The notes under the pieces were generated by a model, which was not told where the DNA came from, searched no databases, and saw nothing but the letters and a program-made list of their open reading frames with translations. Positions 1 through 64,000 of a DNA stretch of 64,000 bases are shown piece by piece. Numbering within the stretch: position 1 is the first letter of the stretch; every line of letters starts with the position of its first letter. The DNA comes from Neofusicoccum parvum (taxonomy: Eukaryota; Ascomycota; Dothideomycetes; Botryosphaeriales; Botryosphaeriaceae), in assembly GCA_020912385.1 (NCBI GenBank), contig CP087216.1, positions 1,674,001-1,738,000 on the forward strand. Reading direction: 5' to 3'. Both the position numbers and the translations under genes were made by a program.

Positions 1-1017
1 GAATCCAAGACGAAGGAAGAAGCCACAGTCGTCAAAGATGCTGACATGGAAGAAGAGAAAGCGCGGGAAGCCGAGGCCGCGGCCCGGCATGAAGAGCAAA
101 TGTTGGAAATGCAGCTTGCGCGGACGGCGTTGAAGGAGCGTATCGAACATCTCAACCGCCTCATTCTCAGCTCCAAGTCGATTGGTGTCAACTCCGGCCG
201 GTCCTTCTCGTCTATGGGCTTCCAGTACCGCAACTCGATCATGAGTAACAGCGAGCCTCATACGGTGTCGGCCCGAACCTCGACAGCAACCCTGGAAGTG
301 CCCCACTTCAGTCGAATGTCATCTGGAGGCTCGGCAATCTCCTTCCCGCCGTTCTCGAATCAGGGATCGGGAATCGCGCCGGACCATACTTCGGAGGAAG
401 ACGATTCGATTGGAGAGAACGGCGACGGCACCGCGACCGACAGCGCTCATGTCCGAGCACTTCAGGCGGACCTTGCAGACAAGAATCGGTACATCGCCAC
501 GTTGGAGAAACGGCTCCTTCAAGCTCGACGCTCGAGTCATTCGCGCGTCTCGATGGCGTTGGCGACCGCGCACCACTCGTCTGAGGAGGGCGGGGTAGAG
601 GCTCTGGTGAAGGAGAAGGACGATGAGATCGCGGAGCTCAGGGCACGGCTGGACGACAAGGACCGGATGCTGTCCGCATTGCGCTCGGCGGCCAGGAAGC
701 GCGACGTGGCAGACCTGACCATCGACACATCCATGGACCGAAGAACGTCGATTGACCGGAGAACGTCCATCGGGATGAGAACACCGGGCCACAGGAGCCG
801 GGGCAGCACGGGGTCGTCGTACACCAGCCGGCCGTCGGCAGTCAGCCCGGTGGCGCTCCTGTCACCGCGGTTAGAAAAGAGGTCGAAGGACGTGGAGGAC
901 ATCACCAGGATGCTGGATAACATGATATCCGAGCAGGTCGACAACGGGCAGCCGCCCGTCAATGCGCGAAGGACGAGCATAGCTAGGATGGTGAGCGAGA
1001 GCCGGGGAACCTCGTAA
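1..1017 (+). CDS. Kinesin-like protein, C-terminal part (KipA/Kip2-like), partial
   Basis: The reading frame is open from base 1 to a TAA at 1015-1017, so the 5' part lies outside the window. The visible 338 or so residues hold a short charged coiled-coil start, then the segment ALKERIEHLNRLILSSKS, which I associate with the post-motor region of fungal Kip2/KipA (CENP-E-like) kinesins. A Ser/Thr-rich disordered stretch follows, then a second heptad-like stretch (about residues 155-240) and a basic Ser/Arg-rich tail containing a duplicated DRRTSI motif at about 736-770. No motor domain is present here, so the family rests on the tail alone. KipA-type kinesins are plus-end microtubule motors that help set the direction of hyphal growth. 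An ATG at 46 is internal to the gene and not a start. Another coiled-coil kinesin is possible. Confidence 0.6.
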   Translation, partial: ESKTKEEATVVKDADMEEEKAREAEAAARHEEQMLEMQLARTALKERIEHLNRLILSSKSIGVNSGRSFSSMGFQYRNSIMSNSEPHTVSARTSTATLEVPHFSRMSSGGSAISFPPFSNQGSGIAPDHTSEEDDSIGENGDGTATDSAHVRALQADLADKNRYIATLEKRLLQARRSSHSRVSMALATAHHSSEEGGVEALVKEKDDEIAELRARLDDKDRMLSALRSAARKRDVADLTIDTSMDRRTSIDRRTSIGMRTPGHRSRGSTGSSYTSRPSAVSPVALLSPRLEKRSKDVEDITRMLDNMISEQVDNGQPPVNARRTSIARMVSESRGTS

Positions 1018-1962
1018 TGGCTGGGGAGGAGACGGGATTTTGTTGGTTCTTTTTTTCAGGGCCCCGCGGGCATTTCATGCGGCGGGCGCAGCGTCTTTTT
1101 TTTCATTCTCGACTCTTGATACCCTGTTCGCCGTCCCATTGGACGGACACTGTCGCATTTCATTCTTAGGGCTGTTATACACGCGTTTCACGACGGGGAG
1201 GAAGGGAGGCCTGCGGGAGCGGGGGCGCATGGGATCCGGCTTGTGTAGCTTTTAAAATGGAGAGCGCTGGTCGGGGCGGGGTAGCATGTAACGGACGTGT
1301 GACGCGCGCGGCCCTGGTTGGTGTGGACGTGTGTCTGGAGAGCGTTTCACCGCGGGCGTGCAGGCGAGGCGCCATTCTGGTCGTTTGATGAAGCAGCCAA
1401 CAGGCCCGCGCGGCGCCGCAACGGGCAGCGCGTACGCGAGCTCCGGTCCGAGCGCGCGCCGCTTCAGGCCCCGAGCCCAGCGCCACCACCCGTCATGCGC
1501 GCGGCGTGCCTGTGGCCGCTCCACCAACACCCGCCCCCTCTGCTACTTGACTGCTCGCCATGCCCGCGCCCGGCACCGTCCACCGGCGCTGACCCACCCC
1601 GCCGTCCTCGTCCTCGCCCTCGTTTGCCTCGCGTCCGTCCTTGCCTTCGCTTCCACCACGCCGCCGAGGGTGCCCGGCCGCCCTTCATGCACGCGTAACA
1701 CCGCCTGTCTCAACTGCTTCTCTTCGTGCTGCAGCTCCCAAGAAGGAGCGCGTCCTTTCTCGCCGCCACCTGCCGGCCACGGTGTCCAGCTCCTCCAGCT
1801 CCTCTCTCGCTGCCTTTCCTTTTGCAACGCGCCCTGCCTGCAGAGCCCGGTCAGCGCGCATTAGCTCCGCATTCCCGACCATCGCCAACCAATCCGGATT
1901 TTTTCGTCCAGCCTTGACGGCTTCACTTCTCCGCCCGCGAGTGTAAAGACCCGGCGTCCGTC
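1018..1962. other. Intergenic, 945 bp: kinesin 3' region and promoter of the fucosyltransferase-like gene
   Basis: Both neighbours are on the plus strand. The first 200 bases are T-rich and probably hold the kinesin 3' UTR. From about 1250 the sequence becomes very GC-rich, then pyrimidine-rich (about 1560-1960), as is common in fungal 5' leaders. The open frames here sit on both strands in overlapping frames and have compositional rather than protein-like translations. I see no gene. Confidence 0.6.
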
Positions 1963-3918
1963 ATGCTTATTCCCTCTCCCCACTCGCCCAGCATGCACGC
2001 CAGGAAGAACCACCACCTCTCCATCAACTCGCCCTCGACCTCTGCCCTCCAGCCGAGCGGCCTGCTCACCCCGCGCACCCCTCGCTCTGCCCGCGGCGAC
2101 CCTCTCCGCGAGGCCCTCCTGTCCTCGCGCTCGCCCCCGCCCTCTCCTGGCCTGCCGCCGCTGGGCCCAAAGAACTCGAGGCGTTCGTTGCCCAGCTACT
2201 CGCGCCTGCTGCGCAAGATCCTCGTGGTTTTCTGCGGCGTCATCTTTCTGGGATGGCTGGGCGTGCGTCATTGGTGGTACTCGCACAGCGGCCAGAACGG
2301 CGTCACCTACCAGACGGCCGACGGGTCCGAATACGAAATGGTCGGGGGCAGCCTGCTCCCGGACGAGCCGTCGGTCGTGGCCATGACGGACCAGCAGGGT
2401 AAAACCAGATGGTCCGTCTCCATTCCCGCCGACTCGAGCTTCCCCTTGGCTCCAGACCAGTATCAAGAGCTGTGCGAACAGGCAACGGAGATTGCCCATA
2501 CGATCAGTGGCAAGGGCTCGCATCACAAGGCCTATTACTACATCGACCCCTACTACATGGATATTGGAGATGCCATGGAGCAGGGCCTTCTGCCGAACCC
2601 CAAGGAAGGCGCCAAAATGGTCTCTGCTGTGGGTTGGGATGACAAGCTCATGGGCCGGGGTAATACGTACAAGGGTGAAAAGATGGACGTCTGCGAGACC
2701 AGCATGACGTTCGTGATGGAAACGTCGGATGCCGGCATGGGGAAGACTTTGATGGCTATGTGGATGGCGTATGGGCTTGCTCGTATGGAGGGAAGGTCCT
2801 TTTTCGTTGACGATACGAGATGGTATGCCTGAAATGCTCTAAAACACGGTCTAATCGTTCTCACTGACTCTTGCTGCAGGCCATACGGAGATTACACCAG
2901 TTACTTCCAGCCACCGCCCGCTCCAAACTGTCTTCCCCCAATGACCAGCCAGGTCGTCCCTTGTCCCCACCATGCCAGGCACATCATGGCCTCCGCCGCC
3001 ACGATTCGCACCACCTTTGGCCATGCTTTTGTCGAGGAGTACGAGGACGCCCACAAGATGCAGGTCCAGCGCCAACACAAGATCTTTGGCCTGTTGCGAG
3101 ACGGTTACGAGGCCCTTTTCCGTTTGCACGATGACGACGCCAACTATGTTCTGGAGCGGACCCGCAGTCTTTACGAGCCGGTCATCGAGAAGGGTGGCAT
3201 TAATATCGGAATGCATGTGCGCCGCGGAGATCGCCATCCTTTCGAGTACCAGTATTCCAAGGACTATATTCCGTTAGACCGCTTCATGCAAGGTGTGCAG
3301 TACTTCATTGCCGAACATTATGGACCGTCTCTGCCAACGAACGCTACTGGTGACGCCAAGGTTGAACGGGATGCTCACGATGGTCCAACCAAGGCTCTCA
3401 AGACCCCTGCTGGAGATGCAATCACAAAACAGCAGGACCAGCCAGATCTCCTCGCCCTGACCTCGTCCCAAGCTGTTCTGTCGTCCGATGACCCGGATGT
3501 TTACACCGCCCCTGAGATGGCCAACGTCGTACGAGCGCAGGACCGTATCGTGCTAGCCAGCAAGAAGACTCTGGAGGCGTCGGGCGCCAAGAACAAGAAC
3601 CGTTACATCGACGAGATCTCCGGATGGGAGGGCGGCTTCTACCGCGACGTGTTCTGGAGCCTGGGACGGTCGGCACAGAACAACGCGGGCGACAGGAACG
3701 CCAAGCCGTCGGAGCAGGCGGTCAAGATGCGCGAGCTCGTCGGCCGCGCGTACCTGCTCGACCTAGCGGTGCTGGCCAAGGCCGACCAAGTCATGTGCAC
3801 GCTGAGCGCGACCGGTTGCCGCATCCTGGCTGTCATGATGGGCTGGGAGCAGGCCATCCAGCAGGGTGCGTGGCGCAACATTGACGGCGAATTCCACTGG
3901 AGAGGCATCGATTGGTGA
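1963..3918 (+). CDS. Type II membrane glycosyltransferase, FUT8-like fucosyltransferase fold
   Basis: Exons 1963-2822 and 2880-3918 give 632 aa. The intron is GTATGC...TGCAG and the junction codon TGG is split after two bases. The N-terminus is a Ser/Pro-rich cytosolic tail, followed by one membrane anchor at about residues 85-105 and then a luminal domain: the layout of a Golgi type II glycosyltransferase. The luminal part carries MHVRRGDRHPFEYQY, the HxRRxD-type motif of GT23/GT65/GT68 fucosyltransferases. It also has a SSDDPDVY segment and a C-terminal block (DLAVLAKADQVMCTLSATGC) resembling the end of the FUT8 catalytic domain. By family it would transfer fucose from GDP-fucose, but donor and acceptor are not shown by the sequence. 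A Met at residue 11 could be an alternative start. The gene is monocistronic. Confidence 0.75.
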
Positions 3919-6900
3919 CTCGAGCCGCTGAACGCGTTCTTGCAACGACGTTGATTTGATGAAAGAGGATTTTGTTGGGGGAAATAGGGGGCGCCGATTT
4001 ATCATCATCTGATCATCATTATACCATGGGCTGGGCACAGCGTTGCATTGCAGGCGTTTTTTCTCCCGTAACTATTAGCTTTTCCTCCGTTCACTCTCGT
4101 TTTTGGTGGGGCATGCTTAGAGAAAAAAATAGCGGGTTTGTCGACCACTGATACCCTTTTGTCTCGGCGCCAGAAATTGAGATTTTTCCTTGGTTGATGC
4201 CTACCGTCCTACGAGCGTGTTGAGCTCTGCGGTGACCTGCGTGTCTCACGCAGATTGGTGTGGGTGGTCATGTGCGCAATTCGAAGCTGAGAAGCGGTAT
4301 GTGCTTGAGGCGTCCAACTGCGGGCGTCACTACCGGCGGGCGAGTGACTCGCGGGAGCAAGAGCTTGGGTGCGTCTGCATGACGGCGATCTGATAGGCCG
4401 GTGGACCCCTCAATGCCTGTGACGTGATCTCCGGTACCCGCTACTGGCCGATCTGCAGCGGGAGTGTCTGAGGTTGATGGGCCGTCTCGGGAGGTTGATC
4501 TTGCGCAATTTATCAGATTGAGCAGCTGTGCGCTTAGGGTCGTGGTTATGGTGGAAGGTTTGTAAGTTGTGCTGGTGTGGATCTGAATATATTGGTGAAA
4601 GCAGGCATCCCATAGACCATGCGACAGCTCCCACCTATTCTTAGGAACACTCTGGCTTGAAAACTAAGCTCAGTTGCAAGAACGGGCAGAAGGTTGGAAA
4701 CTTGCCCAACTGCACTTCCGGAAGGAGGGGCCGACTGTGCAAGCAGCCACCAAGGTGACAGACCCAATGGAGTTAGACCATGTTGCTCCTTCACATCTTG
4801 CAGCCATGGTGTGCACAGCAGTGGCCAGCGGATGAGGTCGAGGAAATAGAGTTGGAGCTACCCCATCACGTACGTGTAAACGCTAAGGGAACCGATTGGC
4901 TCGACCAGGGTTAAGCTCATCTCCGCTCTCCGATTGACCTGCAGCTTCCTTTCATCTCCGCCTCTGCCCCAACTCCCAACTCCGCCGCATCACGGGTCAC
5001 GGAGGTTTAATCGTGTAACGCTCGCAATTGCACATCCCGCACATCACCAGATCGAAGGAAAAGCTTCCGACCGTCCGGGTCGCATCTATTCCCCCTTTTG
5101 CACTCTCATCTACCCGTTACTCGCCAGCATTCTCTGTCTCCTCTCTGCCGCTTCTCGCCTTACCGTGAGATTCTCTCTCTCTCTCTCGTCACACGCGCCG
5201 AGCGACCACCCTGGGTCTGTCTGTCTGGCCCCCCCGTCCCCGCACGACTCATCATCCCAACGTTCCCCCTCCCCACTCGACGATCCTCGTTGCACAACCG
5301 TCGATGCGGCCACCACGGCCCAAGTGTTGCCGGCCGTGGTCGGATGGCTCCTACCTTGCTCGCGTCGCGGGGTCCGGTGTTGCTGTCGGAGGCTGGCCGG
5401 GAGCAGGACGCCCGGGTCGGATCGGCACGGTTGTGCTGAGCGTGCCGGCAAGACTCGCCTGGAGTATGGATGGCACGGGTCGTTGAAGCATTTTGCGGGG
5501 CCGCCTTGGGGATCTGGGTTGCGGTGGATGGCCGCGTTTTTGTCACGCTTGCCCTCGTGGCTGGATGAGAAGCCATTATCGGCGCCGCTGCCCTCGAATC
5601 CAAGGACCTGGGGCTGGGCGGAAATCGGAATTCCGTGTTGACTCCTCGCGCTCCCCGGCGCTGTTTCGCGGCCTCTTGATAGCGGACAGGATTTTGTTGC
5701 TTCGGAAGCTCGAATGGGCTTATAGGCTTGGCGTCGATTCCTCCCGAAGAGTCGAAGATGAATGCAGTATCCTTACTGTGTGGAGAATACTCTAGCCCAC
5801 GAGTCGAGGAATACAGAACACCATTCCGCTCGATCAGCGGAGCAACTTCGCTAGATTATCCACCTGTTGGCTTTTTCGCTGCTTCATTTGCCTAGGTCAG
5901 CGGGGTTTGACACACAGCGACGATAGTCTTGGCGGAATCTCTTGCCTTCATGCTGCACGATCGCAAAATTAATTTTTTTCTGCTCGGGGTGGTAGATGTA
6001 TTCCATCCAGATTGCACCAACTCGAAAATTGCCGGCCCCGTTCGAGCATCTTGAGCGATGAGCCGCAAGGTGGCATCGATGTTGAAGCTTAATCCAATGG
6101 AACCCCCGGCGCTCCGGAGGCGCTGCAGTGGTTGAGAATTGATTCAATGGAAGATGCCAAACAGCACAACTTGACTTTCCCACGAGTTCTATTCAGGTCC
6201 GCTTCCTTTCGATTTTTGTCGTGAAGACACCAGTCGACCAAAACCCACTCAGATGGCAGCCGACGGTACTGACATCGTCCATGTCCCCGTAGGATCAAGG
6301 TGCTGACGCGACGAGACGGGGGTGGACTCTCGGCCTCGGGCCCCACACGGCGGAGCGGGACGAGGACGGCCGTGTCTGGGCGCGAAGAAGGAAGATCGCA
6401 CCGATCTGGCAGCCTTGCCAAGCGTGCGATCCCGACGTCGATCGCGGTTATACCAACGTGCAGCACGTGGACCAGAAACCTCCAGAGGCTTGTTTGCACT
6501 CTAGCAGCTGGGCGCCATCATCGATTTGGCGCTGGCGGGAGATTTGTCGATGCAGGCGAGTCTTGATTCGACCGGAGCTCGGGGCGCGCGGCTGCGAATC
6601 CACCGACCGGGGGCTGCCGACCAGCGCTGCTTTCGTCTCCATGACGCAATGCACTTCTTTCATCTGCATCCTCCGCCCAGCTCAGCCCAAGTGCCAGCCT
6701 GTAGGACCCCCAGAACCCCGGCTAGCAAGGCCCGCTCTTCGCGTCTCGCGCGCTCGGTGCTCGGTGCTCTGGCTTTCCGCACAGGATGACATATCTTTGT
6801 TCACACTCGGCCTCTGCAGCCCTCGCACAGACGCCTGAGGCGCGATGGCTTGTCTGCACGCTACCTGGGTAGATCGCCGCCAGCAGACGCCTCTTCTACA

Positions 6901-7002
6901 AAAGTCTGAGACCTGCCGTGATCCGCGCCTTTCCTTCCGCGCCATGCTGCTGCTCTGAATTGCACTCCTGTCCCGAAGCACCTGCACTCGCGAAATCCGG
7001 CC
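3919..7002. other. Gene-poor stretch, 3.1 kb, upstream of the ABC transporter
   Basis: After the fucosyltransferase 3' UTR (T-rich to about 4130) I find no frame with protein-like composition. The longest frame (4934-5641, +) begins in a pyrimidine-rich leader and translates to low-complexity Ser/Pro/Arg sequence. A (TC)8 microsatellite lies at 5172-5187 inside a CT-rich tract typical of a fungal transcription start region, so an unrecognised short gene or long noncoding transcript from about 5200 is possible. Between 5300 and 6600 short frames on both strands look like noise. The last 200 bases before 7003 are presumably the transporter promoter and leader. Confidence 0.5.
5172..5187. repeat. 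(TC)8 microsatellite
   Basis: Eight uninterrupted TC units lie in a CT-rich tract of about 120 bp. Such tracts often precede fungal transcription starts, but no confident gene follows here. Confidence 0.9.
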
Positions 7003-10000
7003 ATGGACCGTGATGATTTGGAAAAGCCGACGCCGGATGTCGAGGGCGAGATTCCAGGCGGATGGCTCGAAACACCCGCACTCAATCGCGAACTGAGTGA
7101 CTACCTCGCGACCTCCCCTCAGGCGTCCACTCCAGCCGTCGAACACCACGAGACCGCACAACATCCCTTGCCTGCAGCAGCAGCGTTTTCCGACACCAAT
7201 GGACGTACGCCGTCTTCTGGAGGGAACACCGCCGTACCAAGCCCCGAGGATGAAGCCAGCACGTACACGCCCATTGCGGCTAATGGAGAAAGCGGAGTCA
7301 AGCGCGAGTCCGTAGAGGAGGATCACAGCGACAAATATGATGATGGCGAAGCCGAGGGAGGCTTCATGCCCATCAGGACGAACACAAGACAGCAAACAGA
7401 GCGGCCTGATTTGAAGAAGACAGCCTCGGGACGGACCACCACGGAGGATGACCTTTTCAGGGTGCTCTCTCGGCGCCGGACGAACCAGTCTGCCCGCTCG
7501 ATATCCACCACGGCCGATAACCCGGAACACTTGGAGGAACAGGAGGAGATCGACCGTCTGATGTCGCGCATGTTCGGCCAGTCGCGCCAGGAGAGCTCCG
7601 AGGAGGAGAAGACCAGGCACTTGGGCGTGATTTTCAAGAACCTCACGGTGAAGGGCATGGGCGTTGGTGCGGCGCTGCAGCCCACGACCGGCGACACCTT
7701 CTTGAATCCGTTCCGCTTCATCAAGAATCTTTTTGCCAAAGGCCCCAAGCAGGCTGCCGGGAAGCCGCCCGTCAGGACGCTCATTGACGACTTCTCCGGT
7801 TGTGTCAAGCCGGGAGAAATGCTGCTCGTCCTCGGCAGGCCAGGTGCTGGCTGCTCGACTTTCTTGAAAGTTATCGGGAACCAGAGGTTTGGCTTTGAGA
7901 ACATTGACGGAGATGTGACGTACGGAGGCACGCCGGCCCACGACATGGGGAAGAAGTACAGGAGCGAGGTCCTCTACAACCCGGAGGAGGATCTGCACTA
8001 CGCAACGCTCAGCGTGAAGAACACCCTGTCTTTCGCTCTGAAGACCAGGACGCCAGGGAAGGATTCTCGCAAGGAAGGAGAGACGAGGCAGGACTACATC
8101 CGCGAGTTCCTCCGGGTCGTCAGCAAGCTTTTTTGGATCGAGCATACTATGGACACCAAAGTTGGCAATGAGTTTGTGCGAGGTGTATCCGGGGGTGAGA
8201 AGAAGCGTGTCAGCATTGCAGAGGCCATGATCACGAAAGCCTCCGTACAAGCGTGGGATAACAGTACGAAGGGTTTGGACGCCTCGACTGCTCTGGAATA
8301 TGTGCAGAGCTTGCGTTCGCTTACCAACATGGCACGCGTTTCCACCTCAGTTGCCCTATACCAGGCTGGCGAGAGCTTGTACAGCCTCTTTGACAAGGTC
8401 CTTCTCATCGATGAGGGCAAGTGCTGCTACTTCGGCCCTGCGGATGAAGCTTCCACATACTTTAAGGAGTTAGGATTTGTGCAGCCTCCTCGCTGGACTA
8501 GTGCAGATTTCCTTACCTCCGTGACGGACGAGCATGAGCGGCACATCAAAGAAGGGTGGGAGAACCGCATTCCGAGGTCGCCTGAACAGTTTTCGGAGAC
8601 GTTCTTCAAGAGTGATAGGCATCGCAAGAACTTGGAAGAAATCGAAGAGTTTCAAGAAGAGACCCGGCGCCAGGCCGAGGAACGCCGCGCTGCTGCGAGC
8701 AAGGCTACCAAAAAGAAGAACTACACCATCTCGTTCCCGATGCAAGTCATGGCCTGCACGAAGCGCCAATTCCTCGTCATGATTGGCGACAAGCAGTCTC
8801 TCGCCGGCAAGTGGGGTGGTATTCTTTTCCAGGCTCTCATCGTCGGAAGTCTTTTCTACAACCAGCCAAAGACTGCCGCCGGGGTGTTCACTCGCGGCGG
8901 TGTCATCTTCTTCATGCTCCTCTTCAACGCCCTGCTCGCACTCGCCGAATTGACAGCAGCGTTCGGGTCCCGGCCCATCTTGTTGAAACACAAGAGTTTC
9001 TCCTTTTACCGGCCATCGGCGTACGCGCTTGCTCAGACCGTTGTCGATATCCCGATGGTTCTGATACAAGTCGCCATATTCGACATTGTGGTGTACTTCA
9101 TGAGCAACCTCCAACGCACACCATCGCAATTCTTCATCAGTCTCCTCTTCCTCTTCATCCTGACCATGACGATGTACGCTTTCTTCCGCGCCATTGGCGC
9201 CCTAGTGGGCTCCCTGGACATCGCGACACGCATCACCGGCGTGGCAATCCAAGTCCTGGTCGTCTACACGGGCTACCTGATCCCGCCGCGCAAGATGCAC
9301 CCGTGGTTCAGCTGGCTGCGATGGGTCAACCCGGTGCAGTACGGCTTCGAGTCGCTCATGGCCAACGAGTTCTACAACCTCGAGATCGAGTGCGTGACGC
9401 CGTACCTGGTGCCGCAGGGCCCCGGCGCGTCGCCGCAGTACCAGACGTGCGCGCTGCAAGGCAGCACCCCCGGCTCGACGACCGTCAGCGGCGCCAACTA
9501 CATCCAGGTCGCGTACAGCTACTCGCGCGCCCACCTGTGGCGCAACTTCGGCTTCATCTGCGCGTTCTTTTCGTTCTTCGTGTTCCTGACGGCGTTGGGC
9601 ATGGAGTTGCAGAAGCCGAACAAGGGCGGCGGGAGCGTGACCATCTACAAGCGTGGCCAGGTGCCCAAGTCGGTCAAGTCGGCGATGGAGCAGGGCGCGC
9701 GCCCGGGCGATGAGGAGAAGGGGAGGCGGAATGGTGCTGCTGTTGGTGGTTACAAGGACGAGGGGTCCAGCGGAGAGGAGACGGAGGAGAAGAGCACGAA
9801 GGGCGTGGCCAAGAACGATACTATCTTCACATGGCAGAATGTCAACTACACGATTCCGTATCAGGGTGGGGAGAGGAAGCTGCTGCAGAACGTGCAGGGG
9901 TACGTTAAGCCAGGGAAGCTTACGGCCTTGATGGGCGCCTCCGGTAAGTTTTTCTTAGACTGTCCGAATATCGATGCTTGCTTGTTGCTAACGAGACACA

Positions 10001-12382
10001 GGTGCTGGCAAAACAACGCTGCTGAACACGCTGGCACAACGCATCCGTTTCGGCGTCGTTGCCGGTGACTTCCTCGTTGACGGCAGGCCGCTTCCCATGT
10101 CGTTCCAGCGGAGCACAGGCTTTGCGGAGCAGCAGGATGTCCACGAGTCTACCTCGACTGTAAGGGAAGCGCTCCGTTTCTCTGCCAAGCTGCGGCAACC
10201 CAGGGAAGTCTCGTTGCAGGAGAAGTACGACTACGTCGAGAAGATTATCGATCTTCTAGAGATGCGCGAGATTGCGGGGGCAACTATCGGCAAGCCTGGA
10301 GCCGGACTCAATCAGGAACAGCGAAAACGCTTGACCATTGGCGTGGAGTTGGCCAGCAAGCCGGAGCTTCTGATGTTCCTTGACGAGCCTACCTCCGGTT
10401 TGGACAGCGGTGCGGCTTTCAACATCGTCCGTTTTCTGCGAAAGCTTGCAGATGCGGGCCAGGCTATCCTCTGCACAATTCATCAGCCCAGTTCCGTCCT
10501 GTTTGAGAATTTCGACCAGCTTCTGCTTCTCAAGAATGGTGGTCGGACGGTTTACTTTGGTGAGCTCGGCCGGGACAGCAGCAACCTCATCAAGTACTTG
10601 GAGCGGAATGGAGCAAAGAAGTGTCCTCCAAAGGCCAATCCTGCCGAGTACATGCTGGAAGCAATCGGTGCTGGCAACCCTGACTACAAGGGCAAAGACT
10701 GGGGAGACGTGTGGGAGAGGTCTTCCGAGAACGAGCAGCTTACCAAGGAAGTCCAACACATCATCTCGGAACGGAGGCAGTCTGGCAACAAGGAGAAGAT
10801 TAGTGACGATCGCGAGTACGCAATGCCGCTGTCGACGCAAGTCTTCACGGTAGTAAAGCGTTCTTTCGTAGCAATGTGGCGGTCGCCACAGTACGTGGTG
10901 GGCATGATGATGCTGCACATCTTCACCGGCCTGTTCAACGGCTTCACCTTTTGGGACCTGGGCAACAGCCAGATCGACATGCAATCGCGCCTCTTCTCCA
11001 CCTTCATGACACTCACCATCTCGCCGCCGCTCATCCAGCAGCTGCAGCCGCGCTTCCTCGAGGCCCGCTCCATCTTTGAGTCGCGCGAGTCCAACTCCAA
11101 GATCTACTCCTGGGTCGCGTTCACGACGGCGGCCATCGTCTCGGAGATCCCCTACCGCATCGTGGCTGGAACGGTCTACTGGGCATGCTGGTACTTCCCA
11201 CCGAACTTCCCGCGGGATTCGTACACTTCGGCGAGTGTTTGGGCGCTGATCATAGTGTTCGAGCTCTACTACCTTGGATTCGGGCAGGCGATTGCGTCGT
11301 TTTCGCCGAACGAGCTACTAGCGTCGCTGCTAGTGCCCATCTTCTTCCTGTTCGTGGTCAGCTTCTGCGGCGTGGTAGTGCCGTACGCGACGCTGCCGTA
11401 CTTCTGGAAATCCTGGATGTACCATGTGGTAAGTGAAACTGCGGTGTTGATCAGGCTTCGGCGGCGCCTTCTGACCGGGTGGGATTCTAGACACCGTTCC
11501 GGTACCTGCTGGAGGGCTTCCTCGGGCTGCTCACCCACGGGCAGCGGGTGCAGTGCGACAGCACCGAGATAGCTCGGTTCAACGCACCGCCGGGGCAGAC
11601 GTGCGAGAGTTATGCTGGGCCGTTCGCCCAGGCGTCGGGCTACGTGCAGACCAATGCCGACGGCAGCTGCGGCTACTGCCAGTACGCCACTGGCGACCAA
11701 TTTGTGAGTGCCTTATCTCTTTTTCCGGCCGCCCCTTGGCCCCTAGCTCTTGCGAATGTCTTTACCCCCACCCTTTTGCGCGACATTCTCTTGGCAAGGG
11801 CCTCGCAGCGGTAAAGCTCTGCCCGTGATGCGTGAGAAGCCGGGACAGACCCCAGGCAGGCGCTGGACAGCATCGGGACGGGCCGGGTGCGGAATGGGAG
11901 ATGCACCGAGAGGACCGCCTGTGCTGGGCCGCGGCCATTGGCTCCCCGGGCTCAGCCACCACCACGCTCGAACATCTTACCCCAACCCTGCGCGGGCGTG
12001 CATGCACGCGGAGCGCGGTGGGTGTCTTTTTCTCCGCTTCCGCATCCGCAGCCCACGCCCGCGTTTCACGTTCCCGGCGGCTGGCTGACAAGACCCGACA
12101 GGCGGCGAGCTTCAACGCCTTCAACAGGCTCGTGTGGCGCGACTTTGGCATCATGTGTAAGTCTATCCGCCACTGCTGAAACGGGCGCGGGCGGCGCGAG
12201 CGGGTGCTAACCGCCGAGGAACAGGGGCGTACATCGTCTTTAACTTTGCCGTGGTGTATGCCTGCTCCTGGCTGTACCTGTCGGGCGGGCGGAGGATCGC
12301 GCAGACGCTCAGTCCAACGGCGCGCCGACAGCAAAAGGAGAGGCAGCGGGCGCGGCAGGAGGGCAGCAGCGGCCAGGCGTGA
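7003..12382 (+). CDS. PDR-type (ABCG) multidrug ABC transporter
   Basis: Five exons (7003-9943, 10002-11428, 11491-11703, 12102-12156, 12225-12382) give 1597 aa, a normal length for a full-size fungal PDR pump. The order is NBD1-TMD1-NBD2-TMD2. NBD1 has Walker A GRPGAGCST (about residue 280), signature VSGGEKKRVS and the Walker B region AWDNSTKGLDAST. These are the degenerate PDR forms, with Cys in place of the Walker A Lys. NBD2 has a canonical Walker A, GASGAGKTT, split by intron 1 within the first Gly codon of GAGKTT, and Walker B LMFLDEPTSGLDS; its signature is the degenerate NQEQRKRLT form. Each TMD has a typical set of hydrophobic segments, and the PDR signatures around GYLIPP and WVNPVQYGFE are present. 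It is expected in the plasma membrane as an ATP-driven exporter of lipophilic drugs. Intron 3 is unusually long (11704-12101, 398 nt) and GC-rich. The substrate cannot be inferred. Confidence 0.93.
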
Positions 12383-13645
12383 TGGCTCTGCGTTCCCATT
12401 ACGTTCCAGCCCAGCGTGGCGGCCCTGATTCTGGATAGTTGAATAATGCTTTGCCTGGATGCGTCGGGCGCGTGCTCGCGTGCCTGCTTGTGCCCGCCAC
12501 TGTGGGGAACCGCGCTAGCGGCCATGGGGCAATCTTACGTCAGAGGTTGCGAGCTTTTCGCACCCAACTCTGCGCGCCCCAGGGTCTGACTCTTTCACTT
12601 TGCCCGTGCAGCTGGAATCAATTAATTGCGTGGCCCTCGTGGCCGCGCCCCTTTCTGCTGCGTCCCACGGGCCCGGCCAGAAACGACGGCGCGCGACAGC
12701 CTGCGGTGGCCGCACGCGGCTAGACGCGGGCGGCGGGGTGTGGGCGGGCGACCTGGAAGTTGCGTCCCATGGGGACGCCGATCTCCTGAAGGCTGCGCGC
12801 GCCACAGGCTCCGGGCAGACAAGCAACGGGCTAAAACACGAGCCAGCTCCCAATGCAGCCGCGGATGCAGCCTGGCCAGACGCAGCCAGGGTGTGGGTCG
12901 TGGGCCCCGGGCCCGGCGGCGGCAAATCGCCCATGCGCAGAGTCGCGGACGGAGGGACGGAGGGACTCGGGCAAACGAGGAGCGGCGGCTGAGGCATTAT
13001 CACAGCGGCTTCAGGGATGCGCGGTGCGTGAGGCGCTGGAGTTCGCGGCGGCCCACTGTCGCTGGGGACTTGCCGGCGCAGCCAGTCGCAGGCGCGCCGA
13101 GTCAGCAGGCTGGGCCTGTGAACGCGGGGCAGTCTAGGCGCTCCCGATGCCCCTCCACATCTTGGGCCCCCCCAGCAGCCCTCGATCGCCGTCGCGCGCG
13201 CTGGCTGTCGTCATCCATGCCGCGCTGCCCGCCTGGCCTGCTCGTGCTGGGAACGTAGCTACAGCGTGCAGCGCCCGCGAGCAGGTCACACGCAGCCAGC
13301 GCCGCCGCGCAGGCGCGCAGACGCCCCAGGCGGCGCTTTAAAGGGCGTCCTCGGTTAAAGGCTCGTCCGCGCATGTTTGGGCTTCTTTGTCCTCCTCGTA
13401 CCTGTTATCGATCCTTTGCGCCGGCTCTTTTTCGTCGCCCTGAGGCCCACGCCGTCGCCAGCCCGACTTGTTTTCGTCAGAGGCCAATCCCCACGACACG
13501 GATAGCTCCCTTCGGGCCACGGCTCTCTTTTTCGGTAGTAACTGCGCCTCCCAGACCACCCCGAGCGGCCAATCAGCGCGGCTGCTAACTGAGCGTACGC
13601 GGAAAGCCAGACAGGATCGTGAAGACGCAACAAGCCATCGCAGAT
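12383..13645. other. Intergenic, 1.26 kb: transporter 3' region and PCK promoter
   Basis: This is very GC-rich sequence (about 12600-13340) with long spurious frames on both strands. No frame has protein-like composition. The last 300 bases are the likely promoter and leader of the downstream carboxykinase and contain two CCAAT boxes. Confidence 0.6.
13484..13573 (+). promoter_or_regulatory. Two CCAAT boxes upstream of PEP carboxykinase
   Basis: CCAAT occurs at 13484-13488 and 13569-13573, about 160 and 73 bp upstream of the chosen ATG at 13646. In ascomycetes CCAAT is the binding core of the HAP/CBC complex, and gluconeogenic genes are often controlled through it. The motif is short, so function is inference only. 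Confidence 0.3.
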
Positions 13646-15827
13646 ATGCCTGGGACTACTAAAGGGAGCGGCATCCCGCAGGATGTGCCCATTCGAACCT
13701 CATCCCCCGGCCCCCTCTCTGAAGACTACGCTCGCCAGCAAGTCGCGAAGCAGCAGAAGAACAACTTCCACTCCAGCTCTCTCAAAATGGTCTCCAACCC
13801 GCAAACCGTCAACAAGACGGCCCTCCACCCTGCCGGTCTCCAGTACGTCCTGCTGCCCCCGCCGTGCCGAGGTTATGCACCGGCCGCTGACACTTCCCAT
13901 CCAGGCCGTCAAAGGAGCACACCGAGATTGAGGAGGAGCTCCACGACAAGGCGCACATCGACTACGACCGCGTCGCTATTGTAAGCTTCCCGTTCCGTGC
14001 CGTCATGACGCAGCCGCGGTGCTAATGCCGAGCGTCCAGATCGCCAACCCCTCCGTCGCCGCGCTCTACGAAGACGCATTGGTCTACGAGACCGGCTCGG
14101 CCATCACCTCGTCAGGCGCGCTCTCCGCATACTCGGGAGCTAAGACCGGCCGCTCGCCCTCAGACAAGCGCATTGTGCAGGAGCCGTCGTCTGAGAAGGA
14201 TGTCTGGTGGGGCCCTGTCAACAAGCCCATGTCCCCAGATGTAAGTGCATGCAGGTGTTCCCTTCCGCCGCGGTGTCACTCAATGTATTACCCCACAACC
14301 CGCCCCGGTTCGCGGCACGCGCATCGTGGCCGACGTCATGTTTCTGTGCGTCGTTGCCGAGCGGTGTCCCGCGAATGATTCGCAGCTGGCGTCCTTCCCC
14401 GCATCTGCTCTCCACCCTTGCTAGCCGCGCAGTGCTGGGCTGCGTCTCACGTGTCGACCGCCCACATGCTAACATGCTGCCGACAGGTCTGGCGCATCAA
14501 CAGAGAGCGTGCCATCGACTACCTGAACACCAGGAATCGCATCTACGTTGTCGATGGCTTCGCCGGCTGGGACGAGCGCTACCGGATCAAGGTCCGCGTG
14601 GTCTGCGCCCGCGCCTACCACGCGCTGTTCATGCGCAACATGCTCATCCGTCCCTCGCGGGCAGAGCTTGAGCACTTCCACCCCGACTATGTCATCTACA
14701 ACGCCGGTGCCTTCCCCGCAAACAGGTACACCTCCGGCATGACCTCTGCCACTTCGGTCTCCATCAACTTCGCCGACAAGGAGATGGTCATCCTCGGCAC
14801 CGAGTATGCTGGTGAGATGAAGAAGGGCATCTTCACTGTTCTCTTCTACGAGATGCCCGTCAAGCACAACGTGCTCACCCTGCACTCGTCGGCAAACCAG
14901 GGCCAGAACGGCGATGTCACTGTCTTCTTCGGCCTGTCGGGTACCGGCAAGACTACCCTGTCTGCTGACCCCAAGCGCGCTCTGATCGGCGATGACGAGC
15001 ACTGCTGGAGCGACACTGGCGTCTTCAACATCGAGGGTGGCTGCTACGCAAAGTGCATTGGCCTCTCGGGGGAGAAGGAGCCCGACATCTTCAACGCCAT
15101 CCGCTTCGGCTCCATCCTGGAGAACGTCGTCTTCGACCCCGAGACGCGCGAGGTCGACTACGACGACGCAACCCTCACCGAGAACACCCGCTGCGCCTAC
15201 CCCATCGAGTACATCGAGAACACCCTGATCCCCTGCATTTCCAACAACCACCCCACCAACATCATCCTCCTCACCTGCGACGCTCGTGGTGTCCTCCCTC
15301 CGATCTCCAAGCTCAACACCGAGCAGACCATGTACCACTTCATCTCCGGCTACACCTCCAAGATGGCCGGTACCGAGCAGGGCGTCACGGAGCCGCAGGC
15401 GACCTTCTCGTCGTGTTTCGCGCAACCTTTCCTGGCGCTGCACCCGATGCGCTACGCCAAGATGCTGGCGGAGAAGATCTCGCAGCACAACGCCAACGCA
15501 TGGCTGCTCAACACCGGCTGGGTCGGCGCCGGCGCCACCACCGGCGGCAAGCGCTGCCCGCTCAAGTACACGCGCGCCATCCTCGACGCCATCCACAGCG
15601 GCGAGCTCGCGAAGGTCGAGTACGAGACGTACGACACGTTCAACCTCTCGGTGCCCAAGACCTGCCCCGGCGTCCCCGACGAGCTGCTCAACCCGGCCAA
15701 GAGCTGGACGGGTACCGCAGACTTCAAGGGCGAGGTCACCAAGCTTGGCGGCCTGTTCGCCGAGAACTTCAAGAAGTACCAGGACGAGGCCACCGAGGAG
15801 GTTCTCAAGGCTGGTCCTGCTCTCTAA
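13646..15827 (+). CDS. Phosphoenolpyruvate carboxykinase (ATP)
   Basis: Exons 13646-13842, 13905-13980, 14040-14240 and 14487-15827 give 604 aa. The enzyme converts oxaloacetate and ATP to phosphoenolpyruvate, CO2 and ADP, the committed cytosolic step of gluconeogenesis (AcuF in Aspergillus, Pck1 in yeast). The ATP-type is shown by the P-loop [14 protein letters not shown], the kinase-2 motif [10 protein letters not shown], and the long conserved block from [13 protein letters not shown] to [10 protein letters not shown]. The N-terminal 45 or so residues before [12 protein letters not shown] are low-complexity, and the Met at 13787 is a possible alternative start closer to the usual family N-terminus. 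I chose 13646 because it is the first in-frame ATG. Intron 3 (14241-14486, 246 nt) is longer than the others and has a GCTAAC branch site 15 nt before its acceptor. Confidence 0.95.
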
Positions 15828-16593
15828 ACGTTTCGCTGTAGATGGGTTTGAATCTTCTTGGGCATTATTTTCATCTTAACACTTGTTTTCGTTTTTCTAT
15901 CTGCTGTTATTGATGGCGATTTGATGCATTTTTTCTAAATTGGCTCTTCTTTGCGAAATGGAAGAAGACTGAGGGAACGGGATATCAGGAGAGGGAACGT
16001 GCAGAACGACCTCCTAATTGAAAGACGAAAGGTATGCGCGACGGGCTGTGTAAAATGCTCCGTCACTGAAGGCGCTGAAGAAAATCAAAATGAACGAAAT
16101 CCTCAGAACACTCCTGTGCTCAACTGCATGTGAAGGTGACATCATGATGAGCCTGTGAAGAAAGACGCACGTGGAGACGATGCGCCGAGCAAGTGGAACT
16201 TGGGAAGAGGTGCAAGGTTAGCGCTGGAAATATCCTGGTGTCTTTGCGTCTTGCTCGACTCCAAGAGCAGAATCTCGAAGTGACGGTGCGCAACTCTGCG
16301 GGAGCAGAAGACGGAACCCCGACAGGCGTCGCCTCCGGAAGAGTAGAATAGAGTGACCGTGGTCAAAGAAGGCGGGACAAAAAGCTCAGCCACAAGTTGT
16401 GGCCGTGTCTCGGCACGGACCCTGCTGCGCGTGGTGGGTCATGGGCGCTGCTCCTCCGCTTCCGCGCGTTGCTTGCTGCACCTCCGTCCGCCGCGACCAC
16501 CATTATCTCGCACATCTTGCCCTGCTCCATTCCTCCTCGCCCCGCGGAGCATGAAGAAACCACCTCCGCCGACTTAGCGCACACGCAGCCACC
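15828..16593. other. Intergenic, 766 bp, between PCK and PAN2
   Basis: The T-rich 3' region of the carboxykinase runs to about 15960 and is followed by mixed sequence and a pyrimidine-rich leader before PAN2. There is no protein-like frame. Confidence 0.6.
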
Positions 16594-19500
16594 ATGGAGG
16601 CAGACTGGGACGAGGTAGTGCCACATTCTCCTGCCCCAGCCCCGCGCTTCGCACTGTCCTGAGGTCTGCCGATGGCAGAAAGGAAGCAGCCATGCTAACG
16701 ACGCGCGCGAACAGCTCAGTCAGATTCCACTGCCTCCCCCGGGCCCACATGCCATGCCCACGCCCGCCACGACGGTCGCTTTCGACACCCACCAGGACCT
16801 ACTGTGGGCGGGTAACGACTACGTAAGCCACAGCCCAGCTGCTCGCAGACCGACCTGCCTTCGATCGCCGACAATCGTGACAATGGGGATCGCGGGCTGA
16901 CAGATTGATGGGACGATTTCAGGGCCGCGTGTGTTCGTTCTTCGGCCCCGAGCTCCAACGCTACACGTCGTACCGCGCGCACCCAAGCCCGGAGGGTCCG
17001 GTCAAGCAGCTGCTGTTCTGCGACAAGGGCGTGCTGAGCATCTCGGTGCGCAGCGTGCATCTGGCTAGCAGGCGCGGCTTGACGCAATGGCATCTCACGT
17101 AGGACACGACCCGCGGGGCTGAGGTCGGGGACGGACCGGGCTGATGACAAGGGTGTAGGAACGATGCGTTCAAGGACTTGCGATGCATGAGCTTCACCTC
17201 CAAGGGCGTCCATGAGGTGCTGGTCGCGGGCTGCCAGGACACCATGTTCCGGATCGACGTCGAGAAGGGCACCCTCACGGAGACTCTGCCGGCGGAGAAC
17301 AGCTACACGATGATGAAGAAGGGTGGCCAGTACATCTGCGCGGCAACCACCACCGGCATGGTCCAGATCATCGACCCGCTTACGTTCAAGGTCGTCAAGT
17401 CGTGGCAGGCGCACAAGGAGTGGATCAACGACATGGACGCCAAGTCGGACTTCCTCGTTACGTGCGGGTACTCGCGCCGCCAGCTGAACAATCTGATTCT
17501 GGACCCTTTCGCGTACGTGTACGACCTGAAGACGCTGCTGCCGCTCCCGCCCATACCGTTCCACGTCGGAGCAGCTTTCGTCCGCATGCACCCCCGCATG
17601 TCTACCACGAGCATCGTATCTTCGCAGTCCGGGCAGCTGCAGGTGGTAGACCTCATGAACCCCAACACGGCCAATGTCCGCCAGGTCAACCTCTACGACA
17701 CCTACCTGACGTGTCTGGAGATGGCGCCGTCAGGAGAGGCCTTGGCCCTCACAGATGCTATGTCTTCTGTTCGGATATGGGGCTCTCCTACGAAAGTGCG
17801 ATTCACGGACCAGAGCCAGCCAACTGAATTCCCAGATCACATCATTCCCTCGCCGAAGCTTGACTGGTCAATGGACACTCCACTCAGCACCATTGGTATG
17901 CCATACTACAGGGAGACTCTGCTATCCGTCTGGCCAAGCCACATGATCTTCGAAGTTGGCGCGCCACCACCAAAGATTGATTCGCAGGTGCAAGCAAGTC
18001 TGAAGCGAGCAGAGATGGGACAGTGGGCGCCGAATCCGCGAAAGCTGCGCCGGAACCAGGTGCAGTCGACACGCTTGCCGGAGAAGGACAACCCGCTGAA
18101 GGCCCCGAAGTTCCTGAGCGAGAAGGCAAGGGACGGCAACGGAAGTAATCAGGCGGAGCGGAGAATGAGCGAGACTCTCGAGGCTTTGACGGACATGATG
18201 CTCGATGGAGCTACGAAGAAGGATGTCCCGGTCATGTACCGGAACGTTGAGATCAAGTACAGCAGGTTCGGTGTGGATGATTTTGACTTCAAGTAAGTTT
18301 GCTGTCTCCGTGCTGTCTTCAGGGATACGTTGATTCTAAGAACAGCCAGGTACTACAACAAGACCGAGTACTCGGGACTTGAGACGCACATTGCTAATTC
18401 CTACGCAAACCCTCTACTTCAACTATTCAGATTCACTCCGCTAGTACGGAACTTGGCATTACATCACGCAGCTACATCGTGCTTGTTCGAAAACTGCCTC
18501 CTATGCGAGCTGGGCTTCCTCATCGACATGCTTGAGAAGGCGTGTGGACAAAACTGCCAAGCAACAAATTTCTTAAAGACCTTCAGCGGGCTCTCGAATG
18601 CTGCCTCGCTGGGCCTGCTGGAGGAGCATTCGCCGAACAGCTCATTAACAATAATGATTCAAAATCTCAACCGATTCCTCTTGGATAAGCTCACGGCCGA
18701 CTTCCGGCAGATGGCGCAGGGCGTCAGTCATCTGGACCATGCCTTTACGACCAACGCTGTGGCCAATATACGATGTGCGCAATGCAATAATGAAACCAGA
18801 CGGCCCGGCGCTAGTCTAGTCCACGAGCTGGTGTATCCGCCGAAGAACACGATGAAGAATCCGATGAGAGCCTCGAGACCTACGTTCTCCCAGATCCTTA
18901 AAGCCAGCGTCGAGAGACAGGATCAGAACAGAGGCTGGTGTGACAGATGCAAACGCTACCAGCAGCTTGCGGCACGGAAAACAATCCAGAACGTCCCCCC
19001 GATCTTGATGATCAACGCTGCCATTCACAGCCACGAAGCGAAGCAACTGTGGGCGACGCCGAACTGGCTGCCCGAGAAGATCGGCATCATTGTCAATCAA
19101 GGCCAGTTCTTCTGTTACGAGGGGCAGGACTTGGAGCACCACCTACGCCGGAATTTCTACGATATTCAGGTTTACGAACTCGTCGGCGTGGTCGCGGACA
19201 TCAACAGCGGCGAAAACCAGAAATCGCACTTGGTGTCTATGATCAACGTTGCGCCGTCCTCTCGAACTGACGAGACGGAGACCAAGTGGCACCTATTCAA
19301 CGACTTTTTAGTCCGGCCCGTCACGAAGGAGGAGGCTCTTCGCTTCGAGCCGAACTGGAAACTTCCCTCGGTGCTTACGTACGAGAGTGTCAAAGCCAGC
19401 CATCACATTGACGATTCTTGGAAAGAAAACCTGGACACTTCTTTACTCTACCGCACGTGGGGACCAAATGAAAGCGATAACCTGGAATACAAACCACTCC

Positions 19501-20336
19501 ACCCAAACGAGCACCCTGGACCAGGCTGGCCCGTCGCCATCGACGCGGAATTCGTCTCGCTCCAACGCGAGGAAATCGAGATCAGTGCTTCCGGCCAGCG
19601 CGAGACTATCCGGCCGTCGCGCCTCGGCCTGGCGCGCGTGTCGGTGCTCCGCGGCGGCGACGGCGAAGACGAGGGCAAGCCGTTCATCGACGACTACATC
19701 GCTATCACCGAGCCCATTGTAGACTACCTCACCCTCTTCTCGGGCATCTCGCCCGGCGACCTCGACCGCGCCACCAGCAAGCACGCGCTCGTCGGGCTGA
19801 AGGTGGCGTACAAGAAGCTGTGGCTGTTGCTCAACTTGGGCTGCCTCTTCATCGGGCACGGCCTGCCCAAGGACTTCCGCACCATCAACATCCACGTGCC
19901 CAAAGCGCAGGTAGTCGACACGGTCGACCTGTACTACATCCCGGCGCGGCAGCGCAAGCTCAGCCTGCGGTTCCTGGCGTGGATCGTGCTGGAGGAGGAC
20001 ATCCAGCAGGACACGCACGACAGCGTCGAGGACGCGCGCACGGCGCTGAAGCTGTGGCAGCACTGGCGGGCGGTCGAGGACGGCGAGGGCAAGGCCGTGT
20101 GCGACGAGATGGTCAAGGACATCTACAAGCGCGGCTGGGAGGTCGGGTTCAAGGTGCCGCGGGTCGGCGGCGGCGGCACAGGCGGCGCGCGCGGCGACGC
20201 GATGACGCCCGAGCCGAGCGTCGCGGGCGCGAGCACGCCGACCAGGGCCGCGGCGGGGACGCCGGTGCGGCCCGGCACCGGCGGCTGGCGTCCCCCGCCT
20301 GGGGTGAGCTTTGGGAGCCCGAGTCCGATGAAGTGA
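16594..20336 (+). CDS. PAN2: PAN2, catalytic subunit of the PAN2-PAN3 deadenylase
   Basis: Exons 16594-16614, 16715-16822, 16923-17098, 17159-18292 and 18350-20336 give 1141 aa, the usual fungal length. The 21-nt first exon encodes MEADWDE, the conserved fungal PAN2 start, and continues into LSQIPLPPP. Domains in order are an N-terminal WD40 propeller (about 20-340), a linker, an inactive ubiquitin-hydrolase-like domain (about 450-800) and a C-terminal DEDD exonuclease. The exonuclease shows AIDAEFVSL (Asp and Glu), the GHGLPKDFR block, VDTVDLYY and [15 protein letters not shown]2-PAN3 shortens mRNA poly(A) tails in the cytoplasm, recruited through poly(A)-binding protein. The last junction uses the second of two nearby AG acceptors (18349); the first would break the frame. 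A Gly/Ala/Pro-rich low-complexity tail follows the nuclease domain. Confidence 0.95.
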
Positions 20337-21260
20337 GGGGGCTTTTTGTTTTTTTTGGGGGGTTGGCTACGTAGAGTGGAGGGGAAGGGGCTTTTGAGGA
20401 AAGGGGCTTTGTAGATGAATTCGAGTTACTCAAAAACTTCAATATGGGTTGGAGAGTGAGTGCGGTAACTCCCCCTATCACTTGGTGCTGCTCAGCCAAA
20501 GCCGAAACGGAAAGAATGCGAGTCACCCTTGCGTCGGGCAGCCTCGTGGGGAATCTTGAAGTTGCGTTAGAAAAGGATCGTGCGGTTCTGGCTGAGGTCG
20601 AACGAGGCAGATAGGCGTTCCGGCTGCCTGCCAGATGGCAGGTTTTTGTGGCGTGCAGACCGCTGTCCAGAGCAAGGCTTCCCCAACCCCGAAATCCTTG
20701 TGAAACGTCGAAACCCAAGCATTGCTGCGGCACATGCAGTGGAACACTAGGAGGGTAAGCCTCTGAAGTGGATTGCTCACATTTCTGCCGCGGTGTCTTT
20801 TTGTATCAAATTGGTATTTCGCTACTGTGTAGCATTTTCCGGGATGGCAAAGACATACAAATGATGCTTGCCCTCCTTAGAACTTCAGCGAAGTGTCGTT
20901 TCGGGAATACCAAGAAAGTATCTGGCTGACTCCTAGGGGACTTTCGCGTGGCGTATTGTCATGCAACATTGCTGTGCCTCATTTTCCTCTGCGCCCGGCC
21001 ATTGCCGCAGGCACTGGCACGAGAACAGCCTCCGCATGATTCCAGCCTATTAAAGGCGTGCTGAGATTTAGCCCACATTTTGGGGCAGGGGACCTGGTCA
21101 TCTCAGCCTCGCGCCCTTATGATTTAAGCTTGTCCATGGCCCATGATGGAGAACAGAGATCACAACCATTTCTAGAGCATACACACACCAGCTCAAAGGC
21201 ATAGTGCACTCTTTGCAAAGGCCTCTTTGCCCACCTTTTTTCAATTGCTAGCCTTTCACA
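20337..21260. other. Intergenic, 924 bp, between PAN2 and the RelA/SpoT gene
   Basis: G- and T-rich 3' flank, then mixed sequence without a protein-like frame. Minus-strand frames at 20149-20780 overlap the PAN2 tail and look like shadows. The 80 bases before 21261 are CA- and CT-rich, as expected for a leader. Confidence 0.55.
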
Positions 21261-22721
21261 ATGTCATCTATCCAAGCGAACCCGGACGAGGCTAAACCTC
21301 CAACCATCATTAAAGAGTTCATGCAAGGCTATAATACACAAGGCAACAACAACAAGAACTACGAGTACTACAAGAGCCTGGCCGAGTACGTAAAGAATCA
21401 ATGCGACGAGTTTGTCCGGGCCCGTTTCGATGCCAACATCACGAGTCGAGCCAAGACTGCGGCGAGCCTTGAACGAAAGCTTATCGAGCGACATTCCCGG
21501 AAGGCCTATGAGTCTGAGGACGATATTCGGAATGACATCGTCGACTTCTCCGGGGTCCGCATAGCTTTGTTCTTCCCTCATCACAAGGCCAGAGTGAACA
21601 GCTTTCTTGAGAAGACCTACGATTTCGACCCCGAAAATCCCAAGGACAAGATCGAGCATCAAGAGAAAGCATCACGAACCCAGCCCGCGAAGAAGACGGA
21701 GCGGGACCAGAGCACCCTCGGTGATCCCAGGAGCAGCCAATACAGCCGCAGGTTCAAGGGTTATCAGGCGACACATTATCGCGTGCGGTTCAAGAAAGGC
21801 GAGGTACCAATGAACTTTCGAGAAGACGACAAAGTCGAAATTCAAGTCATGACGGTGCTTCAGAGTGCATGGTCTGAGGTGGAGCACAACATTCTGTATA
21901 AGAAACTGAAAGGCTCCCCATCCTTTCCTGAAAGGCAGATGCTCGATGGACTCAGTGGATTGGTCTCTGCCGGCGAGCTCTACTTGGATCAGCTGAACGG
22001 TATCTTCGAGGATCGAATCGCTTCAGACCAGGACCAGCAAGCGCAATTCGCAAACCAATACGAGCTGGGAGCGTTTCTGTCCCTCAAAATGCACGACCAG
22101 CGCTCGGATGAATTCGACATCTCATGCGTCGAGCTCTTGAGAAAATTCCTGAGGCTGGATGGCGTGGCAGCCAACAGCAAGCAGACACTAAACGCAAAGC
22201 TCTCCGAGGTTGATTTCAGCAAAGGCGTGCGAGAATCGCTCAGGAATCCTTACAGCATAAAACCCAATGCTTCGCTTCTCATCATGGAGCAACTCTACTA
22301 CTCGAGCGAGGAACTGCAGAGGAGAGCAGACAGTTTCAAGCCTGGAACAGACACAGATTATTGCAAGGTGTTGATCAGCGCCATCATCTCTCTGGATGAA
22401 CTTTTTGCTCCGGCAGCTTTCTGGGAGAGTGAGCTTATGGGCGCCGAGAGCCCATACACAAATCATGTGGAAAAGCCCCGGCTGAAGAGTTTGGCATGGC
22501 TCATGGGGGCACAGATTACTAAGAGCTTGCTCATAGGAGATGAACAACCTTTGAAGCCGGTGGAAAAGGATTGTCTTCTTGACATGTGGAAGTGGCTGGG
22601 TGAGCATGAGTCACCCTGCGTTCAATTCGTCATGTCAATCTCGAGACTCGGTGTTTTGAGAGATTTTCCCAGGAAACCGTCACGATTGAAAGACTGTGCG
22701 CATGGTGTGGAAAAAGGTTGA
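21261..22721 (+). CDS. RelA/SpoT-domain protein (ppGpp-synthetase-like), fungal type
   Basis: A single uninterrupted 486-aa frame begins at ATG 21261. Residues about 30-230 match the RelA/SpoT nucleotidyltransferase domain: an N-terminal helix with ARAK-type basic residues, NDIVDFSGVRIALFFPHH (the DxxGxR region), then GYQATHYRV, then VEIQVMTVLQSAWSEVEH followed by NILYKKLKG. The Glu of EIQ(V)xT is the residue class that is catalytic in bacterial synthetases. No HD hydrolase, TGS or ACT domain is seen, so it resembles a small alarmone synthetase with an extra helical C-terminal half (about 240-486) that I do not recognise. In bacteria these enzymes transfer pyrophosphate from ATP to GTP or GDP; the activity here is unproven. 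The lack of introns differs from most neighbours. The flanks carry a decayed second copy. Confidence 0.82.
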   Translation: MSSIQANPDEAKPPTIIKEFMQGYNTQGNNNKNYEYYKSLAEYVKNQCDEFVRARFDANITSRAKTAASLERKLIERHSRKAYESEDDIRNDIVDFSGVRIALFFPHHKARVNSFLEKTYDFDPENPKDKIEHQEKASRTQPAKKTERDQSTLGDPRSSQYSRRFKGYQATHYRVRFKKGEVPMNFREDDKVEIQVMTVLQSAWSEVEHNILYKKLKGSPSFPERQMLDGLSGLVSAGELYLDQLNGIFEDRIASDQDQQAQFANQYELGAFLSLKMHDQRSDEFDISCVELLRKFLRLDGVAANSKQTLNAKLSEVDFSKGVRESLRNPYSIKPNASLLIMEQLYYSSEELQRRADSFKPGTDTDYCKVLISAIISLDELFAPAAFWESELMGAESPYTNHVEKPRLKSLAWLMGAQITKSLLIGDEQPLKPVEKDCLLDMWKWLGEHESPCVQFVMSISRLGVLRDFPRKPSRLKDCAHGVEKG

Positions 22722-22859
22722 TTAGCTTAAATCTTCAGCTGATCTGGGACAAGCAATAGTTCCTCAGCATGCGCACTGATATAGCGTTTCAATGAGTTAA
22801 ATGCAGCGATTTCCATGTTGACGAACGCTGCTGTAGGCAGCAGCCTAAGGCTACCCGAA

Positions 22860-23088
22860 AAGCATCGCCTGAGACTACGTTCCGCTTTATCCGGATACCA
22901 GGCAAAAAACTACCTTGTGATGCTCTTCAAGGACTCAAACCTCTTGAACACTATTGTGATTGAAATGGTTTCAATGCTCAGCCACGGCCCACACGTGGGC
23001 GGAGGTGAGCCACGATCTGATCTACAAGCAGATTAATGGAAGACCATCAGATGAGGAGCAAAGGACTCTGATCAAGCTTCCGCCATAA
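22860..23088 (+). pseudogene. Relic of a second RelA/SpoT domain, frameshifted
   Basis: Starting about 140 bp after the intact gene's stop, one frame (phase of 22815) reads SGYQAKNYLVMLFKDSN and then VIEMVSMLSH. The match then moves to another frame (phase of 22987): THTWAEVSHDLIYKQINGRP, ending at TAA 23086-23088. Together these match the second half of the synthetase domain (GYQAxHY, EIQ-type strand, AWxEVxH, DLIYK). The frame change at about 22980-22990, the missing first half and the early stop mark it as a pseudogene. It is clearly diverged from the neighbour (DLIYKQING against NILYKKLKG), so it descends from an older paralogue rather than a recent duplication. An alternative is a spliced gene with unrecognised introns, but I found no start or upstream domain. 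Confidence 0.68.
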
Positions 23089-23516
23089 TCTCCTAAACTC
23101 GCTGTTGAGCAGGTATGCGATGTTCTAGTATGGCTACATGCAGTACGACCGGTAACGAAAGACGGTTCAGCTGTTTGGGGTTATGAACCTCAACAGAAGT
23201 CTGATTATCCTTGGAAAGATATCGAAATGTAAATGTTCGATGGAGTTCAATGTTCGTGTTCTCCAAACGTAGGTCGTCATTCTGGTGCAATACAAAATTA
23301 TGCACTACACGACTTGCTTACTCATAGGTTGTAGAGCGCTCCAGGAGGCGTTAGAATAGGAATGAATTCAATGGTACTTTGACGCTTTGCAGAATTTCAC
23401 CACCCAGACCAAATAACTCTTGATAGAAGCAAGGCATCTCCCTGTCAGCCGCTGCACGTCGTCCTCCCCTCTCCTCTATTTTCCCTCTCGTATCAGTCCA
23501 CAGCTCCAGCAACACT
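23089..23516. other. Intergenic, 428 bp, convergent 3' ends
   Basis: Mixed, fairly AT-rich sequence between the relic and the 3' end of the minus-strand dioxygenase. Short frames show no recognisable protein. It may contain further decayed parts of the relic, which I cannot align by eye. Confidence 0.45.
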
Positions 23517-24491
23517 TCAAGCCGAAGCCGACACCGCCTTCGGCCACTCGCCAATGGTAAACTGTGAGTTACACCTGCGTCAAATAAGTGATCCGTTCCA
23601 AAATGAAACCACATCAGGGGGGCACTCACATGTTCGTCAGCTCCCACGTCTCAGCCATCAGCCTCCCGAACTGGCCCCTATCCTCCTCGTCGCCGGCGGC
23701 GCCAGCCACGAACATGATGGCCATGAAGTGGTCGTCGGTGGCCTGGGCGTCGCGGTACTGGGGGTGCTTCATGAGGCGGGTGAGGGCGCGGCGCAGGTCG
23801 GGGCCGCTGTTGTTGCGGAAGACGTCCTCGACGCTCTGGCGGAAGTCGAGGGCCCAGGCCTCGGGCGGGGTGGGCTGGGCGAAGTTGTCGCTGTACTTGA
23901 GCATGGGCGCCCAGATGTTGCGGTACAGGTTGTGCACGGCGCCGCCGGAGCCGACGAGCAGGTAGCCTTCCGCGCGCAGCGGGCGCAGCGCCGCCCCGAT
24001 CTTGACGTGGTAGTGCGGGTCGAAGCGCGCGTTCATGCTGACCAGCGTCGTCGGCGGGCAGCCGCCCGGGAACATGCGGATCAGGATCAGGTACGTGTCG
24101 TGGATCCAGTCGAAGGTCGGGTTGCCGGCTGCGGCCAGCCCGGCGCCGCGCAGGAGCGCGAGGCAGCGCTCGCCCGTGGCGAGGTCGGGGTTCAGCTTGT
24201 AGTTGGCGTACTTGTCGGGGTGCACGTAGGCCACGGGCGATTTGGACGGGTTGGGGTTCATGGCGACCTCGACGCGGTCGCCGTCGGCGTCCCAGTGGGC
24301 GCCCTGGGGGTGTGGTGAGCAACGCGGCGTTCTCGAGGGGCGCAGACACTCACCATCATGACGATGCCCTTGATCCCGTTGGCGAGGGCGTCGTCGCCGC
24401 ACTTCTTCCAGTACGTGGCGGCGTCCGACTCCTCGCCCAGCATCATGGTCGAGCCATGCGAGAAGAAGTGCACGGGGGTGATGTCAGGCAT
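23517..24491 (-). CDS. LigB-superfamily extradiol ring-cleavage dioxygenase (DODA-type)
   Basis: Minus-strand exons 24491-24354, 24303-23630 and 23574-23517 give 289 aa. The start MPDITPVHFFSHGS is the first true ATG of the frame. Motifs fit the class III extradiol / 4,5-DOPA dioxygenase family: HFFSHGST near the N-terminus and GAHWDADG as likely metal-ligand regions, then FDPHYHVKIGAALRPLR and ATDDHFMAIMFVAGAA. The third exon was found by splicing ATG across a GTGAGT...GCAG intron, which gives the C-terminus MCNSQFTIGEW. Without it the protein would stop 19 residues earlier at MTNM-type residues. These enzymes use a non-haem metal to open catechol rings with O2; the substrate is unknown. It is transcribed away from the 121-aa gene upstream, on the same strand. 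Confidence 0.85.
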
Positions 24492-25124
24492 TGCGGTGGA
24501 CGGCAACGACAACGGGCGGCCTGGCTGCTCTTCCAGTCCTGCTGGGTGTCACAATCAATCTACGGGTGGGGACTGCTCCTCGCGCAGCGTCCTTTTCACA
24601 GGAGGAGCAGCTGTTTTGGGAGGCTGCCACATGGGACGAGGCCTGGGCGTAAGCAGCCGCGGGAGGCGGAGCTGGGGTGCGTGGGGCCGAATGGCTTGTC
24701 CCGCCGGGCGCCCCGCTGAGCAGCTTCCCGTAGCGCGCTGGCCCTTGCTTTCCGTGCGCCCACCGCGCCGCGCCCAGGACAACCGCCAGACAAGACCTCG
24801 CTTGCTGCAGTTGGCTCTGGCTCGTGGCCCGGCTGCAGAGAACGGCAGGCACAGCTCGGCCGAAGTTGCTGGGCACGTCGAAGGCCGTTGCTGTTGCTGC
24901 GCTCTTGGAGCTCGGCGGATGCGGCCGTGGCGTTGTTGCTCGATCGGGAAGGAACATGACTAGCAGCGAATGCAAAATGCAAAATACCCGGCTGGGAAAG
25001 CGGCGTGACACCGCGTGTACGTGCACGGCATGTGTAGAGCGACTGCACCGAGTGCGCGTTGTATTCTGGGCCGCTGCGACAGATACACCAGTCCACGTCC
25101 CCCGCCGCCAGTCCGCAGACCGGC
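24492..25124. other. Intergenic, 633 bp, promoter of the dioxygenase and 3' flank of the small gene
   Basis: GC-rich sequence with long overlapping frames on both strands and no protein-like one. The minus-strand frame reported through it is only a read-through of the small gene's intron and 3' flank. Confidence 0.5.
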
Positions 25125-25558
25125 TCACCATTCACCCCCGATCTTGTACCGGATGTCCCACAGCTTCCCGCCCGTCTTCCTCCAGAGCTGCGCCGCGCCC
25201 TGTGTCCAGCGTCAGCTTCCACGCCTCCAATGCAGTCCGCAGCCCCGGAATCTCTGGCGCTACTCACCGCGTTTGTCCTCACGCCCGTGAACATGATGGT
25301 GATGAAGGTCCGCTCGGCGGGGTTCTGGTACACCCGGCGCGTGCTCTGGTCCAGGTCGGGCTGCACCGGGCGGTATGCCGGCACGCGGCGACGGTCGGTG
25401 GGCCAGTCGTCTGGGTTCTGGACGCCCGCGGGCGCCGGGTTGGGGTTGGGCGGAGGAGCGGCGGTGGACGGGTCGGCGCGCGAGTGGTGCAGCTCGTAGT
25501 CGGCGAGGACGTTGACCGTGTTGTAGTAGGCGCGGTTTTCGGTGGTCGTGACGGACAT
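25125..25558 (-). CDS. Small conserved-looking protein of unknown function, 121 aa
   Basis: Minus-strand exons 25558-25268 and 25199-25125 are joined by a GTGAGT...ACAG intron of 68 nt. The ATG (25558) opens MSVTTTENRAYYNTVNVLAD. A Pro-rich middle (about residues 30-75) follows, then ERTFITIMFTGVRT and a compact basic/aromatic end, LWRKTGGKLWDIRYKIGGEW. The second exon was chosen because the splice restores this amphipathic, non-repetitive end; reading through gives low-complexity Arg/Gly sequence. There is no signal peptide or membrane segment. I do not recognise the family. It lies head-to-tail with the dioxygenase and divergent from the ALDH-fold gene, sharing a 635-bp upstream region with the latter. 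Confidence 0.65.
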
Positions 25559-26193
25559 GTTGGCGCTGGCGAGAAAGGGAGTGGTTCGGTGGTGGTTCTG
25601 CGCAAGTGATGCCGGGGTGATGTAGGCGGAAAGGACGCAAAGGAAACCCGGGGCTCGGCTTCGGCCTGCAGCTCAGACGGCCAGCCCGTCCAAGCCACCC
25701 AGGCTCGGATTTAATCCGCCAAGAGCCAGTAAGTCCTGGCGGCCTGTCTGTCGCGAGAGCTGCGGGCTGCGGGCTGCGGGCTGCTCAGCTGGGGGAGCTA
25801 CCCCACAGGGTCGGGATGTGGGGGGGGGCCACCACCACCACCACCGCCTGAGACAAGCCCCATCCACCCCGGGGCACCCGCCGTGGCGTTCGCGGCCCCC
25901 CTCCCTTCTCCCATGCCGCTGCGATTCCATGTCCCTGCATGACACGATCCGCAGTTAAGCGGCAATCACCCCCGGATCCTCCGCCTTTTTTGCCAGCTCC
26001 AATGCTTGCCGAGTTGATAATCTGAGTTCCCACCACGCAATTGCCCGACACCTCTGTAGTCCACGCAGCTCCCAGATTGTGGAAGAGGAAGAGCTGAGAA
26101 CCAGGACTGCTGGACAGGACGGAGAGAAATAACACAGCCCAAGGAAAAGAGAAGGCACCTCGAAACACCGTCATCACCATCACAACGACCACC
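25559..26193. other. Divergent promoter region, 635 bp
   Basis: This lies between the divergently transcribed 121-aa gene and the ALDH-fold gene. It contains three GCTGCGG units (25759-25779), a G9 run followed by a CAC-rich stretch (about 25815-25850), and CA-rich sequence just before ATG 26194. There is no gene. Confidence 0.6.
25759..25779. repeat. 7-bp tandem repeat GCTGCGG x3
   Basis: Three perfect head-to-tail units are followed by a partial fourth (GCTGC), in the divergent promoter. Confidence 0.85.
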
Positions 26194-27921
26194 ATGGCCG
26201 ACGAGCAAGCCCGTGCCCTTAGCAACGTCCGCTGCACAGCGACCGATGGCCGCCTGCAGAACATCTACTGGCGGCTGGACCAGCTGCGCAGCCTGCACAC
26301 CACCCTCGTCTCGCACGAAGCCTCCGTCCTGGAAGCCATCACCAACGACTCGCACAACACGCTCGCCGAGGCCAAGATCGAGCTCTACCTCGCGCTCGCA
26401 GCCGTCAAGCAGCACTTCCTCTCACTGCACCCGGACCAGGAGCTCGAGCGCGAGTACCGCGTCGCCCACGGCAAAGACGCCGCCGACAGACGTGACCCCG
26501 TTGGCATCGTCTACATCGAGCCGGCGACCACGCACACGCCCTTCTACTCGGTCGTCGTACCACTGGCCGCCGCCATCGCCGCCGGGAACTGCGTTGTCGT
26601 ACAGGTGCGCCCGCGCTCCCCCGCCAGAAGCCACGCGTTTGCTGACCGCTGACCCGCCTCGCAGCTCTCGAACACGCTCCAGGCCCTGCCCGCGGTCCTG
26701 CGCCAGACGCTGACGGCCGCGCTCGACCCGGACGTCTACGCCGTCGTCGCCGCCCGGCCGGACGCCGCCTTCCTCGCCGCGCCCAACGTCCTCTCGCTCC
26801 TCCAGAACGGCGCCGGCGAGGGCGCACCCCCGTCCGCGCTCGTCTCGCGGCCGGCCGCCCTCTCGGTCGCCATCGTCGAGCGCAGCGCCGACCTCGCCGC
26901 CGCGGCCAAGGCGCTCGTGACGGCGCGGTTTGCCTTCAACGGGCGCTCGCCGTACGCGCCCGACGTGGTGCTGGTCAACGAGTTCGCGAAGGAGGCGTTT
27001 CTGAACGCGGCGGTGCAGGAGAGCATCCGGTACATGGCCGAGGGGAACGGCGTGGCCGCGAACGGGAAGGCGGGCGGGAAGGCGGGCCGGGGCGGGGGCG
27101 TGGTGGAGGAGCTGAAGGGAGAGGCGGGGGTGAGGGTGGTGACGGCAGGGTCGAACGGGGCGATTCTGGAGGTGGAGAAGAGGTGAGTGAGCCGGTGAGG
27201 CCGGGGTTGCGGTGGAAGGCGCGACGGCGGCAGGATCGCGGAGCGGTGGCACTAACACGGCAACCAGAGACTCTGCCGCATTAGGCAGGAAGATCAGCGA
27301 GCGCGGCCTCGTCGTCCACGCCATCACCAGCATCGACGACGGCATTGACCTCGCCAACAGGTAGGTCCCCAAGCGCCCGGCACGCGCGCCCCCGCTGACC
27401 GTCCCCAGAATCGCCGGCTCGCCGCTCGCAACGTACCTCTTCGCCGACCCCGCCTCCTGCAAATACATGAGCCAATTCACCCCCTCGCACCTCTCCTTCA
27501 CCAACCACTTCCCGCTCGACCTCCTGGGTAAGCCCCTCCTCCCTCTCCCTCCCTGCAGCCAAACTGACGCTCTGCCCTCGCAGTCGGCCCCACCGCCCCA
27601 TCGACCCACCCCCTCGACCCGTCCAGCCGCTTCCCGCCCGCCCTCTTCACCCTGCCCCGCCCGCAGTACGCCAACCCGACGCCGCTCGCCGCCCGCCTCT
27701 CGGCCGCGCTGCGGGAGGGCGGCAAGGCGGACGTGCTGCGCGCGCTGAAGGACGGCGCCGCCGCGCCGCTGCCGCCCAACCGCCCGTACACGAAGGGCGT
27801 CGGCTTCTTCGAGCAGGGCATCCTGCTCGGCCTGGGCATGGCGGGCGTGCCGCTGCTGGGCGGCCTGGGCGTGCTGACGTGGTGGGCGTCGAGGTCGGCG
27901 TGGGCGTACTGGCGGGGGTGA
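26194..27921 (+). CDS. Membrane-anchored ALDH-fold protein, probably catalytically dead
   Basis: Exons 26194-26604, 26665-27182, 27268-27360, 27409-27527 and 27584-27921 give 492 aa. The N-terminal half follows class-3/fatty aldehyde dehydrogenases: helical start, DPVGIVYIEPATTHTPFYSV at the cofactor side, then AAAIAAGNCVVVQ. Where the family has GQTC(V/I)APD around the nucleophilic Cys, this protein reads FNGRSPYAPDVVLVNE, so the Cys position is Pro. The ELGGKSP segment with the general-base Glu reads VSRPAALS, and FTGS is not recognisable. A Gly/Lys-rich insert (about 285-300) follows, then the late conserved block YMSQFTPSHLSFTNHFPLDL. The C-terminus has one hydrophobic segment (GILLGLGMAGVPLLGGLGVL), suggesting a tail anchor in ER or lipid-droplet membrane. 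Likely a pseudoenzyme; its function is unknown. Confidence 0.8.
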
Positions 27922-28328
27922 GGCGAGGGGGAGGGCTGGGAGTGGGTGGAGCGACGCTGTTTTTTTCTTCCTTTTTTTTTTTTGATAGTGGGGTTTTGTC
28001 CTGCAGCATGCGCTCGAGTTTGAGGTCTGATTTGTGCGGCGGCTGCTCGATGGATGTGGGATCGGGCCTGTGAGGATACGGATGATGGGCGCAAAAGATG
28101 GCGATTGCGGGGGAGAAGACTGATCTTCCTCGTGTCAGCATGCGGCGTATCACGCTCGTGGGTTCAGGCTGACGATTGGGGGCTGGAAAGTGGGCTGCTT
28201 AGGCAGACACGTTGCAGGCAGCAGGTCCACAGATCCTCTGCTCTTCTCAGCCGCATGACATCAAGAAACAAGATAAAGTATTGCCGATTAGCCATCCAAG
28301 GCGCCCGGCTCCCACCACACGTTGAATA
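27922..28328. other. Intergenic, 407 bp
   Basis: A T-rich tract (about 27959-27985) probably marks the 3' end of the ALDH-fold gene. The rest is the upstream region of the first F-box gene. I see nothing else. Confidence 0.55.
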
Positions 28329-29653
28329 ATGTCGCACAGAGATCGAGCGGTGGCTCGCGACGGCACTCACGTCGCTCTCCCAGCAGAAATCATTTGTCTT
28401 GTCGTGGCCGAGGCTGCCGACACGCGCGACACGCTCAAGCAGCTCCGGCTCTGCTGCAGATGGCTTGCGGAAGAAGCAGCAAAGTACCTGTTCGCTACTG
28501 TCAGTGTCCAGCTGCAGAAAAAGAGCATGGAGAGGCTCATTGAATTCTCCATGGACAAGCCCCTCGCCAGTCACGTCAACACCCTGCTCTTCACCGGGCC
28601 GTCAACGCTGGCGGAACTCAACTTCGAGGACTGGAAGAATGGAGACGTTCATCTCGCCGGTGAGCCACTGTAAAGTACCACATCTCAACCGTCTTTCAGG
28701 CTGATCTGAAAGCAGAAAATGAGTTGGCAGCCGGTAACATGGTAGCGTGGATACAGACAGTTATGAAATTTGAAGGCGCGCTTCTGAGATTCCACAATCT
28801 CCAGCGTGTCGAGCACATCCGTACGAAGAACCACCACAAACTTCTCCATTGGTGGCAGACACAGGCCCGCGGGGTGTATCCCGGGCCAGCCCTTGGGTTC
28901 AACCTTCTCGGCGCAATCGAGCATGAAGCCGCATACACAGCGCTCATGTTTCGCACGCTGGGTTGGTGCAACTCTCACGGCAGCACCCTCACCTCTCTCA
29001 AACTCGAACTTGCAGAGGACAGTCGGTTGAGCCGCCAGGGGTTCGACAAGATATCGAGGTACCTCGACATGCTTTACTACAATGCGGACAACCGCCTGTC
29101 GACACGGCTCACACGGCAGAGTAACCTTATATTAAACGCCTTCACCCATCTCAAGGACCTCTACCTTCACATGACTGTGGAGCCGTCCCTGGTTCCATAC
29201 ACATGCGAAGTCCTGGCGGGGTGGCTCAGCCAAGCCCGGAAACTCGAGCGCCTCGACCTGGCAATCCCAACCCAGTTTGACCGTCCGGATCGGTTTGGCT
29301 CCGACACGCTGGCTTGGCTGGCGCTGGGTGTTCCCGACAACACTGCCGGTTCGCGGGTGCAGTGGCCGGAGTTGAAAGACCTGAAGCTCAGCATCAGCCT
29401 GTCGGAAAGCTCTCTGCTGTCCGTGCTCTCGCAGCATACTGGAACGCTCGAGCACATCTGCTTGAGCTCCTGTGAGGTTTCGGGAGGGAGCGACGCTTGG
29501 CCGGGCATCTGCAGGAACATCCGAGAAGCGCCCTTCACACGGCTCAGCTACCTTGCTGTTCCCGGATCTGACGTCTTTCTCTCCCCGGCTGCACGAAATC
29601 CGACCGAGCTTTCCTTCTTCAAGATCCAGGGGATGAGAGGAGGGACTGAATGA
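28329..29653 (+). CDS. F-box-like protein, tandem paralogue A
   Basis: ATG 28329 opens a short N-terminus followed by an F-box-like motif, LPAEIICLVVAEAADTRDTL then KQLRLCCRWL (about residues 18-55). The second exon (to TGA 29653) carries a long C-terminal half with irregular Leu-rich repeats (LKDLYLHM, LERLDLAIP, LKDLKLSIS). The junction is uncertain. A GTGAGC donor after 28659 with an acceptor at 28715 gives 422 aa; a GTTCAT donor after 28646 with a CTTTCAG acceptor at 28699 gives 423 aa. Both keep frame. F-box proteins usually link targets to SCF ubiquitin ligases through Skp1; binding is not shown here. Compared with copies B and C it lacks the LPYIRVRG-type segment after the intron. Start and strand are firm, the splice is not. 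Confidence 0.68.
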
Positions 29654-30533
29654 TAGCGGTCGTGTCCACGACCCTTCCGATGCGGCAATGAGTGTGTCCT
29701 TGCACGGCGAACATGCGCTCTCGAAAGGATGGCCGCACGGACTTTTTTCCATTTCATCTTGAACGAGAACGAAAGAGATCTCATACACTACAGTCATAAT
29801 GTCGGCGAGTTTTCCACGTGCTGTAGGTGCCTGTACAGGAAGCTGGACAGCTATATCCTCCTTGGTTCCGTCTTCGTTCTCGTTCAGTTGCTTATTTTCA
29901 TTGATATCCGGCTACCGCTTTTTCTAGAATCTCAAGTCAGAGATAGACCATAGCGGTACCTCGCGGACTAGACTATGCCTGTCCGTTTATTTTCCCCACC
30001 TAAACTGGATTTCTTCGTTGTGTCTGTAGAAAGCTCCGGCACGATAATCGAAAGTTAAAGAACCTGAGGCCGAAAATTTGTATCACGCATATGGAAATTG
30101 CCCAGGCATCGATCATGCTTTTCAGGAACGTTTTGCAAGTGAAGACCATCAGGCGAAGAGACTGCCATCGGTCTACATGCACGTGATGTACCCCGAGAAT
30201 CAAAAGAGTGCGCTTGATGAGCAGCATCTTCCAACCCAGAGTCAGAAACCAGATTTTTTCTTTTTTATTCTCATCCGAGGAAGTTAGTAGACTTTCTGTG
30301 GCAAAAGTGTTAATACATGTGATACTGCGTCTCTACTTGGCACACTTGGGTTCGTGGTAACCAGGGTGATGCGGCATAATTTTGCGTGTCCTCGAGCCTA
30401 AATATGCTTCCATCCTCTCATCCGAGACTTCCGCGAAAGTGTCATCTCTCTGCAACATTGGGCTTCTTAACAGTCCTCACGGATCTGTTCATTTTCCAAC
30501 GCAGTCTTGACACCGAGAATGTGATACGCTGAG
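29654..30533. other. Intergenic, 880 bp, between F-box copies A and B
   Basis: AT-richer sequence than the flanks, with no protein-like frame. Short frames at 29729-30287 do not resemble F-box copies or each other. Confidence 0.5.
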
Positions 30534-32373
30534 ATGGCACCCGACGAAAAACAGGACAATGCCATCGATTCCACCGCGAGAAGGCCGGTTTTGACCGCGA
30601 ATCATGAGGACAACACTTTTCTGGATGAACACCAACGATTCCGAAGACTCGAACAACAAAATGAGCAAACACATGAGGATAGAAAGGACAATGCTGTCTT
30701 TGCTAGCTCAAGTTCAGGAATCCAACCGGATCGCGAGGAGTCGGTGTCCTGCAGCCTCAATGAAGGTATTTCACATCATCTTCGATCAATGGAATTATAG
30801 AAACTCCCATCTAACTGCCATTTCAGTGGAGACAAGACAGGAGAGTCCACCAGCTCCCTTGCCTGCCGACATACTCTCCTTAATAGTCGACAACATTGCT
30901 GATCGCAACACTCTGAAGCAACTTCGTCTCTGTTGCAAATGGCTTTCTTCCAGGGCCGCTGAAGAGCTTTTCAGAGTAATCTACGTCGGCCTCTACGAGG
31001 CAGGCATGGAGCGCATGGTGAAAATAGCAAGCAGTGAGGCGCTCGCTCGCTCCGTGAAAACGCTATATATCTTCGAGCGTCAAAACTTGGAGCGTTTGGA
31101 CTCTGAAGAGTGGTGCAATTACATTACGGAACGTGAGTACCTCGCTATGATATCCCGTTCTCCCATCTTCCCAGGACCAGGCGATACATTGCTGACAGCG
31201 GGTGTAGTCGATGAAAGCGAGATATTTCTCCACATGGAAGACAAGCGGCAGCTGCACGAGGAATACTGTGAAGAGGTCAACGAATATGACCGGTCCACCA
31301 TATCTGATGCAGTCAAAGAGTTACCGTATATCAGAGTCCGTGGTAGTAGAGAGATGCAGATGCGCGGACGCCCTTCACACGAATGGACGCGCTACCAAAG
31401 AGTTTACAGCTCCATGGACGATGCACTTCTCAAGTTTGTCAACCTCAGAGATGTCTTATTCGACTCGAGAAAACGCTACCGGATGTGGCGGGGGTTTATG
31501 CTTTCGAGCAACATTTACGATTACGACAATGGCGATCCGGAAGGAGCTGCCGCCGTGGCTTTCATATTGCGCGCTCTCGGCTGGCGCAACTCTCTCAGTA
31601 GTAGTTTGACCTTCCTGAAGATCAACCTTTCATGGGGCCCAGAACATGTCCAGGCCGTTTGGGAAGCATGCAACGGTTCAGACCATAGCCTAGCTGCAAC
31701 ACAGATTAGTTTGATGGAGGACGCTTTCATCCACCTCAAGGTTCTCGACCTCACGATATGGTTGAAAAGGGAACCTAACATGGGACGGGATACGGTCTCC
31801 GCACTGGCCGGCTACTTTCGCAACACAAGCCAACTCGAAGTCCTCGCCGTCACAATTCATACTTGCGAATTGCTATCCAAAGGCAAGTTTTGCGACCCTG
31901 AGCGCGTGGACGTCCTCTCCCTGATTATGGGAGAGGGTAGGTGGTCCAGACTGAAAGGGCTAAATCTCACTATGGACATGAGCATGGCATCTCTACACAC
32001 GCTGCTCTCAACCGCAGCATCAACACTCCAATGGCTCAGACTTTTGAAGTGTACATTGGTCGGGGAAGGTGATAGTTGGCCCCGGGCTTATGAGGCAATG
32101 CGGAGCATTGACTTCGCAGCGCTCCAGGACCTTGCCTTCGAGACTTGCTTCGACTTCTGTCCAGACGAGTCCTGGCAGTGCGAAGCCTGGAATTATCCTG
32201 ACGATGCAGTTACGCATTTGTCAGTTCCCAGAAACGACTTGAGGTTGAAATGGCATTCTCCTGCTTTGTACGATTACATCCTCAAGAAGACAAACGAGAT
32301 CCCGCTCCTCATCGCGAAGCGAAACAGAAACCCGCCTGGGTTTGAGGATGGAGAAGATGAAGAAGAAGAGTAA
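30534..32373 (+). CDS. F-box-like protein, tandem paralogue B
   Basis: Exons 30534-30765, 30827-31132 and 31208-32373 give 567 aa. Exon 1 encodes a polar, charged N-terminal extension that copies A and C lack. The first intron (GTATTT...TTTCAG, CTAAC branch) joins it to VETRQESPPAPLPADILSLI, the F-box, and then KQLRLCCKWLSSRAAEELF. The second intron (31133-31207, GTGAGT...TGTAG) corresponds in place to the introns of A and C. It is 75 nt with no in-frame stop, so its retention would insert 25 residues. The C-terminal half has irregular Leu-rich segments, a conserved SMDDALLKFVNL block shared with C, and a Glu-rich acidic tail. Function as an SCF adaptor is inference. Confidence 0.75.
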
Positions 32374-33115
32374 GAAGCAGAAGATGAAGAACAGATGGAT
32401 GAAGAGATGGAAAGGGACTCAAATTAATACAAGGACCTTCTACGACAATTATCATTCGAAAAACTCCCCTGTCACGCTTCTCTTGTCTGTTCTAAAGGCT
32501 AGGTGGGCTCTACCAACTTTGCTGATATTAGTCGTTCATTCACTGCTCACCAATCATGAATTGTGCTTACACATGGTATCTCCGACTTTTGTCCCCACCA
32601 ACTCAAGTTTCAACAAAGAGAGTTACTCTCGCAAAATGAAGTCTTCAAAGCCGTGTACATCATTTTACGTTTGCTTAGCGAGCTCTTAGAAGGCGGAGTT
32701 TTGGTACCAATGATAGCCTACTGACACCGCGAAACCTAGCCACATCATCAGATGCGAGTCAGACTTGTGTGACCTGCCATATCCAGCGTGCCGCTGCGAA
32801 ACGAGCGAATCTGTAGTATCTATAAAAGCGGGTAGATCGTAAGCGCTTATCCAAAACACAGGACCCACAGTTGGGCGCCTGACTTCATCCCTTCCCATCA
32901 ATCATGACAGTCACCACACATCCTCACACTCACCTCTAATTATCTCGACAGAAACCCTCGCCATTCTACGAGTCGAAGGTCATAAGCCTCTGGTTGTGCA
33001 AGACCTACGACGGCAGTCCTTCGTGCCGCGCCTTTCACTGTTAGGCGTATCCCCCAGCAGGTTCGCTGACGGAGCATTTTCACCATTCAGTGAGGACGCA
33101 CCGCTATGAACTACG
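32374..33115. other. Intergenic, 742 bp, between F-box copies B and C
   Basis: AT-rich, without a protein-like frame. A Lys-rich frame overlapping the end of copy B is a shadow of its acidic GAA/GAG-rich tail. Confidence 0.5.
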
Positions 33116-34737
33116 ATGCCGATGGCAAAGCATCATCTTCTTAACCGGTCCGATGCCGAAGATGCCAACAACGCAGTCAACGACTTACCTGATCATGGCT
33201 CGAGGGCAGCAGGCTCAACACGCTCGTCGGCCGGTGTAACAATTCCTTACGACATCTGGACCCGCATCGTGACTGAGCTCGATTTCGAGACTTTGAAATC
33301 ACTTCGTTGCTGCAGCAAATGGTTTGCCTTGGAAACCTCCCGGCTTCTTTTCGCCAAGATCACGGTCGATCTGGACAAGGACGGCATAGAGCGAATAGTC
33401 ACGATCGCGGGCAACAAGACTCTTGCCAGACTTGTGAGAAAATTGTGTATTGAGCCGCCAAATATTCTCCCTGAATGTACTTCTCACAGCTGGCTCATCG
33501 GTGATCCTCCTGGTTCGTTAACACCGAACACAACGCGCATATCCAGCTTGACAGTTGACATGAAAACACAGGGTATTATCAGCATCCGCATATCTTCTTG
33601 ACGTCGCAATTGCTTGTGGAAGAATATAATGTAGCAAGGAAGGGATGTAGCGTTTTAGAGGACCTAATGTCCACTATTCCATACACCAGATTTCGTGGGG
33701 CGAACTCACGACGAATCAACAGCCAGGCAATCGCTCCCGGGTGTGACTTAACCAGGGATCAGCGGAACTATCTGGCCTTTGATGATGCACTCCTGAGCTT
33801 TGTCAACCTCGAGAATGTGGACCTGGACCTAGGATGGAGGTTCATTACCAGTTGGCACCGCCTTTCCATTCCTTACGAGTCCATCAACCAAGATCAACCC
33901 CCGCAAGTAGCAGCAGCTCCGACAGCCTTCCTGCTGCGGTCCTTAGGTTGGCGCAATGCTTTCTGCAATGGTGTGGCCTCACTCAACATTCACGGCAAGG
34001 TTCCTCGATGGGAGCCACAAGACCTTGAGTCCGTATGGGACGAGGACCGTTGGGCCCTCCCCCAAACCGAGAAGACCACGGCCGAGGTCCAGATGCAAGC
34101 AGACCTCATGAAAGACGCCTTCAGCCGCCTCACCGCCCTCAAAATCGACCTTGAAGTTAGCGGACTGGTTCCTCCCGCGGTCAGAATGCTGGCGGGCTAC
34201 CTCAGCGCCGCGAGGGAGCTGAAACGCCTCCATCTCGGCATCCAGCAGCGCGCTGTCAATCCACCGCTGTTTCGAAGTCCTGACACGCTGGACACATTCA
34301 TCCAATTTGGGGTGACATGGCCTAGACTGAAAGCACTAACCCTCAGCATGTACTTTTCGGCGGCCTCCCTGCTCTGCGCCCTCTCAAGTGTGGCACCGAC
34401 GCTCGAGTCTTTGAATCTGACCGACTGCCGCTTAGTCTGCAACTCCTCCTGGCCTCAGGTGTACGACAAAATGCGCGACGTGCCATTCGGAGCGCTCCGC
34501 CAACTTCGCTTCTCCGGAAACTACGACTGCAGCAACAATATCGGCCAAAAAGCTCCTGAAGAGAAAATCAGCTTGAAAAAATCCGTCCGCCACTTTTCTG
34601 AAGGTCAAGGCCCCGTTGGTTCAACGATAGAGCAAGGTTACGGGCTTGGTATTTACGATTACATTCTGAGGAAGACAGACCAGAAGCCTCCGCTTTACAG
34701 TTTCAACATCAGATACGATCACGATGGGTTGGGCTGA
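33116..34737 (+). CDS. F-box-like protein, tandem paralogue C
   Basis: ATG 33116 (or Met3 at 33122) opens the protein. The F-box reads IPYDIWTRIVTELDFETLKS then LRCCSKWFALE. Exon 2 begins at 33572 after ACACAG and runs to TGA 34737. The donor is either after 33512 (GTTCGT, 520 aa) or after 33500 (GTGATC, 516 aa); both are phase 1 and keep frame. Exon 2 opens with GYYQHPHIFLTSQLLVEEY, aligned with EIFLHMEDKRQLHEEY of copy B, and shares IPYTRFRG, the FDDALLSFVNL block and AFLLRSLGWRNA with it. The ending YDYILRKTDQKPPL matches YDYILKKTNEIPLL of B. This is the downstream member of the trio; the adaptor role is inferred. Confidence 0.75.
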
Positions 34738-34845
34738 GCTCTTTGCTCTATCACGGATTTCAATTCTCATTAGAATATAGCTTGCAGCAACCTCATAGAC
34801 CCCAGGTTTTCATTTTCTCTATACATCATTTCAATCACCCACCAT

Positions 34846-36791
34846 TTACGCTCCGTACTTCGGAGGAATGACCGGCAGCGTGACATAGTTGAGATACTTT
34901 GGCCCAAAGCAGATGTGATTCTGGCCTCTGAGCTTTGTTTCGGACCTACAGCACACAGATTCGTCAGTCAAACGGAAAAAAGGGAGGAATTGGCCACGAG
35001 AGCCGGGGGGAGACTCACCTGTCCTCCGGATGGTTGTGCAAGAAAATGCCGCTCCCCTGGGTATCCCCTGACGCGACCTCGAACACCAGCTTCCCGCCCT
35101 TCTCGACCACAACGTTCGTCGGCCACACCTCGACGTCGACGCCGTAGACCTCGCCGGGGATGACAGGGAGCGCATCGGTGCTCAGGTACTCGCGCCACGG
35201 CAGGTAGGGGCGGTGCTTGGGGTGGTCGGGGTTGGTCTTGCGGAGGGAGACGCGCAGCCAGCCCTTGGTGAGGGGCACCGGGTCGCCGGCAGTGCCGGTG
35301 TAGAAGACCTCTTTGCCTTCGGGCGAGATGTGGCGGAGGGTGACGAACAGGTCGATGTCCGTGGGGGTGGGCCCGGTGGCGTCGGCGCTCATGGAGACGT
35401 TGAGGTGGGCGAGCACGTTGCCCGTGATCTCGGTCTCCTCGTCGAAAGCGGGTGTGGTGAACTGGACAACCGAGGGGTTCTCGAGCGTGCCGAGCGCGCG
35501 GTACGAGAGCTTCTTGGGTGGCGTGTGCAGCGGCTCCAGCCGCGTCAGCTGATGATCTGGCGTGAGGTAGAAGTTTGTCCAGCGCGTGCGCGCGATGGGC
35601 CATTCGTTCTCAGTGCGTCGCGGGTAGGTTTGCTCGGCTTTGGCGTCGTTGAAGCCGACGTCGCCCTTGCGCAGTACGATGTCGACTGGCGGCACCTTGC
35701 CCTTGACGGACCAGCCGACGCGGTCATCGCCCTTGAGGAAGGCATCCAGGAAGCTGCGCTGCACCTCGACCTCCTCGTGGTAGTAGAAGGGTAGGTCGTG
35801 GCGCCCCGTGATCATGCGGAGGTACTTGAACTCTGAGCCTGCGTTCACGAAGCCCTCGACGTTACCGCGGAGATGTAATAAGATACCACCCCAGTTGCCG
35901 ACAGAAAGCAGCGGCACCTCAATATCCGCCATGTCGTACTCCTTGGAGGCGTAGTACTGGTCGTCACGGTAGTGGTTCGCCGCATTGTCAATGTTCTGGT
36001 CCTGGCGGTTCTTCGCCAGCTCCTCCTCGCTCAGATCTCCCTCGATGGTATCCGGGCCCCAGTTCCTCGCGGCACGGCCGCCCAGGCCGTACTGATTTGA
36101 CAGGACCTGGCGATCCCACCAGAACCTGATGAAGGAATTTGACAGGATGCCGCCGTGGCGGCAGCGGTCACGGTAGTAGTCGGACATGCCCTCCCATGGC
36201 ACGATGGCGGACAGGCCCTTTGGCTTGCGCGCGGCCACGCGCCACTGCGAGCCGGCAAAGTACGAGATGCCCAACAGCCCGACCTTGCCCGACGACCACG
36301 GCTGCTCGGCAGCCCACTCGACCACGTCGAAGAAGGCCTCGCTGGTGCCGCGCGACATGGTGTCGAGCAGGCCCGGCGATTGCCCCAGCCCCCGCTCGTC
36401 AGCCCGCACCACCGCGTACCCGTTGCTCGTCCAGAACTTCGGGTCCGGGGTCTCCCATGCGGAGTGGTCGGAGTGGTGTTCGGAGTTGACTTCGGCGTAG
36501 GATTTCGCGTGGAAACTTTTGGTCGTGAGCTTTTGGGACGCACGATGGCGGGGATGGCGGGGTAGCTCTGGAAAGCTCCTCCAAGAACACGACCTACTCC
36601 TTGTAATGGATGTCCTTGCCGTACGGCCCGTACGTCACCAGCACGGGGACTTTCTCTGCGCCCTTGGGTCGGTAGACGTTAAGTCGCACCAGGCCCTCGC
36701 TCGACTTCAGTTGCACCGTCGCATTCTGCTCGAAGACGTAGGGGAACGACTTCTCGTCGATCGAGTAGATGTCCTTGATCTGGTTCGGCAT
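34846..36791 (-). CDS. CocE/NonD-family (peptidase S15) hydrolase
   Basis: Minus-strand exons 36791-36598, 36515-35019 and 34945-34846 give 596 aa. The start lies in a strong context (GCCACCATGCCG). The first exon ends GPYGKDIHYK and the second continues DFHAKSYAEVN, a split codon restored by an 82-nt intron. Motifs of the S15/CocE alpha/beta hydrolases are present: VVRADERGLGQSPG, the nucleophile elbow GLLGISYFAGSQW (Ser at about residue 149), NWGG, and TGRHDLPFYYHEE with the likely catalytic His. The C-terminal half is the jelly-roll domain (TEITGNVLAHLNVSMSADA, DIDLFVTLRHI) typical of cocaine-esterase-like acyl hydrolases. No signal peptide is visible. Substrates are probably esters or acylated amines, but specificity is unknown. 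It shares a divergent 570-bp promoter region with the acidic protein gene. Confidence 0.88.
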
Positions 36792-37361
36792 GGTGGCAGG
36801 GGAAAAGAGAGACTCTGAGGGCAATTGGACAATGCGAGAAGAGAGGCTGCTATTCCTTTTTGTTATGTCCACAGCACCGTCCGCGGCGACTTACGCAATT
36901 GCCCGCAGCAGCCCGTCGGCGCTGAGCCGACGAGCGTGCCTGGCTGCATGTGGCCGAGCTTCTGCGTCGGGATGTGGGGGAAGCGAGCGGGAAGGAAGGC
37001 GGACGGTGCAGATGTGTGGCGGGCCGCAGGCCGAGGGGGGAGTCCGGACCCAGTCATAAGGGCAGCGAGCTCGGTCAGCTGGCGTGCGTCGTTTCCGAGC
37101 GGAAAGGCGAGCGGACGGCTGCTGCGGGCGGGGGTGGTGTGCAGGTGAGGGGAAAGGTGCGACGGGAGCACCAGGCCGGAGTTAACGGCGGCTCCGTGCA
37201 CGGGCCATGGCGCGTCGACGCGTCGCGCGCCCCGGCTTGCCAGTCAGTTCAGTTCAATCAAGCGCTTGCAAGCCAATTCAAGCGCTTGACAGTTCGCCCG
37301 CCTGGCATCCCATCCACACGCCAGTCTGCCGGCTCGTCCTGGCATTCCGGCCACCTCGACG
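36792..37361. other. Divergent promoter region, 570 bp
   Basis: This lies between the minus-strand hydrolase and the plus-strand acidic protein. It is GC-rich in the middle, and near the plus-strand gene it holds two identical palindromes around a CCAAT box. There is no gene. Confidence 0.65.
37259..37288. promoter_or_regulatory. Pair of 10-bp palindromes CAAGCGCTTG flanking CCAAT
   Basis: CAAGCGCTTG, a perfect palindrome, occurs at 37259-37268 and again at 37279-37288, exactly 20 bp centre to centre (about two helical turns). CCAAT at 37273-37277 lies between them. The array sits 74-103 bp upstream of ATG 37362. The symmetry and spacing suggest a dimeric regulator site; this is inference. 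Confidence 0.45.
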
Positions 37362-39245
37362 ATGCCCAACCGAGCACGCAAGAGGGCCGCTACTGAAAAC
37401 ATCGTGTACGACCCTGAATCTGCCGCCCCTCAACAGAAGCATGTCCGCGCGCCAAAACGACGTATCGTCTCTCCACCGCCGTTGCAGGCTGAACGTCGGC
37501 GCAAACAAGTAACGCTCACCCAGATTGAGCGAGGGATGCCCCGTACTGGTGCCACTATCGGGGACTCTGAGGATGAATTTGACGAGTCAAAGCCGAGAAA
37601 AAGGAGCAAGACGCGCAAGTCGAGGCTTCCGGGGAAGACAGAGTCTCAGAATACCCTGACTCAGATTGGATGGCTTTCAATGATTCCGCCATCTGACAGT
37701 GAGGAGGATGAAGTTGAATGTGGAGTAAGGAACCAGGGTGACGATGAAGGCCTGAGCGAGATACCGCCTTCCGACGAAGAACTTGACGAGAGCTTGGAGG
37801 AAGAGGATGGTGGCGTTCCGATTCCAGACGAGGAGTTTAATGGGTTCTCTGATGGCGACGATATCGTACCTGGAGGGGATGAAGAGACTGAGTATGAGAC
37901 CAAGCAAAAGTCCAATCAAGAGGATAACGATGTGGACATGTCTGGGGACCAGACCGGCGGACCACGTGCGAGGCCACCGTCCAATCCTGCGATAGCTCAA
38001 CAACATCAGAGCCCTTCAGGAGTCAACCAAGAAATACCACAAACACCACAGAGAATACGCCGACTCGAAATCCCGTCCTCGCAGACTCCACCTGTCACTC
38101 CATTATCAGCAATTCACACACATGAGAGGAAAAGTTTAATGAGGTCACCTCTGCAGCCACTTTCCACCAACCCACGGAGTCCGTCAGATACACCCTCCAG
38201 GATACGAAAGACCGGTAGTGCGATGAAGTCACCAAAAGATCAGAGTACGCGGAAGAGAGTCACCATCAGGGAACCGTCTTCTAGTTCTGCGCCGACATCA
38301 ACTTCCCGGAGTCGCGTAGATATTCCAGATTCGGACGAGGAAGAGGACGAGGACGAGGAAGGGGACGAAGATGTGGCTGAGGCTGTGGCGGGAATAGATA
38401 TTGGTCAGGAGACGCAAGCCTACATCCGCCGAATCGACTTCAACTGTGGTTCTGCGCGAGGGACAGCAGAGCCAGACGCAGGTGAGGGTGCAGACGACCA
38501 GGATGACGATTCAGGTCTACCGGAAAGTTCAGCAAACAGGTCGTTCAATTTCGATGAAGAAGCTGTTGGAGGATCAGGGGACAGTGAAAATCCATTCTCA
38601 AGAGCGCATTCTCTCCCTGAAGGACTACCCGGCCATGACAAGACTCCCACGAAAATCAAAAAAGAACCCCAAACGCAGCAGCCATGGAGCGCCACCCAGC
38701 GACCGGACGCACCTTTGTCCACTCAGCACGCCGTCCCGACCAACGAATATCTTCCTGGGCCGCTACGTCCATCCCAAGTATCCACCACAGACGGCACAAC
38801 ACAAAATACGCCCAGAAGCCAGATTCTGCCATCACCAATTCACGAAACCTACTCAACATATTTCTCCGACGAACGCATCCCTGCCTCTCAACCTACGCAA
38901 CTCCACCTCAAACAAATTCTCCTCCGCTCGTCTCCACACCAGTCACCTCGCCCTTCCCAAGCATCCACCGCCGATGCCACAACACAGCACACACAACTAG
39001 ATACGCACCAACGCATCCCTGACTCCGCACCTCCGTCTTCGCCAGTGTGCCAGCGGGCGCCAACGTCGCCGCTCCGCTCATCGCCGGTGGCGAGGGAGGT
39101 GAGCGGGAGCCGAGGGAGGAGGAATCTGGAGTTCAATGGGGACAGGCTCATCACGGCGACACAGCTGCTGCCCGAGGGGATGGGCGACTACTCGCTGCCG
39201 CCTCCGCCACCGTGGACGCAGGATACGGAGGACGAGGAGGAGTAG
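37362..39245 (+). CDS. Acidic, disordered nuclear-type protein of unknown function, 627 aa
   Basis: A single intronless frame starts at ATG 37362. The protein is almost wholly low-complexity: a basic N-terminus with likely nuclear-localisation clusters (RKRAATEN, APKRRIV, KPRKRSKTRKSR), repeated TLTQI motifs, acidic patches (SDSEEDE, SDEELDESLEEED, DSDEEEDEDEEGDED) and a segment RRLEIPSSQTPPVTPLS. The last is a motif type I have seen in uncharacterised ascomycete proteins. Ser/Pro sites such as TPQR, SPSDTPS and RSSPVA suggest phosphorylation. No enzymatic domain, membrane segment or signal peptide is visible. The length without a stop and the codon-level bias support a real gene. A chromatin- or DNA-repair-associated scaffold is possible but not shown. 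Confidence 0.7.
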   Translation: MPNRARKRAATENIVYDPESAAPQQKHVRAPKRRIVSPPPLQAERRRKQVTLTQIERGMPRTGATIGDSEDEFDESKPRKRSKTRKSRLPGKTESQNTLTQIGWLSMIPPSDSEEDEVECGVRNQGDDEGLSEIPPSDEELDESLEEEDGGVPIPDEEFNGFSDGDDIVPGGDEETEYETKQKSNQEDNDVDMSGDQTGGPRARPPSNPAIAQQHQSPSGVNQEIPQTPQRIRRLEIPSSQTPPVTPLSAIHTHERKSLMRSPLQPLSTNPRSPSDTPSRIRKTGSAMKSPKDQSTRKRVTIREPSSSSAPTSTSRSRVDIPDSDEEEDEDEEGDEDVAEAVAGIDIGQETQAYIRRIDFNCGSARGTAEPDAGEGADDQDDDSGLPESSANRSFNFDEEAVGGSGDSENPFSRAHSLPEGLPGHDKTPTKIKKEPQTQQPWSATQRPDAPLSTQHAVPTNEYLPGPLRPSQVSTTDGTTQNTPRSQILPSPIHETYSTYFSDERIPASQPTQLHLKQILLRSSPHQSPRPSQASTADATTQHTQLDTHQRIPDSAPPSSPVCQRAPTSPLRSSPVAREVSGSRGRRNLEFNGDRLITATQLLPEGMGDYSLPPPPPWTQDTEDEEE

Positions 39246-41747
39246 GTACGCGATCTCAGGAGATTGGGAGGCTCGGTGAGACGGGTCACATCCGTGTTGG
39301 CCTCCAGCGACTGCTTGTCCAGGACCAGTCGATGATTCGTTCAGCGCCAGTGTGACAGCGCAGTTCTCATATACTCGATGTAGACCGGTCGTTGGCTAGC
39401 TGCGGTCTTGTGGCTTTTCATAGCAGCAAGTTGGATGGATCAAGGGAAGCGAGCAGTGTAAGATTAGAAATGTGTACTGTGATATTCATCTACCCAGAAA
39501 ACATTGAGTAATCAGGAATCCCAAAGCTGCTTCAGTGATCTTCCGCCACCGTTCAAGCCCAACAACCCTTCTCAATACAGCTTGAGCTCAGCGGAACCTC
39601 TCGCGTTCTTTCTAGCTCGCGGACGTCTACATCAACTGCTTAAAAGTCAGCGCCCGTACCGAACAAAGACTTCCAGAGCCGCAACCGGCAGACGTGCAAC
39701 AAAGACAAAAAAAGTTTAGATCCGTATCAGAGTTTCAATTGCGCCAATTCTAATCAATCTTGATCATATGGGGTTGAAACATATTTATAGAACGCAAATC
39801 GTCATTTCGGATCGGGGTAATGATGGGGTTGAGAGGAACAACCTGTGGGGCTACGAGGGAAATTCGAGCAGACGTACCTGTACATGTGGTGCCGCCACCA
39901 GCCCGTCGTCAACCATCCCCTAGTCACACGCGTTTGGAAACGGCTGCATTTGCGGCTTCGCAGTGCGTGGGATACGGTTAGGTGACGGCGAGGCGATGGC
40001 GGCCGTGGGGGGTGGCCAGCCGCGTCGTGCGGCGCTGAGCGGCCGCCACGGGAGCTGAGCTGCAGCGCGCACCGGCAACGGCGGCTGTGATGGGAGCGTT
40101 GGAGGGAAGAGAAAGATGTTGATGGAGGGAGGAATTGTGGACGAGGCGCAGGAAAGAAAATTTGTGCTGTGACTCGGCACGCGGAGATGGTTTCTCCGGC
40201 TGGTCATGGATTACTAAGCGGAACGCTGGCGCGGCTGAGGTCAGGAGTATTTCAGCTATGTTGCGAAGGACATGTTCTCAGAATTTAATTTTTTTCAGGG
40301 GTGCCTATACTTTTATGAAAACGTGCAGGAAGGGTGTTGCTGTGAAGAGCCTTCCTACTTATGCGCATCGAGTTGCTCGGCTACGACAGACGGGGTCTTA
40401 GTCCACATGAGAACCAGCCAGAGTTGGATGTATTCAGATGACGGAAATTCTCCGAGGTCATGCGTGTTGAATTTCATGTTGGATTTGAACTTGCCCTCAT
40501 GAATTGCCAAGAAATTAAGTCTCCACGGTCTCGAGCAAAGCATCTACCAACCAGCTGAGTAGGCAGTCCGTAGTGGTCAGTAAACAGGTTTTCAGCAACT
40601 TCCAAACCAATACTTTGGGGCTTCTGCGTTCTCCTTATGTCTTTTCTAATTCTTTGATCCCTGCAGAGCCTAAGAGGATCAGGCTAAAGCTTTCATACAG
40701 TGACAGTTGTCCCTGGTACCCGTATTCCTGCATTAGTTGCTGCAATACGTCGCTTTAAAGGTATGGATGGACTGCAATCCAAGGTTCGCAGCAAACGTGG
40801 CGGAAGACCACAAGACCATTGGGTCCGGAACGGCCGGCAAGGTACGTAAGAATTCATGTATCTCGTGCCGGCCTGCAGGTGAGCACGATCGAGATTTCCA
40901 CAGAACCTGTCCCTTGCATGTACTTATGAAATACATGTTTATTCCTGGAGAGCTTACCACCAACTGGAAGGTAATGCATGTTCCAATAAACTTCACGTGA
41001 TGTGCTGCCAGCTCATAAGCGCTAATCAGACGTACAGTAAGCTGATGCAGAAGCTTGGTTGCGGAGAGTCGGTGTGTGCAACCGTCGGTTTCAATGGGAG
41101 TGCGGCTGAAGGAATTGCGGGGTAACTCTAAACCATGTACGCATCCCTGAATTTAATCTACCAGATTCCTGCACGATGGTTGGATGCTTCCTTAAAAGCC
41201 TGGGGTCATCTCGTTTCGGCCCCGGGAATGGCGGCGGGGACCCGGTGGTTTACGAGCTCTAGGGCGCCACTGACTGGAAGAACACCCAACAGCACCAAAC
41301 AACAGCGTTCCTGCAGCCCGCATCAGCAAGCCATCTTCAGAACCCTCGACTCAGAAAGCTCAGACAATGATGCTGAGCCCGTCTCTATTACTTTTCCCCC
41401 GAACAGGAAAGTTCGCCTGCCGTGCTTAATCTCCTTTTGGGCTGAGCATGCTGCCGCGCTTATGGTTGCTTGCAGTAGCTGAAGTATGGGATGACACCAA
41501 GACCTTCTCTTGCCGTTCGTTCCTGACAGCCTGGTGAGAAAATTTCCAGGTCTGGATCTTGATCTTCCACAAGGAAGCGTTGCTAAATTGGTAGAAATAG
41601 TGAATGGGCGGGGGTTTAAATAGCTGGCGGAGTCACTGCACTTACTTCTCTCCCCAGCCTCATCTTCCTATATCAGGAGCTTCAACTTCTCAAACCAAGC
41701 CCTCTTCATTAATCTTTCGGGCCCTGAGCACCCGCAGTCTGTCCATC
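39246..41747. other. Gene-poor stretch, 2.5 kb
   Basis: AT-richer than the flanks in places (39480-39900, 40250-40760). Frames of 60-115 codons occur (for example 41135-41482 on the plus strand), but none has protein-like composition across its length or a plausible splice partner. The last 130 bp contain the core promoter of the secreted-protein gene. Confidence 0.5.
41615..41622 (+). promoter_or_regulatory. TATA-like element TTTAAATA
   Basis: It lies 126 bp upstream of the But2-domain gene's ATG and is followed by a CT-rich leader. Position and sequence fit a core promoter, but AT-rich octamers are common. Confidence 0.3.
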
Positions 41748-42463
41748 ATGAAGTACCTCGCCCCTCTCGTGGCCCTTCTCGGTCTTTCCGTTGCCAGTGC
41801 CATCCCCAACAACTACGACGACGACTGTGACTGCCCAGTCAACGGGACCCTCCCCGAAGACCCATCTACCTACGTCTCTACATCTGCTTTCTACGCAATC
41901 AGCGCGAGGAAGCCCAACAAACACTACCAGCCGTCGCTCACCGCCAAGGTCACGCCAGGCAACCTCTGCTTCATCACCAACCTCGCGCTCCCCTCATCGG
42001 CCTATGGCAAGACCTGCACGCTCAAGTTCCTATTCCCCACTCAGAAGCAGGCGAAGCAGAACTACAAGTTCGAGGGCCCTGGACATTTCACATTCACCGG
42101 ATATGCTACCGGCGTGGGCGCGGATGACTCGACGACGTACAACAACCAGCCAGCACCGGGTCCCAGTAAGTTACCCTCCAAGATTCCCCATTTCTCTCTC
42201 CTCGCCCTTTTCCTTTTGAAGGGATGAAGGAAGGCGCGGGTCTCCTGGTTTAAACGGCACTAACTCTCCTTCCAGGCCCTCCCAGCCCTCCCGAGATCCT
42301 GCCCGGCAACGCGTACACCATCTTCTCCGGGCCGTGCGGCGTCGAGGAGGGTGCGGAACAGACCCTCGTCAGCGGCAGCCTGTGCAGCGCTGACACAAAG
42401 CTCGAGTTCACGCAGAGCACCGGTCCGGGTTGCCCGCTTGGCTTCTTCGTTGAGCTCTCGTAG
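41748..42463 (+). CDS. Secreted protein with But2 C-terminal-like domain
   Basis: Exons 41748-42165 and 42276-42463 (intron GTAAGT...TTCCAG, 110 nt) give 201 aa. The start MKYLAPLVALLGLSVASAIP is a clear signal peptide, probably cleaved after ASA. The mature region has paired Cys (DCDC, LCF, KTC, GPC, SLC, PGC) and the core GNLCFITNLALPSSAYGKTC, followed by a hydrophobic strand, FLFP. This matches the But2/Uba3-binding C-terminal domain that recurs in small secreted ascomycete proteins. I chose ATG 41748 rather than an earlier in-frame codon (41604) because only this start gives a classical signal peptide. The role is unknown; cell-wall or host-interface proteins are common in the group. No catalytic residues are recognisable. 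Confidence 0.82.
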
Positions 42464-45025
42464 ACGCGAGGAGATGTTGATGTGAGAGATCTGGGACCAA
42501 AACCATGTCCTTGATGATGCATTTGGAAAACCCGGCTCTGCAGGCCCTTGTTTACATTCAATTATAGCATAATTTATTGAGGCACACTCTTTTACTATTG
42601 TCATTCTGGTCAGCTTACAAGTTTGGAGGCATGATATGTCTCGGCGTGGCAAATTCGCTTTTCTTAACCTTCCTAATCCGATCAAAATCTCTAGAGACTC
42701 CTACCATAAGGACAGGTGCGGCCCGTCAGTAGGTAAGCTGCTGCAGCGTGGTTGGCGTGAACGGCTCTGTCATTGTCTCTAGTACGGATGGCACGATGGC
42801 CTCTCTGATTTGGTAAGCATGCAAGCAGTAACTCTTGACTAAAATTCTAAACGGAAGAGTCTGTGCCACGCGAGAACTATGTAGACAGATCCCATTTGAA
42901 CCATATCACTTGGCCTCAGTATCGGGACCTGGACCTCTCGGAGGATCCTCTATTCGGAACTCTACACTGAATGCCATGCACTAGACCCAAGATATTAGTT
43001 ATCGCCAACTCTATCTTGATGACTTCTGGAGTCTGTTGTCAGTAACGGTTTAACGTATTGTGCGTCCGGGGGCTGCAGTAGGAGATGAACTTCGGAGACG
43101 ATTAAACTTGGTGCCCTGGTGTTGGGCAAGATTCCTTTTTTCTTGTTTCTTTTTCTTTCCAGGTGGCCAATATTTGACATCTCCTATGATGAAAGAGACT
43201 ATTCTTATGTAGTCATTCCGCCGGTGGTAACAGTAAAGAGCGGGGCTTCCACTGTGGGTTGGTGACAGCGTCTCTCGTCTCAAAGGATGCTACCCAAAAT
43301 TTCGCACAAGTTTAGCTGATGTATACTCAAGTACCTCTACTTACACTTCACGAAATCAGCTGACGTTTCTCCAGGGGAACCACCCTCACGGCCTTCCCGG
43401 AAATCTGGTCCCGCGTATGCAAGGAGATCATTTCGGCCCGGGTCCAGAAAGCGTGGCTGGTGGAGAAATAGCTGCTTGAACGCGCGCGCCGTCCCGAACA
43501 CTCAGGCCTCGGCGCGCCAATCTTTCAGCTAATCCGCCGGAGGAGAGGAAGCGTTTGATCGAACGAACCTTCAAGCATTTAGTAACCTTTTCTACAAATC
43601 TGACCACCACAGACGCAAGAACCCCACGCGCTTCCCCAATCGGCTGAATGATGCAGAGCTCCATAATTCATTCAATTATTCCCACCTTCGCATCGGCAGT
43701 CTATTCGTCCGTTCTCGCCGACACCGGCGACAGCTCGTAGCGACATTGTTGAGAAAACCCCACGTGGCTTGACGGAGGCTTGAAGGAGCGGCCAGACAGG
43801 GCTGACGTCTGGCCCGCAGCCCTACCGGTGGGCTGAGTGCTGAGGCTGACGCTAAGGAGGAAAATTTGCGAGCCGGGCGAGTGCAGCGTGGCAACAGGAG
43901 CGCCAGGATTGCGCTACCTATCCGTCCGTCGGCCGGGCGCATTTCCTCCGACCGGTCCCAGACAGACGGCAAACTAAAGAGCACCAGGCACGATTTTTCT
44001 GACATCAAGGGAGAAAGGAGAATCCTTCCGGGCGGGCGGCCCCGAATGTTTCGTCTTTCAGGCATTTCGTGGGGACCGGAAGTGTGTGCTACGTAGTCGT
44101 CGCCGGCGAAGGGCTCCGCAAAAGTAATCAGACAACTGACTCGAGCTGCATGAGCAGCATTCCCGCCTCCCGCCATCTTTGCAATATGGAATTTCGGGAG
44201 AGCGTGTGAATCTGCGCATCTTCCGATGCTTCCCCGCGGTTATGCTTAATGGTGGAAAGGGGAGCCTGGAATCCGGAAGGGATGAGCGAGAACACGTCTG
44301 CACATTGCATGCCAGCTAAGCTCTTTGTTTCGGTTGACCCGAGACCAAAATATTACCACCTACTGGGAGTACAGAAATATTATCTGCGAAAAAGAAAAAA
44401 CATATCCCTTGCGGGAAGAAATCTTGAAGCGTCCGTAGTCCATAGTCCATAGAATATTGATATCATGTTTTCCCTCCGTTGTACATATCGGCTCCCACCG
44501 AACGCCTACTGATGCTGAATATTGTACCCTCATGATTACTACCTGACGATGGCCACTTTGAATCGACCGGTCGCGCTCCAAAGTCCAATTGAGCCTTGCA
44601 ATAGGTGGTATGGCTATTATCGTCCTCCTAAGGCGCATCCGTCCTCGAGAGATGCTCCAAGCGAGACAGCCATGGCTTCCTACCGTCAGCCGTCCTCGTT
44701 GGACCATGTCTGGTGTGTTACTGCCCTAGATACGTGTCCGATTTCGAATAGAAATGTGCGAAGCGTGGTCGTCCGGTTGGCTCGGTTTACTGGAGTGTTT
44801 GTCGATTCTAATCGGTCAGGTATGGATTTGACCGAAAGAATCAGGCTCACTCAGCGTCCCCATGTAAAGTTTCTTAGGGTGTTGAATTCCACCACAGAGC
44901 AGACTGCTTCCCCACTCTTCAGCGATCCTACAAGGGTATCCTGCAGGGCCGTCTTGATCGCCGTCAGTATCCAGCAGGACGGACGCGCTAGTTCCGGATC
45001 CTTACCTGCGATCTTCCACGGGCAT
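42464..45025. other. Gene-poor stretch, 2.6 kb, convergent 3' ends
   Basis: Mixed composition with AT-rich parts (42550-43330). No frame looks like a protein. A 166-codon minus-strand frame at 43676-44176 is Arg/Ser/Pro-rich and unsupported. A long plus-strand frame entering from 44522 is the antisense shadow of the 45026-45502 gene. Confidence 0.5.
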
Positions 45026-45502
45026 CTACTTCTTCAGGGCGTGGTGGTCCTTCTCGGCCTGCCAATCCGAGCTCCCGATCAGGATGTTCATGAAGCACAG
45101 GCCGGCCTCGTCGGACTTGACCCAGAAGGCGTCGGGCACGCACTCGTCCTCGTCCGAGTCGAGCGTGACGAACAGCACGCCGTCTTCGGCGAAGCGGGGC
45201 GGGGCCACGACGACGAAATGCAGCGGGTCGAACTGGCGGGTCTTGGCCATCTCGACGTGGTGCTTGACGACGGCGTCCAGCTTCGCTCCCGCAAAGTTCC
45301 AGCGCGGCGGCGGCTTGACGCACTCGCCCCGGCGGTGGGTGTCGCACTTGGACTCGCACGCGTCCTGGAGCTTGACGAGATCGGCGTCCGGCAGGTCGGC
45401 GAGACTGTACAGCGCGGCGGGCAGCAGAGAACTGGGCTCGTCGCGCCAGTGCTCCACTTCCGGCAGCTTGGGCGGCAGGGCGAGGGCGTCGTCCAGCGAC
45501 AT
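45026..45502 (-). CDS. Uncharacterised 158-aa protein
   Basis: The minus-strand frame from ATG 45502 to stop 45026 is intronless. It opens MSLDDALALPPKLPEVEHW, then has DADLVKLQDACESKCDTHRR and a C-terminal block, DGVLFVTLDSDEDECVPDAF, followed by WVKSDEAGLCFMNILIGSSD. The alternation of hydrophobic strands and acidic loops suggests a small globular alpha/beta domain. It reminds me of DUF6924-type fungal proteins, but I cannot confirm that. No signal peptide or membrane segment is visible. The frame continues open upstream of the ATG only through GC-rich leader. A TATA-like element lies about 255 bp upstream. Both strands are open here; I prefer minus because its translation is protein-like and the plus-strand one is not. 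Confidence 0.72.
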   Translation of the reverse strand: MSLDDALALPPKLPEVEHWRDEPSSLLPAALYSLADLPDADLVKLQDACESKCDTHRRGECVKPPPRWNFAGAKLDAVVKHHVEMAKTRQFDPLHFVVVAPPRFAEDGVLFVTLDSDEDECVPDAFWVKSDEAGLCFMNILIGSSDWQAEKDHHALKK

Positions 45503-46615
45503 GATTCGTTCTGGGTGGCTCGCTGGCTGGGCAGGACGATAGGGAATCTGCGCGCAACGGGCAGGGTTGACGACTTGGTCTCCGGGAGCAGCGGTCGGTC
45601 TGGCACGGATGGAGCTGAGGAGAGGGGGAAAGGCGGTTCCAGGCAGCGGAGAGCAGGCAGGAAACGGCAGGCTTCTCGAAGAAGTCGAAGGAAATTGTGG
45701 CTCCCCACAGTTGGCCAGCTCTCGACCTCCGCCCACGCAGGTGGGACAAAGCGCCCGCTTATAAAGAGGCCATGACAACAAAGGAAAGGAGCAGTCATGC
45801 GTAAGCACAGGAACAGACACGCGAAGGGAAATAAAAAGAGCACGTCGTGGTCCCGGGCCGGCCAATGAGGGCGCCCCGCCGCGGCTTTCCCTTCGGCCGC
45901 GGCGCAGCCCTGGAGGCGTCGAGCGACGCCATGATGCCCACCCAACACCAGGCTGCGGCTTGGGGGCGTGGTGCGGAGCGAGGGTTGTACCTGTGGGTGC
46001 GTGCGAGACGATCCGAGCGACGCGCGAAAAGCACGCACGCTTGCCGTGCCGCACGCCGCGCTAGGGAGGCTGTGGGAGCCGTGCAATCGGACCGTTGCGC
46101 TGCCGTACGGCACGAGTGGTGATGGCCGCCATGGCTTGCCGCGTGATCGATGGCGGCGCGCGACCTGCGCGTTGCTGCGCGCCGCGTCTCAGCGCTGTCC
46201 AGCTGCTCTCGCGCCCAGCCCAGGCCGCGCCCAGCACGTGCGCGCCCGAGCCCGCTCTGCGGCCACAAGTCACCGGGACGCGTCTGATATAGCATGTGTC
46301 TCGCGTGACAGATGACAACGGCACATCTGCAGGGCTGGCTGCCGTCCTTGGTCCTGTCCAGCTGCCGCCTAACCTGCCGCTCGCGCGACCTGCCGGGGAG
46401 CCGCGTCGGAAGGGGTCACCCAGTCCGAACAACACGCCTGTCGCTATGTCATCCATCGCGGGGTTGCGGGGTCCTTCCTCCAGGGCACCGCAGCATTTGG
46501 CTGCAATATAGAAACTGCGGCCCTGGTCTGCGAGCCAAGTCACCCCGTCCAGCTCCTCTCTGGACCAACACAGCCCGCCCTTGCAGCATCCCACCTGCGC
46601 ATCTGCAAGCCGAGC
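45503..46615. other. Divergent promoter region, 1.1 kb
   Basis: GC-rich region between the minus-strand 158-aa gene and the plus-strand dehydrogenase. Long frames occur on both strands but all read as Arg/Ala/Pro-rich noise. It contains the TATA-like element described separately. Confidence 0.55.
45757..45766 (-). promoter_or_regulatory. TATA-like element (CTTTATAAGC on minus strand)
   Basis: It is an isolated TATAA core in GC-rich surroundings, about 255 bp upstream of the minus-strand ATG at 45502. The contrast with local composition makes it a plausible core promoter. Confidence 0.35.
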
Positions 46616-47761
46616 ATGCCTGGCAACGCCGACGCTCGTGATGCTCTCGTCAACCGCCAGCTGCCGGAGATGCAGCTGTCCGATGGCTCGGCAGCTTCGA
46701 TGACCGGCCCGCCGCTGCCGGCTCCTCACTACCTCAACGCCGAAGGACGAGCCCGGTACCGCTTCTCGGTCGAAGGAAATGCAGTTCGTAAGTACCGTGA
46801 CATGCCAATCTCCCTCGCTTGCTATGCGCTGGAATGCTCACCCCCGCAGTAACCGGCGGCGCTGGAACGCTCGCACTAGAAGGCGCCCGCGCGCTTCTCG
46901 AACACGGTGCCAGTGGCGTGGCGCTCTTCGACATCAACCCGGCTCATGCCGACGCGCAGATTCAGAAGCTGCGCACAGATTTTCCGGAGCAGCAGATCGT
47001 TGCCAAGAAGGTCAATGTGACGGACGCGGAGAACGTTAATGCTGCGGTGAGGGAGACTGCCGCAGAGCTGGGGAGTGTCGACGTTCTGGCGTGCTTTGCT
47101 GGCGTGGTAGGTTGCACCCACGCTTTGGACATGTCTGTAGAGGAATGGCGCCGGGTCATGGACATCAACTCCACCGGAGCATTTCTGTGTGCACAAGCTG
47201 TTGCAAAGTATGGCAACGCCCTTCCTACAATTCTCAAGTCCGCATGTCTGACTTGGGGATATCGACAGGCAAATGGTTGAGCAGAAGACCAAGGGGTCCA
47301 TCGTATTCATTGCCTGTACGTCCATGTTCGAGCCCAGTTTCCCAAACCAATACTGACTACCCTCGAAGCAATCTCTGCCCACCATGTCAACTATCCACAG
47401 CCGCAGGTGGCATACAACGTCTCCAAGGCCGCGGTTGTCCATCTGAAGGACTGTCTTGCGGCTGAGTGGGCCCGATATGGCATTCGGGTGAACACCATCA
47501 GTCCCGGGTACATGGACACGATCCTCAATGAAGGGCCAGGACTGGAGAGGGCGCGCAACGCATGGGCTGCTCGCAACCCCATGGGACGCATGGGTAGCCC
47601 GGAAGAGCTTGCAGGCCCTCTCATCCTGCTCACGTCAAACGCGGGCAGCTACATCAACGGAGCAGATCTGATTGTCGACGGTAGGCTTCCTGAGTCTCTA
47701 CATCCTATAGGGCCATGAGCGAGGCTAACAGTCAATTGCAGGCGGCGCCATGGTGTTCTAG
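46616..47761 (+). CDS. Short-chain dehydrogenase/reductase (polyol/sorbose-reductase-like)
   Basis: Exons 46616-46787, 46850-47207, 47269-47315, 47369-47680 and 47742-47761 give 302 aa; the last exon is 20 nt and encodes only GAMVF plus the stop. Residues after 57 form a Rossmann SDR. The cofactor loop is TGGAGTLALEGA, followed by ALFDIN, then VDVLACFAGVVG, an active-site Ser in SISAHHVNYPQPQ and YNVSK (catalytic Tyr and Lys), then IRVNTISPGYMDT and GSYINGADLIVDGG. The family closest to mind is the fungal L-xylulose/sorbose/arabinitol reductase group. The glycine-rich motif is unusual: the second and third motif glycines of TGxxxGxG are Thr and Ala. It has a 50-residue N-terminal extension. 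The reaction is probably NAD(P)-dependent sugar-polyol interconversion; the substrate is unproven. Confidence 0.87.
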
Positions 47762-48587
47762 TGGACGCAATGGACGCGTTCAGTCTGAAGCGAGTGCTGC
47801 TGTTCAACATCCTAGAGACATTAGGAACCTAGAGCATGTATAGAAGAGCCATAGCCTTTTGTTTACATGGTAGATGCGCATGGATCAGAGGGCTCTGGTC
47901 TCCGTGCCTGCCAATGCACGTACAGAGATTGCGCCCAACAAAAGTCTTGGCTAGCTATGGCAAGTTGTTCAATGCATCATCTGCGCTCGTGTGGTGGCTC
48001 ACTGTTAAGTATCTCGGATGCGGACGCGTCTGGTGCTTGTGTTTACTGCAGTGTTTTGGGGCGGGTGAGATCGACCGCCAAAGGACCGCGGGGCCGGCTG
48101 CTGGCCTGTGGTTCGCACGCGGGCAGGCCACTCGAGCAGCAGCTAGCGGCGCAGCGGTGAGATTAGCGGTGCGGTGTTCGAAAAAATGCTGTGTGCTGGC
48201 GGACTTGGTGCAATAATAGCCGCAAGCGTCCCGCGGCCGCCGTGTTGTGAAGATTGACGTCGGGTTGCTGGGGACTTGGAAGGCTCGCTTGGTGCAGGCC
48301 GTTCGTGGGCCTAGCGCGCCTGCATGCTTGACCATTGCGGACGCAGCCACAACAATCACTCCAAACATCACCCTCCCCCACTGCAGGCCGATCCCCGACA
48401 CTCTCTGGCCGCTTATCCTATCGTTGTCCCTGCCCGCACCGCCCGACTCGCCGCCCTCCGCGCTCCGCCATGTCCAGCGGCCGCTGCTAAGACGCCTCGA
48501 CGTGTCGCAGCACCACACGCGTGAGCTGCACGCTCTGCCCCTCACGCTCGCTGTCCACGGCCCCGTCAGCCGCTGCTGTCCTTACGC
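47762..48587. other. Intergenic, 826 bp, between the SDR gene and DBF4
   Basis: Mixed then GC-rich sequence; the last 300 bases are pyrimidine-rich leader. No protein-like frame. Confidence 0.55.
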
Positions 48588-50770
48588 ATGGCAGCAGTCT
48601 CCATCCCTCCGTCTCCGCAGGCTCTGTCCACGATGGCGTCGCGTCGTGTGCCGCTCGCCAATGTCCCCAATGCCACCAACTCGCCCTACCGGCCGAACGC
48701 GGCAACCGCGACCAAGCGATCGCGTTCTCACGCGAGCGAGCAGAGAGAGTCCGCGTATAATGGCCAGCCACCTGCGAAGAAGCAGTTCTTCGAGGAAAAT
48801 GACACGGAAGCTCGTCGTCAGGCCCTCTTGAAGAAGGCTGGCCAGACTCAGTCGGTCCAGAAGAAGCTCGACGCTGCACGCGATGTCAGACCGAGTCAGA
48901 AGCCTGTCGAGAGGACACAAAAGTCCGCCCAGGATAACTACGACACCATCCGCCAATGGCAGAAGCACTACCGGAAGGTCTTTCCGCAGTACGTCTTCTA
49001 CTTCGAGAATATCCCGGCAGATGCACGGGCCAGAGCAACAAAACAAATACTGGCCTTGGGAGCTGTATGTCCCCCCAACACATTATCGGTCTTCTTTCGG
49101 GACACTAACATCATATGTTTTCTAGCGTGAGGAGAAGTTCTTCTCGAAGGCGGTTACCCATGTCGTCACGACCCGTCAGATTCCCCCCGAACAGCCCACG
49201 TCAAGCTCGGTCGATAGCAGAACCACTTCCTCCAGTGCCGTTACCACGCAGGATGAAAATGGGCAGCTGCGGACCATCAACCCTTCGCTTCTTGACCGAT
49301 CCACGGAGTCGCAAGGAGCCCGTACAAGGCTCGCTCTGGAGCTCGCTGCCGCCAGGAAGCCGGGAATGTCCAATGCGCAAGGGCATGTCTTCCATCGTCG
49401 TCATTGTATCTCGGAAACTAACTTGACTACAGTGTCTTTCAGGATGCCGAGACGCGTACACGTAGTAGCAACAATGGAGACATTCTCATCAAGGCTAGGG
49501 AAATGGGCATGAAGATATGGGCACTGGAGAAGCTGGAGAGGATCCTGAACACCATGTTCAACACGGAGACTGGAGAGCAGCCTCCCGCCTACAACACACG
49601 GGGAAACACAGCAGTCAATGCTTCTAAGACTCGTGGTGCCGATCTCTCCCAGCTGTTGAAGAATGAGAAAGTCAACGGCCCGGCCGATCGCGACCTCGCT
49701 GTTTCCACCAAAGATATGGCCCACTTCCGCGGCTACTACGTTTACATCCATTGCATGAACGAGAAATACCGTCCCGTCATCATGAGGGATTATCCTAAGA
49801 CCGCGACGAAGGAAGATGGGAAGTGGCCTCAGTTCCGCCTGACGGCTGCTGGAAGGTGCCCGTTTGTGGAAGATCCGCAGCACCTCAGGAAGCTGCAATT
49901 CCAGGACCAACAGAAGACTACGCAGCAGAGGGCAGATCGGGCGGCATCTGCGGCACCTCGGACTCGTTCTGCTTCTGCTGCTTTGGAGGCGGCGAAGCAG
50001 CGTATTGCCCCCAAGACAGAGGAGAGGCGCGCCCTGACCGAGAGCAAGAATACAACCAGGCGTACCAGTGCTACGGAGGAATCAACTGACACGATTGTGT
50101 CCAAGCCCCTTGAGCCGCCGAAGCTTATCCCTGCAAAGCGTAGGGAGCCGGATGGCATGCCACCTCTCTTCGGCAGTGCTCAAGCCAGCCTTCGCGGCAT
50201 TCCTCGCTATGCTGGTGGTGAGCCTGTTGCTTCTGGTGTTCAGCCATCTAACATCACGTCTGCCATCAAGTCTCAGATGATCTCTTCCACAGCTGCCGCA
50301 CCTGGTGCACGTGCTGGAACTAGCAAAGAACTCCATCAACTAAGCCGCAAGGTGCTCGAGAAGAACAGTGCCCCCAACAGCACCACGTCTTCGTACATGA
50401 CAGATATCAGGGCGGCAATCAACGGTGACCGTGCTCCTCCGCCTAGGGCCGCTAAACGAAAGGCCCAGGAGACCATTACAGGTGCCCAAGATAACTCAGA
50501 AGAGGCTGAGAAGCAGAGCACCCGTAGAGTGATCATTGCTCGGAGCAAGAAGCCGATCGAGAAGGACCCAAAGCCCGGATACTGCGAGAACTGCCGGGAG
50601 AAGTTTGATGACTTCGATACAGTATGTCACAGCTCTACATTGGTCGTAGTCATTGCTAACATAGCTGGTAGCACATCATTGGCCGCAAGCACCGCAAGTT
50701 TGCAACCACGCCAGACAACTGGAAGGATCTCGACAGCCTGCTCAGCGAACTGACGCGTCCTTTATTATGA
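48588..50770 (+). CDS. DBF4: DBF4/NimO, regulatory subunit of the DDK (Cdc7) kinase
   Basis: Exons 48588-49064, 49126-49382, 49433-50621 and 50672-50770 give 673 aa. DBF4 activates Cdc7 kinase, which phosphorylates the MCM helicase to fire replication origins. Motif N, a BRCT-like region, is HYRKVFPQYVFYFENIPADA through SKAVTHVV. The MGMKIWALEKLERIL helix follows, then motif M (DMAHFRGYYVYI and KYRPVIMRDY). Motif C, the zinc finger, is PGYCENCREKFDDFDT joined by the last intron to HIIGRKHRKF. The N-terminus ASRRVPLANVPNATNSP matches fungal orthologues; Met16 (48633) is an alternative start. Intron 2 cannot be made with a good GT donor. The best solution is a GC-AG intron (GCATGT...CTACAG, CTAAC branch), giving AQGVFQDAE. 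A GTCTTC donor at 49387 with acceptor 49442 is the fallback. Confidence 0.9.
49383..49432 (+). other. GC-AG intron in DBF4
   Basis: This 50-nt intron has donor GCATGT, an ACTAAC branch site about 12 nt before the acceptor, and acceptor CTACAG. It joins codon GG|T without breaking frame. The only in-frame GT alternative needs the weak donor GTCTTC. Confidence 0.6.
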
Positions 50771-52031
50771 CTCGATTCTTCGGAAGTCGCTGTACAGAAC
50801 CCGACCGACTGCTACAACTTAGCATTGAAAGCCCCTAGCTCTGTTAGAGCAACATCACCCAGGCCCTCGACTGCGTGCCATCCGACCTCGTCCTATCAAC
50901 GGTATTCCCTTTTCGTGACGTGAAAACCCTACAGCTTGGCATTTGGAGGCTTACTGTCATTTGGCCCTCCTTCCAAAAGCTCGTACTTTCTGCGTGCCTG
51001 TGCAAAAATACCCCGTAACTCCTGTTGTCCGCCTCTGAGGCGATTTTACTTTTCTGCATTATCAGGCGCATTTTCTCTTCCTGTCGGCATTCTCCTTTTA
51101 ACCCTTACCGCAAACGACACGACTCACGAAGCATCCGCTCGTGTTCACTGTATATGTAGATTACTGAGGCTTGGAAAAGAGCTCGCGTTGACCGCGCCTG
51201 CTTCGAAGTACTCCGGAAAGGACCCTTCTGAGTGGACGAGGAAACCTGGCGTTGGTGCCATGGCTATGGTGGAGCTAGGGATCATTGTGCTTATTGCTTA
51301 CGGCTTGCTGGTAGCGGAGGGAAGCATTGATGGAATGGCTCAAGGTTGATGTCTGAACCGGATTAGTTCGTGTACATATTTCTGGTATATGGACATAACG
51401 GACTCAGGCCTTTTAAGATCCGCGTTGGCTTGGTGAGCTGGGTGGTGTCCCGAAAAGCAGAAGAATCCTGCAAGCGACCATGACGTGCGGAGGCGAAGAA
51501 CGCAGACCCTGGAAACATTCCAGAGGCGGCGGTGAGGCGGCGCAAAACCCCGGCTTTTGACCAAACATGCATTCCCGCTCTCTTCAGCCTTATGACCAGG
51601 TTGGAGCTGATACCGGGTAGATCCGCGTGTACAAACGGCGCCTGTTCGCATTCCGCAGAGCCGGCTGGGGTTGTGTGGGTTGGGACGCGTGAGACCGCGC
51701 CAACGACGTGACGTGCTACTGCCTAACCGCTGATCACCACTTTTCCAACCCACCTTACAAGCCAGGAACGCCACCGCATTCTCGCGCGTTCGTCTTCGGG
51801 CGACGCAAACCGCAAATTCCGAGCTTTACTAGCCTCTTGGGTCTTCCCTCTTCCCGCTCCATCTCGTCGTTCGCGCCCCACCCTAATTACGGCGTGCACC
51901 GTTTGCGCACCACCACCAACCCAACCCAACCCAACCCGCCCCAAACGGCATCCCGCCCCGCCTCACCCCACCACAACCGCCTACAGCCACACAGCAACGC
52001 CCAGAAATAACTCAACCACAGTCCGCACGCC
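50771..52031. other. Intergenic, 1.26 kb, between DBF4 and ATG12
   Basis: DBF4 3' flank, then CT-rich and CCAAC-repeat sequence leading to ATG12. No protein-like frame. Four CCAAC units lie at 51916-51935. Confidence 0.55.
51916..51935. repeat. (CCAAC)4 tandem repeat
   Basis: Four perfect 5-bp units lie about 100 bp upstream of the ATG12 start, probably within its 5' leader. Confidence 0.85.
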
Positions 52032-52375
52032 ATGTCCTCACCGCCACAGCCGAGCCTACCCGGCGACGCCGGTCCCGCAGCAGCAGGAGCAGCAACAACA
52101 GCCTCGCCCGGACCGGCATCGCCCCGCGTGCCGCTCGCCGAGTCGTCGTCGCCGTCGACCCCGGGTGCGGCGGGCGGCGAGCAGGACGAGGAGAACGAGG
52201 AGCTGCCGATGACGATGGCGGCGTCGGTGCTGCTGACGAGCTTGCCCAAGGACGCGAAGAGCGCGCTGGAGGGGGCGGGGATGGAGGTGTTCAGGCGGGG
52301 GAAGGAGGGGGAGTTTGAGAAGGGTGAGTGAGGGTTTTGCTTTCTTTCTTCCTTCCTTCCTTTCTTTCTTTTTGC

Positions 52376-52407
<32 letters not shown>

Positions 52408-52960
52408 CTAAGACGTTTGTGGCCCTTTCTCTCCTTCTTCTTCTTTCTTGATTTAGATTTGGTAGGAGGGGCGGAGGGTGCAAAACGGTTGTGATTTTTT
52501 AGTTGCTGCCGGACGCGTAGTGGAAATGTCTGCGATTAATATCTTTTTCTGGCACTCCCCTTTTCCTCAGCATCTGTTCTCCTCTCCGTAGGGATACTGA
52601 CATCACCGCCCCTTATCGCCAGTGAAAATCCACTTCCGCGCCGTAGGTTCGGCACCGGCTCTAAAGCAGCCCGTGAGAAAGTTGTCTCCGGGGTTGAAGT
52701 TTGAGAAGGTGGTGGTGTTTCTGCGGAAGCAGCTCCGTCTGAAGGATCACGAGAGTGTATTCTGCTACGTCAACAGCGTGTTCGCGCCGGGGTTGGATGA
52801 GGGGATCGGGAATTTGTGGAGGGTGGGTCCTCCTGTCCTTGATTCTACGCGAGGTTGTTACGCATTCAAAATGGGAAATGCTGACATTGAAACCTTGCAG
52901 TGCTTCAAGGTCAAAGACGAGCTCGTGGTGGCATATTCAATCACGCCTGCATTTGGCTGA
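52032..52960 (+). CDS. ATG12: ATG12, ubiquitin-like autophagy conjugation protein
   Basis: Exons 52032-52323, 52623-52822 and 52901-52960 give 183 aa. The first 95 residues are a disordered Ala/Pro/Ser-rich extension. The ubiquitin fold follows ([68 protein letters not shown]). The protein ends in the C-terminal Gly needed for activation by Atg7, transfer to Atg10 and an isopeptide bond with Atg5. The Atg12-Atg5-Atg16 complex promotes Atg8 lipidation during autophagosome formation. Intron 1 is long (52324-52622, 299 nt) and contains a (CT)n microsatellite. Family length and key motifs are intact. Confidence 0.95.
52376..52404. repeat. (CT)14 microsatellite inside ATG12 intron 1
   Basis: About 14.5 uninterrupted CT units, preceded by a CTTT/CTTC-rich tract from about 52336. 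It lies well upstream of the acceptor at 52622, within the intron. Confidence 0.9.
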
Positions 52961-53178
52961 GAAGAGCATTTCAGGAGGGCAAATATGGTAAGCCAAGATT
53001 GTTGCTTCTTTGGATTTATGAGGCCTAACTTATTAGGTACATCAACTAAACACCTTACGCATGCAGTGCTAGCAGTACTAGAGACAACGACGCCCCCTAG
53101 AAGGTAGCGACAGGGTATATCAAACAGCAGCAGACAAAGCACACATGGCCACCCATTTCATCATCGTTACATCAACTC

Positions 53179-54252
53179 TTACGATTGCTTCTCACTTCCC
53201 TCGACTTTCTCCGCAATCAGCCTCTCAAACTCGGCGAGCTCCTCCTTAGCAATGGGATATGTGTGCTCGGGCGCAGGGTAGGCGCGCGACTTGACTTCGT
53301 TCTTGTAGTCGGTGATGGCGCGCATGCTCTCATCCCACACATTCCCATACTTCTTAACGAATTTGGGAAGGAAGCGACCCGGCGGGAAGTTGCCCAGCAT
53401 GTCGACCTGGACGAGGACCTGACCAGAGCAGCCATTGCCGGCACCGATACTGATAGTCGGAACGCTCAGCTTCTTCGTCACCAGCGCCGCGACCTCCGAT
53501 GGAACGGCCTCTATAACCATGCCCCACGCGCCTGCCTCCTGCACGGCGAGCGCGTCCTTCAGGAGCTTGATAGCACCGGCTGTCGACTTTCCTTGCACGC
53601 GAAAGCCGCCCAGCGCGTTCTGGCGTTGGGGTGTTAGGCCGATGTGGCCGAGGACGGGAATTCCAGCACGGGTGATCTTGGCAATGGTGGGTGCCATCTC
53701 GATGCCACCTTCAAGCTTAATGCCCTGCATGCGGCCCTCCTTGACAATGCGGATGGCCGTCTCCAGAGCTTGTTCGGGCGCGATCTCATAGGATCCCATA
53801 GGCATATCACCAACCTAGAAGATGGAATGTTAGCGGCAAACAATGGAACTAGTGAAAATTGGACGGCATACAGTGAAAGCAGACTTAGTAGCGCGTGCGA
53901 CAGAGCGGCAATGCACCAGCATGTCCTCAACCGTGACCTCGCTCGTATCCTCCATACCCATGGAGACCATGGCGAGGCTGTCGCCGACAAGGACCACGTC
54001 CATACCAGCCTGATCGGCGACATGGGCGGTGGGGAAGTCGTAGGCGGTGAGCACGGTGATGGGTTCGTTCTTGCGATGCAACGAGTGCAAGGTGTTGAGC
54101 GTCACCTTCTTGCGCGTGCTGGCGGATGAGGCTCCCATGGGCGAATGCGAGCTGTTGCGCGTCTGTACGAGCGGCGACAGCAACACAGTAGGCGACGACT
54201 TGCCGCGCAACGCAAATGCGCAACGCGCAGCGGGGAGCAGACGGCTGTTCAT
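53179..54252 (-). CDS. panB: 3-methyl-2-oxobutanoate (ketopantoate) hydroxymethyltransferase
   Basis: Minus-strand exons 54252-53872 and 53814-53179 (intron GTATGC...TTCTAG, 57 nt) give 338 aa. The enzyme uses 5,10-methylenetetrahydrofolate to hydroxymethylate 2-oxoisovalerate, the first committed step of pantothenate and CoA synthesis. Family motifs: ITVLTAYDFPTAHVADQAGM, VLVGDSLAMV with the metal-binding Asp, VGDMPMGSYE at the exon junction, IKLEGG, IPVLGHIGLTPQ, AWGMVIEAVP with the likely catalytic Glu, and ISIGAGNGCSGQVLV. The first 40 residues are rich in Arg, Ser and Ala without acidic residues, a likely mitochondrial targeting peptide, as in other fungal PanB proteins. The gene is divergent from UBC8 across 1.2 kb. 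Confidence 0.95.
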
Positions 54253-55427
54253 GGCGGCACGCGACAGGATATGGCAAACGGAGTCACAGCTCAGCGTGGA
54301 GTCGATGGAAGTTGATGGAAATGAGGGTTCCTGATGATTTTGCGACCGGGAGAGGGAGGCGGGTGCGCCATCGCGGCCGCGTGCGCAGGTTTTTATTGGG
54401 GCAAGGTTCGTGATGTTTTCTGCTGCGCAGGCCAGAGTACGTTGGAGTTTTGGCCCTAGATTGGATCTCCCTCGGCCCGGCCGGGCCTCCGCTGGCCGCA
54501 GCGAACAGGACGCTCAGCTCGGACTTCCGGTCTGTGCCTGGCTGAGGTGAGCAAGAAGGTGCCGAGGCTGGCTGTCGGCCTGCGCACCGCTCGGAGCGGG
54601 GTGTGCCTGTGGGTATGCGTGTATAGCTGCGCCGGTGATATGGTGGTGGAAATGCACCTTGAGGGCTGCCCCTCGCCCATGCTGCGCCGCAGGTGAGGTG
54701 CTCGCAGCCCCGTTATCGATACCGCTGCCCGAGTCAGGCGGCGGATCCCTTGGTCCCTCTCACTGTGCAACGCCTCACGACAAGCGCGTCGGGGGCGAGC
54801 AGGGCAAGTTCCGCTGGTCAAAGAGCCACAGAGCACAGCCGTCGCATTGTCTGTCCGTTTGCACCAATGCGGACGCGGTGGACAGCAGCTGCATTGGACG
54901 GCCGACACCCCCACCAGCGTGGCTCGCGCACCTCATGACTTGGCCCAAGACCCGGCGGCGTGACTGCCGCCCGCGCCAATGACGAGACCGCCTGCACGCC
55001 CGCGCTGGCTCCTCACAGCACCTCCCCAACCTCGTCCTTCGTCTGTCTTCGCCTGACTTGCATACACTACCACCACCAGGCTTTCGCCGCTCCCAGGCAC
55101 CCGACTCGCGCTTCTGACCCGCACACCGCAGCCACACGACCCAAGCGCACCCCCGCGTGCAGCACTTCCCGAACCACGCTCACTCTCCGTCTTCGAACGG
55201 CCGCCATTATCCGCCGAGCTGCCGCAGAGCACTCCACTTCCGGGACTGCACCGCGGTATCAGACCGGCCCTGCCAGGCTCCTAGCCCCTCCGAAGGCTTA
55301 TCGTCTCCCCGCCGCCACTGCCTTCCCGCGACCCTTCGCCTCCCGCACCCATCTACGTCCTGGGCTCCTGAGCACCTCGCAAATACTTCCTCCACTCTCT
55401 ACCACAGGAATCCGATAAGCCGGCACA
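54253..55427. other. Divergent promoter region, 1.2 kb, between panB and UBC8
   Basis: GC-rich with a pyrimidine-rich stretch (55010-55420) that fits the UBC8 leader. Open frames here are Ser/Thr/Pro/Arg-rich noise. No gene. Confidence 0.6.
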
Positions 55428-56539
55428 ATGAGCAGCCCCAAGCGGAGGATTGAGACAGATGTAGGTCACACTGCGACTACAGGATTGGAAGAAAGCAAGG
55501 ACTAGGGGCTGACGGAGCACTTGCGCGTCGTGCATACAGGTCATGAAGTACGTGTTGGCTGGCTGGGGAATCACTCTGGTATAGGTAGTTCCTGTCACTA
55601 ACAACTCGGCAGGATGTACGTGGAATCGCCGCTGAGACGCCTCACCGCTGCGGCCTCTGCCCAGACTGTACTGACGCCACGCGCCCAGGCTGATGAGCGA
55701 CTATGAAGTCACTCTCGTCAACGATAACAGTGAGCATCCTTAGCGCTCGTGGCAGCGCCATCGTTCGCGATGTTTTCGCATTCTGACGGTGTCGCGCAGT
55801 GTCCGTTCCCGACCCAGGCCCCCGAGAGGCGCAAAGGCGACGCGCAGCAGGACTGACGGACGATGCAGGCAAGAGTTCTACGTGCGGTTCAAGGGACCGG
55901 AAGAGAGTATGGACCTGTTATATAGAATCTCGCACACTGCTGCGCCCCGTGAGTCCTGCTTGTTAACTTTTCGTGTGTACTGCAGCTCCCTTCGCCGGTG
56001 GTCTGTGGAAGATCCACGTCGAGCTTCCCGACCAGTACCCGTACAAGAGCCCCAGCATTGGCTTCGTGAACCGCATCTTCCACCCCAATATCGACGAGTT
56101 GTAAGCCTGCCCATTTGGCTAGCGCCGTCGGGACTTTTCGCTGAGAGCCGCCATGAACAGATCCGGCTCCGTTTGCTTGGACGTCATCAATCAGACCTGG
56201 TCGCCCATGTACGACATGATCAACATCTTTGAGGTCTTCCTCCCGCAGCTTCTGCGCTATCCGAACCCCACGGACCCGCTGAATGGCGAGGCGGCTGCTC
56301 TGCTCATGCGCGAACCGAAAAGCTACGACGCCAAAGTCAGAGGCATGTACACTGTGGCAGACATGAAGCAAGACCCCAGGATCTAATACGTCTACACAGA
56401 GTACGTGAACAAGTACGCCTCCAAAGAAGCCGCAGACGACGCAGACGAGGACAGCGACGAAGAGGACGAGATGAGCTCAGTCGGCAGCTACGAGTCAGGA
56501 GAGGACGAGGAGCCGGCAGGCAACATGGAGGAGATCTGA
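55428..56539 (+). CDS. UBC8: UBC8/UBE2H-type ubiquitin-conjugating enzyme E2, nine exons including 8-, 3- and 1-nt exons
   Basis: Exons 55428-55460, 55540-55547, 55613-55615, 55689-55729, 55800, 55869-55906, 55986-56100, 56161-56342 and 56400-56539 give 186 aa. The product reads [22 protein letters not shown], then [34 protein letters not shown] with the catalytic Cys at residue 85, [18 protein letters not shown], and an acidic tail ([12 protein letters not shown]). Yeast Ubc8, as I recall its sequence, has KLLMSD, NDSMQEF and Cys85, so both extra Met residues are expected. They are supplied only if a 3-nt exon (GAT) and a 1-nt exon (T) are included. The last intron needs a GC donor (GCATGT). 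Yeast Ubc8 works with the GID/CTLH ligase on gluconeogenic enzymes. Exon assignments beyond the coding match await transcript evidence. Confidence 0.88.
55540..55547 (+). other. UBC8 8-nt exon
   Basis: GTCATGAA lies between acceptor CATACAG and donor GTACGT. It encodes V-M and two bases of Lys. The flanking introns are 79 and 65 nt. VMK follows ETD in the family, so its inclusion is required. Confidence 0.85.
55613..55615 (+). other. UBC8 3-nt microexon (GAT)
   Basis: Upstream is a complete intron (55548-55612: GTACGT donor, CACTAAC branch, GGCAG acceptor). Downstream is another (55616-55688: GTACGT donor, TACTGAC branch, CCCAG acceptor). Joined as AA|GAT|G it gives AAG-ATG (Lys-Met). Skipping it keeps frame but removes one residue from the conserved VMK-x-LMSD spacing. 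Confidence 0.75.
55800..55800 (+). other. UBC8 candidate single-nucleotide exon (T)
   Basis: Exon 4 ends AAC A (phase 1) before GTGAGC. The next coding block, G CAA GAG TTC, needs two preceding bases. The one base between acceptor GCGCAG (ending 55799) and donor GTCCGT (from 55801) is T, giving A|T|G = Met, the residue expected before QEF. Both flanking introns (70 and 68 nt) have CTGAC branch sites and CAG acceptors; donor GTCCGT is weak. A one-base assembly error is the main alternative. Confidence 0.6.
56343..56399 (+). other. GC-AG intron in UBC8
   Basis: This 57-nt intron has donor GCATGT, a TCTAAT branch and acceptor CACAG. It joins AGA-G|AG-TAC to give R-E-Y-V, matching the family's K-E-Y. 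Using the nearby GT (GTACAC, 56347) would break frame. Confidence 0.78.
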
Positions 56540-59500
56540 TTTACCTCTTTCGTTTTCCGCGCCATCATCTGCATCCAGGCCTTTCCACACGTTTTCCTCT
56601 TCCAACGCTAAATTAACCTTCCTCTCTATGCATCAGCGAGCATCATTTGAGAACACTTTTCCCCCTTACCCCTGCCCCTTCCCTTCCCCTGGCTTCTCCC
56701 GACAGATTGCTTAGGCTTGGATATCACGGCGTGATGGGGTTGAGTTCGGTCTGCGGCCTTTTTTGTTTTTTTTTTTACTTCTTTTTCTTGAAGCTATATC
56801 CCCGAGTCACAAGTGTTGTTGCTCAGGTTGATGCTATGGTCGCTGGCAATGGGCAAAGAGAGGCAAGGGCATATCCCGCGTAGGTATTACGCCCAAGGAT
56901 GTAAAGGCACACAGGCGCAACAGGCGCTACTGGAGTAGTGGAGTGTGAGGGGGAGGGCTTTGAATGTCGATGGGGATTAGACGAGTGGAATTGAAGAGGA
57001 AGGAATGAGTGGTCGGGGACTGAATGAGAATTTGTTATTCTTTGTCAAAGGCCGAAATATGGTGCTTGCACTCGTGTATGAAGTGGGTTGGTTGTCTTAC
57101 GACTTTACAGGGCGAGTACGCGAAGTGATCCGACACGACGCAAATGGGTATGTTCTCCCAGCGCAATTGTTTCATTCATTTTCAGCATTGTTGGATCTAT
57201 TTAAGCAATGTTCGGAACACTCGCCCATATCACAGGCCCTTTCTCACAAAATATTGTCGAACACCATTGGGTACTTTATCGTTTGGCTCTGCAGCGCTCT
57301 GCACCACCAGTAAATTATTGGAGTACCGTTGGGTAAATGGTCAAGGTCGTGACATGCGAGTCAACATCTCACTCGTATAATCAAAATAACAACTTTCTGA
57401 CGCAATTGAGCCACCTCTGCCGCTTTTTGTATCAACTCAGCGATCTCCGACGTTCTTTTCGGCTTCTCGACAAATGACTGGTTGAAAGATCCACCGTTCT
57501 CATGTCCTACTAGAAGTTGCATCTAGAACCCCGTCCTGACTTTGGGAGTATGCATAAATACTACGAGTATCCTTACAAGAGACTTCGGGACGGACCGGCC
57601 AACTTATTCTTACGGTCCACTCAACAATCTAACTTTTGCCTCCGGGAGACTGAAATAACGGGATACATAGGAATGAACATGACTGTTTTCCAGTTACCCA
57701 AATACTCAGATGTTCTATCTATATGAATTTTGCGGTATCGAACAGCTCTATTCATAACAAAGACCAAGTCGCTATAATATAATGCCAAATGAAGTTCTAC
57801 GTTCAGAAACTAATCAGGACAGCCAGCAAGGTAATATTTGAGCAGAAGTCCACACGTATTCAGACCACCACCACAGCAATAGCTCGGCCTTCAGACTAAA
57901 ACGGTGCATGTGGTGGTTTGGATATCGTCGTGCTAGATAGGACCACATACCGGTAGATAAAGAAGCTGCTGAAGCATTACCCAAATATGTATCACAAGGA
58001 CTTACCAGTCATGTTAGCAGTGATGTTTGAGGTAAATATTACTCAAAAGAGTGGGCAGAAGCCATGCGGATCTCGGACAACGTCCCGGAGCTCTTGAGTA
58101 AAGTCATACTGAGAATTTCCACCATATTTCGAGCAACTTCAAACGTGGGTCTGAATGTGCTCATTCTCAAAGGCGGAGAATTCTGGACACTTTAGAATAA
58201 ACACGCCTATTGATGACGCTCCTCCGTTAGTTCGTTGCGTGAAAATTGGTAGGCATTCCGGTGAAGCGTTGAGTAGATCTGGAGTTAGTAGGTCATTTGA
58301 CCTAGCAGACACCAGAACACTCTGACAAGATGTACTAATTGGCACAGAGAGAGTCAAATGATGAATGCAATAGGGATGCGAACTCGGGAGGCGCGAAGAG
58401 AAGAAAAGGCGACGTCTCATCTCGATCTGAATAATACAATGAACTCACAAACATGTCGTATAACAATCATGGTGTTCTGCTGCCAAGAAAGACGTGCGCT
58501 GGCTCTGCAGCAGATAGAAAGGTGTGGGGGCTGATGGCGAAATTGAGTATGGCGCGTGCGTCACAGGGCTGTGTAGCAGTAGGCGCTGATAAAAGCTCCT
58601 GGACCTCGTGAAGATCTATTGCTTCTACAGAAATGTATTCTCAGTAACGGGTGGCGCCCCGAAAATACCGAGTGGGCGGGTATAGATTGACATACAATCT
58701 GAACGAAACATCGTACTGGAGAAAGGAAGTATGCAGCCAGAATTTCCCCTTGATCGTCTTGACAGCCTTGCATTCTGGTTTTTGGCAGAGATAACGAATA
58801 TGTTATCAACGTGTTGATTGGAGACCCGGACATCAGAAAGCCATGCTCCTTCAAACTCAGTGGAGGATTTGGACTAGTAAATTTTCCGATTATTAATCGA
58901 ATGCTTTACTGGCACCACAAGCATCGATGATACAATTGACACAGCTGAACGATGCTTTCACTAAATGGGAAGCTCCTTGCGCCACATCGTATAATAATGC
59001 CTCGATCACAGAAGGTCTGAGATGGCTTGCATCTGCAGCTGACTGCGAGCTTATTGCAGTGTAAGAGTGCCTGAAAGGGTGCGGCGCATGCCGTCGTGTC
59101 GGCAAAGTGTTGTTCCTCCTTGCCGATATCCGTTCAGGGCACGGGGAAGGCAAAGAGGCAACCGGCAGGGTATGCATGCCAGGGACGCGGAAGCGGACGG
59201 CTGTTATTCTTCGCTGCAGATGCAGGGCGCTGCGCATGTGGCCGAGGGCTGGTTTCCTAGGGCATAGCCTAGAGCTATATCATCGACAGATAGCGTGCTG
59301 CTGGGTTCTCCAGACAGGCACGTAAGCAAGCATTCCCAAGCCGCGGAAGCGCGGACCTCAATCCTTCGGCTACTGCTGCAAGGCATGTGAGGAAAGAAGT
59401 GATGTGGGTCATGGGTGCTGCCAAGGCTAATGCCTGATTGCCTGGGGACATGCCCTGTCGAGGATTGCAGAAGTGTTAGCCACGGCGTTGGCGCCCAACC

Positions 59501-62169
59501 TGGAGAAAAAGAAAAGTTGTCAATAGTGCCGTCGAGGGGACGTTGAAATAAGAGACTCTTAATCCACCTAGACGTAATTAGTCGGCTCTAGTGGCGATGG
59601 GTTCCCGTGCATCCCGCACGAATACTCGCTCGCTAGCCGACGACCCCCGGGCGCCATCACACCAACGGCGATCGACATTCATGCACCAGGGAGGAGAAAC
59701 CGGCAATCTCCTCCGCTAGCAACGTCCCCGGTCGCATCCCCTGGTTCACAGCCAACTTGGACCTCTGCAGCCCTGAAAGATTGAAGGGCGAGCCGTTGGG
59801 GCAGTTCCAATTGGCTGGAATTATGCACCGAAGGCGAGAATGGGATACGCGGCTACTTGTTGGGGTGTGAGGGGCTGGCGTAACAACACGCACGTGGCGG
59901 CCTCCCTGATCTTCTGCTTGGTCGGGTCTTGGCCAGGATGCCATGTGGGTGTTGCGTCTGTTAATTGGGTCCTGCCCATTATTGAAGGCGACCACAGGAG
60001 GATTCCGCGGACCTCGACGAGCTGTGCCTCATTCCAGAAACATGGATGTGAAACAGAGGGGTCACACAACGTCCGACGAACGCCTCTGCGCACGCTGTCT
60101 CTGTTTAGCTCCCCGTAATGCCCGTATCTGCGCTGTTGTCCGATGCAAAGCTCAGGGACCTCGACCAACGACTCATGAAACCAGCCCTTGCTCTTGCAGT
60201 ATGCAGTTCACGGGCCTGCGTCATTTTGTGGTGGAGACGAAGGGAGCGAGAAAACGTGCGATGATCGTCGAGGGCGTGTGCTGCTAATAATGTAAATTTG
60301 GAAAAGCATGGAGATGTGGAGACATGATGGAAGAGGCGCGCAGCAGTCAGCACGAGGCCTTGCAGTGGCTTGACTAGAGATGACGCATGGAGCACGTTGT
60401 TCAGATGAGCCCTGTCGTACAGCTGCCGTCTTCCCGACAATCAGGAAAAGGAGCAATAGACAACGGGAGCAGCTCGAGCCAATGAACGACTGTCGTGGGG
60501 AGCGTTTGCTGGAACGGGACGATGGCCCAGAGTCGTGAAATGACAGCGCTCTCCACGCACCTATGGCCTCCAGGCCCTGCCCGCCATTGATCGTCCACTC
60601 CGGATATAAAACAGCCCCCAAACATTTCCGGGCACACGCGTGCGAAACGTGTCTGGGGACGTGCCAATCAGCATGGGCTTCCAGAAGGAAAAAGCAAGCA
60701 GCACGAAGGCAGGGTCGCCAAGGCATGACGAGCAGGACCTGCATTGGTCTCCGGCGGCGGACTCTTTTATTTTGCGCACCCAGCGGAGGGGTCGAGGGCG
60801 CGTTCTCCGACGTAAGATCGGCCTGCGCCGCTCGTATTGGCGGGCGAGTGAAACAAGAGCGCCGGTCAGAGACTCGGTCTCGCGTGACGAGGGCTGAAGG
60901 ATCTCGAGCCCACATAAGCGACGCGTGGTGGTGGGCGAGTGCGTGTGATGGACCTCCTGTTCCCAGGCTCCTGGGCCCGACACATGGCAGCCTCAGGGCT
61001 GATGATTCTGATGATCCACCTGCTCGTTTAGGGGCTCCGTGAGGAACGACCGAAGGACGTCGGCGGCCGACGACCATGACGGCACCGCGCACGGCGTTGG
61101 AGGCACGAGGGGCACGCAGAGGGCTCTGGAGGGCTCTGGAGGGCTCTGGAGGGGCGGAATTCCGCCGGGCGGGAGGCGAATGGACTGTCAGTCGTCCCTG
61201 GCGGGCGCGTTGGGGCCAGATCGGCCGTGGACTCGGCGCCACGAGATGAGATGATTTCATGAGAGCGGCGCGTCAGCCCTGCGGCGGAGGGAGGGTGGAA
61301 GGGTGGGCCCCAGGTCGCGCCAAGGGCTCGCTGGCGGCCGGCTGCCAGTCCTGTCGGGCTGGCGAGCGAGATGCGGCACAGCTGGTGGGACAGTGCGGCT
61401 CCTGCAGGTGTGAGTGGCGTCGCCGCGCTGCAGCGAGACGGTTTGGGAGAGGCGGATCGGCGGGCGTTTGCTTCTGGAAGAGTGGAAGGCGTGGAGATTG
61501 GCCCAGCACGGCCGTCACGCCTCTGGCTGGCGGTCGGCTCGGGCGGGAGACGCTGTTTCAGGGCGGGTGCGAGCCACACGTGGAGGCGCTGGCCGCAGGC
61601 TGCGTCGGTGTCGGTAGCTGCAGCGCTGGCGAGCGCCTGGAGCTGCGCCGGCCGGGCAGCTGGGGCGCTGCGGACCTGGGACGCGATCACCAGCGGCGTC
61701 GCCGCGGCCCCGAATCTTCATGCGGCGTCTCGCACATATTGCGCACTGCAGATCCACACTCGCGCGCGATCGGAGATATACACGCGCAGTTGCTGGAGCG
61801 GCGCCGCGGCTGCGACCATCGCGCGCTGGATTGAGCTGGGGCCCTAGCTGCGAGCGCACCCCTGCGTCTGCGTCTTCTCCTAACCCTACATAGAGCGGCC
61901 TCTCTACAACACTAGGGCCGTCTTTTGGCCATACGCCTTCCGCCCTCCTGCAGGCCACCGCGCCCGTTTCACTCTCGCACCCAGCGCTCACCCTACAAAC
62001 GTCGCGCCTCCCGCCCACGGCCTCGCCTGCTCCGCATCGCTCGCTCCTCGCGCTGCCAACCCTCGCCCGCGGCCTCGCCCACGCCGACAACACCACGCCA
62101 GGGGCCCTCGCCCGCCGCTGATGCACACCGCACCCCGACGCGGATGATTCCCTCGCCAACGCCGTCTCA
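56540..62169. other. Gene-free island, 5.6 kb
   Basis: No convincing gene. Three zones differ in composition: a T-rich UBC8 3' flank and AT-rich sequence with many stops (about 56540-58900), mixed sequence (58900-60550), and GC-rich sequence (60550-62165) whose long frames on both strands are Arg/Ala/Pro-rich noise. Minus-strand frames at 59657-60168 give a moderately protein-like string in two overlapping frames, but I recognise no family. I found no terminal repeats, reverse-transcriptase or transposase motif. The last 300 bp form a pyrimidine-rich leader for the kinase gene. Confidence 0.5.
61121..61150. repeat. 10-bp tandem repeat GGGCTCTGGA x3
   Basis: Three perfect head-to-tail units in GC-rich intergenic sequence about 1 kb upstream of the kinase gene. 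Confidence 0.9.
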
Positions 62170-64000
62170 ATGGGCAATTCGAGCGGGAAGCCGGTAGTCT
62201 TTACCGATGAAGGTGCGTCGCCCAGTCCTCCGCCGCCCACGCAGCGCCGCGATGCAGCCAGCCAGCGCTGCAGCCGCCTGCCCCTCCCACCGCCAGTCCT
62301 GCTGACCCCGGCCAGTCAACCTCAACCACTTCCGCCTGCTTCGAGTCGTCGGCAAGGGCGCCTTCGGCAAGGTGCGCATCGTCGAGCGCAAGGACACCGG
62401 CCTGACGTTCGCGCTGAAGTACATCCGCAAAGATGAGGGTCCGCCAGTCCCTGCCGCCGCGCTAGACACCCCCATGCTGACGCCGTGTAACAGTTGTGCG
62501 GTCCGAGAGCGTGCGCAACATCATTCGAGAGCGCCGGATGCTGGAGCACCTCAACCATCCCTTCCTTTGCAACCTGAGATACAGCTTCCAGGACATTGAG
62601 TACCTGTGCGTGCCCCGCCCCGGTGTACTGCCCGCCTGTGCTGATCCCCGCAGGTACATTGTAGTAGATTTAATGAATGGTGGCGACCTGCGCTTCCACA
62701 TCTCGCGCAAGACCTTCACCGAGGACGCCGTCCGCTTCTGGATCGCCGAGCTGGGTTGTGCCCTGCGCTACATTCACAAGCAGGGCGTCGTGCACAGAGA
62801 CGTCAAGCCCGACAATGTCTTGCTGGACTCGGAGGGACACGTGCATTTGGCCGACTTTGTAAGACACTGCCCTGCCCATGCTCAAAGGCCCGCTGATGCT
62901 GACCGTGCAGAACGTCGCCTCCGACTTCACCCCTGCGAAGCCGCTGACAAGCAAATCGGGCACTCTGGCCTACCTTGCCCCCGAAGTCTACGAAGGCAAG
63001 GGTTATTCGTGCGAGGTGGATTGGTGGTCGTTAGGCGTGCTCTTCTACGAGTGCATATACAACAAGGTACGCACTGGGTTGCATGTTTGTCGTTCGCTTG
63101 GATTGTCTAACCCTTACCAGCGGCCCTTTGAAGCCCGCTCGCATGAAGAGCTCTCGCAGAAGATCCAGAAGGCCGAAGTTCCCTACCCGGTCACCAGCCC
63201 TCCCGTTTCCATGCCGTGTTTGCATGCCATAAGCTCGCTGCTCGAGAAGGACAGACGGAAGCGAATCGGCGCCATCAGCTTCGAATCATTCACCGACAAC
63301 CCCTTCTTTCGTCCCCTCGACTTCGAGGCTCTGGAGTACAAGGAGATCGAGCCGGTCTTCACCCCGTCGAGTGACAAGACGAACTTCGATGCCACATACG
63401 ATCTGGAAGAGTTGCTGTTGGAGGAAGCGCCGCTTGAGGCCCGCGCACGGAGGCAAAAACCCCGTGAAGCATTGAAGGAGGATGCAACAGAGCAGGAAAT
63501 CCGGGCGGAGGAGCTGCACAAGATGATTGAGACTCTATTTGAGCCCTTCAATTACACGACTGTGGCAGCAGAGCGCGCGCCAGTTGTTAACCCGGAGGGT
63601 GGCACGCCAACTTCGACAGAGACGCCATCCTCGGAATGGCCGCGCCCCAAGTCTTCGTCCCGGGCCTGCGATGACGGCCATCAGTTAGTACCCACCACCA
63701 CGAACCCTGGCCACCAGCCCCGGAACATCACCCAATCCCGATCCACGACCCAGTCACCCAACGGCTCGCCCCCAATTCCCACCGCCAACCTCGCACCCGT
63801 CACCAGCGAGCCCGGTCAGAACCAAGTCAGCTTCGACCCTAGTGCTGAGCCTGTTTCTTACAGCAGACCGATCAACCGGCAAAGGGGAAGCACACGTAGT
63901 ACTAGCATGGGTGGAGGTGTGCAGGTCGTGCTTAACGAAACTGGTAGCTGGTCAGAGATGGCCAACCAGAGTTCGGCCATGATCACCCCGAAGCCGGACG
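62170..64000 (+). CDS. AGC-family protein kinase, STK32/YANK-like, 3' end outside window
   Basis: Exons 62170-62212, 62316-62438, 62494-62605, 62654-62858, 62911-63066 and 63121 to the window end. The start MGNSSGKP fits N-myristoylation (Gly2, Ser at 5-6), suggesting membrane association. The kinase domain shows the glycine loop VGKGAFGKV, the VAIK-type Lys in FALKYIRK, YIVVDLMNGGDLRFHIS, HRDVKPDNVLL, LADFN where most kinases have DFG, SGTLAYLAPEVYEGKGYSCE and VDWWSLGVLFYE. DFN in place of DFG, together with the NVRN-type helix (SVRNIIRERRMLEHL), points to the STK32/YANK branch. A long Ser/Thr/Pro-rich tail follows and is still open at 64000. The second intron uses donor GTCCGC, unusual but frame-preserving. 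Targets are unknown. Confidence 0.87.

Follow-up and report, generated by a model that had tools for sequence, protein, structure and literature searches.

The window, a 64,000-nt stretch of the genome of Neofusicoccum parvum, contains a UBC8 gene at positions 55428-56539 on the plus strand. The gene is modelled with nine exons separated by introns of 57-79 nt (Table 1), and the joined product has 186 amino acids, including Met29 and Cys85. The T at position 55800 is, with high probability, an exon of one nucleotide, predicted from the sequence to be needed for an in-frame product. The GC-AG type of intron 8 is backed by a conserved KVREYV reading. Exon 3, with the three bases GAT, is less strictly required than exon 5, since skipping it leaves the frame unchanged. 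The argument for this exon is conservation, and it looks conserved in the relatives too.

Table 1. Exons and introns of the UBC8 gene model, with the sequences that bear on the predicted 1-nt exon
Feature	Position in window	Strand	Description
Exon 1	55428..55460	+	33 nt, 11 amino acids encoded
Intron 1	55461..55539	+	79 nt, GTAGGT...ACAG
Exon 2, 8-nt micro-exon GTCATGAA	55540..55547	+	VMK also in homologs
Intron 2	55548..55612	+	65 nt, GTACGT...GCAG
Exon 3, 3-nt micro-exon GAT	55613..55615	+	yields Met15
Intron 3	55616..55688	+	73 nt, GTACGT...CCAG
Exon 4	55689..55729	+	41 nt, phase 1, last letters AAC A
Intron 4	55730..55799	+	70 nt; donor GTGAGC, CTGAC, acceptor GCGCAG
Exon 5 (predicted), single nucleotide T	55800..55800	+	middle base of Met29 codon ATG
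Intron 5	55801..55868	+	68 nt; donor GTCCGT, CTGAC, acceptor ATGCAG
Exon 6	55869..55906	+	38 nt, first letters G CAA GAG TTC
Intron 6	55907..55985	+	79 nt, GTATGG...GCAG
Exon 7	55986..56100	+	115 nt
Intron 7	56101..56160	+	60 nt, GTAAGC...ACAG
Exon 8	56161..56342	+	182 nt, carries Cys85
Intron 8, GC-AG type	56343..56399	+	57 nt, GCATGT...ACAG
Exon 9	56400..56539	+	140 nt, acidic tail and stop codon
Predicted spliced junction including T	55729/55800/55869		AACGATAACATGCAAGAG
Direct join without T	55729 to 55869		AACGATAACAGCAAGAG
Assembled sequence, opposed to an assembly error			AACAGTGAGC

The product fits the Ubc8/UBE2H class, with near full-length structure alignments and a cysteine at the active-site place. 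Yeast Ubc8 (PDB 8pmq) matches residues 1-181 with E=1.7e-70 and without gaps around Met29, and human UBE2H (2z5d) matches residues 3-157 (6.1e-66) with its active-site cysteine aligned. The sequence-only reading of this DNA had named a methionine at this place in yeast Ubc8, and 8pmq indeed reads INDSMQEF, with the methionine at the same place and spacing as Met29. That reading had also put the catalytic cysteine at position 85, as in yeast. The first half of this claim holds for the product, while the deposited 8pmq chain has a lysine opposite Cys85 and hence gives no view of the yeast cysteine. Met29 is not universal in the family, since human UBE2H (8pjn, 2z5d) has a leucine at this place and one residue fewer in that part of the protein. 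Over residues 44-186, the product shows 100% identity with annotated proteins of Macrophomina phaseolina and Botryosphaeria dothidea.

Between exon 4 and exon 6, the protein cannot be obtained by the simplest routes. As had been proposed from the letters, read-through from exon 4 runs into a stop (AAC AGT GAG CAT CCT TAG), and a single splice from 55729 to 55869 leaves out the T, shifts the frame and then meets stops. The proposed layout of the gap is also borne out, with two introns of 70 and 68 nt, a CTGAC in each, and the T between them, which completes Met29. A single base is thus flanked by a YAG acceptor on one side and a GT donor on the other, each intron is of normal length and has a branch site, and both the frame and the conserved protein need the T. 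A pseudogene with a frameshift at the exon 4/6 junction would also explain why the plain single-intron model is frameshifted. It has next to no probability, as the reading frame is open and conserved in all the remaining eight exons, the arrangement is common to relatives, and no second UBC8 copy was seen in the genome (18 contigs, 44 Mb), where the next-best matches were other E2 genes that were only 29-45% identical.

Introns of at least 30 nt with GT-AG, GC-AG or AT-AC borders were enumerated from exon 4 to exon 6, singly and paired. The frame is kept, with both conserved flanks, in 11 one-intron and 35 two-intron parses, and NDN-M-QEF arises from only one of the enumerated parses, 55730-55799 / T / 55801-55868. 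One-intron parses of the window reproduce two annotation errors of the relatives, NDNKFYV and NDNSEQEF. In 20,000 dinucleotide shuffles of the gap interior, scored with a pattern that was set post hoc for the already known site, YAG-T-GTNNG[TC] with an upstream CTRAC was seen in 2, and in 8 when the exon base was left free. Omitting the branch site raised the number to 78 of 20,000, and the bare motif YAG-N-GT is common, as it was present in 2337 of the 20,000 shuffles. On both strands of 290 kb of this genome, YAGTGTNNG[TC] occurs 22 times, and with an upstream CTRAC it occurs once, at 55800 itself.

To compare the junction with that of other fungi, we used three protein searches, each with more than 5000 matches, of which the best 120 were considered. 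Together, they yielded 290 distinct 90% clusters: 2 from plants, which were left out, 7 from Lipomyces and Saitoella, 56 without an NCBI source, and 225 with an NCBI source, two of which (P0029 and P0203) contain jgi or lgn sequences too. The assignment of the 225 listed clusters to Pezizomycotina was taken from the names shown, five of which were checked, and Saitoella belongs to Taphrinomycotina according to a taxonomy look-up. Searches for the DNA of the relatives gave no UBC8 match in viral contigs or plasmids, and three distant prokaryotic loci of 28-35% identity in genome contigs. The comparative layout was inferred from the annotated proteins by degenerate back-translation, with the T imposed in the search pattern.

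Among the matches listed, the Met29 junction is intact in all seven outgroup proteins (Lipomyces and Saitoella), and an exact M[QS]EF is read in 53 of the 56 clusters without an NCBI source. Leaving out five on longer or unstated contigs, 51 of these proteins come from contigs of at most 3 kb, which are judged to be transcript-like from their size and intact frame, carry no cDNA label, and are probably transcripts of relatives, none of them known from this species. M[QS]EF is present in 49 of the 51; the exceptions are P0176, in which the second intron is read through, and P0240, which starts at Met29. The frame of P0176 (a 1.4-kb contig, jgi) is Fusarium-like, opens within a match to the second intron of F. 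flagelliforme and continues into QEFF, and this contig is possibly an intron-retaining transcript. In P0268, located on a 128-kb contig (lgn), the UBC8 frame is unbroken from MSD on, which suggests that intron-poor genomic copies of UBC8 exist, in an organism with few or no introns in that stretch of the gene.

The annotated proteins give a different count, with M[QS]EF in 16 of the 225 listed NCBI clusters when counted strictly, four more annotations that read NDNSMQEF standing outside this count, and M[QS]EF in 6 of the 160 annotated clusters first listed by searches that score only after residue 43 or 49. These numbers are not misannotation rates, because wrong models are over-represented in 90% clusters, where right ones merge and may sit behind a jgi representative. 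The 16 correct annotations may reflect good gene models or local intron loss. Other junctions were scored in the same listed matches, for the 225 annotated clusters and the 56 without an NCBI source, respectively: 224 and 55 are intact at exon 7/8, 208 and 49 at exon 8/9, 165 and 55 at exon 6/7, and 46 and 49 in the region of the 3-nt exon. The exon 8/9 pattern serves as a control within Pezizomycotina only, since it fits just one of the seven outgroup proteins. Start-codon errors add to the wrong annotations, as the end of exon 4 is absent from 52 of the 225 listed annotations. Around the 3-nt exon, 39 of the 225 read VMK-LMSD, as if from a skipped exon, and 22 read VMK-M.., of which 21 have MY or MC, as AT/GTAYG or a similar sequence yields.

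Gene callers that miss an exon of one nucleotide restore the frame by running on into an intron, so that intron sequence has leaked into the annotated proteins. A serine follows NDN in 52 listed proteins, as the first donor A/GT (AGT) yields, although other serine codons are also possible. At the other end of the exon, T/GTNNG fits 25 of the 27 listed proteins that read NDN-M.., 19 of them with a valine as GTNNGT yields; the share expected from composition is 0.094, which corresponds to a binomial P of ~7e-24, uncorrected for kinship. Exon 6 is skipped in 18 listed annotations, a site inside CAAG/AG is used in 11, and the whole second intron, of 57-63 nt, is apparently retained in three listed models. 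A further 21 listed annotations belong to the class "other", and nine read NDN-R. An arginine stands in place of Met29 at the right length, NDN-R-[QS]EF, in seven listed annotations (P0015, P0031, P0037, P0070, P0084, P0106, and P0223), for which a caller artefact and a real 1-nt exon G (AGG) are the candidate explanations.

Another 19 listed proteins contain NDN-S?-QEF, which fits a first donor slid by 4 nt. The same slide could be real rather than a mistake, in which case a single GC-AG intron of 135 nt (55734-55868) would give NDN-SE-QEF, a protein that is one residue longer, and no 1-nt exon would be required. This is one of the in-frame one-intron parses, the gene already has one GC-AG intron, and two listed annotations read SEQEF (P0049 and P0103). 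However, S?QEF is found in none of the 51 listed proteins from contigs of at most 3 kb, a slide of +4 is a simple frame rescue for a gene caller at a GTRAGT donor, and the GTGAGC donor, the CTGAC and the CAG/T/GTCCGT would all be purposeless, which makes the GC-AG intron very unlikely compared with the 1-nt exon.

In 11 listed proteins, a longer peptide of the form S...R is placed between NDN and [QS]EF. Six of the 11 imply a gap of at least 81 nt, and all six parse as GTNNG..CTNAC..YAG/T/GTNNG..CTNAC..AG. These clusters are from Parastagonospora nodorum, F. flagelliforme (two), F. pseudograminearum (two) and F. culmorum. Each of the six peptides allows YAG-T-GTNNG at exactly one place, with splits in the relatives of 47+1+55, 47+1+52 and 49+1+56 nt, and after shuffling, 14, 4, 6, 50, 45 and 37 peptides per 1000 passed for the six cases (0.4-5%). 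The other five S...R peptides are uninformative, because gaps of 58-79 nt are too short for two 40-nt introns.

These leaks also bear on an error in the assembly, or a real deletion of one base, whereby the true sequence would be AACAT/GTGAGC..., with a single standard phase-2 intron of 140 nt. ATG would likewise result from one additional T beside 55729, and the 25 relatives with NDN-M.. read A-T-GTNNG, which, taken alone, is compatible with a contiguous AT/GT. Against this, there is no homopolymer at the site, an inner AG/T/GT accompanied by donor and branch site seldom arises by chance (2 of 20,000 shuffles), and the relatives show A/GT-type leaks (52 and 19 proteins) as well as whole gaps in Fusarium and Parastagonospora. 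A private assembly error is insufficient, since the relatives leak the same layout, and we regard an assembly error or deletion as extremely unlikely.

The leaks are distributed over several classes. A taxonomy look-up places P. nodorum in the Dothideomycetes and F. flagelliforme in the Sordariomycetes, the slid first donor is read out in Tuber indicum of the Pezizomycetes (P0103), and P0270 from Lasallia (Lecanoromycetes) reads MYM, one of the two methionine cases without a strict T/GTNNG fit. Both donor types leak within Fusarium, and both leak across the pair A. tamarii and A. flavus (P0066 and P0289), two species of section Flavi. In Aureobasidium pullulans, P0097 has a first-donor-like and P0091 a second-donor-like leak. 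The sequence-only reading had suggested comparing the same introns in related species; the leaked intron sequence in annotated proteins reveals the same layout in orthologs indirectly, and appears to fit it fully in two classes and partly in others.

These results suggest that a 1-nt exon between two complete introns is very probably an anciently conserved feature of UBC8. The layout appears to be common to much of Pezizomycotina, with many published gene models that appear to be wrong at the 1-nt exon, and from the annotated proteins we infer an origin in or near the Pezizomycotina ancestor. For N. parvum itself, the splicing is predicted from the sequence. It is conceivable, though rather unlikely, that the 1-nt and 3-nt exons originated in the Pezizomycotina ancestor and that the 1-nt exon has been retained since then as a strictly sequential splicing step, perhaps because slow or fallible removal determines the amount of Ubc8.

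According to the proposed mechanism, two complete short introns of U2 type (70 and 68 nt) would divide the Met29 codon as A/T/G. Introns 4 and 5 each have their own donor, branch site and acceptor, and could thus be recognized across the intron. PMC5639578 describes splice sites in Pezizomycotina as pairing by such intron definition, under which the length of the exon should matter only through steric overlap. The stretch CAG/T/GTCCGT is common to the first acceptor and the second donor, which makes simultaneous occupancy unlikely and points to removal of the two introns one after the other; sequential removal, as proposed earlier, is a reasonable expectation. The upstream intron 4 would most likely be removed first. 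By consensus, GTCCGT is not a strong donor, and the usual consensus before a donor is (C/A)AG, to which CAT is nearer than AGT. Removal of intron 4 would turn AGT into CAT before the weak GTCCGT donor, which argues for this order.

UBC8 is a conserved fungal gene, and its 1-nt exon is apparently present in tractable moulds, so that it could serve as a genetic system for how the spliceosome handles two introns that are one base apart. Gene models could be corrected across the subphylum, as Met29 is misread in 209 of the 225 listed NCBI clusters. Since gene callers mend the frame in other ways, the case also suggests that tiny fungal exons have been overlooked.

Stwintrons had been suggested as the mechanism. 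In a stwintron, as defined in PMC5639578, one of the splice elements of an external intron (donor, branch site or acceptor) is split by an internal intron, and for UBC8 this would mean the excision of all 139 nt. The likeness lies in two short back-to-back introns and in sequential splicing, which is also expected here, and stwintrons are known in Pezizomycotina, where some are conserved over several classes (PMC5639578). They differ in that their splice motif is interrupted and nothing is left in the mRNA, whereas the motifs of UBC8 are complete and one base would stay. The two donors and the two acceptors all stand intact, and excision of the whole complex breaks the frame, so that the stwintron explanation does not fit the definition and is hardly credible as an alternative to a retained T.

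In the literature found, exons of one nucleotide are described in three other nuclear genes, the plant genes APC11 (PMC4674806) and VPS55 (PMC8831610) and CYP621A of Fusarium (PMC12940212). The sequence-only reading had cited the great rarity of such exons and a plant precedent; the APC11 case stands, and the Fusarium case provides a fungal precedent that is also in print. The CYP621A paper presents its case as the second such example, and as the first from a fungal gene, and VPS55 is one further plant case beyond that count (PMC12940212; PMC8831610). In our search, in which subscription journals were mostly outside the scope, no title or abstract opening naming a 1-nt exon of UBC8 was found. 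We take the UBC8 exon to be a new case of such exons, notable for its breadth.

Like UBC8 as modelled here, APC11 is a ubiquitin-pathway gene with a constitutive 1-nt exon, and the frame is lost if the base is deleted; its exon differs in that it is from Arabidopsis, consists of an A, is placed 333 nt after the upstream exon, and was tested with transfected reporters (PMC4674806). The exon of VPS55 is similarly deeply conserved and absent from reference annotations, but belongs to land plants, occurs in forms with and without the exon, and is supported by RNA-seq and RT-PCR (PMC8831610). The CYP621A exon shares with that of UBC8 its presence in a fungus, a mid-codon base in a conserved motif, the arrangement AG/N/GT, a gap of 139 nt in F. 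graminearum, a frame that needs the base, and gene models that are mostly wrong. It differs in that the base is a G (AGGGT), that the orthologs are from one genus, and that 18 RNA reads confirm it (PMC12940212). In UBC8, by comparison, the base is a T, the gene encodes a conserved E2 enzyme, and the support comes from the protein sequences of several classes.
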